The position numbers and the translations under genes are program-made. Positions 1-64,000 of a stretch of 64,000 nucleotides of DNA are shown one piece after another; position 1 is the stretch's first letter; each line of letters starts with the position of its first letter. Source of the DNA: Natrinema sp. HArc-T2 (lineage in GTDB: Archaea; Halobacteriota; Halobacteria; Halobacteriales; Natrialbaceae); contig NZ_JBGUAZ010000005.1 of assembly GCF_041821085.1 (NCBI RefSeq), forward strand, positions 124,001 to 188,000. Reading direction: 5' to 3'. Under the pieces are notes generated by a model. It was not told where the DNA came from, searched no databases, and saw only the letters and a list, made by a program, of their open reading frames with translations.

Positions 1-756
1 CGGGCGTATCTCGCTGCCACTGCTGGCAGCACCGCAGGAATCGTGTGGTTGAGCGGATGCGTCGATGACACGGGCAATGGTGATAGCGGTGAGGGCGGGA
101 CAGACGAAAACGGAGAGGCAGATTCGGAAGCCGAGGAAGAGCTCCCAGAAGGCGTCTCAGAAGAGGAGTTCGAACGCGGCCCGGTGCCGGAAGAATACCG
201 AACGGCGCTGTCGCTCGGTGACGAAGAACGAGATCCCGACGACCTGACCGCGAAAGCGGATGTTGGCTTCTCGGAGTACGACGAGGCCGATGAATACTCG
301 GCACACGAGCCGGGCATGTGCTGTGCAAACTGTGCCGACTACATCCCCGACAAGAACGGCGACACGTTCGGTGCCTGCGCGGAGGTCGAAGGCTACATCG
401 ACGGCGCGGATTGGTGTACGATCTACGAGGAACTGCCCGAACCGGCGGTTCCAGACGGGCTATCCGAAGACGAATTGGCCACGGCTGCGGTTCCGGACGA
501 GTACCGAACGGCGACCTCACAGGCTGATGAGGAACGGAACCCCGATGACCTGCAGACGCAAGCGGACGTGAACCTGATGGAGTCCGTCGAGGCGATCGCA
601 GAGGAAGTCACACCCCCTGGCCAGTCCTGTGGGAACTGTGCGGAGTTCATTCCCGATCAGAACGGGGACACATGGGGTGCCTGTGCGAAAGTCGAAGGCT
701 ACGTCGCAGTCGAAGACTGGTGTAACCTCTGGGAACACATTAGTGAAGAGGGCTGA
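1..756 (+). CDS. Tandem HiPIP-domain lipoprotein, 5' end outside window
   Basis: The frame is open from base 1, so the start lies upstream. The first residues are a hydrophobic stretch ending in LSGC, which looks like the end of a Tat-type signal with a lipobox and implies lipid anchoring outside the membrane. An acidic linker follows, then two high-potential iron-sulfur (HiPIP) modules. Each has CxxC, then one Cys after about 16 residues (GAC) and one after about 13 (DWC), the four ligands of a 4Fe-4S cubane (about bases 320-430 and 620-735). The preceding linker, with (V)PxEYRTA and ERxPDDL, is repeated too, so a unit of roughly 95 residues has been duplicated. HiPIPs are small electron carriers, so a two-cluster donor is inferred. 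The gene converges on alaX. Confidence 0.85.
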   Translation, partial: RAYLAATAGSTAGIVWLSGCVDDTGNGDSGEGGTDENGEADSEAEEELPEGVSEEEFERGPVPEEYRTALSLGDEERDPDDLTAKADVGFSEYDEADEYSAHEPGMCCANCADYIPDKNGDTFGACAEVEGYIDGADWCTIYEELPEPAVPDGLSEDELATAAVPDEYRTATSQADEERNPDDLQTQADVNLMESVEAIAEEVTPPGQSCGNCAEFIPDQNGDTWGACAKVEGYVAVEDWCNLWEHISEEG

Positions 757-835
757 CCGTGACGACCGGCCACAGCCGGTTCGAGTGACTCTCCCCTCGA
801 GCAATCCGGGATCAGGACCGACATTCCAGCAGCAC

Positions 836-1705
836 TCACACGCGCTCGAGTTCGTCGCTAACCCCCTCGAGATCGACGTCTAGTGCCGACGTCGCGGCGA
901 ATGCGGCTCGCTTCTCGGCGAGTCGACGGCTGATCGCCTGCGGGCCGACGGCGAACTCGATCCGGATCACGCCCTCGACCGGACGCGAGCAGCCGAGCAC
1001 GGTGACGGGGCCGATTTCACGGGTGTTCCGGACGTGAGTGCCACCACAGACCGTCACGTCCCACGGGTTCGCCGGCCCGGTCGGTCCGGACAGGCGGGTT
1101 TTGTTCTGCGTGTCGGTCTCTTGTTCGATCGTGACGACGCGAACCCGGCCCTTTTCGATGGCACCCTCGTCGGCCTCGGCGTCGAACGCGATCTCGTCGC
1201 GCTCGCGTGCCGCCGCGATCGGCATGTCGTCCCACGAAACCGGTCGGGACTCCCAGATCACGTGGTTGACCGTCCCGTCGAGTTCGATCAGCGTCTCGTC
1301 GTCGACGGTCGCGTCCGTCTCGAGGTCGACGTGGACCGTCTCCGGGCCGATCTCGAGGCCAGTGTACGAACAGTCCGCGAGCCGCCGGCGTGCGGCCCCC
1401 GCGAGGATGTGACTGGCGGTGTGGGCCCGCATGCAGTACATCCGAAACGCCCAGTCGACCGAACACAGCACGCGGTGACCCACCCGAAACGACGGCTCCG
1501 TAGCCAGCACGTGAACCGGCTCACCACCGACCAGTTCGACATCGGCGATGTCGATGTCGGCGATCGTCCCGCGATCGGCCGGCTGGCCGCTGCTCGCACC
1601 GTAGAAGTGACTGCGCTCGAGCCAGACGCGCCGACCGTCGATAGATGTCACTTCCGTCTCGAACCGCGTGGCATACGGCTCCGCTGCCGCCCGTTGCCCG
1701 GTCAT
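836..1705 (-). CDS. alaX: AlaX-type alanyl-tRNA editing hydrolase
   Basis: This 289-residue protein is a free-standing relative of the AlaRS editing domain. It is expected to hydrolyse Ser- or Gly-tRNA(Ala) in the cytoplasm. The editing-loop motif SHFYGASSGQPADRG lies at residues 32-46. The zinc ligands appear as HTASH (95-99) and a later CGGTH motif. The length fits AlaX-M rather than the shorter AlaX-S type. The ATG at 1705 has a TATA-like TTTTAACG about 22-30 bases upstream, supporting a leaderless transcript. It stands alone and converges on the HiPIP gene. Confidence 0.92.
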   Translation of the reverse strand: MTGQRAAAEPYATRFETEVTSIDGRRVWLERSHFYGASSGQPADRGTIADIDIADVELVGGEPVHVLATEPSFRVGHRVLCSVDWAFRMYCMRAHTASHILAGAARRRLADCSYTGLEIGPETVHVDLETDATVDDETLIELDGTVNHVIWESRPVSWDDMPIAAARERDEIAFDAEADEGAIEKGRVRVVTIEQETDTQNKTRLSGPTGPANPWDVTVCGGTHVRNTREIGPVTVLGCSRPVEGVIRIEFAVGPQAISRRLAEKRAAFAATSALDVDLEGVSDELERV

Positions 1706-1726
1706 CGGTCACAGTCTGTCGGCTGC

Positions 1727-1735
1727 CGTTAAAAG
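1727..1735 (-). promoter_or_regulatory. TATA-like box of alaX
   Basis: CTTTTAACG read on the minus strand lies 22-30 bases before the alaX ATG. This is the usual position of a haloarchaeal TATA element on a leaderless gene. Confidence 0.55.
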
Positions 1736-1775
1736 TCTGCCCGAGGTGACTGTCACCGAATCCGAAAAGAGGTAC

Positions 1776-2300
1776 TTACTCGGACAGCGTCACGTCGAGT
1801 CGCTCCTCGAGGGCGTCGATCAGGCCGCCGCCGATGCCAGCCTGGGTCGCACGACCCTGTTCGACGGCGAGAATGTCCGTCTCCGGTGCGCCGAGTTCCG
1901 CAGCGAGTTCCTCGCGCTGGAGGCCGGCGTCCCGGCGGGCCTCGACGACGGCTTCGCCGTAGTTCGAGACGAGATACGGGAGCGGATCGTCGTCGTAGTT
2001 CGTGCCCTCACTTTCCCAGTGTTCGGAGTCGCCGTCCCAGACCGGGTTCGCTTTCGCGACGTTCTGGGCTGCCTTCTGCGTGCGGCTTGGCTCGTCGGTC
2101 GAGCCGCCGTGTGCGTCCCCTTCGCTTCGAGTTCGGTCCCGCTCGTGGGTCTGCGAATCGTCGTGTGGTGCACAGTCCGGACAGACCTCGAGTTCGGCTC
2201 CCGCGACCGACGCGAGCCGAAGCGAGTCGCTCTCGGCACCACAGAGTTCGCAGTTCGTCCCGCCACCGCCGCCGGACGAACCGGTCGAATATTTGGCCAT
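1776..2300 (-). CDS. mbf1: MBF1-like zinc-ribbon/HTH coactivator
   Basis: The 174-residue protein starts MAKYSTG. Its N-terminal zinc ribbon has CELC and CPDC pairs, about 20 residues apart. A long acidic linker rich in Asp, Ser, Glu and Thr follows, then a C-terminal Cro/XRE-type helix-turn-helix (from about VSNYGEAVVEARRDAGL). This order is that of archaeal multiprotein bridging factor 1, which in eukaryotes links activators to TBP; the archaeal protein is associated with ribosomes and stress. The frame stays open upstream, but the ATG at 2300 follows a TATA-like TTAAAATG and begins the conserved part. Confidence 0.9.
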   Translation of the reverse strand: MAKYSTGSSGGGGGTNCELCGAESDSLRLASVAGAELEVCPDCAPHDDSQTHERDRTRSEGDAHGGSTDEPSRTQKAAQNVAKANPVWDGDSEHWESEGTNYDDDPLPYLVSNYGEAVVEARRDAGLQREELAAELGAPETDILAVEQGRATQAGIGGGLIDALEERLDVTLSE

Positions 2301-2321
2301 GCGACACATTGACCCCTGTCG

Positions 2322-2331
2322 CATTTTAACC
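2322..2331 (-). promoter_or_regulatory. TATA-like box of mbf1
   Basis: GGTTAAAATG (minus strand) lies about 22-31 bases upstream of the mbf1 ATG and supports that start over the longer open frame. Confidence 0.55.
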
Positions 2332-2400
2332 GTTCGGTACAGGGGGCTGCCCGGCGGTATCGACCCGCGAGCGTCGCTCGAGGCCGCGAATTCAGACGGA

Positions 2401-2470
2401 CTGCTGAGAGTCAGTGTCGGTGCATCCGCAGTCTGTCGCAGGGGACGGGACAGAATGACAGCACCCCATC
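2401..2470 (-). repeat. Stop-codon-abutting repeat, diverged copy (J-protein gene)
   Basis: This 70-base segment begins immediately after the TGA of the J-domain gene. It resembles the element after uspA at 32457-32530: GTCAGTGTCGGT is identical in both, as are TGACAGCA and the edge next to the gene (CTCAGCG on the plus strand). The middle is diverged and four bases shorter. It may act as a 3'-UTR or terminator element, or be a MITE relic. Confidence 0.5.
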
Positions 2471-3748
2471 TCAGCGACCGACGTGTTTCCGGATGGTCGC
2501 TCGCATCGGTAGCGCGAGCCCACCGAACAGCGGGACGAGGACGAACGCAGCGAGGTCGACTGGCAGCGTAGCCGCGCCCGCTGTGGCAGCGACGAACCCG
2601 GCTGCTGGGGCGAGGACGGGCACGACGTACAGATACGACGGCGTCCAGCCGGGCAGCCGCCGCGTGTGGCGAACGATCACGCCGAACAGCAGCGGCATGA
2701 GGACCGCTCCCGCGAGCAGTGGCCCGCCAACCAGCGTCGTCGTCGCCCCAAGCGCGAGCGCGACGACGATCGTCTCGTCGATCGTCACTGCCCCCCAGGT
2801 ATTCTCCCGCCGGACGAGACGCGCCACGAGCAGGGAACCCAGTGCGAGCGCGACCACGCCCGCTAACGCGGCATACCACCGGGTCAGTTCCAGCGGTGGC
2901 GCCACGAGTTCGACGCTCTGGACGAACACCACGGTCGTCTCGAGTCCATGGCGACTCTCCGAGAGCAGCGACCAGACGCCAGCCGGATCAGTCCCGGCGG
3001 CGCGTACGTCGGCCCAGAGCGATGCAAGCGCCGATTCGTTCGCGAGCGCGAAGTGTGCGAGGCCACCGACGTAGACGAACAGCGAGAGCCAGAGCAGTGG
3101 CAGCGAGAAGTTCTGCCGACGCCACCAGCGAGTGACGGGGTTGCCGGTCGTCGTCTCCGGTCGTGACCCGGTCTGCGTGTCCGTCTCGCTCGAGCGACCC
3201 GTTCCCCGAGCCGTCCCGCTTGCGGCGTTCGCCGTCCGCCCGTCCGTCTCCGTGTTGTTCCCACCGGCGGCCCCTGTTCCGGTTTGCGTTCCCGTTGCGC
3301 TCGAGGCCCCGCTTGCGGTCCCGGCAGACGCCGTTCCTGTCGCCGACCCCGTGCCACCAGCGCTGGTCGTCGTCGACGAGCGACCCGCCGTACTCGAGCC
3401 GGCTGTCGCTTGGGAGGTCGCTTTCGTCTCCGATTCAGAATAGCTCAGTTCCGTGTCGTCGGTCTCCTCGTCGTCTCCATCGTCGCTTTTCCAGACGTCG
3501 GGCGAGGGCAGGCCACTGGTCCGTTTGGCGACGTAGTCTTTGTGACCGAGTCGGTCGTAGGCCTGTCGTTCGACTGGATCGCCGAGAATATCGTAGGCGG
3601 TTTTGACCGCGGTGAACTGGGCCTGTGCGCGGTCGTCGTCGTTCAGGTCGGGATGATAGACCCGGACCTGCTCGCGATAGGCGTCTTTGATTTCGTCCTG
3701 GGAGGCGTCGGGAGGGATCTCGAGAAGGTCGTAGAAGTCCTCTGTCAT
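2471..3748 (-). CDS. Membrane-anchored DnaJ-domain protein
   Basis: The 425-residue protein starts MTEDFYDLLEI. Residues 1 to about 65 form a J domain with the YHPDLN (HPD) motif that stimulates DnaK/Hsp70 ATPase. A low-complexity linker of more than 100 residues, almost all Ser, Thr, Gly and Ala, follows. The C-terminal half has about five or six hydrophobic segments (for example LPLLWLSLFVYVGGLAHFAL). It lacks the Gly/Phe region and zinc fingers of DnaJ proper, so it is likely a specialised co-chaperone that recruits DnaK to the membrane. The J domain is certain; the client is unknown. Its stop codon touches a repeat element. Confidence 0.85.
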   Translation of the reverse strand: MTEDFYDLLEIPPDASQDEIKDAYREQVRVYHPDLNDDDRAQAQFTAVKTAYDILGDPVERQAYDRLGHKDYVAKRTSGLPSPDVWKSDDGDDEETDDTELSYSESETKATSQATAGSSTAGRSSTTTSAGGTGSATGTASAGTASGASSATGTQTGTGAAGGNNTETDGRTANAASGTARGTGRSSETDTQTGSRPETTTGNPVTRWWRRQNFSLPLLWLSLFVYVGGLAHFALANESALASLWADVRAAGTDPAGVWSLLSESRHGLETTVVFVQSVELVAPPLELTRWYAALAGVVALALGSLLVARLVRRENTWGAVTIDETIVVALALGATTTLVGGPLLAGAVLMPLLFGVIVRHTRRLPGWTPSYLYVVPVLAPAAGFVAATAGAATLPVDLAAFVLVPLFGGLALPMRATIRKHVGR

Positions 3749-3885
3749 ATGAGCGTGGAGACGATGTCGTCTGTACCGTGATTGTTGGGGAGGGGTTATA
3801 ATTTCAATGTTCTTTTCGGTTCGGATTCTTGCCACTCGTCAGTCGGCTGTCGCTGTGGCTGTGTCAGCCGTCGGAAGCGGCTTCC

Positions 3886-5154
3886 TCATGAGAAATCGGT
3901 CAGCGACGACTGCCCGACCGAGCGATCGTCACTGGCTGGCTTCTCGGCGGGCGACTCGCCAGCAGAATCGGACCCTGAGGCGTCCCCGCTTCGCTCCCAG
4001 CTCTCGAGGCTGGCCTGATCGGTAGCCGCGAACTCGAGGTTCGCCACGCGAACGCCGAGTTTGCGGACGGGTGCGGTCTCGAACTCGGTAAAAAGGTCGC
4101 GAGCGATGCGGTCGACGAGGTCCGGGTCGTCGACCGGCCCGGGCAGCGATCGCTCGCGTGTGTTGATATCGTACGGCGGCGTGACGGCTTTGACGCCGAT
4201 CGTCCGGTAGAGCGCGCCTTCTCGCTGAGCGCGATCCGCGACGGCCGCCGCGAGGGTCTCGATCTGCTCGTACTTCGGACTCGGCTCCGTGACCGGCTCG
4301 GCGAACGCCGACTCCCGGGAAAAGCTCTTGGGATCGCCTTTCGGCTCGACGCGGCGGTCGTCCTCGCCGCGGGCGCGGTCGTACAACTCCCGGCCCCGCT
4401 CGCCGAAGCGCTCGACCAGCGGCACCGGCTCGGTCGCAGCGACGTCGCCAGCCGTCTCGAGGCCCATCTCCCGAAGCTCGCGGGCAGTTACGGGACCGAC
4501 GCCGTGGAGGAGATCGACCTCGAGCGGGGCCAGAAAGTCACGGACCTCGCCGGGCTCGACGACGGTCAACCCGTCGGGTTTGTCGAAGTCGCTGGCGATC
4601 TTGGCCGCGCTCATCGTCGGGGCGACGCCGACGCTGACGGTGACGCCGACCTCGCGGCGGATGCGGTCTTTGATGTGACGGGCGAAGCCGTCCGCGACCT
4701 CCCAGGCCGTGCGGTCGGTCACGTCGAGGTAGGCCTCGTCGATGCTGACCTCGCGGACCACGTCGGCACAGTCGTGGAGAATCTCGCGGACGTCGACCGC
4801 GACCGACTCGTAGTAGTCCATGTCCACGGGTCGGTAGTAGCCGGTATCCGCACGCTCGAGGTCGTCAAGGTCGCCAGCTTCGTACGCCGCGCGCCTGGGA
4901 AGCCGCTCGAGGGCCGTCGAGATGGCCTGGGCGCTCTCGACGCCGAACTCGCGGGCCTCGTAGCTGGCGGTCGCGACCGCGCCGACGGTCTCGCCGGCCT
5001 CGTAGCCCATGCCGACGACGAGGGGCTCGCCGCGCAACTCGGGGTCGCGCAGTCGCTCACAGGAAGCATAGAAACAGTCGGCGTCGACGTGACAGACGAT
5101 GCGATCCTCGTCGTCCTCGCGTTCGACGCCCGGCAACCGCGGGCCATCGGACAT
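3886..5154 (-). CDS. dinB: Y-family DNA polymerase (DinB/Pol IV type)
   Basis: This 422-residue translesion polymerase starts MSDGPRLPG. The palm metal-binding motif is HVDADCFYASCE, and the second acidic motif is SIDEAYLDVT. A helix-hairpin-helix region (LLHGVGPVTARELREMGL) and a little-finger domain follow. The C-terminus QSSLTDFS matches a PIP box (QxxLxxF), so recruitment by the PCNA clamp is expected. It bypasses lesions, which fits a sun-exposed organism. The start was placed at the ATG just before the conserved N-terminus; the frame is open 16 codons further. Confidence 0.93.
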   Translation of the reverse strand: MSDGPRLPGVEREDDEDRIVCHVDADCFYASCERLRDPELRGEPLVVGMGYEAGETVGAVATASYEAREFGVESAQAISTALERLPRRAAYEAGDLDDLERADTGYYRPVDMDYYESVAVDVREILHDCADVVREVSIDEAYLDVTDRTAWEVADGFARHIKDRIRREVGVTVSVGVAPTMSAAKIASDFDKPDGLTVVEPGEVRDFLAPLEVDLLHGVGPVTARELREMGLETAGDVAATEPVPLVERFGERGRELYDRARGEDDRRVEPKGDPKSFSRESAFAEPVTEPSPKYEQIETLAAAVADRAQREGALYRTIGVKAVTPPYDINTRERSLPGPVDDPDLVDRIARDLFTEFETAPVRKLGVRVANLEFAATDQASLESWERSGDASGSDSAGESPAEKPASDDRSVGQSSLTDFS

Positions 5155-5235
5155 TCGTCTACCCGTCGGTTCGTGCGAACAGACGTGAACGTTGCGCCCC
5201 AATGGAGGGGACGGGGCCGTTCACGACGGTGGCGA

Positions 5236-5967
5236 CTACACCTCGTAGGCCATCATCACTTCGTCGACGTACTCGTCGTCGATCGTGTAGTGATCCTTGC
5301 GGATCGCCTCGGTGTTCCACCCGTGTGCGGTCAGGAACTCGAGCGCGCCGTCGTTGACGACCGGCACGCTGTTGTAGACTTTGCGGTAGCCGTTGGCTTC
5401 GGCCCACTCGATTCCCCGCTGTAAGAGCGTGCTCCCGATGCCATGTCCCCGGTAGGCTTTGCGGACGCCGACGGTCTGCTGGGCGACTTCGCGAACCGGA
5501 TCGACCTGGTGGAGATCGAGGTGAGTCCAGCCGACGACATCGCCGTCGACGGTCGCGACGAAGAATACCCGGGACTCCACTGCGTTGTGTCTGCTGACGG
5601 TGTCGTCGTACAGGAGCTGCTCGGCGATCGTCTCGGCGACGACGTAGGTCTCCTCTGCGGTGACGTCCCGGATGGTCTCGATGAGACCGTCGAAATCCTG
5701 CTGGCGCGCTGGCCGGACGGTGACGGTGAACTCGCCCAGGTCGTGCTTTTCGATGGCCCCGAACTCGAGTGCGATCCGGAGCGTCCCACCGTCCTCTTCG
5801 AGGTAGCCGTCCGTTTTCAGCTCCTCGAGCCGGTCCTGAAACTCCTCGGTCGGGAGCGAGACGACATCCCGAAGCTTGTGCCGTTCAACAGTCCCGTGTC
5901 GTTCGACGTACTCGTAGATTCGCCTGCTGGCGTCAGACGCAAACGTCGGCCGATCTATCGCGTCCAT
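5236..5967 (-). CDS. Winged-helix/GNAT N-acetyltransferase fusion (copy 1)
   Basis: The 243-residue protein starts MDAIDRPTFA. Residues 1 to about 75 look like a winged helix (RRIYEYVERHG, then a recognition-helix-like segment and a wing-like TLRIALE). Residues 85 to the end are a GNAT fold with the acetyl-CoA loop VRKAYRGHGIGSTLL and the conserved C-terminal HGWNTEAIRKDHY. The substrate is unknown. A close paralogue with the same layout lies at 19105-19836. A GTG seven codons upstream is an alternative start. The fusion suggests regulation by acetylation or sensing of acetyl-CoA, but that is inference. Confidence 0.85.
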   Translation of the reverse strand: MDAIDRPTFASDASRRIYEYVERHGTVERHKLRDVVSLPTEEFQDRLEELKTDGYLEEDGGTLRIALEFGAIEKHDLGEFTVTVRPARQQDFDGLIETIRDVTAEETYVVAETIAEQLLYDDTVSRHNAVESRVFFVATVDGDVVGWTHLDLHQVDPVREVAQQTVGVRKAYRGHGIGSTLLQRGIEWAEANGYRKVYNSVPVVNDGALEFLTAHGWNTEAIRKDHYTIDDEYVDEVMMAYEV

Positions 5968-6080
5968 ACGCACTGTATGGAGAGCCACTGCTTATTCCTT
6001 GTGTATTGATACCACATACCTAACTAGTCGTCGAGCGATCCGCTAGTGTCCCAGTCGCCGCAGCCGCCGAAAACGCGGTG

Positions 6081-6410
6081 TTAATTATAGCCGCGCCACT
6101 TCTTCCCGCACTCAGTACACTTGAAAAACCGCGTCGGCGGCTCGTCTGCCGAGGCGGTCTGCTTGAGGGTGTACCACGCCTCCTCGTTGCCACACTCGTC
6201 GCAGATCACGTCGGTCGCCTTCGGTTTGCCCTCGAAGTTCGCGTTCTCGTCGGATTCGATCACGTCATCGTCGGTCTGTGACTCGGTCGTGACGAACGCG
6301 TCTTCCTGCTCGCGATCCCGTTCGCTCGAGGCCCCACAGTCGTCGTTCGTACAGACCATGCGGTCGCCCTGGGCTTTCATCATCGAGCCGCAGTCGTCGC
6401 AGAATTGCAT
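6081..6410 (-). CDS. tfs: Transcription elongation factor TFS
   Basis: This 109-residue protein is the archaeal TFIIS/RPB9-like factor. It rescues backtracked RNA polymerase by stimulating transcript cleavage. The N-terminal zinc ribbon (MQFCDDCGSMM, then a second CxxxxC pair) is followed by an acidic linker. The C-terminal ribbon has CDECG and CTECGKKWR, with the active hairpin TASADEPPTRFFKC carrying the Asp-Glu tip. The length is typical. It is the last gene of a minus-strand group with two small upstream genes. Confidence 0.95.
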   Translation of the reverse strand: MQFCDDCGSMMKAQGDRMVCTNDDCGASSERDREQEDAFVTTESQTDDDVIESDENANFEGKPKATDVICDECGNEEAWYTLKQTASADEPPTRFFKCTECGKKWRGYN

Positions 6411-6464
6411 ATCGGTCGACTACGGACTCGGCACGCAAAAACGCACCACTTCGTTCGATCCGTG

Positions 6465-6896
6465 TTAGTCCGGGCGCTCGAGTGCTTCGTCCTCGAGGAC
6501 GAACGGACAATCTGCAACCCGAAACGTCGTCATCGACGGAACCGCGAGGATCTCGGACCCATCGCGGGTACACGCGAGAGCGGGTGGGTCCGCGAAGTGT
6601 TCACAGCCGTGGCAGTACGACCCCTTCTCGACCTCGCGGATCTCGCGATCGCCCGACCGGTCTGGAATCTCGGTCTCGGTCGCGTCGGGATCGTCGGTCT
6701 CGAGTTGCGCCCAGAGTTGGTCGGCGTCGAGTTCGTCACCATCGTTTCGGTCGAACGAATCGTCATGCGGCGTCGGTCGATCGCTCGGGTCCGCTTCGGT
6801 CTCGTCGATCAGGGCCTCGGTTTCGTCGTGGGTGAGTTCCGTTCCGTCCGCGTTGGCTGGGTCTTCGTCATCGTCGTGACTCGAGGTGTCGGTCAT
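6465..6896 (-). CDS. Conserved acidic protein with a Cys-rich C-terminus
   Basis: The 143-residue protein starts MTDTSSHDDD. The first 90 residues are highly acidic and look disordered. The last 50 hold a compact Cys cluster (YCHGCEHF, then LACTRDG and VADCPF), which could bind one zinc. No catalytic domain is recognised. Its ATG overlaps the TGA of the preceding small frame (ATGA), and tfs lies 54 bases downstream, so a three-gene transcript ending in tfs is likely. The function may concern transcription, but that rests on position only. Confidence 0.75.
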   Translation of the reverse strand: MTDTSSHDDDEDPANADGTELTHDETEALIDETEADPSDRPTPHDDSFDRNDGDELDADQLWAQLETDDPDATETEIPDRSGDREIREVEKGSYCHGCEHFADPPALACTRDGSEILAVPSMTTFRVADCPFVLEDEALERPD

Positions 6897-7054
6897 CGAT
6901 CGTCGCCTCTGAACGCTGTCGGCCCCGCGACGCTTTCGCAAGCGTCAGTGCGGCCTGCGGATGTAGCGGCGGTGATCGTGACGGCCAGCCGGTCGTCGAC
7001 CGTGGCTGGCAATGCAAACGAGACACCACCCTCGTCGTAGTTCTGGCCCGACAT
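6893..7054 (-). CDS. Small hypothetical protein, translationally coupled
   Basis: This is a 53-residue frame starting MSGQNYDEGG. No domain is recognised. Its TGA overlaps the ATG of the next gene, and a TATA-like GCTTATCC lies about 30 bases before its ATG, so it looks like the first gene of the tfs transcript. In some haloarchaea tfs is near the KEOPS subunit Pcc1, but this sequence does not read as Pcc1. It could also be a leader peptide. Confidence 0.45.
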   Translation of the reverse strand: MSGQNYDEGGVSFALPATVDDRLAVTITAATSAGRTDACESVAGPTAFRGDDR

Positions 7055-7134
7055 GCGTTCTCGTAGGAACATCAGTCGGATAAGCATTTGTGCCAGCGGG
7101 GCTCCGATCGCTGTCCGCATCCGGCGCTTCAGCG

Positions 7135-7971
7135 CTATCGAATCTTTCGAACGTTGCTGATGTCGAAGCCACCGTCGTGGATCTCGGTCTCGAACCGGAC
7201 GATGTTCTCGTCCTCAAGTCGGGAGAGCACGCCGCGAAACTGCTCGACGACGAGCGTTCGGGACCGCTCGGAGCCTCCGGACTCCCACTCGAACAGCAGC
7301 GTGCCGTCGGTCGCCTCCTTGAGCCGCCCCAGATCGGTCGGCTCGAGGGGGTCCGAGTTGATCAGCAACAAGATCACGCCGCCCCAGCGGTGTGACGCCC
7401 GTTTGAGCCCTTTCAACAGGACGGTCAGATCCGAGAGATCGAGTCGATCGTCGGCCAGCGCGATGAGGTCGGTCAGCGAGTCGATCACGACGAGGTTACC
7501 CGTCGCGTGTTCGGTCAGGTAGTCACCCAGCGCTTCGAGGACGTCGGTGCGCTCGTTATGCGTGCCGAGTTCGGTGATGTCGGCCATCCCGTCGGCGTAC
7601 CAGTCGGTCGGGACCGGCGTCAGTTGGAAGTACTCCTCGGCGAGTTCGACGAAGGAGACGTCGTCCACCCCCGACCGGACCAGGTCCTCGTCCATGACGA
7701 CTTCCATCTCGTCGACGATGGCGCGTCGTTCGTCCGTAAACGAGACGTAGTGGACGGCGTCAGGGACCGTCACTTCCGGCTCGAGGTCGCCGTAGTAGAG
7801 GTCGAACAGGTCGGCGTCGGTTTCGACGAGGCCGTTCATCGCGGCGCTGGTGTAACAGAACTCGCGTGCGCCGGCTCCGGATTCACCGGCGAGCAAGACG
7901 ACGCTCCCCACGGGTGCGCCACCGCCGATGATCCGGTCGAGCCGCGAGATTCCAAGCGGCATCCGCTCCAT
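7135..7971 (-). CDS. RAD55/KaiC-like RecA-fold protein with degenerate P-loop
   Basis: The 278-residue single-domain protein has the RecA/KaiC fold: MPLGISRLDRIIGGGAPVGS at the N-terminus, a P-loop position and a Walker B-like NLVVIDSLTDLI. The P-loop reads GESGAGAREF, so the usual Lys-Ser/Thr pair is Ala-Arg and normal ATP binding is doubtful. Such proteins are common in haloarchaea, where KaiC-like regulators are linked to signalling. It is monocistronic, and its partner is unknown. Confidence 0.8.
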   Translation of the reverse strand: MERMPLGISRLDRIIGGGAPVGSVVLLAGESGAGAREFCYTSAAMNGLVETDADLFDLYYGDLEPEVTVPDAVHYVSFTDERRAIVDEMEVVMDEDLVRSGVDDVSFVELAEEYFQLTPVPTDWYADGMADITELGTHNERTDVLEALGDYLTEHATGNLVVIDSLTDLIALADDRLDLSDLTVLLKGLKRASHRWGGVILLLINSDPLEPTDLGRLKEATDGTLLFEWESGGSERSRTLVVEQFRGVLSRLEDENIVRFETEIHDGGFDISNVRKIR

Positions 7972-8015
7972 ACGGGTTCGTTCGGTCGGATCGGCTTACC
8001 AATTGTGGGCCAACG

Positions 8016-8062
8016 TTTTACCAAGGGACATCGCAAGCGAGGCGCTGTGTCCCTCGGTAAAA
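8016..8062. repeat. 15-bp inverted repeat (hairpin)
   Basis: TTTTACCAAGGGACA at 8016-8030 and TGTCCCTCGGTAAAA at 8048-8062 are inverted copies with one mismatch, separated by 17 bases. The hairpin lies between the RAD55-like gene start and the 3' end of the RFAP-synthase-like gene. It could terminate the minus-strand gene upstream or act as an operator for the RAD55-like gene. Confidence 0.7.
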
Positions 8063-8216
8063 GGTTGCTCAAAAACCTCCTCTCTCCCTTACAGGTCGGC
8101 TGTCGGCCCGCTCGCTCAGCCTGTCTCACGGCCTTTGGCCGCTCGACTGTTCGCGGTGCGTCGGGCACGGCTTCGCTCGCGGATGCACCACTCTACTACT
8201 GCTCCGCTATCTGCGA

Positions 8217-9203
8217 CTATCGCTGTTCGTCGTCCGTCCGAACGCGAGCCCCGGTTCGTGCCGCTTCTGTGAGAATTACTCGTCCCTCGAGCCCGCGCTC
8301 GGCGAGTGCGTCTCGCGCCGCGGCCTCGGCTTCCGCGGCGTGGGCAACGTCGGTGACGCCGTAGACGACGGGCCCCCACGACGACTGGCCGACGCCCGAC
8401 AGCACCGGACAGCTCTCGAGCGATTCGACGAGCGCGCCCGCAGGCGGCCGAAAGACACCGCCCTGCGCGTCGGCGTACCAGACGCCGTTCTTGCGACCGA
8501 TTTCCGCGATCGCCTCGCCGAAGGCCTCGAGCCGGCCCGCGGCGGCGGCTGGCAGTAGTTTCCGGATGACGACGCAGGCGATCTCGTCGGCGACGGCGGG
8601 ATCGGCGCGTTCGACGACCGCGCGCATACTCGCATCCTCGTCGTCGCCGCTGCGACCGGGGTCGGCGTCGGGAACGACGACGAGGAATCGCCACTCTTTG
8701 GGCAGGTCGTGGCGGGCGACGACCGGCGGGACCGTCCAGTCGCCTTCGGCCGGTGGCTCGGTGGTAAACCGGTTCGTCGGGTGGCCGGCGTCGACGACGA
8801 ACCCCCCCTCCTCGAAGGTCGCGACGCCGACGCCGCTGCGACCGCCCCGCCCCATCGCCGGGGCGTGTTCGCGGACACGTGGCTCGAGGCCGTGGGCCCG
8901 CGCCGTCGCCGTCAACACGGTCAGCGCCAGCTGGGTGCCGCTGCCTAAGCCGACGTGGCGGGGCAGCGATTCCTCGAGCGTGACCGCGACGCCGGGAACG
9001 GAGAGCACGTCCGCGGCTCGGCGTGCGTATCTGTCGACCAGCGGATCGTCGGTCGCGATGTCGGCGGCCGGTTCGGCGATGACGGTCACCCGCGGCTCCT
9101 CGAGGCCGACGCCGATGCCGCCGTAGAGACGCTCGCGGGCGAGCGAGAGGTTCTGGAAGCCAACGTGGAGTCGTGCGCCCACGCTGACGGTCGCGGTCGT
9201 CAT
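8217..9203 (-). CDS. Beta-RFAP synthase-like GHMP-family enzyme
   Basis: The 328-residue protein belongs to the beta-ribofuranosylaminobenzene 5'-phosphate synthase family. In methanogens this enzyme joins 4-hydroxybenzoate (or pABA) to PRPP in tetrahydromethanopterin synthesis. The start MTTATVSVGARLHVGF and the GHMP glycine-rich loop LPRHVGLGSGTQLAL (residues 80-94) are typical, as is GRGGRSGVGVATFEEGGF. Haloarchaea are not known to make methanopterin in full, so the product here is uncertain and may be a modified folate-type C1 carrier. It stands alone, divergent from ilvD. Confidence 0.88.
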   Translation of the reverse strand: MTTATVSVGARLHVGFQNLSLARERLYGGIGVGLEEPRVTVIAEPAADIATDDPLVDRYARRAADVLSVPGVAVTLEESLPRHVGLGSGTQLALTVLTATARAHGLEPRVREHAPAMGRGGRSGVGVATFEEGGFVVDAGHPTNRFTTEPPAEGDWTVPPVVARHDLPKEWRFLVVVPDADPGRSGDDEDASMRAVVERADPAVADEIACVVIRKLLPAAAAGRLEAFGEAIAEIGRKNGVWYADAQGGVFRPPAGALVESLESCPVLSGVGQSSWGPVVYGVTDVAHAAEAEAAARDALAERGLEGRVILTEAARTGARVRTDDEQR

Positions 9204-9384
9204 GATCGGTATCTTGCTCCCGGCTATGGAGGCCCCCGGGAAGGGGGTTTCGACGGTGGCAACGACTGACGACGGCTCGCCAGCGGGACAGTTCGGGAAG
9301 GCGAACCGAACGACATTCCCGGGTCTCGATCCGAACGCGTTCGGTAGAACCGCTGTCCCGGGAAGGGCTGACCGAGAAGGGGTG

Positions 9385-9393
9385 ACTTATGCC
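9385..9393 (+). promoter_or_regulatory. TATA-like box of ilvD
   Basis: ACTTATGCC lies 22-30 bases before the ilvD ATG. The upstream 210-base spacer holds two CCCGGGAAGG-like motifs (around 9235 and 9358) of unknown role. Confidence 0.5.
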
Positions 9394-9414
9394 CTTTCAA
9401 CGTAAGGTCTGACT

Positions 9415-11142
9415 ATGAGCGGCGATAGCGAGTTCGACTATGGCAAAGACGAGGCATTGCGGAGCCGCGAGGTGACCGAGGGCGCAGAGAAGGCCCCACA
9501 CCGCGCGATGTTCCGTGCGATGGGATTCGACGACGAGGACTTCGGTGCGCCGATGATCGGCGTGCCGAACCCGGCAGCGGACATCACGCCGTGTAACGTC
9601 CACCTGGACGACGTCGCCGAGTCCGCGCTCGACGGGATCGACGAGGCCGGCGGGATGCCCATCGAGTTCGGGACGATCACGATCTCGGACGCGATCTCGA
9701 TGGGGACAGAAGGGATGAAAGCCTCGCTGATCTCCCGCGAGATGATCGCCGACTCCGTCGAACTGGTCTCCTTTGGCGAGCGCATGGACGGGCTGGTCAC
9801 CATCGGCGGCTGTGACAAGAACATGCCCGGAATGATGATGGCCTCGATCCGGACGGACCTCCCCAGTGTCTTCCTCTACGGTGGCTCGATCATGCCCGGC
9901 GAACACGAGGGCCGCGAGGTCACCGTCCAGAACGTCTTCGAGGGCGTCGGGGCCGTCGCCGACGGCGAGATGTCCAACGAAGAACTCGACGAGATGGAGC
10001 GCCACGCCTGTCCCGGCGCGGGCTCGTGTGGTGGGATGTTCACCGCCAACACGATGGCCTCGATCTCGGAGGCACTCGGCTTTGCCCCGCTGGGCAGCGC
10101 CAGCCCGCCCGCCGAGGCCGAGTCGCGCTACGACGTCGCCCGCGAGGCCGGCGAACTGGCCGTCGAGGTCGTCGAAGCACAGCGCAAGCCCTCCGACTTC
10201 CTCACCAAGGAGTCCTTCGAGAACGCCATCGCGCTGCAGGTCGCCATCGGCGGCTCGACCAACGCCGTCCTCCACCTGCTGGCGATGGCCGCTGAAGCCG
10301 GCATCGACCTCGAGATCGAGGAGTTCGACGAGGTCAGCCAGCGCACCCCCAAGATCGCCAACCTCCAGCCCGGCGGCACGCGGGTGATGCAGGACCTCCA
10401 CGAAGTCGGTGGCGTCCCGGTCGTCCTGAATGCCCTCTACGAGGCCGACCTGCTCCACGGCGACGCGCTGACCGTCACGGGCAACACGATCGGCGAGGAA
10501 CTCGAGCGCCTCGACCCGCCGTCGATCGACGAGCTCGACGCCGAGTTCCTCTACACCGTCGACGAGCCCAAAGACGAGCAGGGTGCCATCCGCATCCTGA
10601 CCGGCAACCTCGCACCCGGCGGCTCCGTCCTCAAGGTGACTGGCGACGACGACCTCCACCACGAAGGCCCCGTCCGCGTCTTCGAAGACGAGGAAAACGC
10701 CATGCAGTACGTCCAAGAGGGACACGTCGAAACCGGCGACGTGATCGCCATCCGCAACGAAGGGCCACAGGGCGGGCCCGGTATGCGCGAGATGCTGGGC
10801 GTCACAAGCGCGGTCGCCGGCCAGGGCCACGCCGAGGACGTCGCGCTCATCACCGACGGTCGCTTCTCCGGTGCGACGCGCGGGTTCTCGATCGGCCACG
10901 TCGCCCCCGAGGCGTTCGCCGGCGGCCCGATCGGCCTCATCGAGGACGGTGACGTGATCACCATCGACATCGAAGACCGCACGCTCGAGGTCGATCTCAC
11001 GGACGAGGAACTCGAGGCGCGCCGCGAGGAGTGGGACCAGCCCGATCCCAACTACGAGACCGGCGTCTTGGCGAAGTTCGGCCGTGACTTCGGATCGGCG
11101 GAAAACGGTGCCGTGACCAACCCCGGCGTCAAAGACGACTAA
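9415..11142 (+). CDS. ilvD: Dihydroxy-acid dehydratase
   Basis: This 575-residue cytoplasmic Fe-S enzyme dehydrates 2,3-dihydroxy-isovalerate and -methylvalerate in valine, leucine and isoleucine synthesis. The three cluster cysteines are in ITPCNVHL, GGCDKNMPGM and CPGAGSCGGMFTANTM. The C-terminal swivelling domain ends with the ITDGRFSGATRGFSIGH motif. The length is standard. The start follows a TATA-like ACTTATGCC. Long open frames on the opposite strand are codon-bias shadows. Confidence 0.97.
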   Translation: MSGDSEFDYGKDEALRSREVTEGAEKAPHRAMFRAMGFDDEDFGAPMIGVPNPAADITPCNVHLDDVAESALDGIDEAGGMPIEFGTITISDAISMGTEGMKASLISREMIADSVELVSFGERMDGLVTIGGCDKNMPGMMMASIRTDLPSVFLYGGSIMPGEHEGREVTVQNVFEGVGAVADGEMSNEELDEMERHACPGAGSCGGMFTANTMASISEALGFAPLGSASPPAEAESRYDVAREAGELAVEVVEAQRKPSDFLTKESFENAIALQVAIGGSTNAVLHLLAMAAEAGIDLEIEEFDEVSQRTPKIANLQPGGTRVMQDLHEVGGVPVVLNALYEADLLHGDALTVTGNTIGEELERLDPPSIDELDAEFLYTVDEPKDEQGAIRILTGNLAPGGSVLKVTGDDDLHHEGPVRVFEDEENAMQYVQEGHVETGDVIAIRNEGPQGGPGMREMLGVTSAVAGQGHAEDVALITDGRFSGATRGFSIGHVAPEAFAGGPIGLIEDGDVITIDIEDRTLEVDLTDEELEARREEWDQPDPNYETGVLAKFGRDFGSAENGAVTNPGVKDD

Positions 11143-11227
11143 GCGCGACGCTCGAGTGCCCTCGATGCCGCGGGTGCCGGTCGAAGCCGTTCCCCTTCCA
11201 TTTCCTGCACGGGTCTTTCCCGCCGTT

Positions 11228-11410
11228 GTGAACGATTACCAGCTAGATACACAGATGTGCAAATACTGCCTCGAGTGTGGCTGGCACTGCAGTACTGCTG
11301 ACGGTTACACGGAAAAAGAGGTCTCCGAGAAGGCGATCGAGCACTTCGTCGAGACGGGACACACCGTCGAGTCGCTCCGGTTGCCGCCGCCGGTCGTCCT
11401 CGAGAATTGA
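11228..11410 (+). CDS. Small Cys/His zinc-binding-like protein
   Basis: The protein is about 60 residues from the GTG at 11228, or 51 from the ATG at 11255. The core MCKYCLECGWHCSTADGYT holds CxxC and CxxxC pairs. It continues with EKAIEHFVETGHTVESL, giving possible His ligands. This resembles small DUF1059-like or zinc-finger proteins where the Cys and His sites form a single metal site. It follows ilvD by about 85 bases on the same strand and may be cotranscribed. The true start is not settled. Confidence 0.65.
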   Translation: MNDYQLDTQMCKYCLECGWHCSTADGYTEKEVSEKAIEHFVETGHTVESLRLPPPVVLEN

Positions 11411-11429
11411 CACCGTCCGCAACCCGAGC

Positions 11430-11861
11430 TTATCCGCGCCGCTCGAGAATTCGGTCGATGATCAGTCGCGTCGAGAGCAGCTGGTCGCCGTCGGTCGGCT
11501 CGCCGGGGCTTGCCCTGCGAACCTCGCAGTCGATGCCGCGGCGCTCGAGTTCCGAGCGAATCGCCTCGTCGTCGTGGTGCTGGTCGTGACCGAGTGCGAT
11601 CACGTCGGGATCGAGTTCCTCGATCGGGACGAAGATGTCTTCTTCGTGGCCAAGGATTGCCTCGTCGACGGCCTCGAGTGCGTCGACGACATCGCGTCGC
11701 TGTGTCGCGGGACAGATGGGTTTCGCCTTGTGGTCGACGTTTGCCTTGCGGGCGACGATGACGTACAGTTCGTCGCCCATCGCGGCAGCCTCCTCCAGAT
11801 AGTGGACGTGGCCAGGGTGGAGGATGTCGAAGGTCCCCTGTGCGATAACCGTCCGCGTCAT
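11430..11861 (-). CDS. ribL: Archaeal FAD synthase
   Basis: This 143-residue nucleotidyltransferase starts [18 protein letters not shown]. The HxGH motif (residues 15-18) and the C-terminal [11 protein letters not shown] (S/T-x-R signature) match RibL, which adenylylates FMN to FAD and in Methanocaldococcus works with CTP poorly and air-sensitively. Its gene lies just downstream of the JAMM protease gene (64 bases), on the same strand. The start was placed at the ATG at the beginning of the fold. Confidence 0.92.
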
Positions 11862-11925
11862 GACTGTCTCACGCTCGGTTCCGTCGTCGGTCGGGATGGC
11901 ATCGTCTCGAGCATACAAGATCTCA

Positions 11926-12420
11926 TCATCGCAGTTCCTCGTCGATATCCGCCTGCGTGAAATCGAAGAAGTCCTCGGTCTCTGGCAACTCGACGTCGAG
12001 GACGTTCAACTGGGTCGGGCTGCCCTGGGAGTCGAAGGCTTTCCAGTCCGTTCGGCGGTAGGGCGCGCCGATGATGACGTGGACGCTGCCCCGACCGAAC
12101 GTGTCCAGGTCCGCGTTACTCGGGCTGATCACGCCGTTGGGATGGGAATGAATGCTTCCCAGTGCCTTCACGTCGTTTGGAATCTGGTTCGTCTTGACCG
12201 TCGCGCTGACGCTGTTGGTCTCAGTGCCCGGCACCACGAGGATGTCCGTGATAACCAGACCGTCGCGATCGAGGTCCAGACGGGCCGCCTCGGTCCCCCG
12301 GAGAAACCCCATGTACTCGTTTGGATGGGTTTCCTCGGAGGACTCGAGGGCGAACTCGAGGGTTTCCTCGGCAATGCCGAGGATCTCGCTCGAGCGAAAC
12401 AGCGAATCGAACAGCCCCAT
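11926..12420 (-). CDS. JAMM/MPN+ metalloprotease (possible desampylase)
   Basis: The 164-residue protein starts [10 protein letters not shown]. All JAMM elements are present: E35 (NEYMGF) and H91-S-H93-x7-S101-x2-D104. A single catalytic zinc is therefore expected. Archaeal proteins of this family remove ubiquitin-like SAMP modifiers from proteins; one Haloferax member is a proven desampylase, but others have no known substrate. The neighbour ribL is in the same orientation, and I recall a similar pairing in Haloferax, where this class is called JAMM2. The substrate here is unproven. Confidence 0.85.
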
Positions 12421-12507
12421 GTCACTCCCTGGGGCTTTGCGAGTGCTAAACGTTCCGATGCCGCTGGCTCCCGATCCCGTTCGCTGGCCCAAGACAAACC
12501 GTGTGGG

Positions 12508-12918
12508 CTATCCCCCATCGGGGGCGGCGTTCATCGAAATGAGCCCGTCGATCTCGCCGCGTAGCACCACCTCGTCGTCTTCGTCGGTGCAGACCGCCGA
12601 ACTCTCCACGTCGTAGTAGCCGTCATGTTCGGTCACCGACTCGAGACGCACCGTACAGGAGATCCGGTCGCCAGTGTAGACTGGCTGGACGAACTCGAAG
12701 GTCATGCTCCGTGCGAGATAGCGGAGGTCGCCGCCGATCTTCGTCGGCAGCGTCGCGGTGAGCAGCCCCTGAACGGTCAGCCGACCCAGTTCGTCGGGCT
12801 CGGTGTGGATCGGCTGCTGGTCGCCCGAGAGTTCGCCGAACTCGCGAACGTCCTCGTGATCGAAGGTCCGTTCGAACGTGTACTCGTCGCCCGCTTCGGG
12901 CGGGTGTGACACATCCAT
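12508..12918 (-). CDS. MaoC-like hotdog dehydratase
   Basis: The 136-residue hotdog protein starts MDVSHPPEAGDEYTFERTF. The SGDQQPIHTEP segment corresponds to the catalytic Asp/His hydratase motif of (R)-specific enoyl-CoA hydratases (usually DxNPxHxD), though here the Asn is Gln. RLTVQGLLTATLPTKIGGDL is the following conserved helix. It probably acts on an acyl-CoA, but the substrate is unclear. It is divergent from the DHH nuclease gene, sharing an intergenic region of 124 bases. Confidence 0.82.
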   Translation of the reverse strand: MDVSHPPEAGDEYTFERTFDHEDVREFGELSGDQQPIHTEPDELGRLTVQGLLTATLPTKIGGDLRYLARSMTFEFVQPVYTGDRISCTVRLESVTEHDGYYDVESSAVCTDEDDEVVLRGEIDGLISMNAAPDGG

Positions 12919-13007
12919 GCACGGATAGTGCCGATGGGTGCTCTTGTAGCTACTGTTCACTGCGACCTCGAGACCGGCGACTCGAGGTGCCATCCCTTCT
13001 TGACAAG

Positions 13008-13016
13008 GGTTATACG
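13008..13016 (+). promoter_or_regulatory. TATA-like box of the DHH nuclease gene
   Basis: GGTTATACG lies 27-35 bases before the ATG at 13043. Confidence 0.5.
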
Positions 13017-13042
13017 CGACCGCCTCCAACCAGCAGATCAAG

Positions 13043-14947
13043 ATGACACGTGACTCCGCCGGGGAACCCGGCGCAGACGACGGGGATTCCGTCGTCTACG
13101 ATCTCGCTCCTGACTGTACCGCCGAAGATGTCGAGCAAGACCGTCCCTATCTCGCCGAAATCAACGGTATCGTCGACTACGGCGTCTTCGTCGATCTCTC
13201 CGATTCCGTCTCCGGGCTCGTCCACGAGTCCGTCCTCGAGGGCACCTACGCCGTCGGCGACGAACTCGTCGTCGAACTCGAGAGCGTCCGTGAGAACGGC
13301 GATATGGCCTTCGAACCCGTCGATATCGACGACTACTCGGTCGAAGAAGTCGGCCACGACTACTCGCTGACCGGCACCCACCGCCTCGAGGACAACCTCG
13401 GCGAACAGATCCACCTCGAGGGCGAGGTCACACAGGTCAAACAGACCGGCGGCCCGACGATCTTCCACGTCGCCGACGAGAACGGCGTCGTGCCCTGTGC
13501 TGCCTTCGAGGAGGCCGGCGTTCGTGCCTACCCCGCCATCGAGATCGGCGACGTCGTTCGCGTCACCGGCGCGCCGGAACACCGCGAGGACTCGGTCCAG
13601 ATCGAGGTCGACGGCCTCTCGAAACTTGAGGGCGAGGACGCCGCCGAGGCTCGCGAACGGCTCGAGGACGCCCTCGAAGCCCGCGCCGAACCCCATGAGG
13701 TCGCCCCACTGATCGACTGGCCAGCGTTCGAGAAACTGCGCCCCAATCTCGAAGAAGTCGCCCGGCTGCTCCGCCGGACAGTGCTGGAGGGCCGCCCCAT
13801 CCGCGTGCGACACCACGCCGACGGCGACGGGATGTGCGCCGCCGTCCCCGTCCAGATCGCTCTCGAGCGCTTTATCGCCGACGTCCACGAAGACGAGGAC
13901 GCACCGCGCCACCTCATCAAGCGCCTGCCCGCGAAAGCGCCGTTCTACGAGATGGAAGACGCGACGCGTGACCTGAACTTCGCGCTCGAGGACCGCGAGA
14001 AACACGGCCAGCAACTCCCCCTTCTGTTGATGCTGGACAACGGCTCGACGGCAGAGGACGTCCCGGCCTACGAGACGCTGGCCCACTACGACATCCCGAT
14101 CGCGGTCGTCGACCACCACCACCCCGACCCCGATGCCGTCGAGGACCTGCTCGACGCCCACGTCAATCCCTACCTCCACGACGAGGACTACCGGATCACG
14201 ACGGGCATGCTCTGTGTCGAACTCGCGCGGATGATCTACCCCGATCTCACCGACGAACTTCGTCACATTCCCGCCGTCGCCGGCATCTCGGACCGCTCGA
14301 AGGCCGACGCGATGGACGACTACCTCGAGCTCGCTGCCGAAGAAGGCTACGACGAGGATCGTCTCCAGGACGTCAGCGAGGCGCTCGACTACGCCGCGTT
14401 CTGGCTCCGATATAACTCCGGCGACCAGCTGATCGAAGACCTGCTCCAGATCGCCAGCGATGACGAAGCGCGCCACCGCGAACTGGTCGAGTTCTTCGCC
14501 GAGCGCGGTCGCGAAGAAGTCGACGAACAGCTCGAGGCCGCGATGCCCCATCTCGAGCACGAGACGCTCGATAACGGCGCACACCTCTACCGGATCGACG
14601 TCGAGAACTACGCCCACCGGTTTACCTACCCCGCACCGGGCAAGACCACCGGCGAGATCCACGACCGCAAGATCGAGGAGACCGGTGACCCGGTGATCAC
14701 GGTCGGATACGGCCCAGACTTCGCCGTGCTCCGCAGTGACGGCGTCCGCCTCGACATCCCCAACATGGTCTCGGAACTCGAGGCCGAGATCGCGGGCGGC
14801 GGCGTCTCCGGCGGCGGCCACCTCGTCGTCGGTTCGATCAAGTTCGTCTCCGGCAAGCGCGAGGAAGTCATCGACGCCTTGGTCGAAAAGATGGCCGAGG
14901 CAGACATCGACGAAGCGCTCTCGAGTGCGGCCCCGATCGACGACTGA
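13043..14947 (+). CDS. DHH-family single-strand nuclease (RecJ-like) with S1 and OB domains
   Basis: The 634-residue protein has an S1-like RNA-binding domain (residues about 35-95, YLAEINGIVDYGVFVDLS), an OB fold (about 120-190, IHLEGEVTQVKQTGGPTIF), then a DHH core. Core motifs are RHHADGDGMCAA (DxD variant), LMLDNGS and VVDHHHPDPD (DHH). The C-terminus with VSGGGHLVVGSIKF is the DHHA1 GGGH motif. This layout is the archaeal RecJ/GAN type, which has exonuclease or RNase roles in replication and repair. Haloarchaea have several RecJ paralogues, so I do not assign a number. Confidence 0.88.
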   Translation: MTRDSAGEPGADDGDSVVYDLAPDCTAEDVEQDRPYLAEINGIVDYGVFVDLSDSVSGLVHESVLEGTYAVGDELVVELESVRENGDMAFEPVDIDDYSVEEVGHDYSLTGTHRLEDNLGEQIHLEGEVTQVKQTGGPTIFHVADENGVVPCAAFEEAGVRAYPAIEIGDVVRVTGAPEHREDSVQIEVDGLSKLEGEDAAEARERLEDALEARAEPHEVAPLIDWPAFEKLRPNLEEVARLLRRTVLEGRPIRVRHHADGDGMCAAVPVQIALERFIADVHEDEDAPRHLIKRLPAKAPFYEMEDATRDLNFALEDREKHGQQLPLLLMLDNGSTAEDVPAYETLAHYDIPIAVVDHHHPDPDAVEDLLDAHVNPYLHDEDYRITTGMLCVELARMIYPDLTDELRHIPAVAGISDRSKADAMDDYLELAAEEGYDEDRLQDVSEALDYAAFWLRYNSGDQLIEDLLQIASDDEARHRELVEFFAERGREEVDEQLEAAMPHLEHETLDNGAHLYRIDVENYAHRFTYPAPGKTTGEIHDRKIEETGDPVITVGYGPDFAVLRSDGVRLDIPNMVSELEAEIAGGGVSGGGHLVVGSIKFVSGKREEVIDALVEKMAEADIDEALSSAAPIDD

Positions 14948-15254
14948 CGTACACACCGTTCTACGCCTGCTTTTCGACGCGCCCGTCCGACAGTCAGACA
15001 GCCACAGGTTTCACGGAGCTGATGGGTATCTATCCGAAATAGCCCGGCTGCGACGGGAGCGACGCCGATGACACTCGGCCTCTGAGGTCAAACGCTACAC
15101 GTCAGCCGTCCAGTGGAAGGAAACGTGGCTGTCGAGCAGCGGCTGGACACGGAAGGCAAAAATCGAGGGACGATTGGAGGCTGATACAGGTGCCGGCACT
15201 ACTGCCGGGAGTCAGTATGATGCGTAGTCAGTTCTCGAGGGGCCAGTGCTCGCG
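14948..15254. other. Gene-free spacer, nothing recognised
   Basis: No convincing coding frame, repeat or RNA structure was seen in these 307 bases. They separate the end of the DHH gene from the end of a minus-strand zinc-ribbon gene, so terminators of both are expected here. Confidence 0.5.
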
Positions 15255-15383
15255 TTAGTCAGCGCCCTGGCGCGGCATGTAGCCACAGTCGGCACAGACG
15301 AGCGACTCGTAACGGGCCGAGAGCTCGCTCGAGCAGTTGGGGCAGTGGTATTCGGCGTCAGGTGAACGCTGTGCGATTGCCAT
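15255..15383 (-). CDS. Zinc-ribbon microprotein (42 aa)
   Basis: The 42-residue protein starts MAIAQRSPDAEYHC. It has two CxxC pairs (CPNC and CADC) about 18 residues apart, separated by SSELSARYESLV, so one zinc ribbon fills the chain. A TATA-like CTTATTAAC lies 22-30 bases before the ATG. Microproteins of this kind are common in haloarchaea and some affect swarming and biofilms; the role here is unknown. The frame extends further upstream, but the promoter argues for this start. Confidence 0.75.
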   Translation of the reverse strand: MAIAQRSPDAEYHCPNCSSELSARYESLVCADCGYMPRQGAD

Positions 15384-15404
15384 GTATGAGCCGACGAAGC
15401 GAGC

Positions 15405-15413
15405 GTTAATAAG
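15405..15413 (-). promoter_or_regulatory. TATA-like box of the 42-aa zinc-ribbon gene
   Basis: CTTATTAAC (minus strand) lies 22-30 bases upstream of the ATG at 15383. Confidence 0.55.
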
Positions 15414-15559
15414 CCCGTTCATTCTGAGAATGAAAGTGTATTGTAGGCCTAGAACACACCTCGAGAGCGGAAATCCGTGCACATCGGTGACAGTGTCCCC
15501 ATCCGTGGTCGGCGGTAGGCAGCCGTCAACCGTGTGACGATCGGCGGGCCGAACTGACG

Positions 15560-15883
15560 TCAGAACTGGTAGCGGCGCTCGTCGTCCATCGACGGATACT
15601 GGTCTGCGCCGGTCATCTCCTCGAAGGTCATCCCCGAGAGGTATTCGTCGTAGGTCACGTCGTAGGCCGTCCGCAGCTGGAAATCGAGTTTGCCGGTGTC
15701 GACGGTCGACTGAAAGAGCATGTGGATCGCCCGGCGGACGAGTTCGTCAGTCTCCTCGGGCTCGAGGGCCGTCTCGAGCAAGGCGAGTTCGTTTCGCGTC
15801 TCGCGGTCGAGCGAGACGGCCAGTTCGTCGCCAATGTCCGAATACGAGTCCGTCACGTCGTCGGTCAGGTCATCGAGACTCAT
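15560..15883 (-). CDS. Conserved hypothetical protein (107 aa)
   Basis: The protein starts MSLDDLTDDVTDSYSDIGDE. It is helical and acidic, with LALLETALEPEETDELVRRA and HMLFQSTVDTGKLDFQLR as the most conserved-looking segments and a C-terminus rich in Tyr. It has no signal peptide, membrane segment or metal motif. It is divergent from mutY and shares about 140 bases of promoter region with it. No family is recognised. Confidence 0.75.
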   Translation of the reverse strand: MSLDDLTDDVTDSYSDIGDELAVSLDRETRNELALLETALEPEETDELVRRAIHMLFQSTVDTGKLDFQLRTAYDVTYDEYLSGMTFEEMTGADQYPSMDDERRYQF

Positions 15884-16024
15884 ACGGGAGGGGACTCGAG
15901 CGGGCCGGATAGGCCTTTCCAGTCGCGACGACGGCGGACGGTCGCGCTCGGCGGGCAGGCGCAGGTGGCGACCCCGCCGACGAAGTGCGACACCCACTTA
16001 CAGCCGACAGTCCAACTCCCGCCG

Positions 16025-16948
16025 ATGACAGCAGAGGCCCAAGAGTGGGGGGTTCCCGACGATCTCGAGGCCGTTCGCGAGGCGCTAATCGCGTGGTACG
16101 AGGCCGACCATCGCGACTTTCCGTGGCGACAGACCGACGATCCCTACGCGATCCTCGTCAGCGAGGTGATGAGCCAGCAGACCCAACTCGGTCGCGTCGT
16201 CGAGGCCTGGAACGCTTTCCTCGAGCGCTGGCCGACGACTGCCGATCTGGCCGATGCCGACCGCGCGGATGTCGTCGGCTTCTGGACGGGCCACAGCCTC
16301 GGGTACAACAATCGGGCGAAATACCTCCACGAAGCCGCCCAGCAGGTCGAAACTGAGTATGATGGCGAGTTCCCCGAAACGCCCGACGAACTGCAGGAGT
16401 TGATGGGTGTCGGGCCATACACCGCCAACGCGGTCGCGAGTTTCGCGTTCAACAACGGCGACGCGGTCGTCGATACGAACGTCAAACGCGTGCTCTATCG
16501 GGCCTTCGACGTGCCGGACGACGACACGGCTTTCGAAGAAGCCGCCAACGACCTCATGCCAACCGACCGTTCGCGGGTCTGGAACAACGCCGTCATGGAA
16601 CTGGGTGGCGTCGCCTGCGAGGGGACACCGCGCTGTGACGAGGCTGGCTGTCCGTGGCGCGAGTGGTGTGGTGCCTACGCCAGCGGCGATTTCACCGCAC
16701 CCGACGTTCCCACCCAGCCGAGTTTCGAGGGAAGCCGCCGGCAGTTCCGCGGTCGCGTGATCGCCACGCTGCGAGAGTACGACGAACTCGAGCTCGATAC
16801 ACTCGGGCATCGGGTTCGCGTCGACTACACACCAAACGGCGAGTACGGTCGCGAGTGGCTCGAGGGGCTGCTCACTGATCTCGAGTCGGATGGACTCGTC
16901 GAACTCGACCGCGATGAGGCCAGCCTCGTCGCGCGGCTCCGCCGGTAA
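16025..16948 (+). CDS. mutY: A/G-specific adenine glycosylase MutY
   Basis: This 307-residue base-excision enzyme removes adenine opposite 8-oxoguanine. Catalytic E47 lies in SEVMSQQTQ. The helix-hairpin-helix is LMGVGPYTANAVA, and the catalytic Asp is D150 in VVDTNVKRV. Four cysteines for a 4Fe-4S cluster follow (CEGTPRC, GCPWREWC) with spacing 5-4-5 rather than the classical 6-2-5. The C-terminus is short and does not look like the full NUDIX-type 8-oxoG reader of bacterial MutY. A TATA-like CTTACAG lies about 26-32 bases upstream. Confidence 0.93.
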   Translation: MTAEAQEWGVPDDLEAVREALIAWYEADHRDFPWRQTDDPYAILVSEVMSQQTQLGRVVEAWNAFLERWPTTADLADADRADVVGFWTGHSLGYNNRAKYLHEAAQQVETEYDGEFPETPDELQELMGVGPYTANAVASFAFNNGDAVVDTNVKRVLYRAFDVPDDDTAFEEAANDLMPTDRSRVWNNAVMELGGVACEGTPRCDEAGCPWREWCGAYASGDFTAPDVPTQPSFEGSRRQFRGRVIATLREYDELELDTLGHRVRVDYTPNGEYGREWLEGLLTDLESDGLVELDRDEASLVARLRR

Positions 16949-16996
16949 GCCGTCACAGGTAGCGAGAAGAAACGCCGCACAGCCTGTATTCCCTGT

Positions 16997-17018
16997 CAGC
17001 CAATTTTTTCGTTGGCTG
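16997..17018 (+). terminator. Stem-loop after mutY
   Basis: CAGCCAA and TTGGCTG form a perfect 7-bp stem around an eight-base loop containing six T residues, 49 bases after the mutY stop. A terminator is plausible, though archaeal termination relies mainly on T-runs. Confidence 0.45.
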
Positions 17019-17043
17019 TTCTGATCAAGGATACGGGGCTACT

Positions 17044-17064
17044 TGTAAGTAACCGGTACTTACA
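17044..17064. promoter_or_regulatory. Perfect dyad TGTAAGTA-n5-TACTTACA
   Basis: Two 8-base arms are exact inverted copies around ACCGG. The symmetry and 13-base centre-to-centre spacing (about one helical turn) suggest a dimeric regulator site rather than an RNA stem. It lies about 250 bases before the HTH_10 gene. The rest of the 16949-17311 spacer shows no gene. Confidence 0.5.
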
Positions 17065-17281
17065 GGAAGTGAGAACGGTTGATAAATCACGGTCCGCTCA
17101 CTGCCCTCGGAAATGATTGGTTGCGTATGATTTAGCAGCCAGAGACACACTATTGCTGAGTGACAACTGTCGGCTGCCGCCGAAGGCCCCCCAGAAGTGC
17201 TGAATGAATCCGGCGAAGAGTCACGCAAACATGACAGTCGTTGGAATTGGGTGGCGGGAAAGGCTACCGGAAACCAAATCC

Positions 17282-17290
17282 GTCTATACG
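17282..17290 (+). promoter_or_regulatory. TATA-like box of the HTH_10 gene
   Basis: GTCTATACG lies 22-30 bases before the ATG at 17312 and decides this start among several upstream in-frame ATGs. Confidence 0.5.
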
Positions 17291-17311
17291 TCACCGTGGT
17301 GGGCTTCGGTG

Positions 17312-18007
17312 ATGACCACAGTCGTCGAACTCGAGATTCCGGCTGCGCGGCTCGGCTTCGCCCGGACGTTCGATCGAGTGTCGACGTTCGAGTTTCAGGT
17401 TGGTGGGATGATCGGTGGGTCGGCACCGCTCGTCTGGACGAACGGGCCGGATCACGAGACAGTCAAGCAAGCGCTCGAGGACGACCCTTCGGTCGAAGTC
17501 GTTGCGAGCGTCGCCGACGATAAGCGCTCCGCGACGGACGAGAGTGCAGTCACGAGCCAGAACGATCGCTGGCTGTTCCGACTCGAGTTTGGAGACGGCG
17601 TGAAACTGTTCGAACAGATCGTCACCGAGAACGACGGCGCGATCCTGACGGCACGTGGTGCCGACGGGCGGTGGGTGGTGAAGTTGCTCTTTCACGACCG
17701 GGAATCGGTGTCGGCGTGTCACGAGTTGCTCGAGCAATACGAGTTTCGGGCCACCGTCACTCGGATTAGCGGCGTCGACGATCTCGCGCGGGCACAGACT
17801 CCTCTGACCGAAACGCAGTACGAGACTATCTGTAAGGCCCACGAGCTCGGCTACTTCGACGTTCCGAGGGGAGTAACGCTCAAAGAGTTAGCCGCGGAAC
17901 TAGACATTTCACATCAGGCGCTGTCGGAACGGCTCCGGCGAAGTCACGCTGCCCTCGTCAGCGCCGAACTGTCCGAACGAACCGCACCGATAGAGATCGA
18001 CCGGTAA
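17312..18007 (+). CDS. HTH_10 (Bat-like) transcriptional regulator, copy 1
   Basis: The 231-residue protein starts MTTVVELEIPAARL. The first 150 residues form the ligand- or signal-binding part seen in haloarchaeal bacterio-opsin-activator-type regulators. The C-terminal HTH_10 begins at TPLTETQYETICKAHELGYF and includes VPRGVTLKELAAELDIS, then SHQALSERLRRSHAAL as recognition helix. The target is unknown. It is monocistronic and preceded by the TGTAAGTA dyad, which may be its own operator. Confidence 0.88.
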   Translation: MTTVVELEIPAARLGFARTFDRVSTFEFQVGGMIGGSAPLVWTNGPDHETVKQALEDDPSVEVVASVADDKRSATDESAVTSQNDRWLFRLEFGDGVKLFEQIVTENDGAILTARGADGRWVVKLLFHDRESVSACHELLEQYEFRATVTRISGVDDLARAQTPLTETQYETICKAHELGYFDVPRGVTLKELAAELDISHQALSERLRRSHAALVSAELSERTAPIEIDR

Positions 18008-18456
18008 CACTGTCTTGGACTCGCAGTGCCACTGTCTACGTGGCCGGAAGCTTGCAGCCTGCCGTGAGCGTGTATCGGCGTCGCTGAACTCACTGCCGGG
18101 GGTTTCTACTAGCTTCACTCTATCGGGCTATTTAGCACACATATGTTTCACTTCTTGGCCAAGTCGCCATAATTGGTCTAACGAATAGATTTATTGCTGG
18201 ACAGAACAATAGTCAACTGTCGGCGTGGTGCCGACCGCTCGATCACCGAGACATGCGGCGCGTATCGGTGGATCACCCATGCTCAATCACATCACGGTCC
18301 GCGGTCATTCGTGGCTGTATGATCGCGTTAGTGCTGAACTCATCGCGGGTCGGCTCACGACCCGTCTCCAGCGTTCTCACGGTGAAATAGAGGTCATGAT
18401 TGTACGAGTGCGTAGTTTTATTTGTTAACCGAGAATACTATTATCCGAGAACTCGC
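18008..18456. other. 449-base spacer with AT-rich patches and one hairpin
   Basis: No reliable gene was found. AT-rich patches near 18165-18195 (TAACGAATAGATTTATTG) could be a promoter. CGGGTCG and CGACCCG at 18346-18364 form a 7-bp stem with a five-base loop. A 49-residue frame from 18279 has no recognisable features and was not called. Confidence 0.4.
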
Positions 18457-19038
18457 GTGATCGGACAGAGTCGAACGGATGCAGTCAGTGAATCGCCGCG
18501 AGCATCCGAGTCGATCGGGAGTTCGTCTGCGCTGTCACTCGACGACATTTACCATCTGCTTCAAACACAACGTCGGCGGGACGTGCTTCGATACCTTCGG
18601 ACTGCGGACGATCGGGTTCGGTTGCGCGAACTCGCCGAACAGGTTGCCGCCTGGGAGCAAGAGACGACCGTCGACAACCTGAGTTCCGACGAACGCCAGC
18701 GCGTCTACATCTCGCTGTATCAGTCACACCTCCCGAAACTCGACAATCACGGCATCGTCGACTACGACAAGGACCGCGGCTGGGTCGAGCCGACACCCCG
18801 TGCCGAGCAACTTCACCCGTATCTCGAGCCACCGTCTGCGTCCCAGTCGCCCGATCGGTGGCCACGACGGTACGCGGGAGCGATCGTTTGCTGTGGACTG
18901 GGTCTCGCGGCGGTCACCGCAGGGTTCGGCCCGTCCGCCGGACTCGTCGGCGCATGGGTCGTCCTCGTCGCGTTCGCGATTGTTACGAGCGCGCACGCGT
19001 GGTCGACTGGTGCGTTCGATCGCTATCTGACCAATTGA
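18457..19038 (+). CDS. DUF7344-type winged-helix membrane protein
   Basis: The protein is 193 residues from the GTG at 18457. Residues 25-125 form a haloarchaea-specific winged helix (SLDDIYHLLQTQRRRDVLRY, then LPKLDNHGIVDYDKDRGWVE as wing), a pattern used in many haloarchaeal regulators. Two transmembrane segments follow (GAIVCCGLGLAAVTAGF and LVGAWVVLVAFAIVTSA). This suggests a membrane-tethered DNA-binding protein; the signal is unknown. A TTG at 18400 would add 19 residues, but an AT-rich promoter-like patch (TTTTATTT) covers that stretch. Confidence 0.75.
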   Translation: MIGQSRTDAVSESPRASESIGSSSALSLDDIYHLLQTQRRRDVLRYLRTADDRVRLRELAEQVAAWEQETTVDNLSSDERQRVYISLYQSHLPKLDNHGIVDYDKDRGWVEPTPRAEQLHPYLEPPSASQSPDRWPRRYAGAIVCCGLGLAAVTAGFGPSAGLVGAWVVLVAFAIVTSAHAWSTGAFDRYLTN

Positions 19039-19074
19039 GACCGAGTCCTGTCAGTCTGAGTCCGCCGGCCAAGC

Positions 19075-19084
19075 GTTAAGTATT
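19075..19084 (+). promoter_or_regulatory. TATA-like box of the second GNAT gene
   Basis: GTTAAGTATT lies 21-30 bases before the ATG at 19105. Confidence 0.5.
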
Positions 19085-19104
19085 GGTTTGTGGTAGCGAG
19101 TGAC

Positions 19105-19836
19105 ATGGCATCAACAGAGACGCTCGAGTTCGGTCACGCAGACCGCAAACAGATCTACGAGTACGTCGAACGACGCGGAGCGGTCGATCCGGAGGAGACA
19201 CGGAACGACCTCGGCCTCGATCCCGGCGGGTTCCGCCATCACGTCGCGATCCTCAAGCGAGACGGACGGCTCGAAGAGAAAGACGGCACGCTCCGGGTCG
19301 CGCTCGAGGCGGGCACGGAAGAGGAGTACGTCGACGATGACCTCGAATTTCATATCCGACCGGCGCGCCAGGAGGACCTGACGGGGATCGTCGGGGCGAT
19401 CAGACAGGTCGCCGAGGAGAAAACGTACATCGTCGCCGAGACCGTCGCAGACGAGATCGACCACGAGAGCGCCTTACTCCGGCACAACGAGATCGAGTCG
19501 CGGATGTTTTTCGTCGCAACCGTCGACGACGACGTCGTCGGCTGGGTTCACCTCCACGCGCCGGAACTCGAAAAACTGAGCCACACCGCCGAACTCACCG
19601 TCGGGGTCATCGAGGAGTACCGCGGACACGGTGTCGGTGCACACCTTCTCTCGCGGGGCCTCGAGTGGGCTGGCGCCAACGGCTACGAAAAGGTCTACCA
19701 GAGCGTCCCCTCGGCCAACGAGGAGGCGATCGCGTTCCTCGAGCGCCACGGCTGGGAGACCGAAGCGGTCCGTGAGGACCACTACAAGCTCGAGGGCGAG
19801 TACGTCGACGAAGTGATGATGGCCGTCGAACTCTAG
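19105..19836 (+). CDS. Winged-helix/GNAT N-acetyltransferase fusion (copy 2)
   Basis: The 243-residue protein starts MASTETLEFG. It matches the protein at 5236-5967 across its whole length: QIYEYVERRG, TLRVALE, the block IRPARQEDL, ETYIV-like residues, RMFFVATVDDDVVGW, EEYRGHGVGAHLL and HGWETEAVREDHY. The wHTH (residues about 8-70) precedes the GNAT domain (85-243). Substrate unknown. The equal length and matching C-terminus EYVDEVMMA show that they are paralogues, not a chance similarity. Confidence 0.87.
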   Translation: MASTETLEFGHADRKQIYEYVERRGAVDPEETRNDLGLDPGGFRHHVAILKRDGRLEEKDGTLRVALEAGTEEEYVDDDLEFHIRPARQEDLTGIVGAIRQVAEEKTYIVAETVADEIDHESALLRHNEIESRMFFVATVDDDVVGWVHLHAPELEKLSHTAELTVGVIEEYRGHGVGAHLLSRGLEWAGANGYEKVYQSVPSANEEAIAFLERHGWETEAVREDHYKLEGEYVDEVMMAVEL

Positions 19837-19917
19837 GGTCGAGACTGCGCCCTGCTCGTTCGAGCCGCCATCGTCGGAATCGAAAGGTAGTTTTCCCGCA
19901 CTCTGCTACGGAGAGCC

Positions 19918-21096
19918 ATGCTTTCGATCGCACTTGCCGGGAAGCCAAACGCCGGCAAGTCCACGTTCTACACGGCGGCGACGATGGCAGATGTAGACGT
20001 CGCCAACTATCCCTTTACGACGATCGACGCCAACCGTGGGGTCAGCTACGTTCGGACTGAGTGTCCCTGTCTCGAGCGCGACGAGCGCTGTAACGCCGAT
20101 AACTGCGAGGACGGCAAGCGCTACGTCCCGATCGAACTCTTAGACGTGGCGGGGCTCGTCCCGGGTGCCCACGAAGGGAAGGGGCTGGGCAATCAGTTCC
20201 TCGACGAACTGACGAACGCGGACGTCATCGTCAACGTCGTTGATGCCTCCGGGGGGACAAACGAAAAGGGCGAACCCGTCGATATCGGCGAGCACGATCC
20301 CCTCGAGGACATCGACTTCATCGAGGAGGAGATGGATCTCTGGCTGGCGGGCATCGTCGAGCGCAACTGGGAGTCCGTCGAGCGCAAGTCCCGCTCGCCC
20401 GACTTCGACATCGACGACGCGCTGGCGGAGATGCTCTCGGGCTTTGGCGCCTCGCCGAAACAGATCGCCATGGTCCTCCGCGATCTGGACTATCCCGACG
20501 ACCCGATCCAGTGGGAGGACGAACATCGCGAGGCGCTTGCGCGTGACGTCCGCCAGCGCACCAAACCGATCGTCGTCGCGGCGAACAAGATCGACATCGC
20601 CCCCGAGGAAAACGTCGAACGCCTGCTCGAGCTGGACAAGCCCGTCATTCCGACCACCGCGGAGGGCGAACTCGCGCTCCGCCGGGCCGCCGACAACGGG
20701 CTCGTCGACTACGACCCCGGCGACGAGACGATCGCGATCGGCGACGATGTCAACGACGCCCAGCGCGACGCGCTCGAGGATCTTGCGGACACGATGGCCG
20801 AGTGGAACGGCACTGGCGTTCAGGCTGCACTCGACTACGCGGTCTACGACCTGCTCGAGCACATCACCGCCTACCCGGTCGAGGACGCCGCGAAGTGGTC
20901 CGACGGCAGCGGCAACATTCTGCCCGACGCATTCTTGCTCCCCGACGGCTCGACGCCGGTCGATCTCGCCTACGCGGTCCACTCCGACATCGGCGACGGC
21001 TACCTGCACGCCGTCAACGCCAAGTCGAATCGGGAGGTGGGAGAGGATTACGAACTCGAGGAGGGCGATGTGATCAAGATCGTAAGTACTAATTGA
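19918..21096 (+). CDS. Obg/DRG-like GTPase with TGS domain (YchF type)
   Basis: This 392-residue P-loop GTPase starts MLSIALAGKPNAGKST (G1). G3 is LLDVAGLVPG and G4 is AANKID. A Cys-rich insert (CPCLERDERCNADNC) after the switch I region is characteristic of the archaeal/eukaryotic branch. The C-terminus, with AYAVHSDIGDGYLHAVNAK, is a TGS domain for RNA or ribosome contact. It belongs with the OLA1/YchF and DRG proteins, which act around the ribosome. It follows the GNAT gene on the same strand with an 81-base gap. Confidence 0.9.
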   Translation: MLSIALAGKPNAGKSTFYTAATMADVDVANYPFTTIDANRGVSYVRTECPCLERDERCNADNCEDGKRYVPIELLDVAGLVPGAHEGKGLGNQFLDELTNADVIVNVVDASGGTNEKGEPVDIGEHDPLEDIDFIEEEMDLWLAGIVERNWESVERKSRSPDFDIDDALAEMLSGFGASPKQIAMVLRDLDYPDDPIQWEDEHREALARDVRQRTKPIVVAANKIDIAPEENVERLLELDKPVIPTTAEGELALRRAADNGLVDYDPGDETIAIGDDVNDAQRDALEDLADTMAEWNGTGVQAALDYAVYDLLEHITAYPVEDAAKWSDGSGNILPDAFLLPDGSTPVDLAYAVHSDIGDGYLHAVNAKSNREVGEDYELEEGDVIKIVSTN

Positions 21097-21181
21097 CAAT
21101 ATTCCCACAAGACGGACTCTGCGTTTTAATCGGACGTACCGATCAATACTGGTAAGTCACAGAACAGCCAGCGAAGAACAA

Positions 21182-21190
21182 AGTATATAT
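21182..21190 (+). promoter_or_regulatory. TATA-like box of the 96-aa membrane protein
   Basis: AGTATATAT lies 25-33 bases before the GTG at 21215 and supports that start. Confidence 0.55.
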
Positions 21191-21214
21191 TTTCATAATT
21201 CCAACACTTAGGGA

Positions 21215-21505
21215 GTGGCCGCTACACAACGTGACCTCATCGACCGAATCGGGCGGATTCTCGTCGTAGCAGTACTCATTTACGCAACCGCATTTGCTAT
21301 CGCGTACCTCGTGGGGATGCTCCAGATGAGTATTCATCCGCTGCTTCTGTTGGTTCTCAGTATTGCCATTGTTGTGGGGGGCTGGAGATATACTACCATC
21401 AACAGCCAGAGAAATCCTTCCTCTAACGGACGTAGTAGCAGATTCAATACCGTTTCCATTTGGAGTAACCGCGAAGATCGAATCGGACCAAAACGGCGAT
21501 TATAG
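21215..21505 (+). CDS. Small membrane protein (96 aa)
   Basis: Two adjacent hydrophobic stretches (ILVVAVLIYATAFAIAYLV and IHPLLLLVLSIAIVVGGW) suggest two transmembrane helices. The tail is basic with Arg and Ser, unlike the acidic proteins nearby. The start is a GTG with a strong TATA-like box upstream. No family recognised. Base composition is lower in GC than the neighbours, so recent acquisition is possible. Confidence 0.6.
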   Translation: MAATQRDLIDRIGRILVVAVLIYATAFAIAYLVGMLQMSIHPLLLLVLSIAIVVGGWRYTTINSQRNPSSNGRSSRFNTVSIWSNREDRIGPKRRL

Positions 21506-21723
21506 GGTGTGTCCACTATGTGCACAGCATCCGTGATCAAGTTCGTGAGCACGAATTGACGATCGGCCCACACGTCGGATCGCTATCGCTCTCTCCGTTA
21601 CCGTCGAGTGTAGTGATTTTCTGAGCGAGAAACACGCGCTCGAGAATTAAGTACTGGGCAGCGAAACGAGACAAATATGGCATCCACCACACAGCATTCC
21701 CGCGCTTCGTTTCTCGTCTCGAC
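21506..21723. other. Gene-free spacer
   Basis: This 218-base stretch is richer in A and T than the genes around it. No reliable frame or RNA was found. It includes the upstream region of the frameshifted gene. Confidence 0.4.
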
Positions 21724-22123
21724 ATGAACGCTCGTCGTAATCGCCATCTGAGTGCCATCGTTGGGACGTTTCTGATCCTCATCGCTGGTGGGGCGGCCCT
21801 CTTTTGGGAGAGCCTGAGTGAAACGCCGGTGCTGCTTGCTGCTCGGTCAGGTGACGTTACTGGGACTGGCTGGCTGCTGCGATATCATCGCTGCGACCGA
21901 CACACGACTGACCGACCGCTGGGCGTGGTATCAATGGAGTGGTCTCGGAAACGTCTTGCTTGGACTGGCACTCCCGCTCGGGTTCGTGGGGAGCGATAAC
22001 GGCCTCGTCTTCGCTGTCGTGGCCGGCATCGGTGGCCTCTCGTTAGTGGCAATGGGTATCGACATGCTCGTATACCACGGGACGTACACCCGTGGTGAGC
22101 GACTCGACCGAAACGGTGTCTAG
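21724..22123 (+). pseudogene. Small membrane protein with a frameshift
   Basis: The N-terminal part starts MNARRNRHLSAIVGTFLIL and runs to about base 21850, through one transmembrane segment. It then loses its hydrophobic pattern, while a second frame, offset by one base, picks up QVTLLGLAGCCDIIAAT, WYQWSGLGNVLLGLALPLGF and FAVVAGIGGLSLVAMGIDML, three further segments. Joined near base 21840-21860, they give a four-helix membrane protein of about 132 residues ending NGV. The shift could be a real lesion, a sequencing error or, less likely, programmed. The family is unknown. Confidence 0.6.
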
Positions 22124-22175
22124 CCGGGTGGTTCGCAACTCCGCGCGATCCGAACGCGAGCGCGAACAGTCGCAC

Positions 22176-22841
22176 TCACTCCCCAGTCGATAGGGCTCGC
22201 TCCGTCTCGATGTTACCGGCGCTCGTGGCGAATTGTTTGATGATCTTCTCCTCGGCCCGGTGAAGGGTTTCGCTACACGTCGACTTGGCGAGATCGACAT
22301 CGGCAGCGAGTTCCGTCAGCGTCGCTTGGCGTGGCGTGTCGTAATAGCCCAGTTCGATCGCACGCTGGACGAGCGCGGTCTGTTTCTCGCTCAACAACTG
22401 TGTCGTTTCGATGCGGTGCGTGACGGACTGTACCTCAAAGGAAATCTCGAACTCGCGTAATTGATCTGCAAGCAGGGAGAGCCGTTCTCGTGACGCAGTG
22501 ATCTCCCAGTCGACCACGCCGTCAGCGACAGTAAACGGTAACTCGAGTGGCGTCCCGGCTTCTCGAACCGGGAACAAGAGTATCGGCGACGACGTCTCGA
22601 ACTGTGCGAGGACGCTGTCGTCCGTTCGCTGGAGCAGATCGATGTTCGTGACGTCGTCGTAGCTGCCCATCGTTTGCATGACAGCGCCGATATTCGAATG
22701 TCTGATCTCGGTGAGTGCAACACCGCCCATCTCTTTGGGAAATGCGGTGAGAATCTCGAAAACGGCATCTGGATACTCCCGGGAGAGTTCCCCGATCCAA
22801 ATCCGGTCAGGGATCGTTATCCTCATCTCAGCACTGGGCAT
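22176..22841 (-). CDS. HTH_10 (Bat-like) transcriptional regulator, copy 2
   Basis: The 221-residue protein starts MPSAEMRITIPDRIWIGELS. The first 140 residues are a sensing region; the last 60 contain the HTH_10: TTQLLSEKQTALVQRAIELG, then YYDTPRQATLTELAADVDL and AKSTCSETLHRAEEKII. A TATA-like GATAC is about 28 bases before this ATG. An inner ATG five codons later is an alternative. It resembles the other two HTH_10 proteins in this window in layout. The target is unknown. It is divergent from the SRPBCC-like gene. Confidence 0.87.
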   Translation of the reverse strand: MPSAEMRITIPDRIWIGELSREYPDAVFEILTAFPKEMGGVALTEIRHSNIGAVMQTMGSYDDVTNIDLLQRTDDSVLAQFETSSPILLFPVREAGTPLELPFTVADGVVDWEITASRERLSLLADQLREFEISFEVQSVTHRIETTQLLSEKQTALVQRAIELGYYDTPRQATLTELAADVDLAKSTCSETLHRAEEKIIKQFATSAGNIETERALSTGE

Positions 22842-22984
22842 GGCGGTCGATACGGGACACTGCTGTGTATCAGTGTGGTCGAACATATTCGGGTATGGTG
22901 GGAGCAGCGGGAGCGACGAGCGCTCGCCGGACCGGGGCCGACAACACCGTCAACGGTAAGCCGTCGCCACGGTTTGTTCCCTGC

Positions 22985-23395
22985 ATGGCAACGGTCTCGC
23001 TGTCACGGCGGTTCGACGCGGATCCGGAGACGCTCCGCGAGCGCATCACTGACGTCGAGCCGTTCATGTACGGGGCCAACTTCGACGCCGTCGATCGGAC
23101 GGGAACCACGCTAACACTCGAGAACAGCGTCGGTCTCGCGACGATCGAGCTCGAACTCGAACTCGTCGACGATCCGGATGCCGTGCTCGCCTACGAGCAG
23201 CGTGACGGCATCTTCGATGAGATGACGACACGATACGAACTGACGCCACATGGCGACCAAACGGAACTGATGGCGACGACTGTCTTCGAAGTCGACATCG
23301 CGCTTGTGGGACTGCTTCTGGATGCGACGGTTATCAAGCGACAGCGACGACGGGAACTCACCGCACAGTTCGACTATCTCGCGGAAACCATCTGA
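22985..23395 (+). CDS. SRPBCC (START-like) domain protein
   Basis: The 136-residue protein starts MATVSLSRRFDADPETLRER. The pattern fits the SRPBCC helix-grip fold: an N-terminal strand with a helix, then repeated strands TTLTLENSVGLATIELELEL, LAYEQRDGIFDEMTTRYELT and TELMATTVFEVDI, then a long C-terminal helix. Such proteins bind hydrophobic ligands. No catalytic residue is evident. It is divergent from the neighbouring HTH_10 gene, which may control it. Confidence 0.75.
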   Translation: MATVSLSRRFDADPETLRERITDVEPFMYGANFDAVDRTGTTLTLENSVGLATIELELELVDDPDAVLAYEQRDGIFDEMTTRYELTPHGDQTELMATTVFEVDIALVGLLLDATVIKRQRRRELTAQFDYLAETI

Positions 23396-23469
23396 AGAGC
23401 ATACAGAACGACGATCCTGAGAGAGACTATCGTGGATCGTCTACTGCGATAGCGCTCTCACACTGGTAT

Positions 23470-23594
23470 AATAGTAACAACTGAACCGAGTGACACACCG
23501 ATTGCATCGTCCGCGGGTCTCGCTCGCGGCGCTCGCTCCGAGCCGCGATCCCGTCGTGCGATCGGGTGTGCAGTGACGGTCAGTGGCTACGATA
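23470..23594. repeat. MITE-like element, copy A
   Basis: Bases 23471-23588 align without gaps to 62405-62522 with 17 mismatches in 118 (about 86% identity). The ends are imperfect inverted repeats (ATAGTAACAACTGA against ATCGTAGCCACTGA). No transposase frame is inside. The element fills most of the 237-base spacer between the SRPBCC gene and gcvH. It can fold into a hairpin, though the inner stem is damaged compared with copy B. Confidence 0.75.
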
Positions 23595-23632
23595 GCTGCT
23601 GCGACCACTGATTTCAGTTTTCAGATTGTCAG

Positions 23633-24016
23633 TCACGCGATCTGATCTTCGTACTCGTCGGCCGTCAACAGCTCCTCGAGTTCGTCAGTGTCGTCCGGGT
23701 CGATCTCGAGCATCCAGCCGTCGCCAAAGGGGTCCTCGTTGACGAGTTCGGGGGCGTCGAACAGGTCGTCGTTGACCGCGACGACCTCGCCGGTGACGGG
23801 TGCGTAGAGGTCGGACACGGCTTTGATCGATTCGACGACGCCGAACTCACCTTCCTGCTCGAGGTCGTCGCCCTCATCGGGGAGTTCGACGAAGACCACG
23901 TCGCCGAGTTCGTCCTGGGCGAAATCGGTGATGCCCACGCGGACGACGCCGTCTGTCTCGAGTGCCCACTCGTGCGATTCCAGGTACCGTCTCTCGTCGG
24001 GAACGTCGAAGCTCAT
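23633..24016 (-). CDS. gcvH: Glycine cleavage H protein
   Basis: The 127-residue lipoyl carrier starts [17 protein letters not shown]. Its lipoyl-lysine is K65 in [13 protein letters not shown]. It shuttles the methylamine and reduced lipoyl between the P, T and L proteins. The HEW and [20 protein letters not shown] blocks are typical. The gene follows gcvT with a one-base gap, so the two are surely cotranscribed. gcvPA/PB lie 9.4 kb away on the other strand. Confidence 0.96.
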
Positions 24017-24017
24017 G

Positions 24018-25115
24018 TTATACTGTGTCAATGAAGGGGGTGGTCTCAACTCTTGCCTTTTTCGACTGGCCGCGGACGACGACCTGCAGCGTCGTGCCGG
24101 GCTCGGCGTATTCGACCGGCACGTAGCCGAGTCCGATCGGCTGTGCTAAGGTCGGGCTCATCGTCCCGCTGGTGACGGTGCCGATGACCCGGCTCTCGGT
24201 GGTCGTGATGTCGTAGCCGTGGCGGGGGACGCCGCGGTCGATCAGCTGGAAGCCGACGAGCCGTTCGTCGACGCCCGCCTCGTCGATCTCCGCCAGAGCG
24301 TCTCGGCCCACGAACTCGGTTTCGAGCGCGACGGTAAAGCCGATGCCGGCCTCGTAGGGCGTCCGTGGGGCGGTCTCGTGATCGAAGTCCTGCCCGGCGA
24401 GCAACAGGCCGGCCTCGATGCGCAGCGTATCGCGGGCGCCGAGCCCGCAGGGCTGGCAGTCGAATGCCGTCCAGATCTCCTCGGCTGCGGTCGAGGGAAC
24501 GATCAGCTCGAAGCCGTCTTCGCCGGTGTAGCCCGTTCGGGCTGTCCAGCAGTCGACGCCATCGATCGTCGCGTACTGGGCCTCGAAGCGCGCGAGGTCG
24601 GTGACCGACTCGTCAGCGACGTCCTCGACCAGCCCGGGCGCGTTCGGTCCCTGAACGGCGAACATGGCGTACTCGTCGGTTTGGTTGTCGACGGTCGCCT
24701 CGAGGTCCCACTCGTTGCGGTAGCTGAGCCACCGTTCGTGGGTCGACTCGTCGGTGCCGGCGTTGGGGACGAACAGGTAGGTCGCCTCGCCGTCCTCGTC
24801 AGGCAGTCGGTAGACGACGGTGTCGTCGATGATGATCCCGTCCTCGTCGGTGATCGCGGCGTACTGGGAGTCGCCGACCGCGAGCCGGGTGACGTCGTTC
24901 GACGTCAGCCGTTGCATCAGCTCCGTCGCGTCCGGGCCGGTGACGTGAATCTGGCCCATATGCGAGACGTCGAAGATGCCAACGTCCTCCCGAACGGCCG
25001 CGTGCTCGGTCTGGATCGAATCGAACTCGACCGGCATGTCCCAGCCGCCAAACTCCGTAAACTTCGCTCCGCGCTCGTCGTGTAACCCACGTAACGGCGG
25101 CGTCTGAAGCGGCAT
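24018..25115 (-). CDS. gcvT: Glycine cleavage T protein (aminomethyltransferase)
   Basis: This 365-residue protein transfers the methylene group to a tetrahydrofolate-type carrier and releases ammonia. It starts [19 protein letters not shown]. Folate-site features include GGWDMPVEF, the [14 protein letters not shown] segment, and [13 protein letters not shown]. The C-terminal [21 protein letters not shown] block is the characteristic end. The C1 carrier in haloarchaea may not be plain tetrahydrofolate, which links to the RFAP-like gene at 8217. Confidence 0.95.
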
Positions 25116-25245
25116 ACTCGAACCGTCATCCGCAGCATAGTAATGTCTTTTCGTCGGTCGGTCGGTAGTAAGCCCTGCAGGATCGGCCCGCCAGCCTGGC
25201 AGCGCGTTTCGTCACATCTATTTCACGGCCACGGGAACACCGAGT

Positions 25246-25722
25246 ATGTTCGACCGCGTTCGCGCCCGTCTCGCCCAGTTGGGCGATCCACAGTATGCTG
25301 CCGAGCCCGCGGTGGGCCTGTTCGTCGACGGGCCGAACGTCTTCCGCGACGAGTTCGACGTCGATCTCGATGACCTGCGCGACGCAGCGCGCGACCTCGG
25401 TCGGGTCGGCGTCATCCGGCTCTATCTCGACGAACACGCCACGCCCGGTCTCATTCAGGCCGCCGAGGCCCGCGGCTTCGAGGTGATCGTCACCAGCGGC
25501 GACGTCGACGTCAAACTCGCTGTCGACGCGACCGCGTTTGCCGGCGACGGCACCATCGACCGGCTCGCGATCGCCTCGAGAGATACCGATTTCAAACCCG
25601 TCCTCGAGCACGCGGGCACCGTCGGGATCGAGACGATCGCGATCGCCCCGGGCTCGTACGGTCGCTCGGACGCGCTGCGAAACGCTGCCGACGAGGCGAT
25701 TACGCTCGAGCCAGAGCCGTAA
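25246..25722 (+). CDS. NYN-domain (TIGR00288-type) protein
   Basis: The 158-residue protein has a PIN-like NYN nuclease fold. GLFVDGPNVFRDEF holds the first catalytic Asp, TSGDVDVKLAVDATAFAG and LAIASRDTDFKPVLEHA hold others, and IAPGSYGRSDALRNAAD ends the domain. NYN proteins are presumed RNases. The family is widespread in archaea, but the substrate is unknown. Gene is divergent from gcvT. Confidence 0.87.
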   Translation: MFDRVRARLAQLGDPQYAAEPAVGLFVDGPNVFRDEFDVDLDDLRDAARDLGRVGVIRLYLDEHATPGLIQAAEARGFEVIVTSGDVDVKLAVDATAFAGDGTIDRLAIASRDTDFKPVLEHAGTVGIETIAIAPGSYGRSDALRNAADEAITLEPEP

Positions 25723-25749
25723 CTCGAGCGTGCCGGGAAAAGATGTGTT

Positions 25750-26022
25750 TTAGCCGCTGTAGGAGCTTTCACCAACGACCTCGAGCAGTTCGCCCTGTCC
25801 CGTCGCGGTCGTCTCGTCGAAGTCGGTTACGCGCACGCGGACCTGTTTCTCGACCGTCTCCGGGCCGGCACCGTCGACGATCAGTTTCGTATCGCCGATG
25901 TATGCGCGACCACTGGTGCCGTTAGTCTCCGCGATGAAGACATCGATCTCGGAGCCGGGTTCGAGAGCGGGTCGATTCGCACGGAACTGCCAGCCCGCGA
26001 GGTACTTGCTGAAGAGGCTCAT
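25750..26022 (-). CDS. TRAM-like small protein coupled to nhaC
   Basis: The 90-residue protein starts MSLFSKYLAGWQFRANRPAL. The segment EIDVFIAETNGTSGRAYIGD to the end (VRVRVTDFDETTATGQGEL) fits a TRAM-like beta-barrel that binds RNA in other proteins. Its ATG overlaps the TGA of nhaC by four bases, so translation is probably coupled. A TRAM-type RNA-binding protein as the partner of a sodium antiporter is odd, and no function for the pair is known. Confidence 0.7.
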   Translation of the reverse strand: MSLFSKYLAGWQFRANRPALEPGSEIDVFIAETNGTSGRAYIGDTKLIVDGAGPETVEKQVRVRVTDFDETTATGQGELLEVVGESSYSG

Positions 26023-27590
26023 ACGCGGGCCACCTCCTCGCTCTGGCGGTCGATAATGTATTCGCGACCGAACCCGGTCAGTGCCGCGACGACGAACACC
26101 GCGACGAGCAGCCAGCCCTGGAAGACGAACGGGACGACGTCGATCGGCGTGACGACCATCGACTCGCCGAACCAGTCGTACTCGCCGGGCAGTTGCTGCA
26201 TCGCCGAGTAGCCGGCCAGCACCCCGCCCGACCACGGGAAGATATAGCCCATGGCGGCGGTCTGGCCGTCTAAGATGTTCGCGCGCCGGTACCCGTTCAG
26301 GTTGAACCGCTCGCCGATCTTCGAGATGTAGGGACCGATCGCGACCTCGGCTGCGGTGTTGATGGTGATGATCGCGTTGATCAGCGCCGCCGACCCCACC
26401 ATCGTGAGTTCGGCGTTGCGGACGTTCGTCGCGAGGTTCTCGATCGACCACTCGAGGAGCGACTCGAACGCGCCGCCGCGGATCATGATCTGGGCCGCAC
26501 CGATGATCAGCAAGACGAGAATCGACAGCTCGAGAAAGCCCGCGACGCCGGTCATCAGACTGCCGGTGACGCCGACCGCGTCCGCGTCCTCCACGACGGT
26601 GAGAATCGGCAGCCCAGCAAGCGGTTCGGACAGCGGCGCGTCCGGTGGTGCGTTGAACATGACGATGTCGCCGATACTCGCGAGGCCGAAGACGAGGTTG
26701 AACACGACTGCGATGACGATCCCCCACGAGATGGCCTCGACGATGTGGCGGCCGGCGATCGCCGCACCGATGACGGCGAGCATCGAGATCACGTGGACGA
26801 GTCCGATCGCCTCGCTGCTCTCGAGGAAGATCGCCTGGGCTTCGGCACCGATCTCGAGGCCGCTCATCATGCCGCCGGCGACGACGTAGCCGACGAAGGC
26901 GATGGCCGCGGCGACGATCACGTACTTGAACCGCGAGGCGACGACGCCGCCGATGTCGGCGTCCTGGGTGACGGCGCTGACGATCGTCGTGTCGCTGACG
27001 GGTGCTAAGTTGTCACCGAAGATCGCACCAGAGAGGATCGCGCCGAACAGCAAGACGGGGTTCGCACCGAGTAATATGCCCGCGGGGAAGAACAGGCCGA
27101 CGAAGGCGACGGTCGCGCCGTAGCCGGTCCCGATCCCCGTCGTGAAGACGGCGGCGAGGACGAACGTGATCGCCGGGAACAGCGCCGCGCCGATACCTGC
27201 GGTGTCGGCCAGCCAGACGAGGCCGCCGACGAAGCCGCCGTCCTGCAGGAGCTGGGCGAACATCCCGGCCCAGATCCACGCCACGATCGCGGTCACGGCG
27301 ACCGGCTGGGTCATCCCTTCGAAGATCGTGTTCGCGTAGGACTGCCAGTTACCCCGGACGAAGAACATGCCGAGGATCAGGCCGATCAGGATGCCGACGA
27401 TGAGCCCGCCCGTGTCGCCGATCCGCCAGAGGGCGGTCTGGACGATGGCCCACACGATGAAAAAACCGATCGGGAACGCGCTCATTCCCCGACCGCCGTA
27501 GAACTCGACGGTCGGTCCGCTATCGCGATCCGGTTGTGTAAACTGGTCTGTCGGTCCGTCATCCGCCGACCCGTCTCCGCTATTACTCAT
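26019..27590 (-). CDS. nhaC: NhaC-type Na+/H+ antiporter
   Basis: The 523-residue membrane protein has about a dozen hydrophobic segments after an acidic N-terminal tail. ISGLEIGAEA-like acidic loops and GAIFGDNLAPVSDTTIVSA identify NhaC family transport cores. It should extrude Na+ for H+ in a salt-adapted cell. Neighbour: the small TRAM-like gene overlaps at the 3' end. The start follows an AT-rich region (around 27620-27650) that could carry the promoter. Confidence 0.93.
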   Translation of the reverse strand: MSNSGDGSADDGPTDQFTQPDRDSGPTVEFYGGRGMSAFPIGFFIVWAIVQTALWRIGDTGGLIVGILIGLILGMFFVRGNWQSYANTIFEGMTQPVAVTAIVAWIWAGMFAQLLQDGGFVGGLVWLADTAGIGAALFPAITFVLAAVFTTGIGTGYGATVAFVGLFFPAGILLGANPVLLFGAILSGAIFGDNLAPVSDTTIVSAVTQDADIGGVVASRFKYVIVAAAIAFVGYVVAGGMMSGLEIGAEAQAIFLESSEAIGLVHVISMLAVIGAAIAGRHIVEAISWGIVIAVVFNLVFGLASIGDIVMFNAPPDAPLSEPLAGLPILTVVEDADAVGVTGSLMTGVAGFLELSILVLLIIGAAQIMIRGGAFESLLEWSIENLATNVRNAELTMVGSAALINAIITINTAAEVAIGPYISKIGERFNLNGYRRANILDGQTAAMGYIFPWSGGVLAGYSAMQQLPGEYDWFGESMVVTPIDVVPFVFQGWLLVAVFVVAALTGFGREYIIDRQSEEVARV

Positions 27591-27821
27591 ACAGGACCAC
27601 CATATTGGTGTACGCTAGCACTATTCGTATCCCCAAGTATAACTATTCCCAATAGGAACGGCCACGAACCCGTCCACTGCTCCGGGTTACCCACGACAAT
27701 AAGTGGTCGACTTGGTGTCTTTCCAGACCGTCTCTCTGTTGACCAATGGGGATAGGCCGCAGTCTCCCGCCAGTGTCCCGAAGTCGGTGACTTTTCGAGC
27801 GCGGCCTGCCGAACATCGGAT

Positions 27822-28673
27822 ATGATCGACGATCGCCCGGTACTGGACGATCACCTCCACCTCGACCCGGACAACCACCGGGGTATCGACGCCGTCAAAG
27901 ACTTCGTCCGCGTCGGCGGCACCCACCTGCTCGTGGTGAACAAACCCTCCTGGCACCTCGGCGTCGAGGCCGAGACCGGCGAGGACTTCCGAGCGGTCTT
28001 CGAGCGCACGATCGAGGTCGTCGACGAGGCCTCGAGCGAACTCGCAGGCCGGGCCTGGCCGGTGCTTGGCGTCCATCCGGGGTTGATCTCGCGGCTGGTC
28101 GACGACCGCGGCTTCACGCCCGCTGAGGCTCGCGATCTCATGCAGGCCGGGATCGATGTCGCCGCAGAGTTCGTCGGCTCGGGTGACGCGCTGGCGCTGA
28201 AATCGGGCCGCCCCCACTACAAGGTCGACGACGCCGTCTGGGACGCCTCGAACGCGGTCATGCGCCGGGCGTTCGAGCACGGGGCCGACCTCGAGTGTGC
28301 CGTCCAACTGCACGCCGAAGCCAGCGAGGACATGACCGAGGTGGCCGACTGGGCCGTCGAGGCCGGCATGCCGGCCCACAAGGTCGTCAAACACTATGCG
28401 AGTGGCCGCCTCGCGGGCCCGACGCCGAGCGTGATCTGTGACAAAGACGAACTCGAGCGCGCCGCCGAGCGCGGCGAGCCGTTCCTGATGGAGACCGACT
28501 ACATCGACGACCCCGACCGCCCGGGTGCGGTGCTCGGGCCCAAAACGGTCCCCCGGCGGGTCAAGTGGCTGCTCGAGAACGGCTCCGACGAAGCGGTTCG
28601 CAACGCCCACGTCGAGACGCCGAAGCGAGTGTACGGGATCGATACGGAAGCGACGCTCGAGATGGGCGAGTGA
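27822..28673 (+). CDS. TatD-family metal-dependent hydrolase
   Basis: The 283-residue protein starts MIDDRPVLDDHLHLDPDNHR. The HxH metal motif (DHLHL) is at the first strand, and VLGVHPG, CAVQLHAEASED and HYASG follow with further His ligands. The late Asp is in LMETDYIDDP. It looks like an amidohydrolase-fold DNase/RNase of the TatD type. The substrate is not shown. Gene stands alone between the nhaC promoter and the DUF2150 gene. Confidence 0.82.
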   Translation: MIDDRPVLDDHLHLDPDNHRGIDAVKDFVRVGGTHLLVVNKPSWHLGVEAETGEDFRAVFERTIEVVDEASSELAGRAWPVLGVHPGLISRLVDDRGFTPAEARDLMQAGIDVAAEFVGSGDALALKSGRPHYKVDDAVWDASNAVMRRAFEHGADLECAVQLHAEASEDMTEVADWAVEAGMPAHKVVKHYASGRLAGPTPSVICDKDELERAAERGEPFLMETDYIDDPDRPGAVLGPKTVPRRVKWLLENGSDEAVRNAHVETPKRVYGIDTEATLEMGE

Positions 28674-28871
28674 GCGACCGTGGCGCTGGCGACGGACTCG
28701 AGTGTCCGGACCGGGTTTGGACAGGACTCGGTCAGGAACGACGGGTTCGTCGGCGTCGAAATCAGAAGCGAGCGTCTCAGCGCCTATCACTTCCGTTTAG
28801 TAGATCGTGACGGTCGCTGGATGCGGCTAGTGTAGAGAAAGGCATTTCAAGCGGCCGGTGTAGGTGTCTGT

Positions 28872-29450
28872 ATGAGCAATCCCCCGACCGAGTTCTACTC
28901 GGAGGAACGCTGGCAGAACTGGATCGATCGCATCAAAGACGAAGACATCGATCCGGAAGACGAAGACTCGGCTCGACTCCTGTTGAACCTGCAAGACGAC
29001 ACGGCGATCGCGATCGCGAAGATCGTCGCTGCCTACGACGATGGGGAACTCGCCGAGGAGGAAACGCTCGCGGAGATCGAAGACGTCCGCGAGATCGTCC
29101 TCAGCGAAGTCGGTATCGACGACGAGGAGAAACTGATCCTCGTCGACGGCGTCCAGACGAGTCTGGTCTGTGTCTTCTTCGCGGCCGAGGAGTACGTCGC
29201 CAACGGTCCGGCCGAAGACGGCACTGTCAGCGACTATCTCAGCGCTGCCGCCGACGCCGAGGCGGAAGAAGACCTCGATGCCGCCCTCGGCTACGCAGCC
29301 CAGGCTGGCACGCTCATTATCGACGGCGACGAACTCGATATGACCGTCGCCGAAGACCTCGAGTACGGGCTGGTCACCGAGTGGATCAACGGGCTCGACA
29401 GCCTCCAGAGCGCGATGAGCGATCCAGAAGTCGTCGAAGAAGACGAGTAG
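28872..29450 (+). CDS. DUF2150 family protein
   Basis: The 192-residue protein starts MSNPPTEFYSEERWQNWIDR. The sequence is strongly acidic, helical and Ala-rich in its second half. The match is to the DUF2150 family found in haloarchaea, whose function is unknown. There is no membrane segment. It lies upstream of the pilin-like gene with a 77-base gap on the same strand, so a shared transcript is possible. Confidence 0.8.
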   Translation: MSNPPTEFYSEERWQNWIDRIKDEDIDPEDEDSARLLLNLQDDTAIAIAKIVAAYDDGELAEEETLAEIEDVREIVLSEVGIDDEEKLILVDGVQTSLVCVFFAAEEYVANGPAEDGTVSDYLSAAADAEAEEDLDAALGYAAQAGTLIIDGDELDMTVAEDLEYGLVTEWINGLDSLQSAMSDPEVVEEDE

Positions 29451-29527
29451 CGACCGGAACCGACGCGCGCTGATTTTCGCCGGTCGGTAGCCACCAGACG
29501 TTTAAGCAATCACGACTATCCTCGGCT

Positions 29528-31015
29528 ATGGAATTGCGGCGAGACGAGCGTGCAGTGACCGTCCAGATCGGGGCGGTGTTGCTGCTCGCGATCGTCTTTA
29601 CCGCACTCGCGCTGTATCAGGTCAACGCGGTCCCTGCGGAAAACAGTGCAGTCGAGTACGAGCACAACCAGCAGGTCAACGGCGAGCTACAGGAGCTGCG
29701 AAACGGGATTCGGAACGCGGGGATGACGAACACATCCCGGTCGGCATCCGTCACGCTCGGAACGCAGTATCCGACTCGAACCTTTTCGATGAATCCGTCC
29801 GACCCGACTGGACGGCTCGAGACCATCACCCCATCATCGATGGTCCGGATCGAGCCAGCAAATGACACACAAGACTACGCGTACGAAACCCGCTTTCTCG
29901 CCTACGAACCGGATTACAACGAATACACCGACGCTCCACGCACCGTCATCGAACACTCGTTGCTTTACAACCAGCATGATGGAGCAAACGTCTCGATTGG
30001 GTCCCAGCAGTTAATTCAAAACGAACGGATCACGCTCGTGTTGCTCGATGGCAATCTGTCGAAGACGAGTTCGGGTGTGACATCGGTCTCCCTCGAGCCC
30101 CTCGACGGCACCCGAACGCGTGACCTCGCGGCTGGAACCGTCATCACGCTCCCTACTGAGCGACCGGCGATCTGGGTCGACCAACTCGAGGACAACAGCG
30201 GCGTCACCGTTCGAGAGGCAGCTGACGGTAAGGTAACACTCGAACTCAATCGACAGTACACCCTCGAAATCGCTCGCGTCGGCGTTGGGGACGATGCCAG
30301 TTCGGACGAGGGATTCACCATCGGCACCGAGAAGAACGTCGAGAGCAGTGACCGAACGAGCAGTGGGTACAGTGTGTCGTTCGACGATCCACAATCTGCA
30401 ACGCCGTGTACGGACGGATCGACCTGCGACTACACTATTTCGGCAGGGACCGATACGACGTTCTCTGCGAGTGCAACCGCTCGCGAAGCAGACCTCGATT
30501 TCGCCTATTCTGCCGACGAGAACGTCTCTGTCGAGCGGTTCAACGAGAGTCCCACTGATGTCGAGATCCGTGCACAGGGGTCAGATGGTGCGCTGATTGA
30601 TCTGTTCGTCTCGAGTGGCGGCAGCAGCGATACGATTCAGCTGAGGATCGTCAAGAACGCAGCCACTGGCCCACAATTCGAACGGCTCGAAGCAGAAGTG
30701 ACTGGGCAACGCGGTGGCCCTACTAGCGCAGAAGCAACGGAAGTCACGTTCGGATATGAGTTATCGACCGATGCCGATGATGTCGTCGTCACCATCGAAG
30801 ATCAGATCGGTCAAGAAGCAACCAACAGTGGTGCAACCGCTGGCGGCGAGTTCCACGGTGGACAGACGGTTTCGTTCAACTCGGGGAACCAACCAACCGA
30901 GAACTATCCAGTCGTGATCACCGTAGACATCGTGAATGGAGAATGTCGAACCGCCGAACTCGAGAATTTCGAGGATGTCGCCTCACTCGATTCGGATGAT
31001 TGGCAGTCGTGTTGA
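29528..31015 (+). CDS. Pilin-like large surface protein
   Basis: The 495-residue protein starts MELRRDERAVTVQIGAVLLL. The charged N-terminus, then one hydrophobic segment (IGAVLLLAIVFTALALYQV), is like archaeal prepilins or the single-pass start of surface proteins, with YQVNAVPAENSAVEYEHNQQ following. The rest is acidic, Thr/Ser-rich and beta-like, with Cys at CTDGSTCDY and the end. It is likely exported and anchored at the cell surface. Whether a prepilin peptidase cleaves it is uncertain. No enzymatic motif. Confidence 0.72.
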   Translation: MELRRDERAVTVQIGAVLLLAIVFTALALYQVNAVPAENSAVEYEHNQQVNGELQELRNGIRNAGMTNTSRSASVTLGTQYPTRTFSMNPSDPTGRLETITPSSMVRIEPANDTQDYAYETRFLAYEPDYNEYTDAPRTVIEHSLLYNQHDGANVSIGSQQLIQNERITLVLLDGNLSKTSSGVTSVSLEPLDGTRTRDLAAGTVITLPTERPAIWVDQLEDNSGVTVREAADGKVTLELNRQYTLEIARVGVGDDASSDEGFTIGTEKNVESSDRTSSGYSVSFDDPQSATPCTDGSTCDYTISAGTDTTFSASATAREADLDFAYSADENVSVERFNESPTDVEIRAQGSDGALIDLFVSSGGSSDTIQLRIVKNAATGPQFERLEAEVTGQRGGPTSAEATEVTFGYELSTDADDVVVTIEDQIGQEATNSGATAGGEFHGGQTVSFNSGNQPTENYPVVITVDIVNGECRTAELENFEDVASLDSDDWQSC

Positions 31016-31092
31016 TATCTGGCTGCGCGAGTTCGACGGACGTCGAAACGACGAACGACAATACCTTGTACTATCACACCTAGTGGACAGGT

Positions 31093-32430
31093 ATGACAGC
31101 AGTCGGCATCGACGCCGTCGAAATCTGGACTGGAAACCTCAAACTCGACCTTCCCGGAACGTTCGCCCCGGAGAAGGGCGAAGACCCGGAAAAATACACG
31201 AAAGGGCTGGGTCTCAACGCCAGTTCGTTCCCCGACAGCTACGAGGACATCGTCACGATGGGGGCAAACGCCGCCCACCGCTTGATGGAGCGCAAAGGCC
31301 TCGAGCCTGACGATATCGGTCGCATTGACGTCGCGACCGAGAGCGCCTTCGACAACTCGAAGCCGGTTTCGACGTACGTCGCTGGCTGCCTCGAGCAGGT
31401 CTACGACGGTGACTTCCACCACGCGAACAAAGGAGAGCGGAAGTTCGCCTGTATCGCGGGGACCCAGAGTCTAGACGACGCCTGTAACTGGATCCGTGCG
31501 GGCCGCAACCGCGGTCGCTCGGCGCTGGTCATCGCGACCGACACGGCACTCTACGCGCGTGGTGACGCCGGCGAGGCGACCCAGGGTGCGGGGGCCGTCG
31601 CGATGCTCATCAGCGAGGACCCGAGTCTCGTCGAACTCTCGACCGAGCAGGGCTATGGCTCGGCCGACGAGACTGACTTCCTGAAACCCAACCAGCAGTT
31701 CCCCTCGGTCGACGGCAAACGCTCCGTGCAGGTCTATCTCGCACGCATGCGCGAAGCGCTCGAGGATTTCGAGAGCGTCGCGGGCGAGGTCCACGAGGAC
31801 GATTTCGTCTACGCGCCGTTCCATACGCCGTTCCCGGGGATGGTCCGCAAGGCCGCCCTGCTGGCGTTCCGCCACGTCATTCGCGATACGCCGACCGAAG
31901 ACGAACTCGCCGAGGAGATCGGTCGCCAGCCCCGTCCCGAAGCGTTCGACTCCGACGAGGAATACCGCGATGCGCTCCGGGAGTACATGGACGCGCTCAA
32001 GGACACCGACCGCTACGCCGAGTGGTACGACGCGACGATCGACCCGACGCTGACGATCTCCCGCGAGGTCGGCAACTGGTACACCGGCTCCGTCCACGTC
32101 GCCCGCGTAAGCGCGCTCAAACACGCGCTCGAGACAGGCCGCGACATGACGGGTGAGAAACTGCTCGTGGGCTCCTACGGCAGCGGCGCACAGGCGGAGA
32201 TCCACGCCGAGACGGTTCAGAACGGCTGGGTCGACGAACTCGAGGCCCTGAACGTCGACGCACAGCTCGCGGATCGCTACGAAATGGCGTGGGAAGACTA
32301 CGAAGAGATCCACGACGTCCACAACCACGAGATGGATGTCGACGTCGAGGAGTTCACGACGCCGAGCGAGGAGTTCGTCTTCGACGGCTGGGGCCGAATG
32401 GGCGAGCGGAAGTACCGATACGTGGAATAA
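31093..32430 (+). CDS. hmgB: Hydroxymethylglutaryl-CoA synthase
   Basis: This 445-residue enzyme condenses acetyl-CoA and acetoacetyl-CoA to HMG-CoA for mevalonate and archaeal lipids. Catalytic residues are E83 (ATESAFDNSK), C120 (KFACIAGTQSL) and H244 (YAPFHTPFPGM). The length is longer than the roughly 350-residue thermophile form and closer to the bacterial and eukaryotic branch. The C-terminus ends in GERKYRYVE. It precedes the uspA gene, in the opposite orientation. Confidence 0.95.
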   Translation: MTAVGIDAVEIWTGNLKLDLPGTFAPEKGEDPEKYTKGLGLNASSFPDSYEDIVTMGANAAHRLMERKGLEPDDIGRIDVATESAFDNSKPVSTYVAGCLEQVYDGDFHHANKGERKFACIAGTQSLDDACNWIRAGRNRGRSALVIATDTALYARGDAGEATQGAGAVAMLISEDPSLVELSTEQGYGSADETDFLKPNQQFPSVDGKRSVQVYLARMREALEDFESVAGEVHEDDFVYAPFHTPFPGMVRKAALLAFRHVIRDTPTEDELAEEIGRQPRPEAFDSDEEYRDALREYMDALKDTDRYAEWYDATIDPTLTISREVGNWYTGSVHVARVSALKHALETGRDMTGEKLLVGSYGSGAQAEIHAETVQNGWVDELEALNVDAQLADRYEMAWEDYEEIHDVHNHEMDVDVEEFTTPSEEFVFDGWGRMGERKYRYVE

Positions 32431-32456
32431 CGGCGTTTTTGGCGGTTTCATACGAT

Positions 32457-32530
32457 CTACTGTCCGTCAGTGTCGGTAGGCCCGCGGCCCGCTGTACGGG
32501 TGTACCGGGAAATAGTGACAGCAGACCGTC
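32457..32530 (-). repeat. Stop-codon-abutting repeat, copy 1 (after uspA)
   Basis: This 74-base segment begins at the base after the uspA TGA. On the gene strand it reads GACGGTCTGCTGTCACTA, then a GC-rich core, and ends CTGACGGACAGTAG. Copy 2 at 33077-33149 matches about 80% in inverted orientation. The TGA is part of the conserved edge. Confidence 0.8.
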
Positions 32531-32977
32531 TCAGCGCACGACTGTCACCGGAACGGTCGCGCGTTCGACGAGCGACTTGGCGACGCTGCCGAGCATCAGT
32601 CCAGCACGTTCCGATCGACCACGGTGGCCAGCGTAGATCGCGTCGAACCCCTCGTCCTCGGCGTAGGTGGCGATCTCCCTGACCGGATTGCCATAGAGGA
32701 GTTCGACATCGGCGTCGTGGCCGAGCTCCGCGGCGAGGTCGGCCGCGTCGTCGGTGATGTCGATCCCCCGCTGTTCGGCGTCTTCGACGCTCTCGACGAT
32801 CAGTCGCTGGTCCTCCCAGAGCGACGCGGTCGGTTCGCTGCCGCCCTCGTCGTACGCGGTAGGATCGACTGCGTGAACGATCGTAATCGAGCCACCCATC
32901 GCGTCGACGATGTCGGCGGCGTAGGCGAGGGCGTTCTCGGATTCGTCGGAGCCGTCGACGGCTACGAGTGTCTTCAT
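32531..32977 (-). CDS. UspA-type universal stress protein
   Basis: The 148-residue single-domain protein starts MKTLVAVDGSDESENALAYA. The late GHRGRSERAGLMLGSVA motif (GxxGx9GS) is the ATP-binding signature of nucleotide-binding USP members. An acidic middle is typical for haloarchaea. It probably acts in stress survival. The gene is isolated, and inverted repeat copies flank it at both ends (32457-32530 and 33077-33149), so its 3' UTR and its upstream region carry the same sequence. Confidence 0.93.
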   Translation of the reverse strand: MKTLVAVDGSDESENALAYAADIVDAMGGSITIVHAVDPTAYDEGGSEPTASLWEDQRLIVESVEDAEQRGIDITDDAADLAAELGHDADVELLYGNPVREIATYAEDEGFDAIYAGHRGRSERAGLMLGSVAKSLVERATVPVTVVR

Positions 32978-33076
32978 GATCTGCTATTTGTTCTCGAGCC
33001 ATGTGAATCACGAGGGCGACTCTCACAGCACTGCAGCCGGCGTCGTTCGGGACTGCTGTAGCCCCGACATAGCTGA

Positions 33077-33149
33077 AACGGTCTGCTGTCTCGCTGTCCC
33101 GGTGCGCCCGCAGGGCGGTCGCGGGCCCATCGGCACTGACGGACAGTAG
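33077..33149 (+). repeat. Stop-codon-abutting repeat, copy 2 (inverted)
   Basis: This 73-base element is the inverted partner of the one at 32457-32530, about 80% identical. It begins TGA-A-ACGGTCTGCTGT (TGA at 33074-33076), but no plus-strand ORF uses that TGA. It ends next to the AI-2E-family permease gene. Confidence 0.8.
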
Positions 33150-33205
33150 TCCGTATGATAGGTCATATCACCGGACTAATGTATCGTGGCGTTGCAGATC
33201 AGCCC

Positions 33206-34300
33206 ATGCCAGACAGTCCCGAGCCACCGGACTGGGTCGTCGAGCAGCCCGCGATGACCGCGCTCGCACTGGTGAGCGGTCTTCTCGCGTTGTTCGTTCT
33301 CCTGCCGTATCTGCAGTACGTCCTCTTCGGCGTCGTCCTCGCCTACATCCTGTCTCCAGTCCAGCGACGGCTCGAGGAGTACGTCAGGCCGACGATCGCG
33401 GCGATCGCGGTCGTGGTGGCGACCCTGATCGTCGTATTGTTGCCGCTGATTTACGTCGCCACGATCGCCGTTCGGCAATCGCTCAGACTCGTCCGCTCGA
33501 TCAGACAGGGTGAGATCGACGTCGAGACGATCGAGTCGGTCCTCGAGACCAACGGGTACGCGGTCGATCTCGTCTCCCTGTACGAATCGAACCAGGACCG
33601 GATCGCGACGGGCATCCAGCAAGTCACGACGGGGGCGATCGATCTCGCCGGAAGCCTGCCCGGGATCTTCATCGGCATCACGATCACGCTGTTCGTCCTC
33701 TTTGCGCTGTTGCGAGACGGGGACCGGTTCGTCGTGTGGCTCGAGTGGGTGTTACCCGTCGACGACGAGGTGCTCTCGGAGCTGCGTACTGGACTGGATC
33801 GGCTCATGTGGGCCTCGGTCGTCGGGAACGTCGCTGTCGCGGCCATTCAGGCGGTGATGCTCGGCGTCGGACTGGCGGTCGCTGGCGTCCCCGCCGTGGT
33901 CTTTCTCACCGTCGCCACCTTCGTCCTGACGCTGCTCCCGCTGGTCGGTGCGTTCGGGATCTGGATTCCGGTCGCGGCCTATCTGGTCGCGATGGGACGA
34001 CCGACCGCCAGCGCGGCGATCGTCGTCTACGGACTGATCGTCACGTTCTCGGATTCGTACCTTCGGCCCGCGCTGATCGGGCGAACCGGTGCCTTCAACT
34101 CCGCGATCATCGTCGTCGGCATTTTCGGCGGTCTCGTCGTCTTCGGCGCTGTCGGCCTCTTCATCGGCCCCGTCGTCCTCGGCGGCGCGAAACTCGTCCT
34201 CGACAGTTTCGCTCGCGTACACACTGGCGAGCGAGCCGCCGAAGACACACTCGAGCACAGTGAGAGCAATACGGATGTCGACAGCGATGCCGATGGATAA
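33206..34300 (+). CDS. AI-2E/PerM-family membrane permease
   Basis: The 364-residue protein starts MPDSPEPPDWVVEQPAMTAL. It has about seven to eight hydrophobic segments with the duplicated half of the PerM fold: PYLQYVLFGVVLAYILSPVQ near the N-terminus and VFLTVATFVLTLLPLVGAFG followed by LIGRTGAFNSAIIVVGIFGG. Members of this family export various solutes; the substrate is unknown here. ATGs at 33155 and 33179 are also in frame, but TAATGTATC about 24 bases before 33206 favours the later start. Confidence 0.85.
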   Translation: MPDSPEPPDWVVEQPAMTALALVSGLLALFVLLPYLQYVLFGVVLAYILSPVQRRLEEYVRPTIAAIAVVVATLIVVLLPLIYVATIAVRQSLRLVRSIRQGEIDVETIESVLETNGYAVDLVSLYESNQDRIATGIQQVTTGAIDLAGSLPGIFIGITITLFVLFALLRDGDRFVVWLEWVLPVDDEVLSELRTGLDRLMWASVVGNVAVAAIQAVMLGVGLAVAGVPAVVFLTVATFVLTLLPLVGAFGIWIPVAAYLVAMGRPTASAAIVVYGLIVTFSDSYLRPALIGRTGAFNSAIIVVGIFGGLVVFGAVGLFIGPVVLGGAKLVLDSFARVHTGERAAEDTLEHSESNTDVDSDADG

Positions 34301-34511
34301 GCTACTCGCTGTACTCGAGTCGAACGCCTGACCGGACGGTCTCCCGTTGCGAGCGTCGTCCCGACGTTCGTCGCCGACGCGAGCGGACATCCGAAACGAG
34401 TGCGTTCATTACCCCCTGTCCGCTAGAGGTGCGTATCGTGTCTCGGATCGAACGCTGCACTCGACGGCAGGAGGGGTCGACCTGCTCGATCGATCGAGAC
34501 CACTGTTAGTC

Positions 34512-35849
34512 ATGCACGGATCACACACCACAGGGAGTCCGTACGCTCCCCACACGGCGGAGGACCGCACCGCGATGCTCGAGGCGGTCGACGCGGAGAC
34601 GGTCGAGGATCTCTTCGACATTCCGGGCGATATCAGGTTCGACGGTCAGTTCGGCATCGACGCGCGAACGGAACGGGAGACGCGACGGCTGGTTCGCTCG
34701 GTGCTGGGTCGTAACGACGACCGCACCGAGTTGCTCGGGCGGGGCCACTATGGCTACTACATCCCGTCGCTGGTCGATCACCTCGCGGACCGGTCGGAGT
34801 TTCTGACGTCCTACACGCAGTATCAGCCCGAAATCTCGCAGGGGTTCCTGCAGGCCTTATTCGAGTACCAGTCGCTGCTGGTCGAGTTGACCGGCCTCGA
34901 GATCGCGAACTGCTCGATCTACGACGCGGCGACGGCACTCGGCGAGGCTGCGACGCTAGCCGACCGCGTTCGTGACACCTCGGGCCACCGGGTGCTGGTC
35001 CCCGAACTGCTCCGCGAGGAACGACGGAGTACGCTCGCAAACTACGTCGCCGGCACCGACCTCGTCGTCGAGGAGTATCCGATCGACGACGGCAACGTCG
35101 ATCTCGCGGGACTCGAGGAAACCCTCGACGAGGACGTCGTCATGGTCTACGCCGAGACCCCGACCGTTCGCGGGACGATCGAAGAACGGCTGAGTGAAAT
35201 CGGTGACCGTGCGGCTGACGCCGACGCCTTCTTCGTGCTCGGCTCCGATCCGATTGCGCTCTCCTTGCTCGAGCGTCCCGCCGATGTCGGTGCGGACGTC
35301 GTCGTTGGCGACGCGAGCGTACTGGGTCTCCCGACGAGCTACGGGATGGGACTGGGCCTGTTTGCCACCAGTGAAGACTACCTTCGGCAGGTTCCCGGTC
35401 GACTGGTCGGGGTCAGCGAGGACGCAACCGACCGCCGAGCGTTTACGCTCACGCTCCAGACGCGCGAACAGCACATCCGCCGCGAGCGCGCGACGAGTAA
35501 CATCTGTACGAATCAGGCCTGGGTCGCGCTGCGAACGGCGATCCACGCTGCCGTCCTCGGGCCAAGCGGGATGGTCGAGCTGGCGAAACGTGCCGTCACA
35601 CGCGCGGAGGACCTCGCGGAGCGCCTCGACGACATCGTCGGCGTGCAAGCACCGATCCACGACCGCCGACACTTCCGGGAGTTCGTCGCCAGCGTCGACC
35701 AGCCCGCCAGTGCCGTCGCCGAGGACCTCGAGCAACTGGGCTTTGCGGTCCACGTCGTCGGCGACCACGAGATCCAAATCTGTGTCGCCGGCGTTCCTGA
35801 CGAAGAGCTCGATCGGTTCGTCGCCGCACTCGAGGAGGTGGCACGATGA
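34512..35849 (+). CDS. gcvPA: Glycine dehydrogenase (decarboxylating) subunit 1
   Basis: The 445-residue N-terminal half of the split P protein starts [19 protein letters not shown]. The block [18 protein letters not shown] and [20 protein letters not shown] with [17 protein letters not shown] match the archaeal/bacterial subunit 1. It pairs with gcvPB to decarboxylate glycine and load H protein. The ATG overlaps the frame upstream by nothing; the stop TGA overlaps gcvPB by four bases. Confidence 0.95.
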
Positions 35850-37369
35850 GCGACGACGGACCCGACCGCGACACCACACCCGCACAGTCGCGCTACGATC
35901 AGGCCCGCTACGTCGAGAACGGCGAGTACGAATCGCTGCTCTCGGAGAAGGACCTGACTCGGATCACAATCGGCAGCGGAGACGACGGCGACAGCGACGA
36001 TGGAGAGACGACCGACTCACCGCTACCTGACGATCTGACGCGGGATTCCCTCGAGTTACCCGAACTCTCAGAGCCCGAACTCGCGCGCCACTACACGCGC
36101 CTTTCGCAGATGATCTACGGAATCGACAGCGGTCCGTATCCGCTGGGGTCGTGTACGATGAAGTACAACCCCAAGTTCACGGAGGACGTGGCCGCACTGC
36201 CGTCGGCAGCCGTCCACCCCGACCGCACCGAGGCGTCCGTGCAGGGCACCCTCGAGCTTCTGTACCGACTGCAGGACTATCTCGGTCGGATCGGCGGCAT
36301 GGACGCAGTGACCCTCCAGCCGCCCGCGGGCGCAGCCGGTGAGTTCGTCGGCATCCGCGTTGCCGCCGCCTACCACGAACACAACGGCGAGGGCCACCGT
36401 AACGAAGTCATTATCCCCGAGAGCGCCCACGGAACCAACTTCGCGAGCGCCGCCCTGGGTGGCTACGACGTCGTCTCTCTGCCCAGCGACGACGAGGGTC
36501 GGGTCGACCTCGAGGCGCTCGAGGCCGCCCTCTCGGAGAACACCGCGGCACTCATGCTGACCAATCCGAACACGCTCGGGCTCTTCGAGCGCGATATCAC
36601 GGAGATCGCCGAGATGGTCCACGACGTCGGCGGGCTGCTCTACTACGACGGGGCGAACTTAAACGCCTTGCTCGGTCGCGCACGACCGGGCGACATGGGC
36701 TTCGACGTGATGCACTACAACGTCCACAAAACGTTCGCGACACCCCACGGCGGTGGCGGGCCGGGTGCGGGTCCGGTCGGCGTCGTCGACGAGCTGGCTC
36801 CGTTCCTCCCTGCGCCACGCGTTCGCGAGCGCGACGCGGACCCGAAAGCAGGTGAGCCGGTGTACGAACGCTTCGAGCCCGAGCACACGATCGGCAAGGT
36901 CCACGGGTTCGACGGCAACTGGCTGGTGCTCGTCAAGACCTTCGCCTACATCGCCCGCCTCGGCGACGAGGGCCTCGCGGACGCGAGCGCGAGCGCGGTG
37001 CTCAACGCGAACTATCTCGCCGAGGGGATCGACTACGAGATCCCCTACGGGCCGTTCCACCACGAGTTCGTCGCCAGCGCCGGCGAGCAAGACGCCGCCG
37101 ACGTAGCAAAGCGGATGCTCGACTACGGCGTCCACCCGCCGACGACCAAGTGGCCCGAGATCGTCCCCGAGGCGCTGATGACCGAGCCCACCGAGATCGA
37201 GAGCAAGGACACCTTGGATCGACTCGCCGCCGCGTTCAACGCCGTCGCCGACGAAGACGACGACACGCTCGAGGCCGCGCCGGAACGAACCACCGCCCGC
37301 CGGATCGACCAGACCAGCGCGGCGCGGAACCCGCGGCTGTCGTGGCAGGCACTCGAGGACGATTCGTAG
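35846..37369 (+). CDS. gcvPB: Glycine dehydrogenase (decarboxylating) subunit 2
   Basis: The 507-residue subunit starts [19 protein letters not shown]. The PLP-lysine is in [19 protein letters not shown] (HKTF). Other blocks are [10 protein letters not shown] and [18 protein letters not shown]. It carries the PLP and completes the P protein with subunit 1. The acidic N-terminal insert ([13 protein letters not shown]) is a halophilic feature. Translation is coupled by the four-base overlap. Confidence 0.95.
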
Positions 37370-37506
37370 CCGTTCCCGCCCTGATTTTTGCGGCGATCGC
37401 TACGTGGAGACGGTTTTGTAACCGTAGTAGGGAGCCCGACTGCGAATCGGTTCGGGAACGAGAAAGACGGCTCTCGGCGCGAGAACGGAAGCAGGCAGAA
37501 GGCGGA

Positions 37507-37683
37507 TTATGCCGTGCTCGAGTCGACGGCGGTGCCGTTGTCTCCGATGCGGACGAAGCCGTAGTCACAGTCCGGGCAGTGCCACTTGACTTTCTCGCCG
37601 AGATGCAGCGTCGTGCTGGCGGCGCGGTAAAACGTCTTTTCCTCCCCGCAGTTGGGACACTCGTGTTCGAGTTCCAGAGCCAT
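37507..37683 (-). CDS. Zinc-ribbon microprotein (58 aa)
   Basis: The frame reads MALELEHECPNCGEEKTFYR, then a hydrophilic middle, then WHCPDCDYGFVRIGD, ending DSSTA. It has two CxxC pairs about 29 residues apart, so a single zinc ribbon. It is only 58 codons. It lies between gcvPB and the PduO gene, with minus-strand orientation. Similar small proteins are conserved in haloarchaea; the function is unknown. Confidence 0.85.
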   Translation of the reverse strand: MALELEHECPNCGEEKTFYRAASTTLHLGEKVKWHCPDCDYGFVRIGDNGTAVDSSTA

Positions 37684-37814
37684 GGCCGGTGGTAGCCAGC
37701 GAAGCGAGTTTAACGTACTGGTTCCGGCGGGGTTCGCGCGTGACGCTCGAACGGCGAGCCGGCGACAGCGGCGGTGACACGAAAGTTAAGTGGCCGCCAT
37801 CCGTCGGTCCAGCC

Positions 37815-38348
37815 ATGTCGATCTACACCGGTCGCGGCGACGAAGGGGAGACCGACCTCCGCGATATGACCCGCGTTTCGAAGGCCAGCGCCCGCATCGA
37901 AGCGTATGGGACCGTCGACGAGCTCAACGCACTGATCGGGACGGTCCGACCGACCGACCACGACGACATCAACGACAAACTGGCGACGATCCAGAATCAC
38001 CTCCACGTCGTGCAGGCGGACTTCGCAAATCCCGATCCGGATGAGGATGACCCTGCGATCAGCCCCGAACACGTCGAGACGGTCGAAGACTGGATCGACG
38101 CGTATGACGACGACCTCGAGCCGCTGACCTCCTTTATTCTCCCGACCGGCAGCGACCACGGCGCGGCGCTCCACCACGCCCGCACGGTCTGTCGACGCGC
38201 GGAGCGACGTGCGGTCGCACTCGCTACCGAAGAGGAGATCAACGAGGACGCGGTCCAGTACCTCAATCGACTCTCGGACGGACTCTTTACCCTGGCGCGG
38301 GTCGTCAACGCACGCGACGGTGAACCGGAAGACGCACCCGACTACTAG
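37815..38348 (+). CDS. pduO: PduO-type ATP:cob(I)alamin adenosyltransferase
   Basis: The 177-residue protein starts MSIYTGRGDEGETDLRDMTR. The N-terminal TGRGDEG segment forms the ATP-binding part. Other features are FILPTGSDHGAALHHARTVCRRAER and YLNRLSDGLFTLARVVN, the helix ends that bind cobalamin and ATP in this family. It transfers the adenosyl group to cob(I)alamin. A TATA-like GTTAAGTG lies about 25-30 bases before the ATG. Neighbours are unrelated. Confidence 0.93.
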   Translation: MSIYTGRGDEGETDLRDMTRVSKASARIEAYGTVDELNALIGTVRPTDHDDINDKLATIQNHLHVVQADFANPDPDEDDPAISPEHVETVEDWIDAYDDDLEPLTSFILPTGSDHGAALHHARTVCRRAERRAVALATEEEINEDAVQYLNRLSDGLFTLARVVNARDGEPEDAPDY

Positions 38349-38399
38349 ACATCGCCCAGTTGGTGGTACAGCGCTGGGAACAGCGATTCGCTGCCGATT

Positions 38400-38819
38400 C
38401 TAGAAGAGACCGACGTTCAGCGCGTAGCCCCACGGCTCGCCGGCGAGAACCAGCATGAACAGGGATGCACCCAGCAGTTGGACGTTCTTGAGGAAGTGTG
38501 TTAGCTCGTTTTGCTGCTGGTCTGCCGGCACGGCCCAGAAGTCGTGCATCAACGGCGTCACGGCGAGGAAGAACACAACCAGCATTCCGGCTGCGACGAC
38601 GGTGTACGCGCCGAGCGCGATGCTGAGCCCACCGAGGACGAGCATGACTCCCGACGCGACGACGCCGAACCGTGCCGCAGGAACGCCTTTCGATTCCGCG
38701 TAGCCGGCCATCGCGTCCGTCTCCATGAAGTGGTTGAGTCCCTGAAAGACGAGGAGACCGCCGAAGAGGAGCCGCCCGACGAGCAACAGGGCTGCACTGC
38801 TGCCGGTCTCGAACACCAT
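38400..38819 (-). CDS. DoxX-family membrane protein
   Basis: The 139-residue protein has four hydrophobic segments, starting with SSAALLLVGRLLFGGLLVFQ and including MAGYAESKGVPAARFGVVAS, the typical DoxX pattern of an amphipathic stretch between helices 1 and 2. DoxX proteins are linked to thiosulfate:quinone or redox functions, but many are of unknown role. It has no known partner nearby. The upstream region holds an inverted repeat at 38907-38922. Confidence 0.87.
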   Translation of the reverse strand: MVFETGSSAALLLVGRLLFGGLLVFQGLNHFMETDAMAGYAESKGVPAARFGVVASGVMLVLGGLSIALGAYTVVAAGMLVVFFLAVTPLMHDFWAVPADQQQNELTHFLKNVQLLGASLFMLVLAGEPWGYALNVGLF

Positions 38820-38906
38820 CAGCGGCTCACCCCCGTCTGCGTCGCGATCGATCGGTGTCTCTGATTCCGTACTGTGAATCGAAGCTGTGGTTGTATCACG
38901 TTAGCT

Positions 38907-38922
38907 GGTTCGTATCCGAACC
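38907..38922. promoter_or_regulatory. 16-bp palindrome upstream of doxX
   Basis: GGTTCG-TATC-CGAACC is a perfect 6-base dyad with a four-base centre, in the spacer between doxX and the 80-aa gene. A TATA-like CTATATGAG (minus strand) overlaps its edge at 38923-38931. An operator for doxX is a possibility, but the start codon is about 88 bases further. The rest of 38820-39134 shows no gene. Confidence 0.35.
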
Positions 38923-39134
38923 TCATATAGTCTCGCTAACAGCCGTGTCACCGGGTGTACGGCGCGTTATCAGTAGATTCGGGTGTTATCGAAGCGAGAC
39001 AAAACGGGGTGTCTGTGACCGCTCTCGGTAAGACTGCCCGCCTCGAGCCATCCCTCCCATCGCCGTCGGTCGCCAATTCTGTTGTCTACGGAAGAACTAT
39101 ATTCTCACCCAGCCTTCTTACGACAACATACCCC

Positions 39135-39377
39135 ATGGACAAACACTTCCACGACAGCCTGTACTACCTGCGGCGAGCTGCCACCCACGCCCGGCTCGGT
39201 GCGACCGAGTACCGAACACGACCCACGAAGTGGATTCGCGCGCAACTCGGTCGGGAGCCCGATCCCGAACCCAGCCACGTGGATGGGATCCGTGAAAATG
39301 TACACGTACTCGAGCACCGCGCCGAAACGCGCATCCGGAAGACGGTCAGAGACGTACGTGACCGTGTGAATCGGTGA
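39135..39377 (+). CDS. Small conserved haloarchaeal protein (80 aa)
   Basis: The protein starts MDKHFHDSLYYLRRAATHAR. It is basic and helical (HLRRA, RIRKTVRDVRDRV), unusual for the surrounding acidic proteome. It has no membrane segment or Cys. Its conserved length and the tyrosine/arginine-rich start resemble small haloarchaeal family members. No function recognised. It precedes tRNA-Val by 69 bases. Confidence 0.65.
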   Translation: MDKHFHDSLYYLRRAATHARLGATEYRTRPTKWIRAQLGREPDPEPSHVDGIRENVHVLEHRAETRIRKTVRDVRDRVNR

Positions 39378-39446
39378 CGCTCTGACGAGCGTACGGCGAC
39401 CGATGAAAGGAAGTCTTAAGTCGAACGCACGGGAACGCTTTCGTGC

Positions 39447-39521
39447 GGGTTGGTGATCTAGTCCGGTTATGATACCTCCTTCACACGGAGGAAGTCGGCA
39501 GTTCAAATCTGCCCCAACCCA
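39447..39521 (+). tRNA. tRNA-Val (anticodon CAC)
   Basis: The 75-base sequence folds as a cloverleaf: acceptor GGGTTGG pairs with CCAACCC; the anticodon stem CCTCC/GGAGG closes around TTCACAC, which carries CAC (reads GTG); the T-arm GGCAG/CTGCC holds TTCAAAT. The discriminator is A, and CCA is not encoded. The structure has no intron. Confidence 0.95.
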
Positions 39522-39523
39522 CT

Positions 39524-39558
39524 AATTTTGCTGCGAGCAACTACGCGAGCAGCAAATT
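39524..39558. terminator. Hairpin after tRNA-Val
   Basis: AATTTTGCTGC and GCAGCAAATT are inverted copies (10 bp, one bulged T) starting two bases after the tRNA. It could stop tRNA transcription. Confidence 0.4.
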
Positions 39559-39565
39559 CGTTACG

Positions 39566-39641
39566 TTGGGCAGTTTGAACCAGACGAGTCGCGCGCAGCG
39601 AAGCGAGCACGTCTCGGCGTGGTTCAAATCTGCCCCAACTA
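39566..39641. repeat. Duplicate of the tRNA-Val 3' end in an inverted arrangement
   Basis: GTTCAAATCTGCCCCAAC at 39622-39639 is an exact 18-base copy of tRNA positions 39501-39518. Its reverse complement, imperfect, is at 39566-39581 (TTGGGCAGTTTGAACC). The two arms frame AGACG...CGTCT, so the block can fold into a long hairpin. This looks like an attachment-site remnant. Confidence 0.7.
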
Positions 39642-39803
39642 GCTTGTTAATTCCCTGAAATCAAACGGTCGGGCTCCAGTGGGGCCACAGCCGGCAGTGA
39701 CCTGCGTTCATCGATCGGAAACAATCTGCGACCGCTCGAGCCACACAGAGCCAACCGAACGGATGACGGCTCGCAGCCGGAGTGTCAGGTGTGGTGTGTT
39801 CGG

Positions 39804-41522
39804 TTAGTCTTCCACGGCTGTTTCAGACGCCTCACGTGATGAATCATGGGATGATTCGGGGTCGTCGGCGTCCGGGATCTGCCGTGGCAAGAACGTCGAT
39901 GCGAGAAGCAGGAGCAACACGAACAGGACGAGGAGGAGCAGCGCCGCCCGTTGTGCGTCGAACATCGCAGCCTCGAAGATCCCCTCGAGCAACTGTCGTT
40001 GCGCCGGAGTGAGTTGGGTCAGGAACTGTTGCTGCGTGGCGTCGGTCGCTGTCTCCGCTGCATCCTCGAGTGCGATCACCAGATCGTTTCGTTGCGCCGC
40101 TGAAACGGTCTCGCCTTCTGCTCGGAGCACTCGATCGACGACACCACCATAGAAGTGGCCGAGAAAGTACGAGCCAACGACTGCTGTCCCCAGGGAAAAC
40201 CCGATCGAATAGCTGACGTTCAGGACGCCGGATGCCTCGGCGGAGTACGCGTTCGGGACAGCCGACATCGTCATATTGGTGATCTGTGCCAGGATGAGTC
40301 CGACACCGGCTCCATAAAGCGCCACTGGCAGAGCCATCGTGAGGATCGTCTGATCGGGGCCTGTCTGTTCGTACAACACCACCAGTGCAACGCCCATACA
40401 CACGATCCCGATCTGGATAAGCGTCTTTGGCGAGGTGTACTTCCGCCAGTTGGGCGTAACCGTCGAAAAAGCGATCGACGCGAGTGAATACGGTAACAAC
40501 GCGAGCCCTGTTTCGAAGGCAGTGTATCCGAGTACGGCCTGGAGATAGACCGGGAAGATAAAAAAGAAGCCAGCCGAGACGATCGAGCGCATGTTGTAGG
40601 TGAGAATGCCGGCTAAAAACGGGCGATTCGTCAGGACGTGCAGCGGAACGAGCGGTGACTTCCCGGCACGTTCCAGTCGGCGTTCGTACTGAACGAACAC
40701 GGCGAACGCGAGGAATCCGATCCCGAGAAGCCAGATCGCTGGCGACGTTCCAAGCGGATTGAACTGCATCCCGCCGACGACAAACGGCCGCCGTTCGACT
40801 AGCCATCCATACTTCCCGCTCAGAAGGAATCCAGTGACGAGCGACGTCGAACCGACGATGGACAGCGCTGTCCCCCCTTTATCCAGTGAACTGGGCGTTT
40901 CCGACAGCGGGTTCGGACTCACATACTGAGCGAAGAAGAGAACAACCCCCACACCGATGAGTTGAAGCGTAAACCCCCACCGCCAACTCGCGTACGTGGT
41001 TAGTGCGCCACCGATAATCGGTCCGATAGTCGAGCCGACCCCGCTTACGCCAGCCAACAGTCCGAATGCCGTCGCCCGGTCATCGTCTTCGTAACTGAGT
41101 ATCAAGACAGTGAACGTCAGGGGAAATATCACAGCCGCCGCGGTACCCTGGATGAGCGACCAGCCGAGATAGAGGATCGTCGTATTCCAGCTAATCGACG
41201 CAACCACTGTCCCACCGGCATAGACGATCAGTGCGACTGTCAGTACACGCCGTATACTATGCCGAGCCGGCAGCGTACCGGCCGGGAGAACCAGCGCAGC
41301 GGTCACCAGCGAGTAGAGTGCAACCGCCCCCTGAATCACTGTGACCGTGGTATCGAACTCGTCGACCATCGTGGGGATCGCCACGTTCATCAGGGAAGCA
41401 TTGAGGACCACGATGAACGTCGTCAGACTCACGGCGATCGCAGGGGCCCAGTATTGAACTCTCGTCTTTACGTCCGGAGAGCGACGAGAACTCCCGTTGG
41501 AAGGCGGGTCATCCGGGGGCAT
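39804..41522 (-). CDS. MFS transporter (DHA2/EmrB-QacA type)
   Basis: The 572-residue protein starts MPPDDPPSNGSSRRSPDVKT. It has 14 probable transmembrane helices, with the motif LNASLMNVAIPTMVDEF in helix 1, GLLAGVSGVGSTIGPIIGGA (motif C) in helix 5, and a C-terminal acidic tail. It fits drug:H+ antiporters of the 14-helix family. It follows the HTH_10 gene on the same strand with an 84-base gap. Confidence 0.9.
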   Translation of the reverse strand: MPPDDPPSNGSSRRSPDVKTRVQYWAPAIAVSLTTFIVVLNASLMNVAIPTMVDEFDTTVTVIQGAVALYSLVTAALVLPAGTLPARHSIRRVLTVALIVYAGGTVVASISWNTTILYLGWSLIQGTAAAVIFPLTFTVLILSYEDDDRATAFGLLAGVSGVGSTIGPIIGGALTTYASWRWGFTLQLIGVGVVLFFAQYVSPNPLSETPSSLDKGGTALSIVGSTSLVTGFLLSGKYGWLVERRPFVVGGMQFNPLGTSPAIWLLGIGFLAFAVFVQYERRLERAGKSPLVPLHVLTNRPFLAGILTYNMRSIVSAGFFFIFPVYLQAVLGYTAFETGLALLPYSLASIAFSTVTPNWRKYTSPKTLIQIGIVCMGVALVVLYEQTGPDQTILTMALPVALYGAGVGLILAQITNMTMSAVPNAYSAEASGVLNVSYSIGFSLGTAVVGSYFLGHFYGGVVDRVLRAEGETVSAAQRNDLVIALEDAAETATDATQQQFLTQLTPAQRQLLEGIFEAAMFDAQRAALLLLVLFVLLLLLASTFLPRQIPDADDPESSHDSSREASETAVED

Positions 41523-41606
41523 ACAGTGATCTAACACGTTTGACCGCCAAATAGCGTGGACCCAGTTAGTCACCGAGAGGCGAAAATACTGTCCGGCTCT
41601 CGCCCA

Positions 41607-42251
41607 TCACTGCCGCTCGAGAAACCCAGTCACCACAGCCCGCTCGGCCTTACGCAGCAGTTCTCCAGCCGTACTCGAGGCACACTCGAGAATCCCCGCG
41701 ACATCCGCAACGGTGCCATCACGGGGAACTTCGTAATAGCCGACCGAGACGGCTGCCTCGAGTGCGGCCCGCTGGCGATCAGTCAGCGCCGACGGCGTGG
41801 ATCGGCGTTCGAACTCGTGGACCTGCTCGACGGTGACCGCGCCGAGTTCGGAGAGGTTCTCGTAGAACGTGCTGAGCGCTGCCGGTTCGCCGACCGCCTC
41901 GAACTGCACCTCGCCAGTCTCGAGAAAGATGACGGGCGGGAGGAAGATCACCGCTGCATCCGCGATCGTCTCGAGAATGGCCGGCGCAAACTCGTAGTCG
42001 GCCTGGCGGAGAAACACGCAGGTGCCATCGGAGACATCGACGGCGGTGTGTACGAGCAGTGAGTCGAGCCCGGCGACGAGCTGTTCGGTTGCCGCTCGGT
42101 CGCCATCACACCAGAACAACGTCGTCGCATCGTCCGTTGGACTCCACATCAGTAACTCGGCTCGAGCGAGCGGCGTCGACTCCATGAGCCGTCGCTGAAG
42201 CGGATGCACGAACCGGTCTGGATAGGTGACCGCGAACTGAACGCGTTTCAT
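41607..42251 (-). CDS. HTH_10 (Bat-like) transcriptional regulator, copy 3
   Basis: The 214-residue protein starts MKRVQFAVTYPDRFVHPLQR. The sensing region ends about residue 150, then the HTH_10 follows: STPSALTDRQRAALEAAVSV, GYYEVPRDGTVADVAGILEC and ASSTAGELLRKAERAVVTG. An earlier in-frame ATG (MSLDQTAA) is 11 codons upstream, but an AT-rich GATATG sits where a TATA box would serve 42251. It is sandwiched between the hydrolase and the MFS gene, and may control them. Confidence 0.86.
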   Translation of the reverse strand: MKRVQFAVTYPDRFVHPLQRRLMESTPLARAELLMWSPTDDATTLFWCDGDRAATEQLVAGLDSLLVHTAVDVSDGTCVFLRQADYEFAPAILETIADAAVIFLPPVIFLETGEVQFEAVGEPAALSTFYENLSELGAVTVEQVHEFERRSTPSALTDRQRAALEAAVSVGYYEVPRDGTVADVAGILECASSTAGELLRKAERAVVTGFLERQ

Positions 42252-42302
42252 CCCGCCGATAGCCGCCGTTTGGTCGAGCGACATATCAATCAGGGTGATC
42301 CG

Positions 42303-43196
42303 TCACCCGTGTCTCGCCAGCACGTCGGGGCCGCTTTGCAGGAGCGTCTGCAGGTGATCTGCCTCGTCAAGAACTCGTAACGTTGCGGTCGGGAGCTGCG
42401 CTGTGAGCCGTCGAACGCCGTCGATCGGGACGTTCGTGTCGTTCTCGCCGTGCCAAAAGCACACGTCGGTCTCGAGGTCGGCCAGATCAACCCTCCAGTC
42501 GGACACCGTATTGCGGAAGTCGGTGACGGCACCGTTCCGGTGTCGGGCGAACGCGGTGACGAAATCCGCCTGCACGATCGCCGCGGCGTCGTCCGGGATC
42601 GACTCAGCGCCCCCAGCTGCTGTGTACTGGGAGACGACGACCGATGGATCGAGCCGGGCGGCGAGCCACGCCTGGCCGCGAAAGAGGCCGCGAAGCACGG
42701 TGGGTACCCTCGTCGCCAGGCCTGCGAGCAGCTGCTGTGTCGCGGGTTGGTCCTCGATGACATCGGGTGGCACAGCCCCCGAAACGATATCGACGCGGGT
42801 GACACGATCCGGTCGCGTCACAGCAGTCGCGAGTGCGTGTGGCCCACCACCGGAAAAGGCGACGAGGCCGGCGCGCTCGATGTTTGCGTCGTCAAGGACG
42901 GCACTGACGACCGTCCCGGCGTCACGCAACGAGCGTGACGGCCACGGTGTCGAGTGGCCATAGCCGGGTCGCTCGAGCGCGAGTAATCGAATCCCTTGTT
43001 CCCGTGCGACCGTCTCGAAGAGCGCTCCCAGTCGGTGAGAGCCGGGTGTCCCGTGTAGAAAGACGACCGGAACGCCATCCGGACGCCCGTATCGGGTGTA
43101 GGCGAGGTGGCGACCTTCGTCCAGCGACGTCGTCGTCAACTGACGACTATCCCGGACTGGTTCCCGGTGAGACGGATCGGCGGCCAACTGTGACAT
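42303..43196 (-). CDS. Alpha/beta hydrolase
   Basis: The 297-residue protein starts MSQLAADPSHREPVRDSRQL. The oxyanion motif is FLHGTPGSHR, the nucleophile elbow is AFSGGGPHAL (Ser in SxGG), the acid is probably in CFWHGENDTNVP, and the catalytic His is in EADHLQTL. Haloacid- or ester-hydrolysing activity cannot be told apart. It lies first in a minus-strand group with the regulator and the MFS gene. Confidence 0.85.
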   Translation of the reverse strand: MSQLAADPSHREPVRDSRQLTTTSLDEGRHLAYTRYGRPDGVPVVFLHGTPGSHRLGALFETVAREQGIRLLALERPGYGHSTPWPSRSLRDAGTVVSAVLDDANIERAGLVAFSGGGPHALATAVTRPDRVTRVDIVSGAVPPDVIEDQPATQQLLAGLATRVPTVLRGLFRGQAWLAARLDPSVVVSQYTAAGGAESIPDDAAAIVQADFVTAFARHRNGAVTDFRNTVSDWRVDLADLETDVCFWHGENDTNVPIDGVRRLTAQLPTATLRVLDEADHLQTLLQSGPDVLARHG

Positions 43197-43250
43197 TACC
43201 CGTCGGTACTCACCGCTATCGTGAGTGAGTGCTGCCGGATCAATGCGGGA

Positions 43251-43261
43251 ATTTATATAAG
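43251..43261. promoter_or_regulatory. AT-rich TATA-like patch between divergent genes
   Basis: ATTTATATAAG is nearly palindromic and AT-rich inside a GC-rich spacer. It lies 55 bases before the hydrolase ATG and 130 before the DUF1684 ATG, so it may serve the hydrolase with a short 5' UTR. The DUF1684 gene has a separate CATATG at 43359-43364. Confidence 0.4.
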
Positions 43262-43390
43262 AACAGTGGCGACCGGGGAGCGACGACCGACCACGTTCTC
43301 TGGCAGTCGCACCTGCAGAGCCAAGTCGAGAGCGATCGACTCCAGTCGCCCGATGAACCATATGTGTCGAACCCGTACCGAAGACTACAG

Positions 43391-43936
43391 ATGGCATCCG
43401 ACTGGCGCGACGCAATCGAGACCCAGCGCGAACAGAAGGACCAGTACTTCGGCGAGCATCCACACTCGCCACTCTCACCGGACGAACGCGAGTCGTTCGA
43501 CGGCCTCGAGTACTATCCCATCGACGAGGACTACCGGTTCGAACTCTCCCTCGAGGAGTACGACGACCCAGAGCGGATCACCGTCGGGACGAGTACGGAC
43601 GGCGAACAGGAGTACCTCGAGTGGGGTGAGTTCCAGTTTACTGTCGACGGCGAGGACGTGACGCTACAGGCCTACAAGTCCGAGCCCGATGATGACCGGC
43701 TGTGGGTGCCCTTCCGCGACGCGACCAGCGGCGACAAGACTTACGGGGCCGGTCGGTATCTCGATCTCGAGGTCGACAGCCACCGAACGAGCGACGGCGA
43801 CTGGATTCTCGATTTCAACGAGGCATACAACCCGACGTGTGCGTACTCGGATCAGTACGAGTGTCCGCTCCCGCCGATGGAAAACTGGCTCGAAGTGCCG
43901 ATCGAAGCCGGCGAGAAGAACTACGGGGACCACTGA
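43391..43936 (+). CDS. DUF1684 family protein
   Basis: The 181-residue protein starts MASDWRDAIETQREQKDQYF. DUF1684 blocks are SPLSPDERESFDGLEYYPID, LWVPFRDATSGDKTYGAGRY and FNEAYNPTCAYSDQYECPLP. The family has a predicted beta-rich fold and no assigned role. There is no signal peptide. The TGA is the first three bases of a TGA-T-ACGGTCTGCTGT element. Confidence 0.88.
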   Translation: MASDWRDAIETQREQKDQYFGEHPHSPLSPDERESFDGLEYYPIDEDYRFELSLEEYDDPERITVGTSTDGEQEYLEWGEFQFTVDGEDVTLQAYKSEPDDDRLWVPFRDATSGDKTYGAGRYLDLEVDSHRTSDGDWILDFNEAYNPTCAYSDQYECPLPPMENWLEVPIEAGEKNYGDH

Positions 43937-44005
43937 TACGGTCTGCTGTAACGATTGTCTGCCAACCTACACGGCGGGTCAGGGGCCGGGCTGACCGACA
44001 GCAAC
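43937..44005 (+). repeat. Stop-codon-abutting repeat, copy 4 (diverged)
   Basis: The DUF1684 stop TGA is followed by TACGGTCTGCTGTAACGATT and a GC-rich stretch ending near CCGACAGCA. The 12-mer ACGGTCTGCTGT is exact; the remainder is weakly related to copies 1 and 2. The right end is uncertain. Confidence 0.55.
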
Positions 44006-44024
44006 CTGTCGGGTCTGGTTATGG

Positions 44025-44594
44025 TTAGCCAGGCAGGAACAAGTTGAGAAACGCAACCACGATCCCTGCCAGCCCCATCCGGACGCCAGCGACGATCCAG
44101 TTCTGTTTCGAGATCGAGCCGAGATACGCCCCGAACGTAAACAGGACGGTCACGCCGATGCCGACCGACACCAGCGTCGCCTCGAGCAGCGAAAAGAAGA
44201 CGTTGTGTGCGAGAAACGGCAATAACGGTAGGATAATGCCGATCAACGGGCCGATGCCGCTCGCGACCGCATTGACCTTTCTGGCCCCCGTTCGCCGTTG
44301 CTGCAGTTCCGTATCCGCGAGATCGGTCAGCATGGCCCGTTCGATCCGCAGTAGTTCGGCCTGTTTCTCGGCGCGTTCGATCTCCCAGACGCTCCAGACG
44401 CCGGAGGTTCCCAGTCCGACGGCCGCGCCGAGCCCGATGGTCACGACGGTAAGTCCGTCGTCGATCCCCGACAGGTACGCGCCGACGACGACCCCGATAG
44501 CCGTCAGCGTTCCGTCGAAGCCGTTCGAGATGAAGTACCGGCGCGAGATCGACCTGACATCTTCGTCCTCGAGCAGGGTGCGGAGAGAAGTCAC
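44025..44594 (-). CDS. VIT1/CCC1-type metal transporter
   Basis: The 189-residue protein has about five hydrophobic segments. The start MTSLRTLLEDEDVRSISRRY precedes SNGFDGTLTAIGVVVGAYL, a hallmark of the CCC1/VIT family that moves Fe2+ or Mn2+. It is shorter than plant VIT1 because the metal-binding loop between helices is short. It lies just upstream of the DUF211 gene (12 bases) on the same strand, so they are likely cotranscribed, DUF211 first. Confidence 0.85.
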   Translation of the reverse strand: MTSLRTLLEDEDVRSISRRYFISNGFDGTLTAIGVVVGAYLSGIDDGLTVVTIGLGAAVGLGTSGVWSVWEIERAEKQAELLRIERAMLTDLADTELQQRRTGARKVNAVASGIGPLIGIILPLLPFLAHNVFFSLLEATLVSVGIGVTVLFTFGAYLGSISKQNWIVAGVRMGLAGIVVAFLNLFLPG

Positions 44595-44606
44595 GGATCG
44601 AAACTA

Positions 44607-44900
44607 TCAGGGGTCCTGTGGTGTTTCGTGGTCGTCGACCATGCGCGTTCCGCAGACGACAGCGTCGATCGAGTGGACGGTGCCGCCGAGGTCGGCGATA
44701 GCATCTTCGACAGCGACTGCGTCGATGTCCTCACCCTCGAGCGTTACCTTGAGATTCTGAACGATGCGATCGGTTTCGATCAGCGCCACGTTGACGCCGG
44801 CGATTCCCTCCCGGTCAGCGACGGTCTGGGCAAACTCGAGAATGTCGGGGTCGTGTGGCTTCATCACGTCGAGAACGAGCCGTCGTATCGGGGCTGCCAT
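44607..44900 (-). CDS. DUF211 family protein
   Basis: The 97-residue protein starts MAAPIRRLVLDVMKPHDPD. The family is a small ferredoxin-like alpha/beta fold found in archaea. Conserved parts here are LVLDVMKPH and GVNVALIETDRIVQNLKVT. It precedes the VIT gene with a 12-base gap, which suggests a link to metal transport. No enzyme activity is known. Confidence 0.87.
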   Translation of the reverse strand: MAAPIRRLVLDVMKPHDPDILEFAQTVADREGIAGVNVALIETDRIVQNLKVTLEGEDIDAVAVEDAIADLGGTVHSIDAVVCGTRMVDDHETPQDP

Positions 44901-45088
44901 GCTGTACCAGTCTCGCTCGATGCCCTTAGTGACGTGGGCCGAGGCGATCGGCGGCCAGCCGACGGAACCGGAACGGACTGCCCCAGCGACAGTGAAGGCG
45001 CATGACAGATCGCCTCGAGAGAGCTATTGTTCGGAGAGAAGTGGTGTTTACGGACGTCAGCGTCGTATTTTATACAGGGTGAATGATA

Positions 45089-45670
45089 ATGGCAGACACT
45101 GTAGCGGACCATCCGACTGGTATCGATTCCGATCACGACTGGCGCGTCCCAGCCGGCGGTGGCGTCTTGCTGGTCGTCCTCGGCGTGCTCGCGATCCTGT
45201 TCCCGTTCGTCACCGGCGTGTCGGTATCGCTGCTCCTCGGTGCATTGCTCGTGATCGGCGGCTTCGCCCACGTGGCCCACGCGTTCTCGGTACCCGGTTG
45301 GACTGGCAGTCTGGTCCAGTTGCTCCTCGCGGTGATTTACGTCATCGCAGGGATCAGCCTGCTGGCGAATCCGGTGCTTGGACTGACGACGCTGACGCTG
45401 CTCGTGATCGCGTACCTGTTCGTCGCGGGGATCTTCGAGATCGTCGCCGGGCTGAGCATGCCACGTGAAGCCAACGGGCTGTGGATCGCCGTCAGCGGCG
45501 TGATCGGACTCCTGCTGGCCGGCTTGCTCTGGGCCGGCTGGCCGTCGACCGCACTGTGGGCGATCGGCGTGTTACTCGGCGTCAACCTGGTCGTCAGCGG
45601 CGTCGCGTTGCTGTCTGTCGGCTCAGCCGAGCGGCGCGTCATCAGCGACGAATCGGCCACTGCGGCGTGA
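45089..45670 (+). CDS. HdeD-like (DUF308) membrane protein
   Basis: The 193-residue protein starts MADTVADHPTGIDSDHDWR. It has six hydrophobic segments in three pairs, typical of HdeD (for example GGVLLVVLGVLAILFPFVTG and PVLGLTTLTLLVIAYLFVAG). HdeD is an acid-resistance factor in Escherichia coli; other members have unknown roles. A TTTTATAC patch is about 13-20 bases upstream of the ATG (or six less to an upstream ATG at 45083). The end overlaps the DUF389 gene by 29 bases. Confidence 0.86.
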   Translation: MADTVADHPTGIDSDHDWRVPAGGGVLLVVLGVLAILFPFVTGVSVSLLLGALLVIGGFAHVAHAFSVPGWTGSLVQLLLAVIYVIAGISLLANPVLGLTTLTLLVIAYLFVAGIFEIVAGLSMPREANGLWIAVSGVIGLLLAGLLWAGWPSTALWAIGVLLGVNLVVSGVALLSVGSAERRVISDESATAA

Positions 45671-47081
45671 CTCGCTCGTCAACCGTTTTTGTGGCACCGC
45701 CCGACTCGTCCAGCTCGACCGGCGCGAACGACCGCTCCGCGCGGGGCGCACTGATCGCCACCGCACTCGTCGAGGTCCCTGTCGTCGGGGGAATCGGTTC
45801 GGACTCCAGGCCGATGACGAATCCGATCCGAACGGCAACGTTCTGACCGGTCGTTTCTTCGAGACGCCGATCGAGGCGGTCCGCGATATCCGGTGGAACA
45901 ACTGCATCACTCGGCCGTCCGACGATGACCGAGACGGTCGGGTGGTCTCTGAGAAGGATATCTTGGGAGTCGTAGTCAACTTCGACGCTCTCGAGTTCGT
46001 ACTCCGAGAGCTCGGGCTGGTCGAAGAACTGCTCCGTTTCGGCGGTCGCCTGGCGCTCGAACGTCGACGTCTGGTAGGACCCGTACGTGACCAGTCCGAG
46101 CACGACCGACAGCCCGACCAGCGCGACGACGAGCACCGCGACGCGCTTGAGTACCGAGGCGCGCACAGCGCCATGTTTATCCGTCACCTCGGGCCGGTAC
46201 CCGCTGAACCAGAAGATCACCAGCGCAGAGAGGTTGATCGCCAGGAGATTGACCAACACCAACACTGAGGCGCTCCCGGTCACCCCGGGATGTTCCCACG
46301 CGATGCCGAGTCCTGCCGTCGCCGCGGGAGGGATGAGCGCGACCGCGATCGCGACGCCCACGAGCGTCGACCCGGAGCCACGCGAGACGCTGATCGCGCC
46401 GGCGATTCCTGAGCCGAACGCGATAAACAGCGAGAGGAAGCCGGGACTCGTCCGCTCTGCGACCTGTGGAATCGTCCGGATATCGGTTCCGGGCGGGACG
46501 ATTACCGTCCCCTTGAGTAGCCATCCGAGCACAGCTGCGACGGCGATCGCAAGCAGGAGGCCGGTGACCTGCAGCGCGACGCCTCGGGCCGCCAGCTCGC
46601 GATCCGCCAGGACGCTGCCGGCGCTCGCGGTGATCGCCGGTCCCATCAGCGGTGCGACGACCATCGCGCCGATGATCGTCGCCGAGGAGTTGAGCAACAA
46701 CCCTCCTGTGGCGATGACGGTACTGAGCACGATGAACGCGAAATACGTCGCGAGTTCCGGTGCGAGACCCTCTGCGTTCGCCTTCAATTCATCGCGCGAG
46801 AGTCGGTCCCCGGGATAGAGCGCCTGCAGCGCCTGTATTCGAGTCGAGACGACAGTCTCGGTCGGCAATACGATGGTGTACGCACTCTCGCTGACGCCGG
46901 CGGCACGCAGGTTGTCGAGGACTGGTTCGACGCCGGTCGGTGGCACCGGGAACTGCACCATTGCTTCGAATTCGCCTCGGCCCGTTTCCTCGAAGATAGC
47001 GTAGTCGAGTTCCTGTTCGTCCAATGCCGCTATGACCGAATCGCGGTTCCCCTCCGGAATCAACACCTGCACGAGCCGCAT
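45642..47081 (-). CDS. DUF389 (TIGR00341-type) membrane protein
   Basis: The 479-residue protein starts MRLVQVLIPEGNRDSVIAAL. Residues 1-90 are a soluble ferredoxin-like N-domain. A six-helix membrane part follows (ATYFAFIVLSTVIATGGLLL, SATIIGAMVVAPLMGPAITA and similar), then a C-terminal soluble region with AVVPPDIADRLDRRLEETTG. The family is widespread, with no proven function. A TATA-like GTTTTATAC lies 23-31 bases before the ATG. Its last 29 bases overlap the HdeD-like gene on the opposite strand. Confidence 0.9.
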   Translation of the reverse strand: MRLVQVLIPEGNRDSVIAALDEQELDYAIFEETGRGEFEAMVQFPVPPTGVEPVLDNLRAAGVSESAYTIVLPTETVVSTRIQALQALYPGDRLSRDELKANAEGLAPELATYFAFIVLSTVIATGGLLLNSSATIIGAMVVAPLMGPAITASAGSVLADRELAARGVALQVTGLLLAIAVAAVLGWLLKGTVIVPPGTDIRTIPQVAERTSPGFLSLFIAFGSGIAGAISVSRGSGSTLVGVAIAVALIPPAATAGLGIAWEHPGVTGSASVLVLVNLLAINLSALVIFWFSGYRPEVTDKHGAVRASVLKRVAVLVVALVGLSVVLGLVTYGSYQTSTFERQATAETEQFFDQPELSEYELESVEVDYDSQDILLRDHPTVSVIVGRPSDAVVPPDIADRLDRRLEETTGQNVAVRIGFVIGLESEPIPPTTGTSTSAVAISAPRAERSFAPVELDESGGATKTVDERVTPQWPIRR

Positions 47082-47103
47082 AGGGACGATACGACGAACG
47101 CAC

Positions 47104-47112
47104 GTATAAAAC
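47104..47112 (-). promoter_or_regulatory. TATA-like box of the DUF389 gene
   Basis: GTTTTATAC (minus strand) lies 23-31 bases upstream of the ATG at 47081. Confidence 0.55.
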
Positions 47113-47269
47113 ATAATCGAGATAACACAACTCTCGACCGAGGGCGAGCAGAGCGACGCGTAGAAATCATTCCGTGTCGATTTCAGTACAAGAAACTCTC
47201 GCCCTTGTTTGCCAGTCGCCGATCCGGACACATCTCGGCGTCGAGTGTCCCAAACTCAGTGGAGAACAC

Positions 47270-47941
47270 TCACTGGGGCTGTCGAGAGGCACGTTCCAGA
47301 CTATCGACGAGCCGTGACTGTAACACGGCGTTGATCGGAATCAGGAGCACCCAGGTGAGAACGGCCAACATCGGATCGACGGCCGCAACGCCGATCGAGA
47401 GGATGAATACCAGTGGCGAGGCGAGAAACCGGGCTTCCTGAATGAGTGCGATCCGAGACGTGAGCCCTTCCTCTACGAGCTCTTTCCGTGACGCGTAGCC
47501 CCACAGGAGCGCGAGACTGAATCCGGTCAGTGCCAGCACGCCCGCGTAGACTGAGATCCCGAACTGATTCGGATAGGTGGTGAACAGACTCGTCCCGTAC
47601 GGAACGAACGCAACCATCAGCAAAAATAAAAGATTGAGCCAGAGAAGGCCTCGATCGTGCTGTTCGATGTAGACGAAGACGTGACGGTGAAGCATCCAGT
47701 AGAGCCCGATAACCAGAAAGCTCAGCGCGTAGCCGACGAACTCGTCCCACTGCTCGAGCACGAGCTCCGGGAGGACCGACAGCGAACTGCCCGCCGGGAC
47801 GGTCGGGACCGTAATTTCGAGCACTAACAGCGTGATCGCGATCGCGATCACACCGTCGCTCAGCGCAATGAGTCGATCCGTTTCGTCGGCGTCTCGGCGA
47901 AAGAGATGCTCCATAGCGGACAGTACGGCGTCGATCGACAT
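47270..47941 (-). CDS. TMEM175/DUF1211-type potassium channel
   Basis: The 223-residue protein starts MSIDAVLSAMEHLFRRDADE. The RLIALSDGVIAIAITLLVLE block is the bacterial/archaeal TMEM175 signature (usually FSDG; here ALSDG), followed by five further helices. A K+ leak channel of four six-helix subunits is expected. The RxxxALSDG change next to the pore-lining helix may alter gating. The neighbours are also membrane proteins. Confidence 0.86.
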   Translation of the reverse strand: MSIDAVLSAMEHLFRRDADETDRLIALSDGVIAIAITLLVLEITVPTVPAGSSLSVLPELVLEQWDEFVGYALSFLVIGLYWMLHRHVFVYIEQHDRGLLWLNLLFLLMVAFVPYGTSLFTTYPNQFGISVYAGVLALTGFSLALLWGYASRKELVEEGLTSRIALIQEARFLASPLVFILSIGVAAVDPMLAVLTWVLLIPINAVLQSRLVDSLERASRQPQ

Positions 47942-48101
47942 AGCTACTGGATGCCACCGACTGCCCGGCATCTGACCGGCTCGATGCCGAGCCGCTCGAG
48001 TTCGACGACCGATGTCCGAACGACGTGATTCGAATCACGACTCGCGTGTTACAGCGCTGTGCTCCGGACAGCAGTGGTCGTCCAGCCGTTCTAAACCGTG
48101 C

Positions 48102-50669
48102 TCAGTCCTGCATGCGCTTGACGAGGACGGCAACCCCAAGATACCCCGGCAGACAAACAGCGAGGACAACGGCGATAAGACCCCAGTCAGCCACGTCGAG
48201 TGGCACCGTCCCGAAATACTCGGAGAGTGGGGTATACAGCACCGAGAGGTGCAGCAGAATCGAAACCACGACGGACGCCGTGAGCCACCCGTTCGACAGT
48301 ATCGGCGTCTCGCGCAGCCATCGGATGACGTAGAGTCCGACGAGTTCGAGGAAGACGAAGCCGGTGAATACGAGCGTCATCGTGCGCGGAGTGACGGTGG
48401 GCGCTCCCTCGAGGGTGTAGAACATGAGCGCGAGGAGGACGATCGTGGTCACGGCACCCATGCCGCCGATCATGACGAACATCGGGCGACCGATGATCCC
48501 CTGCTCGCGGTCGCGTGGCGACCGGTCCATCACGTCTTCGCTTTTCGGATCCGACCCGAGCGCCAGCGCCGGCAGCCCGTCGGTCACTAGATTAATCCAC
48601 AGCAACTGCACTGCAGGTAGGATGAGATAGCCGTACAGCGATGCGATGAAGACGAGCGCCACCTCGCCGACGTTCGCACTGAGGAGGTAGGCGACGAACT
48701 TCCAGATGTTGTCGAAGATCGTTCGCCCGCGCTCGATCGCGCGCTCGATCGTTGCGTAGTTGTCGTCGAGCAAGACCATATCCGAGGCCTGTCTGGCGAC
48801 GTCCGTCCCGCGGATTCCCATCGCAACGCCGATATCGGCGTTTTTTAGCGCCGGCGCGTCGTTGACGCCGTCGCCGGTCATCGCCACGTTGTGGCCCCGG
48901 TCCTGCAGCGCCCGCAGGATTCGAACCTTGTGTTCCGGCGACGTGCGCGCGAACACATCGACAGCCTCGACGCGCTCGCGCAATCGGTCAGCATCTAGGT
49001 CCTCGATCTCCCGACCTTCGAGCACTTCAGAGCCGATCCCGAGTTCGCTGGCGATCGCACCGGCTGTGCGGACGTTGTCGCCGGTGACCATCTTCACGTC
49101 GATGCCGGCGTGTTCCGTCGCTGCGATCGCATCGGCAACCTCCGCTCGCGGTGGGTCGATCATGCCAGCCAGTCCGACGAACGTCAGCCCGTCCGCGAGG
49201 TCGTCGGGACCGGCTGGGTCCTCGCGGTAAGCCATCGCTAGCACGCGCAATGCGTCATCACCGAACTCGCGAACTGTCGTCTCGATCCGGTCGCGACGCT
49301 CATCGGTCAGCGCCACCGGACCATCGGCGGTCAGAATTCGGTCGCAGTGGTCGACAACGACCTCCGGCGCACCTTTGATGTAGCCGACGTCGTCGTGAAC
49401 CGTCCCCATCCACTTTCGATCCGAGGAGAACGGCACCTCGCCGGTTCGGGGGTGCTCGGTTCGGAGCTCCTCGAGATCGAGCCCGCGACGGTCGGCCGCC
49501 TCGAGCAAGGCCTGTTCGGTCGGGTCGCCTTCCTCGAGCGTCGCGTCGTTACAGAGCGCGCCGATTCGCAAGAGCAGGGCTTTGCGGTCGGCGAGTTGCT
49601 CGTCCTCTGTCTCGCCGTCGACGTCGAGGACCGCGTCGTTGACCCAGAGCCTGCTGACAGTCATCTGCCCTTTCGTGAGCGTCCCGGTCTTGTCCGTACA
49701 GACGACGTCGACAGCACCCAGCGCTTCCACTGCCGGGAGTCGACGGACGAGCGCGTTCTCGTCGGACATCCGCCGGACACCGAGTGCGAGCGCGAGCGTG
49801 ACCACCGCTGGCAATCCCTCCGGAATGGCGGCGACAGCAAGCGAGACGGCTGTGAGCGCAGCCTGAACGGGGTCAGTTCCGCGCAGGAGCAACAGCGGGG
49901 CGACCAGCGCGGAGAGAGCGAGGACGCCGACACCGAGCGTGCGACCCAGCCGATCGAGTTCGGTCTGTAACGGCGTCTCCGTCTCCTCGGTCGTGGCGAG
50001 TTCGCGGGCGATCGCACCGACCGCCGTCTCCATCCCCGTCTCGGTAATGACGGCCACACCCTTGCCGCGAGTGACGTTCGTCCCCTTGTAGACCATACTC
50101 GTCCGCTCCGCGATCGGCGTCCCCGACTCGACCGGCGCGGTCGACTTCGAGACCGGCACGCTTTCGCCGGTCAGTGCCGCTTCGTCGACCTGGAGGTCGG
50201 TCTCCTCGAGCAACCGACCGTCGGCAGGGACGACATCGCCGCCGCGCAAGACGACGATGTCGCCGGGAACGATCTCCTGAGCATCGATATCGACCACCTC
50301 GCCGTCTCGGCGGACGGTAGCCGTCGGCGCGGCCATCTCGCGCAGCGACTCGAGGCTCCGCTCAGCCCGGTAATCCTGAACGAAACCGAAGATGCCGTTC
50401 GCGATGACGATAATCCCAATCAGAACCGCGTCGACAGTGTGACCCGCCCAGACCGAGAGCACAGCCGCCACGATCAGCACCCAGATCAGGACGCTGTCGA
50501 ACTGGGCGACGAAAATGTCGACCGGCGTCCGCCCCCCGCCTTCGACGATATCGTTCGCGCCGTATTCCTCCCGTCGCCGGCGCACCTCGTCGCTCGTCAG
50601 CCCGTTGGGGTTCGACTCGAGAGTCTCGAGAACGCGCGACCACGGCTGCTCATGTGGCGGGTCAGCCAT
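48102..50669 (-). CDS. P-type cation ATPase (Ca2+/PMCA-like)
   Basis: The 855-residue enzyme starts [19 protein letters not shown]. Key sites are the phosphorylated Asp in [16 protein letters not shown] in [27 protein letters not shown] and the M4 metal site [22 protein letters not shown] is the type II (Ca2+, Mn2+ or Na+) signature. Ten helices fit P2-type pumps. The substrate is not proven. A GTG two codons earlier is an alternative start. Confidence 0.93.
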
Positions 50670-50824
50670 CGCCACGGTATTCCAGCGCGAACCCTATAGG
50701 CGTACCCCGGATCCCCGGGGCACCGGTTGAGACGGTCGAAGCGGGCACCCGCGACTCGATTCGCGTCCGATGGCAAAACCGATAGTGACAAGCGGGTGTT
50801 CCATCACTGACGAGCCACGAACGA

Positions 50825-51880
50825 ATGGACGCCCTCGAGATCAGTCTCCGCCTGGTTGCCGGCATCGGGCTCATTCTCGCGAACGCCTTCTTCGTCGCGA
50901 TCGAATTCGCACTCACGCGCGTCCGACAGTACCCCGAATCGACGTTCGACGAGCCAGGCCTTCGCCGCGCATGGGAAATGACCGACGACCTCGAGATCTA
51001 TCTCACGAGCTGTCAGGTCGGGATCAGCGCGACGAGCATCGCCGTCGGTATCGTCGCCGAACCGGCGCTCGCGACGATCATCGGGTCGGTCTTCGCGAAC
51101 ACCGCACTCGCATCTGCAGGTGCCGGTGCGATCCTCGCGTTCGTCATCATCAACCTCCTCCATCTCACGCACGGCGAACAGACGCCGACCTACCTCGGCG
51201 TCGAGCGAACGAAGTTCGTCGCCAGATACGGGGCGACGCCGCTATACTGGTTCGCGTGGCTGCTCTCGCCCGTGATCTGGTTCGGCGACGCCGTCGCGAA
51301 GTGGACGCTCCGACGCTTCGACATCGAGATGACCGGCGCCTGGCTCGAGACCGAAACCGAGATTATCGAAACGCGTGCGGATCTCCGCAACCGACTCACG
51401 TCGGTCCTCGAGCGGGGCGACCTTCCCGAAGACCGCCGAGAGGAAATCCTCAACGCGTTTACCGTCGGCGACCGCCCGGTCGAAGCCGAGATGACCCCCG
51501 TCGAGGACGTGGTGTTCCTCTCGACTGACGCATCGGTCGAGGAAAACATCGACCGGATCGGCTCGAGCCCGCACACGCGGTTTCCGCTGATCGACGGCAC
51601 GCCCGAAGCGTTCGTCGGGATCGTCTACGCGCCGACGGTCGTCGACCGGATCGACGAGCTTCGGGCCGGCGACGTGACGTTCGAGGACCTCGCGACGCCG
51701 CCGATGACGCTTCCTGCCGAGACACACGTCAGCGACGCGATCGACGACCTCCAGGCTGCGAATCAGGAACTCGCACTCGTCGAAGCCGACGGCGACATCG
51801 TCGGGCTACTGACGGCGACGGACGCTCTCGAGGCGCTGGTCGGCGCGTTTGAGGATCCGCTCGACGTCAACGATATTTAA
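50825..51880 (+). CDS. CNNM/CorC-type (DUF21-CBS) membrane protein
   Basis: The 351-residue protein starts MDALEISLRLVAGIGLILAN. Residues 1-180 are a DUF21 domain with three to four helices (LTSCQVGISATSIAVGIVAE, NLLHLTHGEQTPTYLGV). Two CBS-like modules follow (TPVEDVVFLSTDASVEENID, ATPPMTLPAETHVSDAIDD). This arrangement occurs in Mg2+/Co2+ efflux proteins. It is short of the C-terminal CorC/HlyC domain seen in many members. It is divergent from the P-type ATPase. Confidence 0.87.
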   Translation: MDALEISLRLVAGIGLILANAFFVAIEFALTRVRQYPESTFDEPGLRRAWEMTDDLEIYLTSCQVGISATSIAVGIVAEPALATIIGSVFANTALASAGAGAILAFVIINLLHLTHGEQTPTYLGVERTKFVARYGATPLYWFAWLLSPVIWFGDAVAKWTLRRFDIEMTGAWLETETEIIETRADLRNRLTSVLERGDLPEDRREEILNAFTVGDRPVEAEMTPVEDVVFLSTDASVEENIDRIGSSPHTRFPLIDGTPEAFVGIVYAPTVVDRIDELRAGDVTFEDLATPPMTLPAETHVSDAIDDLQAANQELALVEADGDIVGLLTATDALEALVGAFEDPLDVNDI

Positions 51881-52006
51881 AACAGGTCGTGAGAACGGAT
51901 CGACCACGAACCGACCGCGTCTCGTCGGTCAGTCACCTATGCTCGAGACGAGTCACACCAGCGAGCGACACTGCGAACCGACCGGCGATCGAGTTACCGA
52001 CCTCGA

Positions 52007-53200
52007 TCAGTCGCCAGCGAGCGATTCCTGGCTGGCGGCACAGTTGTTCGGGCCGAGCTCGAGTTCGAAGGCTTCGTCGTCGTCAGCCTCCTGCTGGCCG
52101 AGGTTCGTCGGAATGATGTCCTCGTAGTTGGCCGGTCGCGGGGGCATATCCGAGAGGATGAGCTCGACGAAGTCGTCTTCGTCCATCGTGAGCGCGTCCA
52201 TCTCGTCGACGAGCTGGCCGATCGGCGCGGTGTAGGTGCCGTCGGCGGCGGGTTCAGCGGCGTCGCTGAAGTGGGCGCCACCGATCAGCGTCTCGTCGGA
52301 CAGGGAGAGCACGCGCTCCTGCAGGCTCTCGTAAAGTTGGGACGCGGCCTCGGGTGCGCCGTCGTCACCCTCTTCCAAGTCGGGCCGAGCGACGCTCTCG
52401 ATGAACAGGCCGTCACCGGTCGCCAGCAGCGAGTCGTCGACCAGGTACGAGGTCATCCCGGAGGTGTGCCCGGGCGTGTAAACAGTCTCGATCGTGGCGT
52501 CGCCGACCGGGAACTCGTCGCCGTCCTCGGCCAGGGTTACGTCGTCGGCGTAGGTGACGCCACGCTGGACCGACGCTTCGGGGATGACACCCTCGACACC
52601 GACGGCATCGAGTGCACGCACGCCGGAGATGTGGTCGGCGTGGATGTGCGTATCGATCGCGTACTGCAGGTCGACACCGAGCTCGTCGGCGTCGTTGAGG
52701 TACCGGTCCGTGAACGCGCGTAGCGGATCGATGACTGCGGCCTCGTCGCCGTCGACGACGAGGTAGCCCAGACAGCCCGAGGAGGGGCGCTGGTACTGGT
52801 AGAGCGTGCCCGCGCCGTCGTACTCGGACACTTCGACGCGTTCGTAAATGCGTGCCCAGCCGTTCATTCCCTCCGCGAGCTGGTTTGCGTCGTAGCCACG
52901 GTCTTTGAGCGTGGCCGCGACGAACTCGCTCGAGCCACCTTTCGCACAGAGGACCGTCACTTCACGGTCGTCGGGAATCTGTGCAAGAACGTCCTCGTCG
53001 AGCTCGTCCTCGAGGAACTCGAAGTACGGGATGTTGATCGACTCGACGCTGTCGCCGTCGATGTGCCACTCCTCGTACTCCGATTCCGCACGCACGTCGA
53101 GGAGCGTCACGTCCTCGCCTGCGTCGATGCTTGCTTTGAGTTCGCTGGGAGAGACCGATTCGACCTCGACATCTGGGGTTGGGAAGTCCATGTCGTCCAT
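52007..53200 (-). CDS. Rhodanese/MBL-fold fusion (persulfide dioxygenase-like)
   Basis: The 397-residue protein starts MDDMDFPTPDVEVESVSPSE. Residues 15-125 form a rhodanese domain with the active-site loop CAKGGS (C85). Residues 130-397 form a metallo-beta-lactamase fold with DTHIHADHISG (H185, H187, D189, H190), PGHTSG, and later ligands, similar to ETHE1 persulfide dioxygenases. It may transfer sulfur from one substrate to glutathione-type or coenzyme thiols and oxidise it. The neighbour tusA is divergent; cydAB lies just downstream of tusA. Confidence 0.88.
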   Translation of the reverse strand: MDDMDFPTPDVEVESVSPSELKASIDAGEDVTLLDVRAESEYEEWHIDGDSVESINIPYFEFLEDELDEDVLAQIPDDREVTVLCAKGGSSEFVAATLKDRGYDANQLAEGMNGWARIYERVEVSEYDGAGTLYQYQRPSSGCLGYLVVDGDEAAVIDPLRAFTDRYLNDADELGVDLQYAIDTHIHADHISGVRALDAVGVEGVIPEASVQRGVTYADDVTLAEDGDEFPVGDATIETVYTPGHTSGMTSYLVDDSLLATGDGLFIESVARPDLEEGDDGAPEAASQLYESLQERVLSLSDETLIGGAHFSDAAEPAADGTYTAPIGQLVDEMDALTMDEDDFVELILSDMPPRPANYEDIIPTNLGQQEADDDEAFELELGPNNCAASQESLAGD

Positions 53201-53431
53201 TGTGTACACCGACGAGTACTGGCCCGTTTCACATAAAGCTTTGCATAGTCGTTCGGTTATCGCACAATACAGCTGCGCCAGTAAGGCCACCAAACCCAGG
53301 TTAAGGACACATAGATTGGTTGCGGCGCGCACGTGGTGTTACAGTTGTTTGCATACTCTGCAAGAACCGATGGGCTTTTCAAACCGTAACCAATATTGTG
53401 GGATAGCTCCAAGATAGAGCACAGCAAAACC

Positions 53432-53677
53432 ATGAGTTCGGAATATCAGATCGCGGAGACGCTCGACGTGAAAGGTGCATCGTGTCCCATGCCGGTTGTC
53501 CAAACGAAGTCCGCCATTGACGACCTCGCTGAGGGCGAGATCCTCGAAGTAGTCGCGACGGACTCGGGCAGCATGAGCGACCTCGACGGTTGGGCAACCG
53601 GTACAGACGGCGTCGAGCTGCTCGAGCAGGTCGAGGACGGCGACGTCTACAAACACTACGTGGAAAAGACGGCCTAA
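53432..53677 (+). CDS. tusA: TusA-family sulfur carrier
   Basis: The 81-residue protein starts MSSEYQIAETLDVKGASCPM. C18 in ASCPMPVV is the persulfide carrier (CPxP motif). The family passes sulfur from persulfides to other acceptors in tRNA thiolation or sulfur metabolism. It is divergent from the rhodanese/MBL gene, sharing a 231-base promoter region. A partner role with that enzyme is likely but inferred. Confidence 0.92.
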   Translation: MSSEYQIAETLDVKGASCPMPVVQTKSAIDDLAEGEILEVVATDSGSMSDLDGWATGTDGVELLEQVEDGDVYKHYVEKTA

Positions 53678-53834
53678 GCGGCGCGACGGGGATGTCACTG
53701 CTGTCGATGCCGCCGGTGTCGCGATGCCGTCGGTGCCGTACCGAACAGTTCCGCGTGCGCCTGCGCGAGACGGACACTCGGACACCCGTCTCGAAGGCGA
53801 CGTTTGATGGGCCTCGGCACAGAACCCAGATGTG

Positions 53835-54254
53835 ATGACCGCCGACGATCGGTACAAGCTGTTCGGTGTCTACGTCTCAGAGGACGTCTTTGACGCACTC
53901 GCCGACTACCTGTACGAGGCAGCCGGCGTCGTCGACTACGAGAGCTACTTCGATCCGTCTGAGTCGACAATCCCCGTGGGTGATCCGGGTGCGGACGCGA
54001 CCGACAGGCTCGTCTCGGACCTCGTCACCGAGTTCGCCGACCTCTACGACGAGGCGGCTTTCGAGACCGCTCGCGAGGTTGATTCCGACGCGTTCGTCCT
54101 CGCAGATCTCGCTGCCGATCCACAGACGGTCGCAAACGCCCGCGAACGCTTTCAGGCGGCTGCAACGATTCAGGAGGCCGACCTGCGGACGGTCCAGACC
54201 GCGATCCTGTCGGCGTACCTCTCACGGACGAACGCACGCGAAGGTGGGTACTAA
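53835..54254 (+). CDS. Hypothetical acidic protein (139 aa)
   Basis: The protein starts MTADDRYKLFGVYVSEDVFD. It is all-helical and acidic, with segments DALADYLYEAAGVVDYESYF, LVSDLVTEFADLYDEAAFET and VANARERFQAAATIQEADLR. There are no Cys pairs or membrane segments. No family is recognised. It sits between tusA and cydA on the same strand, so a role in the sulfur or respiratory module is a possibility only. A GTG one codon earlier is an alternative start. Confidence 0.65.
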   Translation: MTADDRYKLFGVYVSEDVFDALADYLYEAAGVVDYESYFDPSESTIPVGDPGADATDRLVSDLVTEFADLYDEAAFETAREVDSDAFVLADLAADPQTVANARERFQAAATIQEADLRTVQTAILSAYLSRTNAREGGY

Positions 54255-54480
54255 CACTCCAAAACCCCGATCGTCACCGGTCGCAGGGTCGTGAACGAGA
54301 CAGGCAGCCGCGCCTTGAGTATCGGGTCGTCGTCTGTGAAGACGATGCCGAGCGGTAGACAACCACTGTCGTTCGACAATCGCACCCAAAGGACTACTTC
54401 TGTCCGGCCCCTCTGTTCGACCGAACACGAGCCACCAGTCGGTACGGTATCGCGTCCAGATAGTCCTCGAGCGTTCCGAC

Positions 54481-55905
54481 ATGATCGACCCAGTTACCGG
54501 CAGTCGGCTACAGTTCGCACTCACGACGATCGTCCACATTATCTTCCCCGTGATGAGTATGGGGCTCGCCCCGTTTCTCGTCTACTTCACGTGGAAGGAG
54601 CTTCGCACCGGGAAGGCCATCTACGAGCAGTTACGTCGGTTCTGGACCCGGATCTTCGCCGTCAGCTTCGTCGTCGGCACCGTGACGGGGATCGTCCTCG
54701 AGTTCGAGTTTGGCACCAACTTCGCGGCGTTTTCGACGACCGCCGGTGAGCTGTTCGGCGGCCCGCTCGCGCTCGAGGGGATGATGGCGTTCATGCTCGA
54801 GGCGACGTTTCTGGGGATTTTCGTCTTCGGCCGCGAGCGCGTCGGGAACGCCCTCTACATGATTTCTGCGGTCGCCGTCGCCCTCGGAACCTGGCTGTCG
54901 GCGGTCTGGATCCTGATCGCCAACTCCTGGATGCAGACCCCACGCGGCTACGAACTGGCCTCTGAGAACGGCCAACCGATCGTCCAGCTGGTCGATCCGA
55001 TCGCGGCCTACGCGAATCCCCGGTTCCCGTGGATGTTCGTCCACATGCAAAACGCCGCCGTCGAATCCGTCGCGTTGTTTATGGCTGGCCTCGGAGCCTA
55101 CTTCGTCTTCAGACACCACGTCTGGGGGTATCCGGTCGAGAACGTCGACTTCTGGGAGACGACGCTCAAGTTCGGCCTCATCGCGCTGTTGATCACCGCG
55201 CCGTTGCAGGTGTTCCACGGCGACCTGTACGCACGCCACGTCTTCGAGACCCAGCCACAGAAGTTCGCCGCGATGGAGGCCGTCTGGGAAACCGACTCCT
55301 ACGTCCCCGAGTACATCGTCGCGTTCCCGACGAGTATCCAAGATCTGCTCGATCCGCGGGCCAAGGAGATCTTCGGTATCGGCATCCCCGGCGGGGCATC
55401 GTGGCTCGCCAGCGGCGGCGACCCACAGGCGACGATTCAGGGCCTCGAGCAGTTCCCCGGTCCCCAGCCGCCCGTCGCGCTCGTCTTCTGGTCGTTCCGG
55501 ATCATGGTCGCACTCGGCTTCTGGTTTATTCTGCTCGCCGTCTGGGGCGGCTACCGCTGGTGGCGAGGTGAGTTGCTCGAGGACGATCTCCTTCACAAGG
55601 CGCTGATGGCCTCGGCGCCGCTTGGCATCCTCGCAGTCGAGTTGGGCTGGGTCGTCACGGAAGTCGGTCGCCAGCCGTGGGTGATTCAGGGCGTCTTGCA
55701 GACGAACGACGCCGTTTCCCCAGGGCTGACGGGTGGCGAGGCGACGATAACGCTCGTCGGGTTCGCAGTCGTCTATCTCGGACTACTCGCGCTCTATACA
55801 TACGTCATCGCTCGTCTCATCCGGGCCGGTCCGCCCGACGGGGAAGACCTCGCGGTGCGAGAGAAACCGGAGACGCCCACCTCGGAGGTAAGCGTCGATG
55901 ACTGA
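54481..55905 (+). CDS. cydA: Cytochrome bd oxidase subunit I
   Basis: The 474-residue membrane protein starts MIDPVTGSRLQFALTTIVHI. H19 is the haem b595 ligand position; the second His is in FPWMFVHMQNAA (b558). The GWVVTEVGRQPWVIQG block is the conserved end. The Q-loop is short. The complex oxidises quinol and reduces O2 without pumping protons. Translation of cydB overlaps by eight bases, so the two form an operon. Confidence 0.94.
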   Translation: MIDPVTGSRLQFALTTIVHIIFPVMSMGLAPFLVYFTWKELRTGKAIYEQLRRFWTRIFAVSFVVGTVTGIVLEFEFGTNFAAFSTTAGELFGGPLALEGMMAFMLEATFLGIFVFGRERVGNALYMISAVAVALGTWLSAVWILIANSWMQTPRGYELASENGQPIVQLVDPIAAYANPRFPWMFVHMQNAAVESVALFMAGLGAYFVFRHHVWGYPVENVDFWETTLKFGLIALLITAPLQVFHGDLYARHVFETQPQKFAAMEAVWETDSYVPEYIVAFPTSIQDLLDPRAKEIFGIGIPGGASWLASGGDPQATIQGLEQFPGPQPPVALVFWSFRIMVALGFWFILLAVWGGYRWWRGELLEDDLLHKALMASAPLGILAVELGWVVTEVGRQPWVIQGVLQTNDAVSPGLTGGEATITLVGFAVVYLGLLALYTYVIARLIRAGPPDGEDLAVREKPETPTSEVSVDD

Positions 55906-56899
55906 CACCGGGACGCTCGCGAGCGGGCCGCTGTTCGGGCTGCCGCTGGCAGACCTGTGGTTCGGTCTGGTGTTTTTCATCTTCGCGATGTTTCTGTTTC
56001 TCGATGGGTTCGACTTTGGGGTCGGTGCACTGTTCGCAACGCGGGCTGCCAACGACGAACGCGAGCAGTTGCTGGCCGCGATCGGACCGTTCTGGGACGG
56101 CAACGAGGTGTGGCTCGTCGTCTTCGGCGGTGCCATGTTCGCGGCCTTTCCGCCCGTCTACGCCAATCTCTTTAGCCGGTACTACCTGCTAATGTTCGCG
56201 ATTTTGGGCGCACTCATCATCCGAGGGCTTGCACCGGAGATGTACGAACAGCGCCACGACGACGCGTGGCAGCGCTGGTGGGGACGCGCGTTCGTCGTCG
56301 GTAGCCTCACCGCCCCGTTCTTTCTTGGGATGTTTACGGCGAACTGGCTCCTCGGTGCGACGGCGATCCTGACGTTGCCGGGTGTCGTCGTCGGACTGGC
56401 TGTCGTCGCACTGACCGTCGTCGACGGCGTAGCCTTCCTTCGATTGAAGACGCGGGGTGACCTGCGTGCCGACCTCCAAACGGACGGCTATCGCGCACTC
56501 GGTGCGTATCTCGTCCTGCTCGTGCTATCACTTGGCACTATCTACGCGACGGCGCCCGACCTGCGACCGGCGTTGCGTTCCATCCCGGTTGTCGGGCTCG
56601 TCGTCGTGACACTCGTCCTCGCCGGCGTCTACGCCGCGGCGACACGGGTGGATCGCTACTACGTCGCGTTTGCAAGCGCCGCCGGGCTCGTCTTCGCGCT
56701 GGTCAGCGTCGTCGCAGGGCTGATGTATCCCGAAATCGATCGCGCCAGCGGACTGACAGTCGAGACGGCCATCGTCTCGACGCTCCCGCTCAATCTCATG
56801 TCCATCGGAGCCGCGATCTTGCTCCCACTCGTCTTCGTCTACTTCGGCGTCCTTTACATCGCGTTCAGCGGGCCAATCGAAGCGGGTGAGTCGTACTGA
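55898..56899 (+). CDS. cydB: Cytochrome bd oxidase subunit II
   Basis: The 333-residue protein starts MTDTGTLASGPLFGLPLADL. The FLDGFDFGVG and GPFWDGNEVWLVVFGGAMFA blocks are the classic CydB motifs. It has about eight to nine helices. It begins inside the end of cydA (eight-base overlap) and its TGA overlaps the next ATG (TGATG), so a three-gene operon is likely. Confidence 0.94.
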   Translation: MTDTGTLASGPLFGLPLADLWFGLVFFIFAMFLFLDGFDFGVGALFATRAANDEREQLLAAIGPFWDGNEVWLVVFGGAMFAAFPPVYANLFSRYYLLMFAILGALIIRGLAPEMYEQRHDDAWQRWWGRAFVVGSLTAPFFLGMFTANWLLGATAILTLPGVVVGLAVVALTVVDGVAFLRLKTRGDLRADLQTDGYRALGAYLVLLVLSLGTIYATAPDLRPALRSIPVVGLVVVTLVLAGVYAAATRVDRYYVAFASAAGLVFALVSVVAGLMYPEIDRASGLTVETAIVSTLPLNLMSIGAAILLPLVFVYFGVLYIAFSGPIEAGESY

Positions 56900-57234
56900 T
56901 GGTGCTCGAGGACGACGACCGCCGTCCCGACGACAGCGACCACCACGTTCGCGACGCGGACACAGCCGATCGATCCGAACGCCGGTCGCCGACCGACTCA
57001 GAAACGTCGCAGTCGTCACCGCCCCGGCTCGGATCTCGGATTTTGGTCACGTGGCTCGAGCTCACCGTCGTCGGCATCCTGGGCGGCATTCTCGGTGTGT
57101 CGATCGGCGGCCCGCCCGGCTTCGTGATCTATCTGCTGACGACCCTACTGACCGTCGCCATCGTCTTTCACAACGTCAACGAACTCGTCAAGGAATGGCT
57201 CCGGACGGAACGGCACGGTCGATCACTCGAATAG
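56899..57234 (+). CDS. Small membrane protein of the cyd operon
   Basis: The 111-residue protein starts MVLEDDDRRPDDSDHHVRDA. The first 45 residues are acidic and hydrophilic. A helical hairpin follows (ILVTWLELTVVGILGGILGV and FVIYLLTTLLTVAIVFHNVN). Its start overlaps the cydB stop (TGATG), so it is translated with cydAB. It could be a third subunit like CydX or CydS, but it is longer than those and has no sequence likeness visible by eye. Confidence 0.75.
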   Translation: MVLEDDDRRPDDSDHHVRDADTADRSERRSPTDSETSQSSPPRLGSRILVTWLELTVVGILGGILGVSIGGPPGFVIYLLTTLLTVAIVFHNVNELVKEWLRTERHGRSLE

Positions 57235-57352
57235 TTCGTCTGTTACGGCTGACGTAGCTGCACACAGCGTGGAGCGACAGAAAAAGTTCGACTGGGGAGA
57301 GCAAGAGCGGTACCTCGGACCGCATACCGGACGACGAGTGTCCGTCCCGGTC

Positions 57353-57487
57353 TCACTCCCGCGTATTACTGAGATTCCGCATCTCTCCCGAACAGTTCGC
57401 ACAGACAGCTTGATGGTGTGCGTTCATTCGTGCTCCACACACCATACATTCGTACAGATTTTTCCGTATCTGTTTAGTTGATCCCAT
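57353..57487 (-). CDS. Zinc-ribbon microprotein (44 aa), rubrerythrin-like type
   Basis: The frame reads MGSTKQIRKNLYECMVCGAR, then MNAHHQAVCANCSGEMRNLS, ending NTRE. Two CxxC pairs are 11 residues apart with HH between them, so a zinc-binding rubrerythrin-like ribbon fills the chain. It is only 44 codons. An AT-rich GTGTTTACG lies 23-31 bases before the ATG. It overlaps an unsupported plus-strand frame. Confidence 0.75.
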   Translation of the reverse strand: MGSTKQIRKNLYECMVCGARMNAHHQAVCANCSGEMRNLSNTRE

Positions 57488-57802
57488 AGGAACCACAGTT
57501 ATAGGACTACGTAAACACAGATAAAGGCTGCGTCAATTGTCCTGTCAGGTTACGTTGACCGCCAGCGGCCACAAGCGGGGTAGTTCGAGCCGACAGCAGG
57601 GCCAGACACGGTATGTCGTGATCTGGAGGGACGGCCCTGCGATCGGTCGCAAGGTGAAACCACGGAAGCCGCCGATCATATTGGAACGTTGATAGCTGCG
57701 AGGGATTATGCTACTGGTCGTGGGACCGACGAGTGACACGGTCTGCTGTCACGAGTTACCATGCAACCGCAGCTCACTGACAGCAGGCCGTACGAGCTAC
57801 CC
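57488..57802. other. Spacer with hairpin and possible gene remnant
   Basis: No intact gene is seen. A 50-codon plus-strand frame from 57584 to the TGA at 57734-57736 has no start codon but an acidic composition, so it may be the end of a decayed gene. The TGA-C-ACGGTCTGCTGT motif follows. Confidence 0.35.
57738..57791. repeat. 14-bp inverted repeat sharing the ACGGTCTGCTGT motif
   Basis: ACGGTCTGCTGTCA at 57738-57751 is inverted as TGACAGCAGGCCGT at 57778-57791, with one mismatch and 26 bases between. The left arm follows TGA-C, like the stop-codon-abutting repeat. It ends 11 bases before the CBS gene start. Confidence 0.7.
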
Positions 57803-58225
57803 ATGCCAGTGCAAAATCTCGCACGAAGCGACATCGTCACCGCCGCGCCAGACGAATCGATTCAGGAACTCGCAACGACGATGCAAGACGAAGGTGTCGG
57901 CTGTGTTGTGATTACCGACGACGGCACGCCGGTCGGGATCGTGACCGATCGCGATCTGGTGGTGCGACTTCTCGCGTCCGGAACCGATCCGAACGAGGTC
58001 CTCGCCGAAGACGTGATGTCGGAAGACCTGTGTACGATCGAAGATCGAGCGGGCTTCTACCACGCCACCGAACTGATGAGCGAACACGGCGTCCGACGGC
58101 TTCCCGTGACGGACTCGGACGGCACTCTGACGGGCATCATCACGATCGACGATCTCAACGAACTCCTCGCGGACGAACAACAGGAGCTCGCGGGTGTCAT
58201 CCGGAAACAGCGACCGCCGTACTGA
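57803..58225 (+). CDS. Tandem CBS-domain protein
   Basis: The 140-residue protein starts MPVQNLARSDIVTAAPDESI. Two CBS repeats are visible (GTPVGIVTDRDLVVRLLA in the first, GTLTGIITIDDLNELLADEQ in the second). This standalone pair often binds AMP, ATP or S-adenosyl ligands. An upstream ATG at 57761 lies inside the inverted repeat and is less likely. The target protein is unknown. Confidence 0.88.
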   Translation: MPVQNLARSDIVTAAPDESIQELATTMQDEGVGCVVITDDGTPVGIVTDRDLVVRLLASGTDPNEVLAEDVMSEDLCTIEDRAGFYHATELMSEHGVRRLPVTDSDGTLTGIITIDDLNELLADEQQELAGVIRKQRPPY

Positions 58226-58294
58226 GTGTGTGTCGTGCTCAGTTGGCTGATTTACCCACCCCAATGACTCCTGCCATACCGGCACATCGGCAGT

Positions 58295-58329
58295 GATATC
58301 GACACCCGTATGGTTCGTGTCGACATATC
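58295..58329. repeat. Inverted repeat after the CBS gene
   Basis: GATATCGACAC at 58295-58305 is inverted at GTGTCGACATATC (58317-58329), with two bulged bases. It lies between the CBS gene and the DUF457-like gene. Terminator or regulatory role is possible. Confidence 0.45.
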
Positions 58330-58377
58330 ATAGTGACCGATATACTCAAAGGGTTGTGTCGCCTGTAATGTAACACA

Positions 58378-59007
58378 ATGATGCTGCCAACGCACGTGCT
58401 CGTCGGGCTGGCGCTTGCACTCCCCGTCGCGGTCGCCGCCCCTGAGCACGCCGACATCACGCTCACGGCAGGGCTACTCGGTGGCCTCATTCCGGATCTG
58501 GATATGTACATCGGCCACCGGAAGACGCTGCACTATCCGGTCTACTACTCGGCACTCGCCGCCGTGGCAGCACCGGTTGCCGTGATCGTCCCAACGACGC
58601 TGACGATCGCCGCAGCGATAGGGCTCCTCGGCGCGGCAGCTCACAGCGTGATGGATGTCTTCGGCGGCGGACTCGAGCTCCGGCCCTGGGAAGCGACCTC
58701 GAGCCGGGCCGTCTACAACCATTACCACGACCGATGGCTCGCGCCGCGGCGGTGGATCCGGTACGACGGCGCACCCGAGGATCTGGTCCTCTCGATCGCC
58801 GTCGCTGGCCCGCTGCTGTTCGCGCTCGAGGGCACGCTCCGCGTGATCGTCGGCGCGGCTGTGGTGGTCGCAATCGTCTATACCGCCGTGCGACGGCTGC
58901 TCCCGGCGATCGCCGAGGTGCTGATCGCGGGCTATCTGCTGCAGGCGATTCCGGACCACATGCTGGCGCGGCTGCCCGCACGGTACATCCCTGATCACAT
59001 CGACTGA
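58378..59007 (+). CDS. DUF457/YdjM-like membrane metal-dependent hydrolase
   Basis: The 209-residue protein starts MMLPTHVLVGLALALPVAVA. The THxxxG opening, then GGLIPDLDMYIGHRKTLHYP (PDxD and HRxxxH), and AAHSVMDVFGG supply the family's His/Asp ligands. About five helices are present. Function in lipid or cell-envelope chemistry is assumed but unknown. Sits upstream of the DUF2238-like gene on the same strand. Confidence 0.8.
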   Translation: MMLPTHVLVGLALALPVAVAAPEHADITLTAGLLGGLIPDLDMYIGHRKTLHYPVYYSALAAVAAPVAVIVPTTLTIAAAIGLLGAAAHSVMDVFGGGLELRPWEATSSRAVYNHYHDRWLAPRRWIRYDGAPEDLVLSIAVAGPLLFALEGTLRVIVGAAVVVAIVYTAVRRLLPAIAEVLIAGYLLQAIPDHMLARLPARYIPDHID

Positions 59008-59093
59008 TCGCCGGCGGCATCGATCGAACGATGCACGGACGTGATTTCTGTCGGAAGTCTTATCAGATCTGGCTGTAATCTGTGAGCAAACAC

Positions 59094-59654
59094 ATGCAGA
59101 CGTCGGTAGCGACAGAGGCCGAACGTGGAATTCGATATTCGCTTCTCGCCGTGGTCGCCGTCGGGTACCGGCGGCGGGACCCGGGAGCGATCGTCAACGC
59201 ACTCATCGCGCTTGTGGCGACGTATCTCCCCGGTCACTTCGAGCGTCGATACGACGTGACCTTTCGACCGTGGCAACGCGTGTATCTCAACAGCGCGATG
59301 CTCACCCACGCCATCGGTATGCTCGGTCCCTACGACGACGTCTGGTGGTGGGATCATATGACACACACCCACTCGGCGACGCTGCTCGGCGGTCTCACCT
59401 TCGCGGCGGCCCGTCGAAACGATCGGGAACCCCACACTCGAGTCATCGGCGTCGTCACCTGCGCCGGCGTCCTGTGGGAGATCGGCGAGTACGTCATCCA
59501 CGCGACGGCGAACCAGCTTGGGTACGAACCGCTACTCGTCTCCTACGGAAAAGTCGACACCGCCCTCGATCTCGTATTCGACCTCGTCGGCGCAGTGTTG
59601 GTGGTCATCCTCGGTGATGCTTTCCTCGAGAACCTGACGGAGGCCGACGAGTAG
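59094..59654 (+). CDS. DUF2238/YjdF-like membrane protein
   Basis: The 186-residue protein starts MQTSVATEAERGIRYSLLAV. It has four to five hydrophobic stretches. DVWWWDHMTHTHSATLLGGL is the His-rich block, and ATCAGVLWEIGEYV-like WEIGEYVIHATANQ gives a conserved Glu. These match YjdF/DUF2238-like proteins. No function is known. A GTG four codons upstream is an alternative. It converges on the SMC-like gene. Confidence 0.65.
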   Translation: MQTSVATEAERGIRYSLLAVVAVGYRRRDPGAIVNALIALVATYLPGHFERRYDVTFRPWQRVYLNSAMLTHAIGMLGPYDDVWWWDHMTHTHSATLLGGLTFAAARRNDREPHTRVIGVVTCAGVLWEIGEYVIHATANQLGYEPLLVSYGKVDTALDLVFDLVGAVLVVILGDAFLENLTEADE

Positions 59655-59681
59655 CGCGTACGCCCCGCAGCGGCGTGATGT

Positions 59682-61631
59682 CTATATCTCCCGCACGTAC
59701 GAATACGAATCCGAGAGCGCTTCGGCGTCCTCACGGAGCAAGGCGACGACGAGACAATCGGCATACTCTTCGAGATACTCGACGAGGGCGGCGATCCGAT
59801 CCGAGTCGATCGCCTCGAGCGAATCGAGCAGCATGAACGGAACGACATCGTAGACATCGTGAACCAGATAGCCGGCGAGTGCAAAGACGAGACCCGTGAC
59901 CTCGCGTTCGCTCTCGGAGAGGTGATCGATAGTGTCCTCGTAGCTCGTTCCGTCCGCGGTTGAGCGGACGATATGCAGATCGAACGTCGTTTTCGTGACC
60001 GTCCGACGACCCTCACGGACCGTCTTCTCGCGGCGGTCGATCCAGATGCGGTCGAGGTTCTCGTACTCGAGTAGCGAGAGAATCGAGTCCATGTGCTCGT
60101 TGAACGCGTCGACGGCGGTTTCCTCGAGCCGGTCGACGCGGGTCCGACACTCGGTGAGTTTTGCGTCGATCGTCTCGCGCCGCTCCTCGAGGTCGTTTTT
60201 GTCTGCGAGTGTGGCCTCGATCTCGTCGATTCGGGTCTGCACCTCGTCACGTTTGGCCTCGAGAGTCTCGCGTTCGAGTTCGAGGCGATTCAGTTCGCGG
60301 TGGGTCTCGATGACGTCGCTATACTTGGCGTTCTCGAACGTTTCGGCGTCTGATTCGAGGTCGTCGATACGAGCTCGCTGCTCGTCGCGTTCGGCTTCGA
60401 GGTCCTCGATGCGTTGCTGTCGGCGCTCGAGATCGTCCTCGATTGCCGAGAGCCGCGTTTCGAGCTCGCCCCGTCGTTGCGACCGCTCGCGAAGCTCCTT
60501 CCGGCGTGTCGTGAGGTCATCGATCTGCGTCTGTAAGTCGCGTCGCTCGTCGAGTTTGTGCTGCCGCAGCGACCGGAGGCGCTCGAGCGTCGACTCGATT
60601 CGGCCGCGGTCGACGCGCGAACCACACGTCCAGCAGACGACGTCGTCGGCGAGCAGTTGCTCGGTGATGTCGCCGTCAGTTTCGGCCTCCGAGTCGGCTG
60701 CTTCCTCGAGAGCGAGGTCGACGCCGTCGTCCCCGAGTCGAGCCTCATTGAATCGGATCACACTCTGGAGTTCGCTGACGGTCGTATCGAGCGACCGCTT
60801 GCGAGTTCGAAGCTCCTGAATCCGTCCCTCGAGTCGGTCCGGCGAGTCGTGCTCGTCGTCGAGGGCGGCCAGTTCCGCCTGCAGGTCGTCGCGTTCGGCC
60901 TCGAGTTCGGCGTAGCTCTCTCGCTCGGTCTCGAGGTCGTACTCGATGGACTCGAGTTCAGTTCGTGCCGCCTGCAGGTCGGCAAACGCCGACTCGATTG
61001 CGTCTTTCCGAGCGTGGCTCGCCTCGATGTCGAGTTCGAACTCGTCGAGGTCGGTTTCGAGGGCGGTGATCCGGTCGGTTATCGACTCGATCTCGTCGTC
61101 GAGGGCGGTTCGTTCTTCTTCGAGCCCGGGGAGTTCAGTTTCGAGCTGTGCGAGTTGCTCGAGCCGGTCGTCGAGGTCGCGTTTTTCGGCCTCGAGGGAT
61201 TCGATTTCGGCCTCGATCTCGTCCGTATCGATCGGTCGCATGATGAGCTCGCGGAGGTCGTCGCCGTTTCTGACGGCGCGGCGTGCTTCGTTGGACTCGA
61301 GTTGGAAGGCAAAGAGATCAGCCAGTTCCGGATCGTCGAGGTAGGGCTCGCCGTCGAAAACGACCTCGCCGTTTCGCCGCTCGAGCACGCGCGTGTACTG
61401 CTGGCCGTCGAGTGTCAGTTCGACTCGACCAGCGTCTGCGTCACCTTTTAGCGAGGGGTGGCGGCTTCCCAGCGCTGCCATGATCGTCTGGAGAAACGAC
61501 GTTCGGTTCGTCGCGTTCCGGCCAGTCAGCACGTTGACGCCAGGAGTGAGTATTACCGATGTACTGTCGATACCGCCGATATTCTCCGCCAGAACGGTAA
61601 TCGAGGAGGAGACTGACGCTGGAGATGACAC
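59682..61631 (-). CDS. Archaea-specific SMC/Rad50-related protein
   Basis: The 649-residue ABC-type ATPase has a Rad50-like layout. Residues 1-130 form the N-lobe; the P-loop position is GRNATNRTSFLQTIM (G37-S45), with N-R in place of the usual G-K. Two long acidic coiled coils (about 130-330, 340-545) flank a zinc hook (CWTC near residue 330). The C-lobe has the signature LSESEREVTGLVFALAGY and Walker B VPFMLLDSLEAID. It is 106 bases downstream of rdfA. In Haloferax the equivalent gene pair is known as rdfA-sph3, tied to rod shape; the role is not clear. Confidence 0.88.
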   Translation of the reverse strand: MSSPASVSSSITVLAENIGGIDSTSVILTPGVNVLTGRNATNRTSFLQTIMAALGSRHPSLKGDADAGRVELTLDGQQYTRVLERRNGEVVFDGEPYLDDPELADLFAFQLESNEARRAVRNGDDLRELIMRPIDTDEIEAEIESLEAEKRDLDDRLEQLAQLETELPGLEEERTALDDEIESITDRITALETDLDEFELDIEASHARKDAIESAFADLQAARTELESIEYDLETERESYAELEAERDDLQAELAALDDEHDSPDRLEGRIQELRTRKRSLDTTVSELQSVIRFNEARLGDDGVDLALEEAADSEAETDGDITEQLLADDVVCWTCGSRVDRGRIESTLERLRSLRQHKLDERRDLQTQIDDLTTRRKELRERSQRRGELETRLSAIEDDLERRQQRIEDLEAERDEQRARIDDLESDAETFENAKYSDVIETHRELNRLELERETLEAKRDEVQTRIDEIEATLADKNDLEERRETIDAKLTECRTRVDRLEETAVDAFNEHMDSILSLLEYENLDRIWIDRREKTVREGRRTVTKTTFDLHIVRSTADGTSYEDTIDHLSESEREVTGLVFALAGYLVHDVYDVVPFMLLDSLEAIDSDRIAALVEYLEEYADCLVVALLREDAEALSDSYSYVREI

Positions 61632-61737
61632 GATCGTTGGTTCTCGCCGGCCAATATAAATGTTATTTGGTTACAGGTACCGCTTGCCGTCTCGGACGGA
61701 TGTCTAGCAGCGAGTTCCGGGAGGAGACCGTCTCATG

Positions 61738-62364
61738 CTACGAGCCGTCGGCACCCTCACAGTCACAGCCACCCTGCTCGAGGAGTGACGCGATCGGGTA
61801 ATCGGCCCCACAGTTGCCACAGATCGTCCGGACGTCGACGAACACCTCGTAGTCTCGCTCCGCGATCTCTCCTGCCTTCCCTAGTTCCTCGAGCGTGGAT
61901 TCGGTGACGACTTGCGTTCGACCGGCGAGTCGCTGGACGGTCTCGGTCTTTCGCTCGAGTCGGTCGTCGGTGTCCGCTTCGGGAAGCGATGCATCGCGGA
62001 CGTCCGTCAGGTACGTATAGATCGTTTGATGCGTGACGAAGTCCGACCTGACCGCATCGATATCGACGCCCGTTCGTTCCAGTTCACGGCGCTTTCTGAC
62101 CGCGTCGGACCGAGACACGTCGTCGTCTGTCAACGTCCGATAGAGTGTTTCGATGTCGGACTCGACCATCGAGCCGCCAGCATCACGGACGGCTGCTCGA
62201 AGGACGGCCCTGTTGAGTTCGGCTGCGAGATCGCGAAGACTCGTTCGCTCCGTCCCGTCGCCGACCCACTTCGCCTCGAGACGGGCCCCCCACGACTCGA
62301 GGTCGTACTCGTCTATCACGCGCTCGACTTTGGTTCGACGGCGGCTACTCGAGTCGTCAGCCAT
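61738..62364 (-). CDS. rdfA: RdfA-type rod-determining factor
   Basis: The 208-residue protein starts MADDSSSRRRTKVERVIDEY. The sequence is helical up to about residue 170, with GARLEAKWVGDGTERTSLRD and LAAELNRAVLRAAVRDAGGS among the conserved-looking segments. The C-terminus has CGNCGADYPIASLL and GGCDCEG, a probable zinc site. It resembles RdfA of Haloferax, which is needed for rod-shaped cells. The SMC-like gene follows in the same orientation, so they likely form an operon. Confidence 0.85.
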   Translation of the reverse strand: MADDSSSRRRTKVERVIDEYDLESWGARLEAKWVGDGTERTSLRDLAAELNRAVLRAAVRDAGGSMVESDIETLYRTLTDDDVSRSDAVRKRRELERTGVDIDAVRSDFVTHQTIYTYLTDVRDASLPEADTDDRLERKTETVQRLAGRTQVVTESTLEELGKAGEIAERDYEVFVDVRTICGNCGADYPIASLLEQGGCDCEGADGS

Positions 62365-62403
62365 ACCGAATGCCAGTGATGCCCATCGTACAAATGTTGT
62401 GGT

Positions 62404-62528
62404 TATAGTAACAACTGAAACTGTTTACGCACTGATCGCATCGTCCGCGGTTCTCGCTCGCGGTGCTCGCTCCGAACCGCGCTTCCCTCGTGCGATCAGG
62501 TGTGCACTGACGTTCAGTGGCTCCTATA
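62404..62528. repeat. MITE-like element, copy B
   Basis: The 125-base element is flanked by 16-base imperfect inverted repeats (TATAGTAACAACTGAA and, inverted, TATAGGAGCCACTGAA; 13 of 16). Inside, CGCGGTTC and GAACCGCG are a perfect 8-base inner stem, and TGATCGCA/TGCGATCA another. It matches copy A at about 86% over 118 bases. No coding frame. It is in the spacer upstream of rdfA, next to the malic enzyme gene. The rest of 62365-62741 shows no gene. Confidence 0.8.
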
Positions 62529-62741
62529 GGTGCCCGTCACAGCCGTTCCGAGCCGGCAAAGCCGAACGAACGGTCGCTGGCCGATGACCCGGTCGAACGG
62601 CGAGACACGCGACGAGCCCCGGTCCAGTCACAGGGCGGTATCGACGCGATCGGAGTTTTGCTGACGCATTTTTCGGTTAGCGGAACATTCGACTACAACC
62701 GTACACTTTTGTCGGTGCAGTGGCGACACACGGGCATACAA

Positions 62742-64000
<1,259 letters not shown>

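Follow-up and report, generated by a model that had tools for sequence, protein, structure and literature searches.

An rdfA–sph gene pair of a Natrinema genome belongs to a known haloarchaeal module and carries altered Walker motifs

How a coiled-coil ATPase of a type that acts on DNA could control the shape of a cell is the question raised by two adjacent genes in a 64,000-nucleotide stretch of DNA from Natrinema sp. HArc-T2, referred to here as the window. The original prediction named them rdfA and an SMC/Rad50-like gene and considered them the best candidate for an undescribed archaeal system. Both open reading frames are present side by side on the minus strand, with rdfA upstream, sph downstream and a gap of 106 bp between them. 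The two names are borne out by matches to PF21811 and NF045487 and by the SMC/Rad50-type head of the second protein. The genes and the elements that precede them are as follows (positions are those of the window):

62389–62398, minus strand: AACATTTGTA, promoter-like element, 34 nt 5' of the rdfA ATG
61738–62364, minus strand: rdfA, 208 aa, ATG start; RdfA family, PF21811 match
61655–61664, minus strand: AACATTTATA, TATA-box-like element, 33 nt 5' of the sph GTG
59682–61631, minus strand: sph (ASRP), SMC/Rad50-like coiled-coil protein, 649 aa, GTG start; NF045487 match

The pair is a good observation, but of an already published system. The ASRP family, which includes Sph and coalescin and has a zinc hook, was defined in 2022 (PMC9389158), and a 2024 study presented RdfA jointly with Sph3 (PMC10869688, Nat Commun). 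That study named RdfA (HVO_2174) in Haloferax volcanii and reported that the ΔrdfA and Δsph3 (HVO_2175) strains are both disk-only and non-motile, that deleting rdfA alters many proteins, and that 42 of 54 RdfA genes in 24 genomes adjoin SMC-like genes (PMC10869688). In another study of 2024 all four H. volcanii sph genes were deleted, each deletion lowering the survival rate in a gene-conversion assay; the Δsph3 strain forms no rods, the Δsph2 strain is mainly rods, and sph2 and sph4 could not be lost together (PMC11276520). The abundances of RdfA and Sph3 drop together under a quorum signal (PMC12240190, 2025). A 2026 paper (PMC13286277) credits Sph3 with keeping the plate shape, which contradicts its cited source (PMC10869688). 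Few archaeal shape determinants are known besides RdfA and Sph3, and the statement in the original prediction that the mechanism of shape control is unexplained still stands; no report of a physical interaction, of nucleotide binding or of hydrolysis for RdfA or Sph was found in the open-access literature.

The counterparts of H. volcanii RdfA and Sph3 were taken to be the Haloferax chromosomal-type loci L174, L175, L180 and L181, picked by synteny. The gene order of L175, rdfA-sph-HalOD1-ThiS, fits HVO_2174 to HVO_2177, the last of which we take to be the ThiS-like modifier SAMP3. These loci share with the window the same two families, the rdfA-then-sph order on one strand, the hook and the derived ATPase motifs, but the identity is only 45–47% for Sph and 34–36% for RdfA. 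Against the Haloferax plasmid-type paralogue the values are 49% for Sph and 41–44% for RdfA, and in Haloferax BLAST finds its best matches among plasmid-type paralogues. Two trees, one of 119 rows and an IQ-TREE tree of 44 rows, group the window sequence with Natrinema and further haloarchaea and outside the Sph3 clade; constraining the two to group is 27.4 log units worse, with a marginal AU p of 0.0435 that amounts to a weak rejection. No ddfA-like HalOD1 gene was seen adjoining the window pair. The window pair is thus probably a paralogue, and not a 1:1 orthologue, of HVO_2174/2175, and a role in setting rod shape is therefore not simply transferable to it. That role holds for Haloferax RdfA, as the disk-only deletion strain demonstrates (PMC10869688); it is not established for the window copy, which the trees put in another clade, because the H. 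volcanii paralogues have opposite effects on shape.

The supposed functional link between the two genes was supported by their distribution. Among 97 Halobacteria genomes, RdfA and an ASRP are both found in 81, neither in 15, RdfA only in one and an ASRP only in none (Fisher p 1e-16, phylogeny ignored), and the 15 joint absences are spread over about ten genera. Overall, RdfA is present in 260 of 292 genomes. An RdfA gene lies within 2 kb in 105 of the 122 sampled Sph loci, mostly at less than 250 bp, and about 14% have no RdfA nearby. In these 105 loci RdfA is upstream on the same strand in 66, downstream on the same strand in 29, divergent in nine and convergent in one, and on the Sph tree these four arrangements require a minimum of 11 changes. 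Mirror-tree comparison of RdfA and Sph distances gives r = 0.918; when partners were exchanged only inside genomes with several pairs, the null was 0.683 ± 0.066 and none of 2000 swaps was as high as observed. With main-type Sph only, the correlation is 0.824 against a null of 0.557 ± 0.10 (again 0/2000 as high). This comparison shows RdfA and Sph to be, as far as distances can tell, inherited as cognate pairs, a pattern that linkage alone can also produce. The rdfA–sph unit in the window is one such pair; the module is known from haloarchaea, where it has undergone duplication and has been transferred between the chromosome and megaplasmids. We did not find the co-occurrence, the adjacency kept through at least 11 order changes or the within-genome tracking of partners in the open literature. 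Co-occurrence this close to perfect, together with the cognate pairing, is a reason to study RdfA as the obligate partner of Sph. Three genomes possess, in addition to a complete pair (L027, L029 and L031), another closely similar sph that lacks a neighbouring rdfA (L028, L030 and L032).

The motifs that define the Sph protein are located as follows:

61497–61523, minus strand: derived Walker A GRNATNRTS, aa 37–45, G to N and K to R at the G-K positions
60621–60635, minus strand: zinc hook CWTCG (C333-W-T-C336-G), aa 333–337, mid coiled coil
59904–59921, minus strand: signature LSESER, aa 571–576, in 83 of 83 sequences
59805–59834, minus strand: derived Walker B MLLDSLEAID, aa 600–609, catalytic Glu replaced by Ser604

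Sph matches the NCBIfam family NF045487, 'archaea-specific SMC-related protein', with 695.5 bits (cut-off 300) over 593 of 593 positions. Its AlphaFold2 model (pLDDT 87) has an SMC-type head and a coiled coil with breaks around residues 200 and 433; the head superimposes on solved SMC and Rad50 heads with VIA Z 19–22. The protein scores below the NCBIfam Rad50 equivalog cut-off (58.8 of 700 bits) and below those for SMC (45.5 of 729 and 40.2 of 567 bits, TIGR02168/02169). Head, coiled coil and zinc hook are common to the window Sph and to other ASRPs such as H. salinarum Sph1/Sph2 and the Sulfolobus coalescin ClsN (PMC9389158). Rad50/SbcC, which is among the best fold matches, shares the same three features; Sph, however, is shorter and has non-canonical Walker A and B motifs, and no Mre11 gene was seen next to the pair. 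Canonical SMC, MukB, Wadjet JetC and Lamassu LmuB have the SMC-type fold in common with Sph, whereas Sph carries a zinc hook in place of the SMC hinge and matches the SMC, MukB, JetC and LmuB profiles far under their cut-offs or in the coiled coil only; no kleisin, Jet or Lmu genes were seen beside the pair. The zinc hook noticed at first reading is present and kept across homologues, as CWTCG in 83 of 83 sequences and, in the larger set, in 110 of 112, the other two having CWSCG. The signature had been called Rad50-like; the LSESERE of Sph resembles instead that of the ASRPs, not the LSGGE of Rad50, and LSESE is also carried by the non-halobacterial L112 and L113.

The first reading was also correct that the P-loop is without the usual G-K, since GRNATNRTS stands where GxxGxGK[ST] is expected. 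It overlooked that the Walker B glutamate is replaced as well (LLDSLEAID). NATNRTS, CWTCG, LSESERE and the Walker B D-S are all invariant in the 83-sequence set. An extended set holds 122 ASRP sequences, 112 of the main Sph type, a few loci being overlapping fetches of one gene. In all 112 haloarchaeal main-type proteins the Walker A Lys is Arg and the Walker B Glu is Ser; the P-loop reads NATNRTS in 109, NATHRSS in two and NEADRTP in one. The last belongs to a Haloferax plasmid-type pair (L176, 6396–9185) in which the Sph signature, LPTSE, is also further decayed and the RdfA is normal. Most loci were fetched by a scan with the motifs DDLRE[LI]IM and AV[ED][AQ]FNEH, so sampling did not favour any particular P-loop, and the 112/112 invariance rules out chance conservation of the odd P-loop. 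The invariance of the site over this range means that the altered site is under selection and not decaying. The Rad50 of the same genome is canonical (GVNGSGKST, LILDEPTVFLD and LSGGE), as is the P-loop of its SMC (GPNGSGKSN).

The window Sph does not have a Walker A with G-K[ST]; its membership of NF045487 stands nonetheless, because the Arg is a clade-wide trait. In contrast, the ASRPs sampled outside Halobacteria have a GK[ST] P-loop (L110 NASGKTS, L111 NAVGKSS, L112 NATGKSS, L114 NTAGKTS and L130 NAVGKTS, and also L113). Their Walker B has DE in L110, L111 and L114, and the residue at the Glu position is N in both L112 and L113 and is D in L130, so that loss of this Glu is not unique to Sph. 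The DELTYLD of L110 aligns gap-free and with equal spacing with DSLEAID, which fixes the assignment of the Glu-to-Ser change. A sister haloarchaeal subfamily (L109, L124–L128 and L178) keeps G-K (NWQGKSS, NFQGKSS) and has Gly or Arg in place of the Glu. The simplest order of change would be that the Glu was lost first, at the root of the haloarchaeal ASRPs or earlier, and that G-K was then changed to N-R in the main Sph type. Judged on the alignments, the uniform loss of both catalytic residues in Sph is a new and testable point. No discussion of it was found in the open-access literature on RdfA and Sph, and the relevant passages of PMC9389158 record both Walker motifs without remarking that the Lys and Glu are absent.

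This family-wide loss of two key catalytic residues shifts the default model for Sph from an SMC motor towards a clamp or scaffold. Walker A K-to-R changes often allow binding and block turnover, and in Rad50/RecA-type NTPases hydrolysis is usually abolished or strongly slowed; the stable, non-hydrolysing ATP site of CFTR has Ser at the Walker B Glu position. On these two precedents we tentatively favour, at somewhat below an even chance, a cognate RdfA–Sph complex that is held by nucleotide, hydrolyses it slowly or not at all and serves as a clamp or scaffold. Sph would dimerize via its zinc hook and SMC-type heads and would bind nucleotide, with hydrolysis made slow or absent by the K-to-R and E-to-S changes, and would thereby act as a held clamp and not as a cycling motor. 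RdfA would be its dedicated partner, which may load, position or regulate it. The complex might then bias cells to one shape through DNA, in keeping with the gene-conversion phenotype, and/or through a cytoskeleton-like role, and different paralogous pairs could push shape in different directions. A bolder version, which we hold a little more doubtful, is that haloarchaeal Sph gave up ATP cycling altogether, the Glu being lost first and N-R then fixed in place of G-K, and that with RdfA it became a permanent nucleotide-held clamp or filament that sets shape.

The main rival to the clamp takes Sph for an active ATPase whose site has been rewired, with Arg43 serving for Lys and Glu606 for Glu, and has the pair cycling on DNA in the manner of a small SMC or Rad50 complex. 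Arg is able to replace the P-loop lysine in some NTPases, and Arg43, Asp603 and Glu606 are all invariant in main-type Sph, which suggests a nucleotide site that is used; Sph may therefore still hydrolyse ATP. Glu606, two residues past Ser604, could be a displaced catalytic base and is the chief reservation about the clamp. The predicted head fold is also intact, and sph deletions impair gene conversion (PMC11276520). However, Glu606 lies in the D-loop stretch, where the G-K homologue L110 has Thr and the sister subfamily has Gly, and the usual effect of the K-to-R change in Rad50/RecA-type proteins counts against turnover, so that this rewiring is considered rather unlikely.

The RdfA protein matches PF21811 with 250.9 bits (cut-off 27) at residues 11–203, over its whole length in the profile search. 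The AlphaFold2 model (pLDDT 92) is helical with a Cys-rich C-terminal end, which holds one further feature:

61759–61821, minus strand: RdfA zinc-ribbon-like motif C182-x2-C185...C200-x-C202, conserved Cys pattern

C182, C185 and C202 are found in 71 of 73 rows and C200 in 64 of 73. The RdfA proteins of L122 (3369–3914) and L123 (3372–3917) are without the C-terminal zinc-ribbon cysteines and are partnered by a diverged Sph. The RdfA fold has no sequence match in the PDB, no Foldseek match at E ≤ 0.001 and a VIA Z of at most 4.3, the best weak match being sigma-factor region 4 (Z 4.3 over 46–61 residues, which is noise level). A kleisin comparison likewise gave no PDB sequence match, no Foldseek E ≤ 0.001 and no VIA Z ≥ 5, and a kleisin or Mre11-type partner role for RdfA found no support in these searches. 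A regulatory unit has also been considered, in which RdfA binds DNA or RNA polymerase and Sph is a chromatin protein, the two switching on a rod programme of archaella and chemotaxis. The many proteins that change on RdfA deletion (PMC10869688), the zinc-ribbon-like C-terminus and, at noise level, the sigma-factor region 4 match are in its favour, but RdfA has no sequence or convincing fold match to a DNA-binding family (PDB, Foldseek and VIA), and such a unit seems less likely still than the rewired ATPase.

At the DNA level, AACATTTGTA is found before rdfA in 9 of 11 close relatives (the window included in the count). The position of AACATTTATA is kept with near-identical letters in Natrinema relatives, and TTTATA also occurs in L026, L029 and L031. 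The two elements are nearly alike and both are kept among close relatives; as they stand 33 and 34 nt before the two starts, rdfA and sph probably each have a promoter of their own, and the sph transcript is probably leaderless. In the genome from which the window comes, rdfA is matched four times and sph three times. The rdfA beside its second sph (G000:C10:70233-70748, L003) has an internal TGA and its profile match starts at position 21; an intact near-copy without adjoining sph lies about 23 kb off on the same contig (G000:C10:46699-47277, L002). With so many copies and one rdfA already broken, the window pair could be redundant, without a clear function of its own, the task being carried out by a different pair of this genome. 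This is improbable given that the window pair is intact, that Natrinema relatives keep it at 76–92% Sph identity, that the promoter elements are conserved and that Natrinema zhouii (L019) has a window-type pair on its chromosome.

The window neighbours that were examined are CBS-domain, YdjM-like and other non-Lmu open reading frames, and the best LmuB match of Sph covers coiled-coil residues 266–498, where a Lamassu assignment calls for a match to the LmuB head with LmuA/LmuC neighbours. A Lamassu- or Wadjet-related defence system recruited to shape control is highly improbable: PADLOC LmuB and JetC profiles do match Sph (E 2e-15 and weaker), LmuB is among its fold matches, RdfA–Sph pairs are frequent on megaplasmids and some non-halobacterial ASRPs adjoin AAA+ and PAPS-reductase (BrxP/SspD-like) genes, but the top matches fall in the coiled coil, the window pair was not seen to have an Lmu/Jet effector gene next to it, no PADLOC profile matches RdfA, and presence in about 85–90% of the class with shape and recombination phenotypes is unlike a defence island.

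RdfA occurs on 124 haloarchaeal plasmid records, and a 1.6 Mb plasmid of Natrinema gelatinilyticum (NZ_CP100757.1) has eleven RdfA-like places on one record. A phage origin was rejected, as neither RdfA nor Sph is present among 50,697 phage records. On a 164 kb non-halobacterial contig (G311:C2; L131, 3476–6151) an RdfA (35.7 bits, Pfam cut-off 27) lies immediately downstream of an ASRP whose P-loop is canonical. This extends the RdfA–ASRP pair beyond Halobacteria, since Schiller et al. (PMC10869688) covered haloarchaeal genomes only; we did not find such a pair outside Halobacteria in the open literature. Three further non-halobacterial loci, L130 (978–7461, G311:C1), L133 (2913–9094, G295:C6) and L134 (2969–9224, G352:C27, placed here by gene order only), have a conserved ASRP gene set. 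It consists of a zinc-finger protein, an AAA+ ATPase (IetA/TRIP13-like), an unassigned open reading frame, a canonical-P-loop ASRP, a zinc protein (alignment A7) and a PAPS-reductase/4Fe-4S protein. Homology of RdfA to this zinc protein was unsupported (hhalign probability 0.6%, E 0.098). The PAPS-reductase/4Fe-4S protein matches BrxP (E about 1e-50) and SspD (1e-21), and by its gene content the set is possibly an undescribed modification or defence module.
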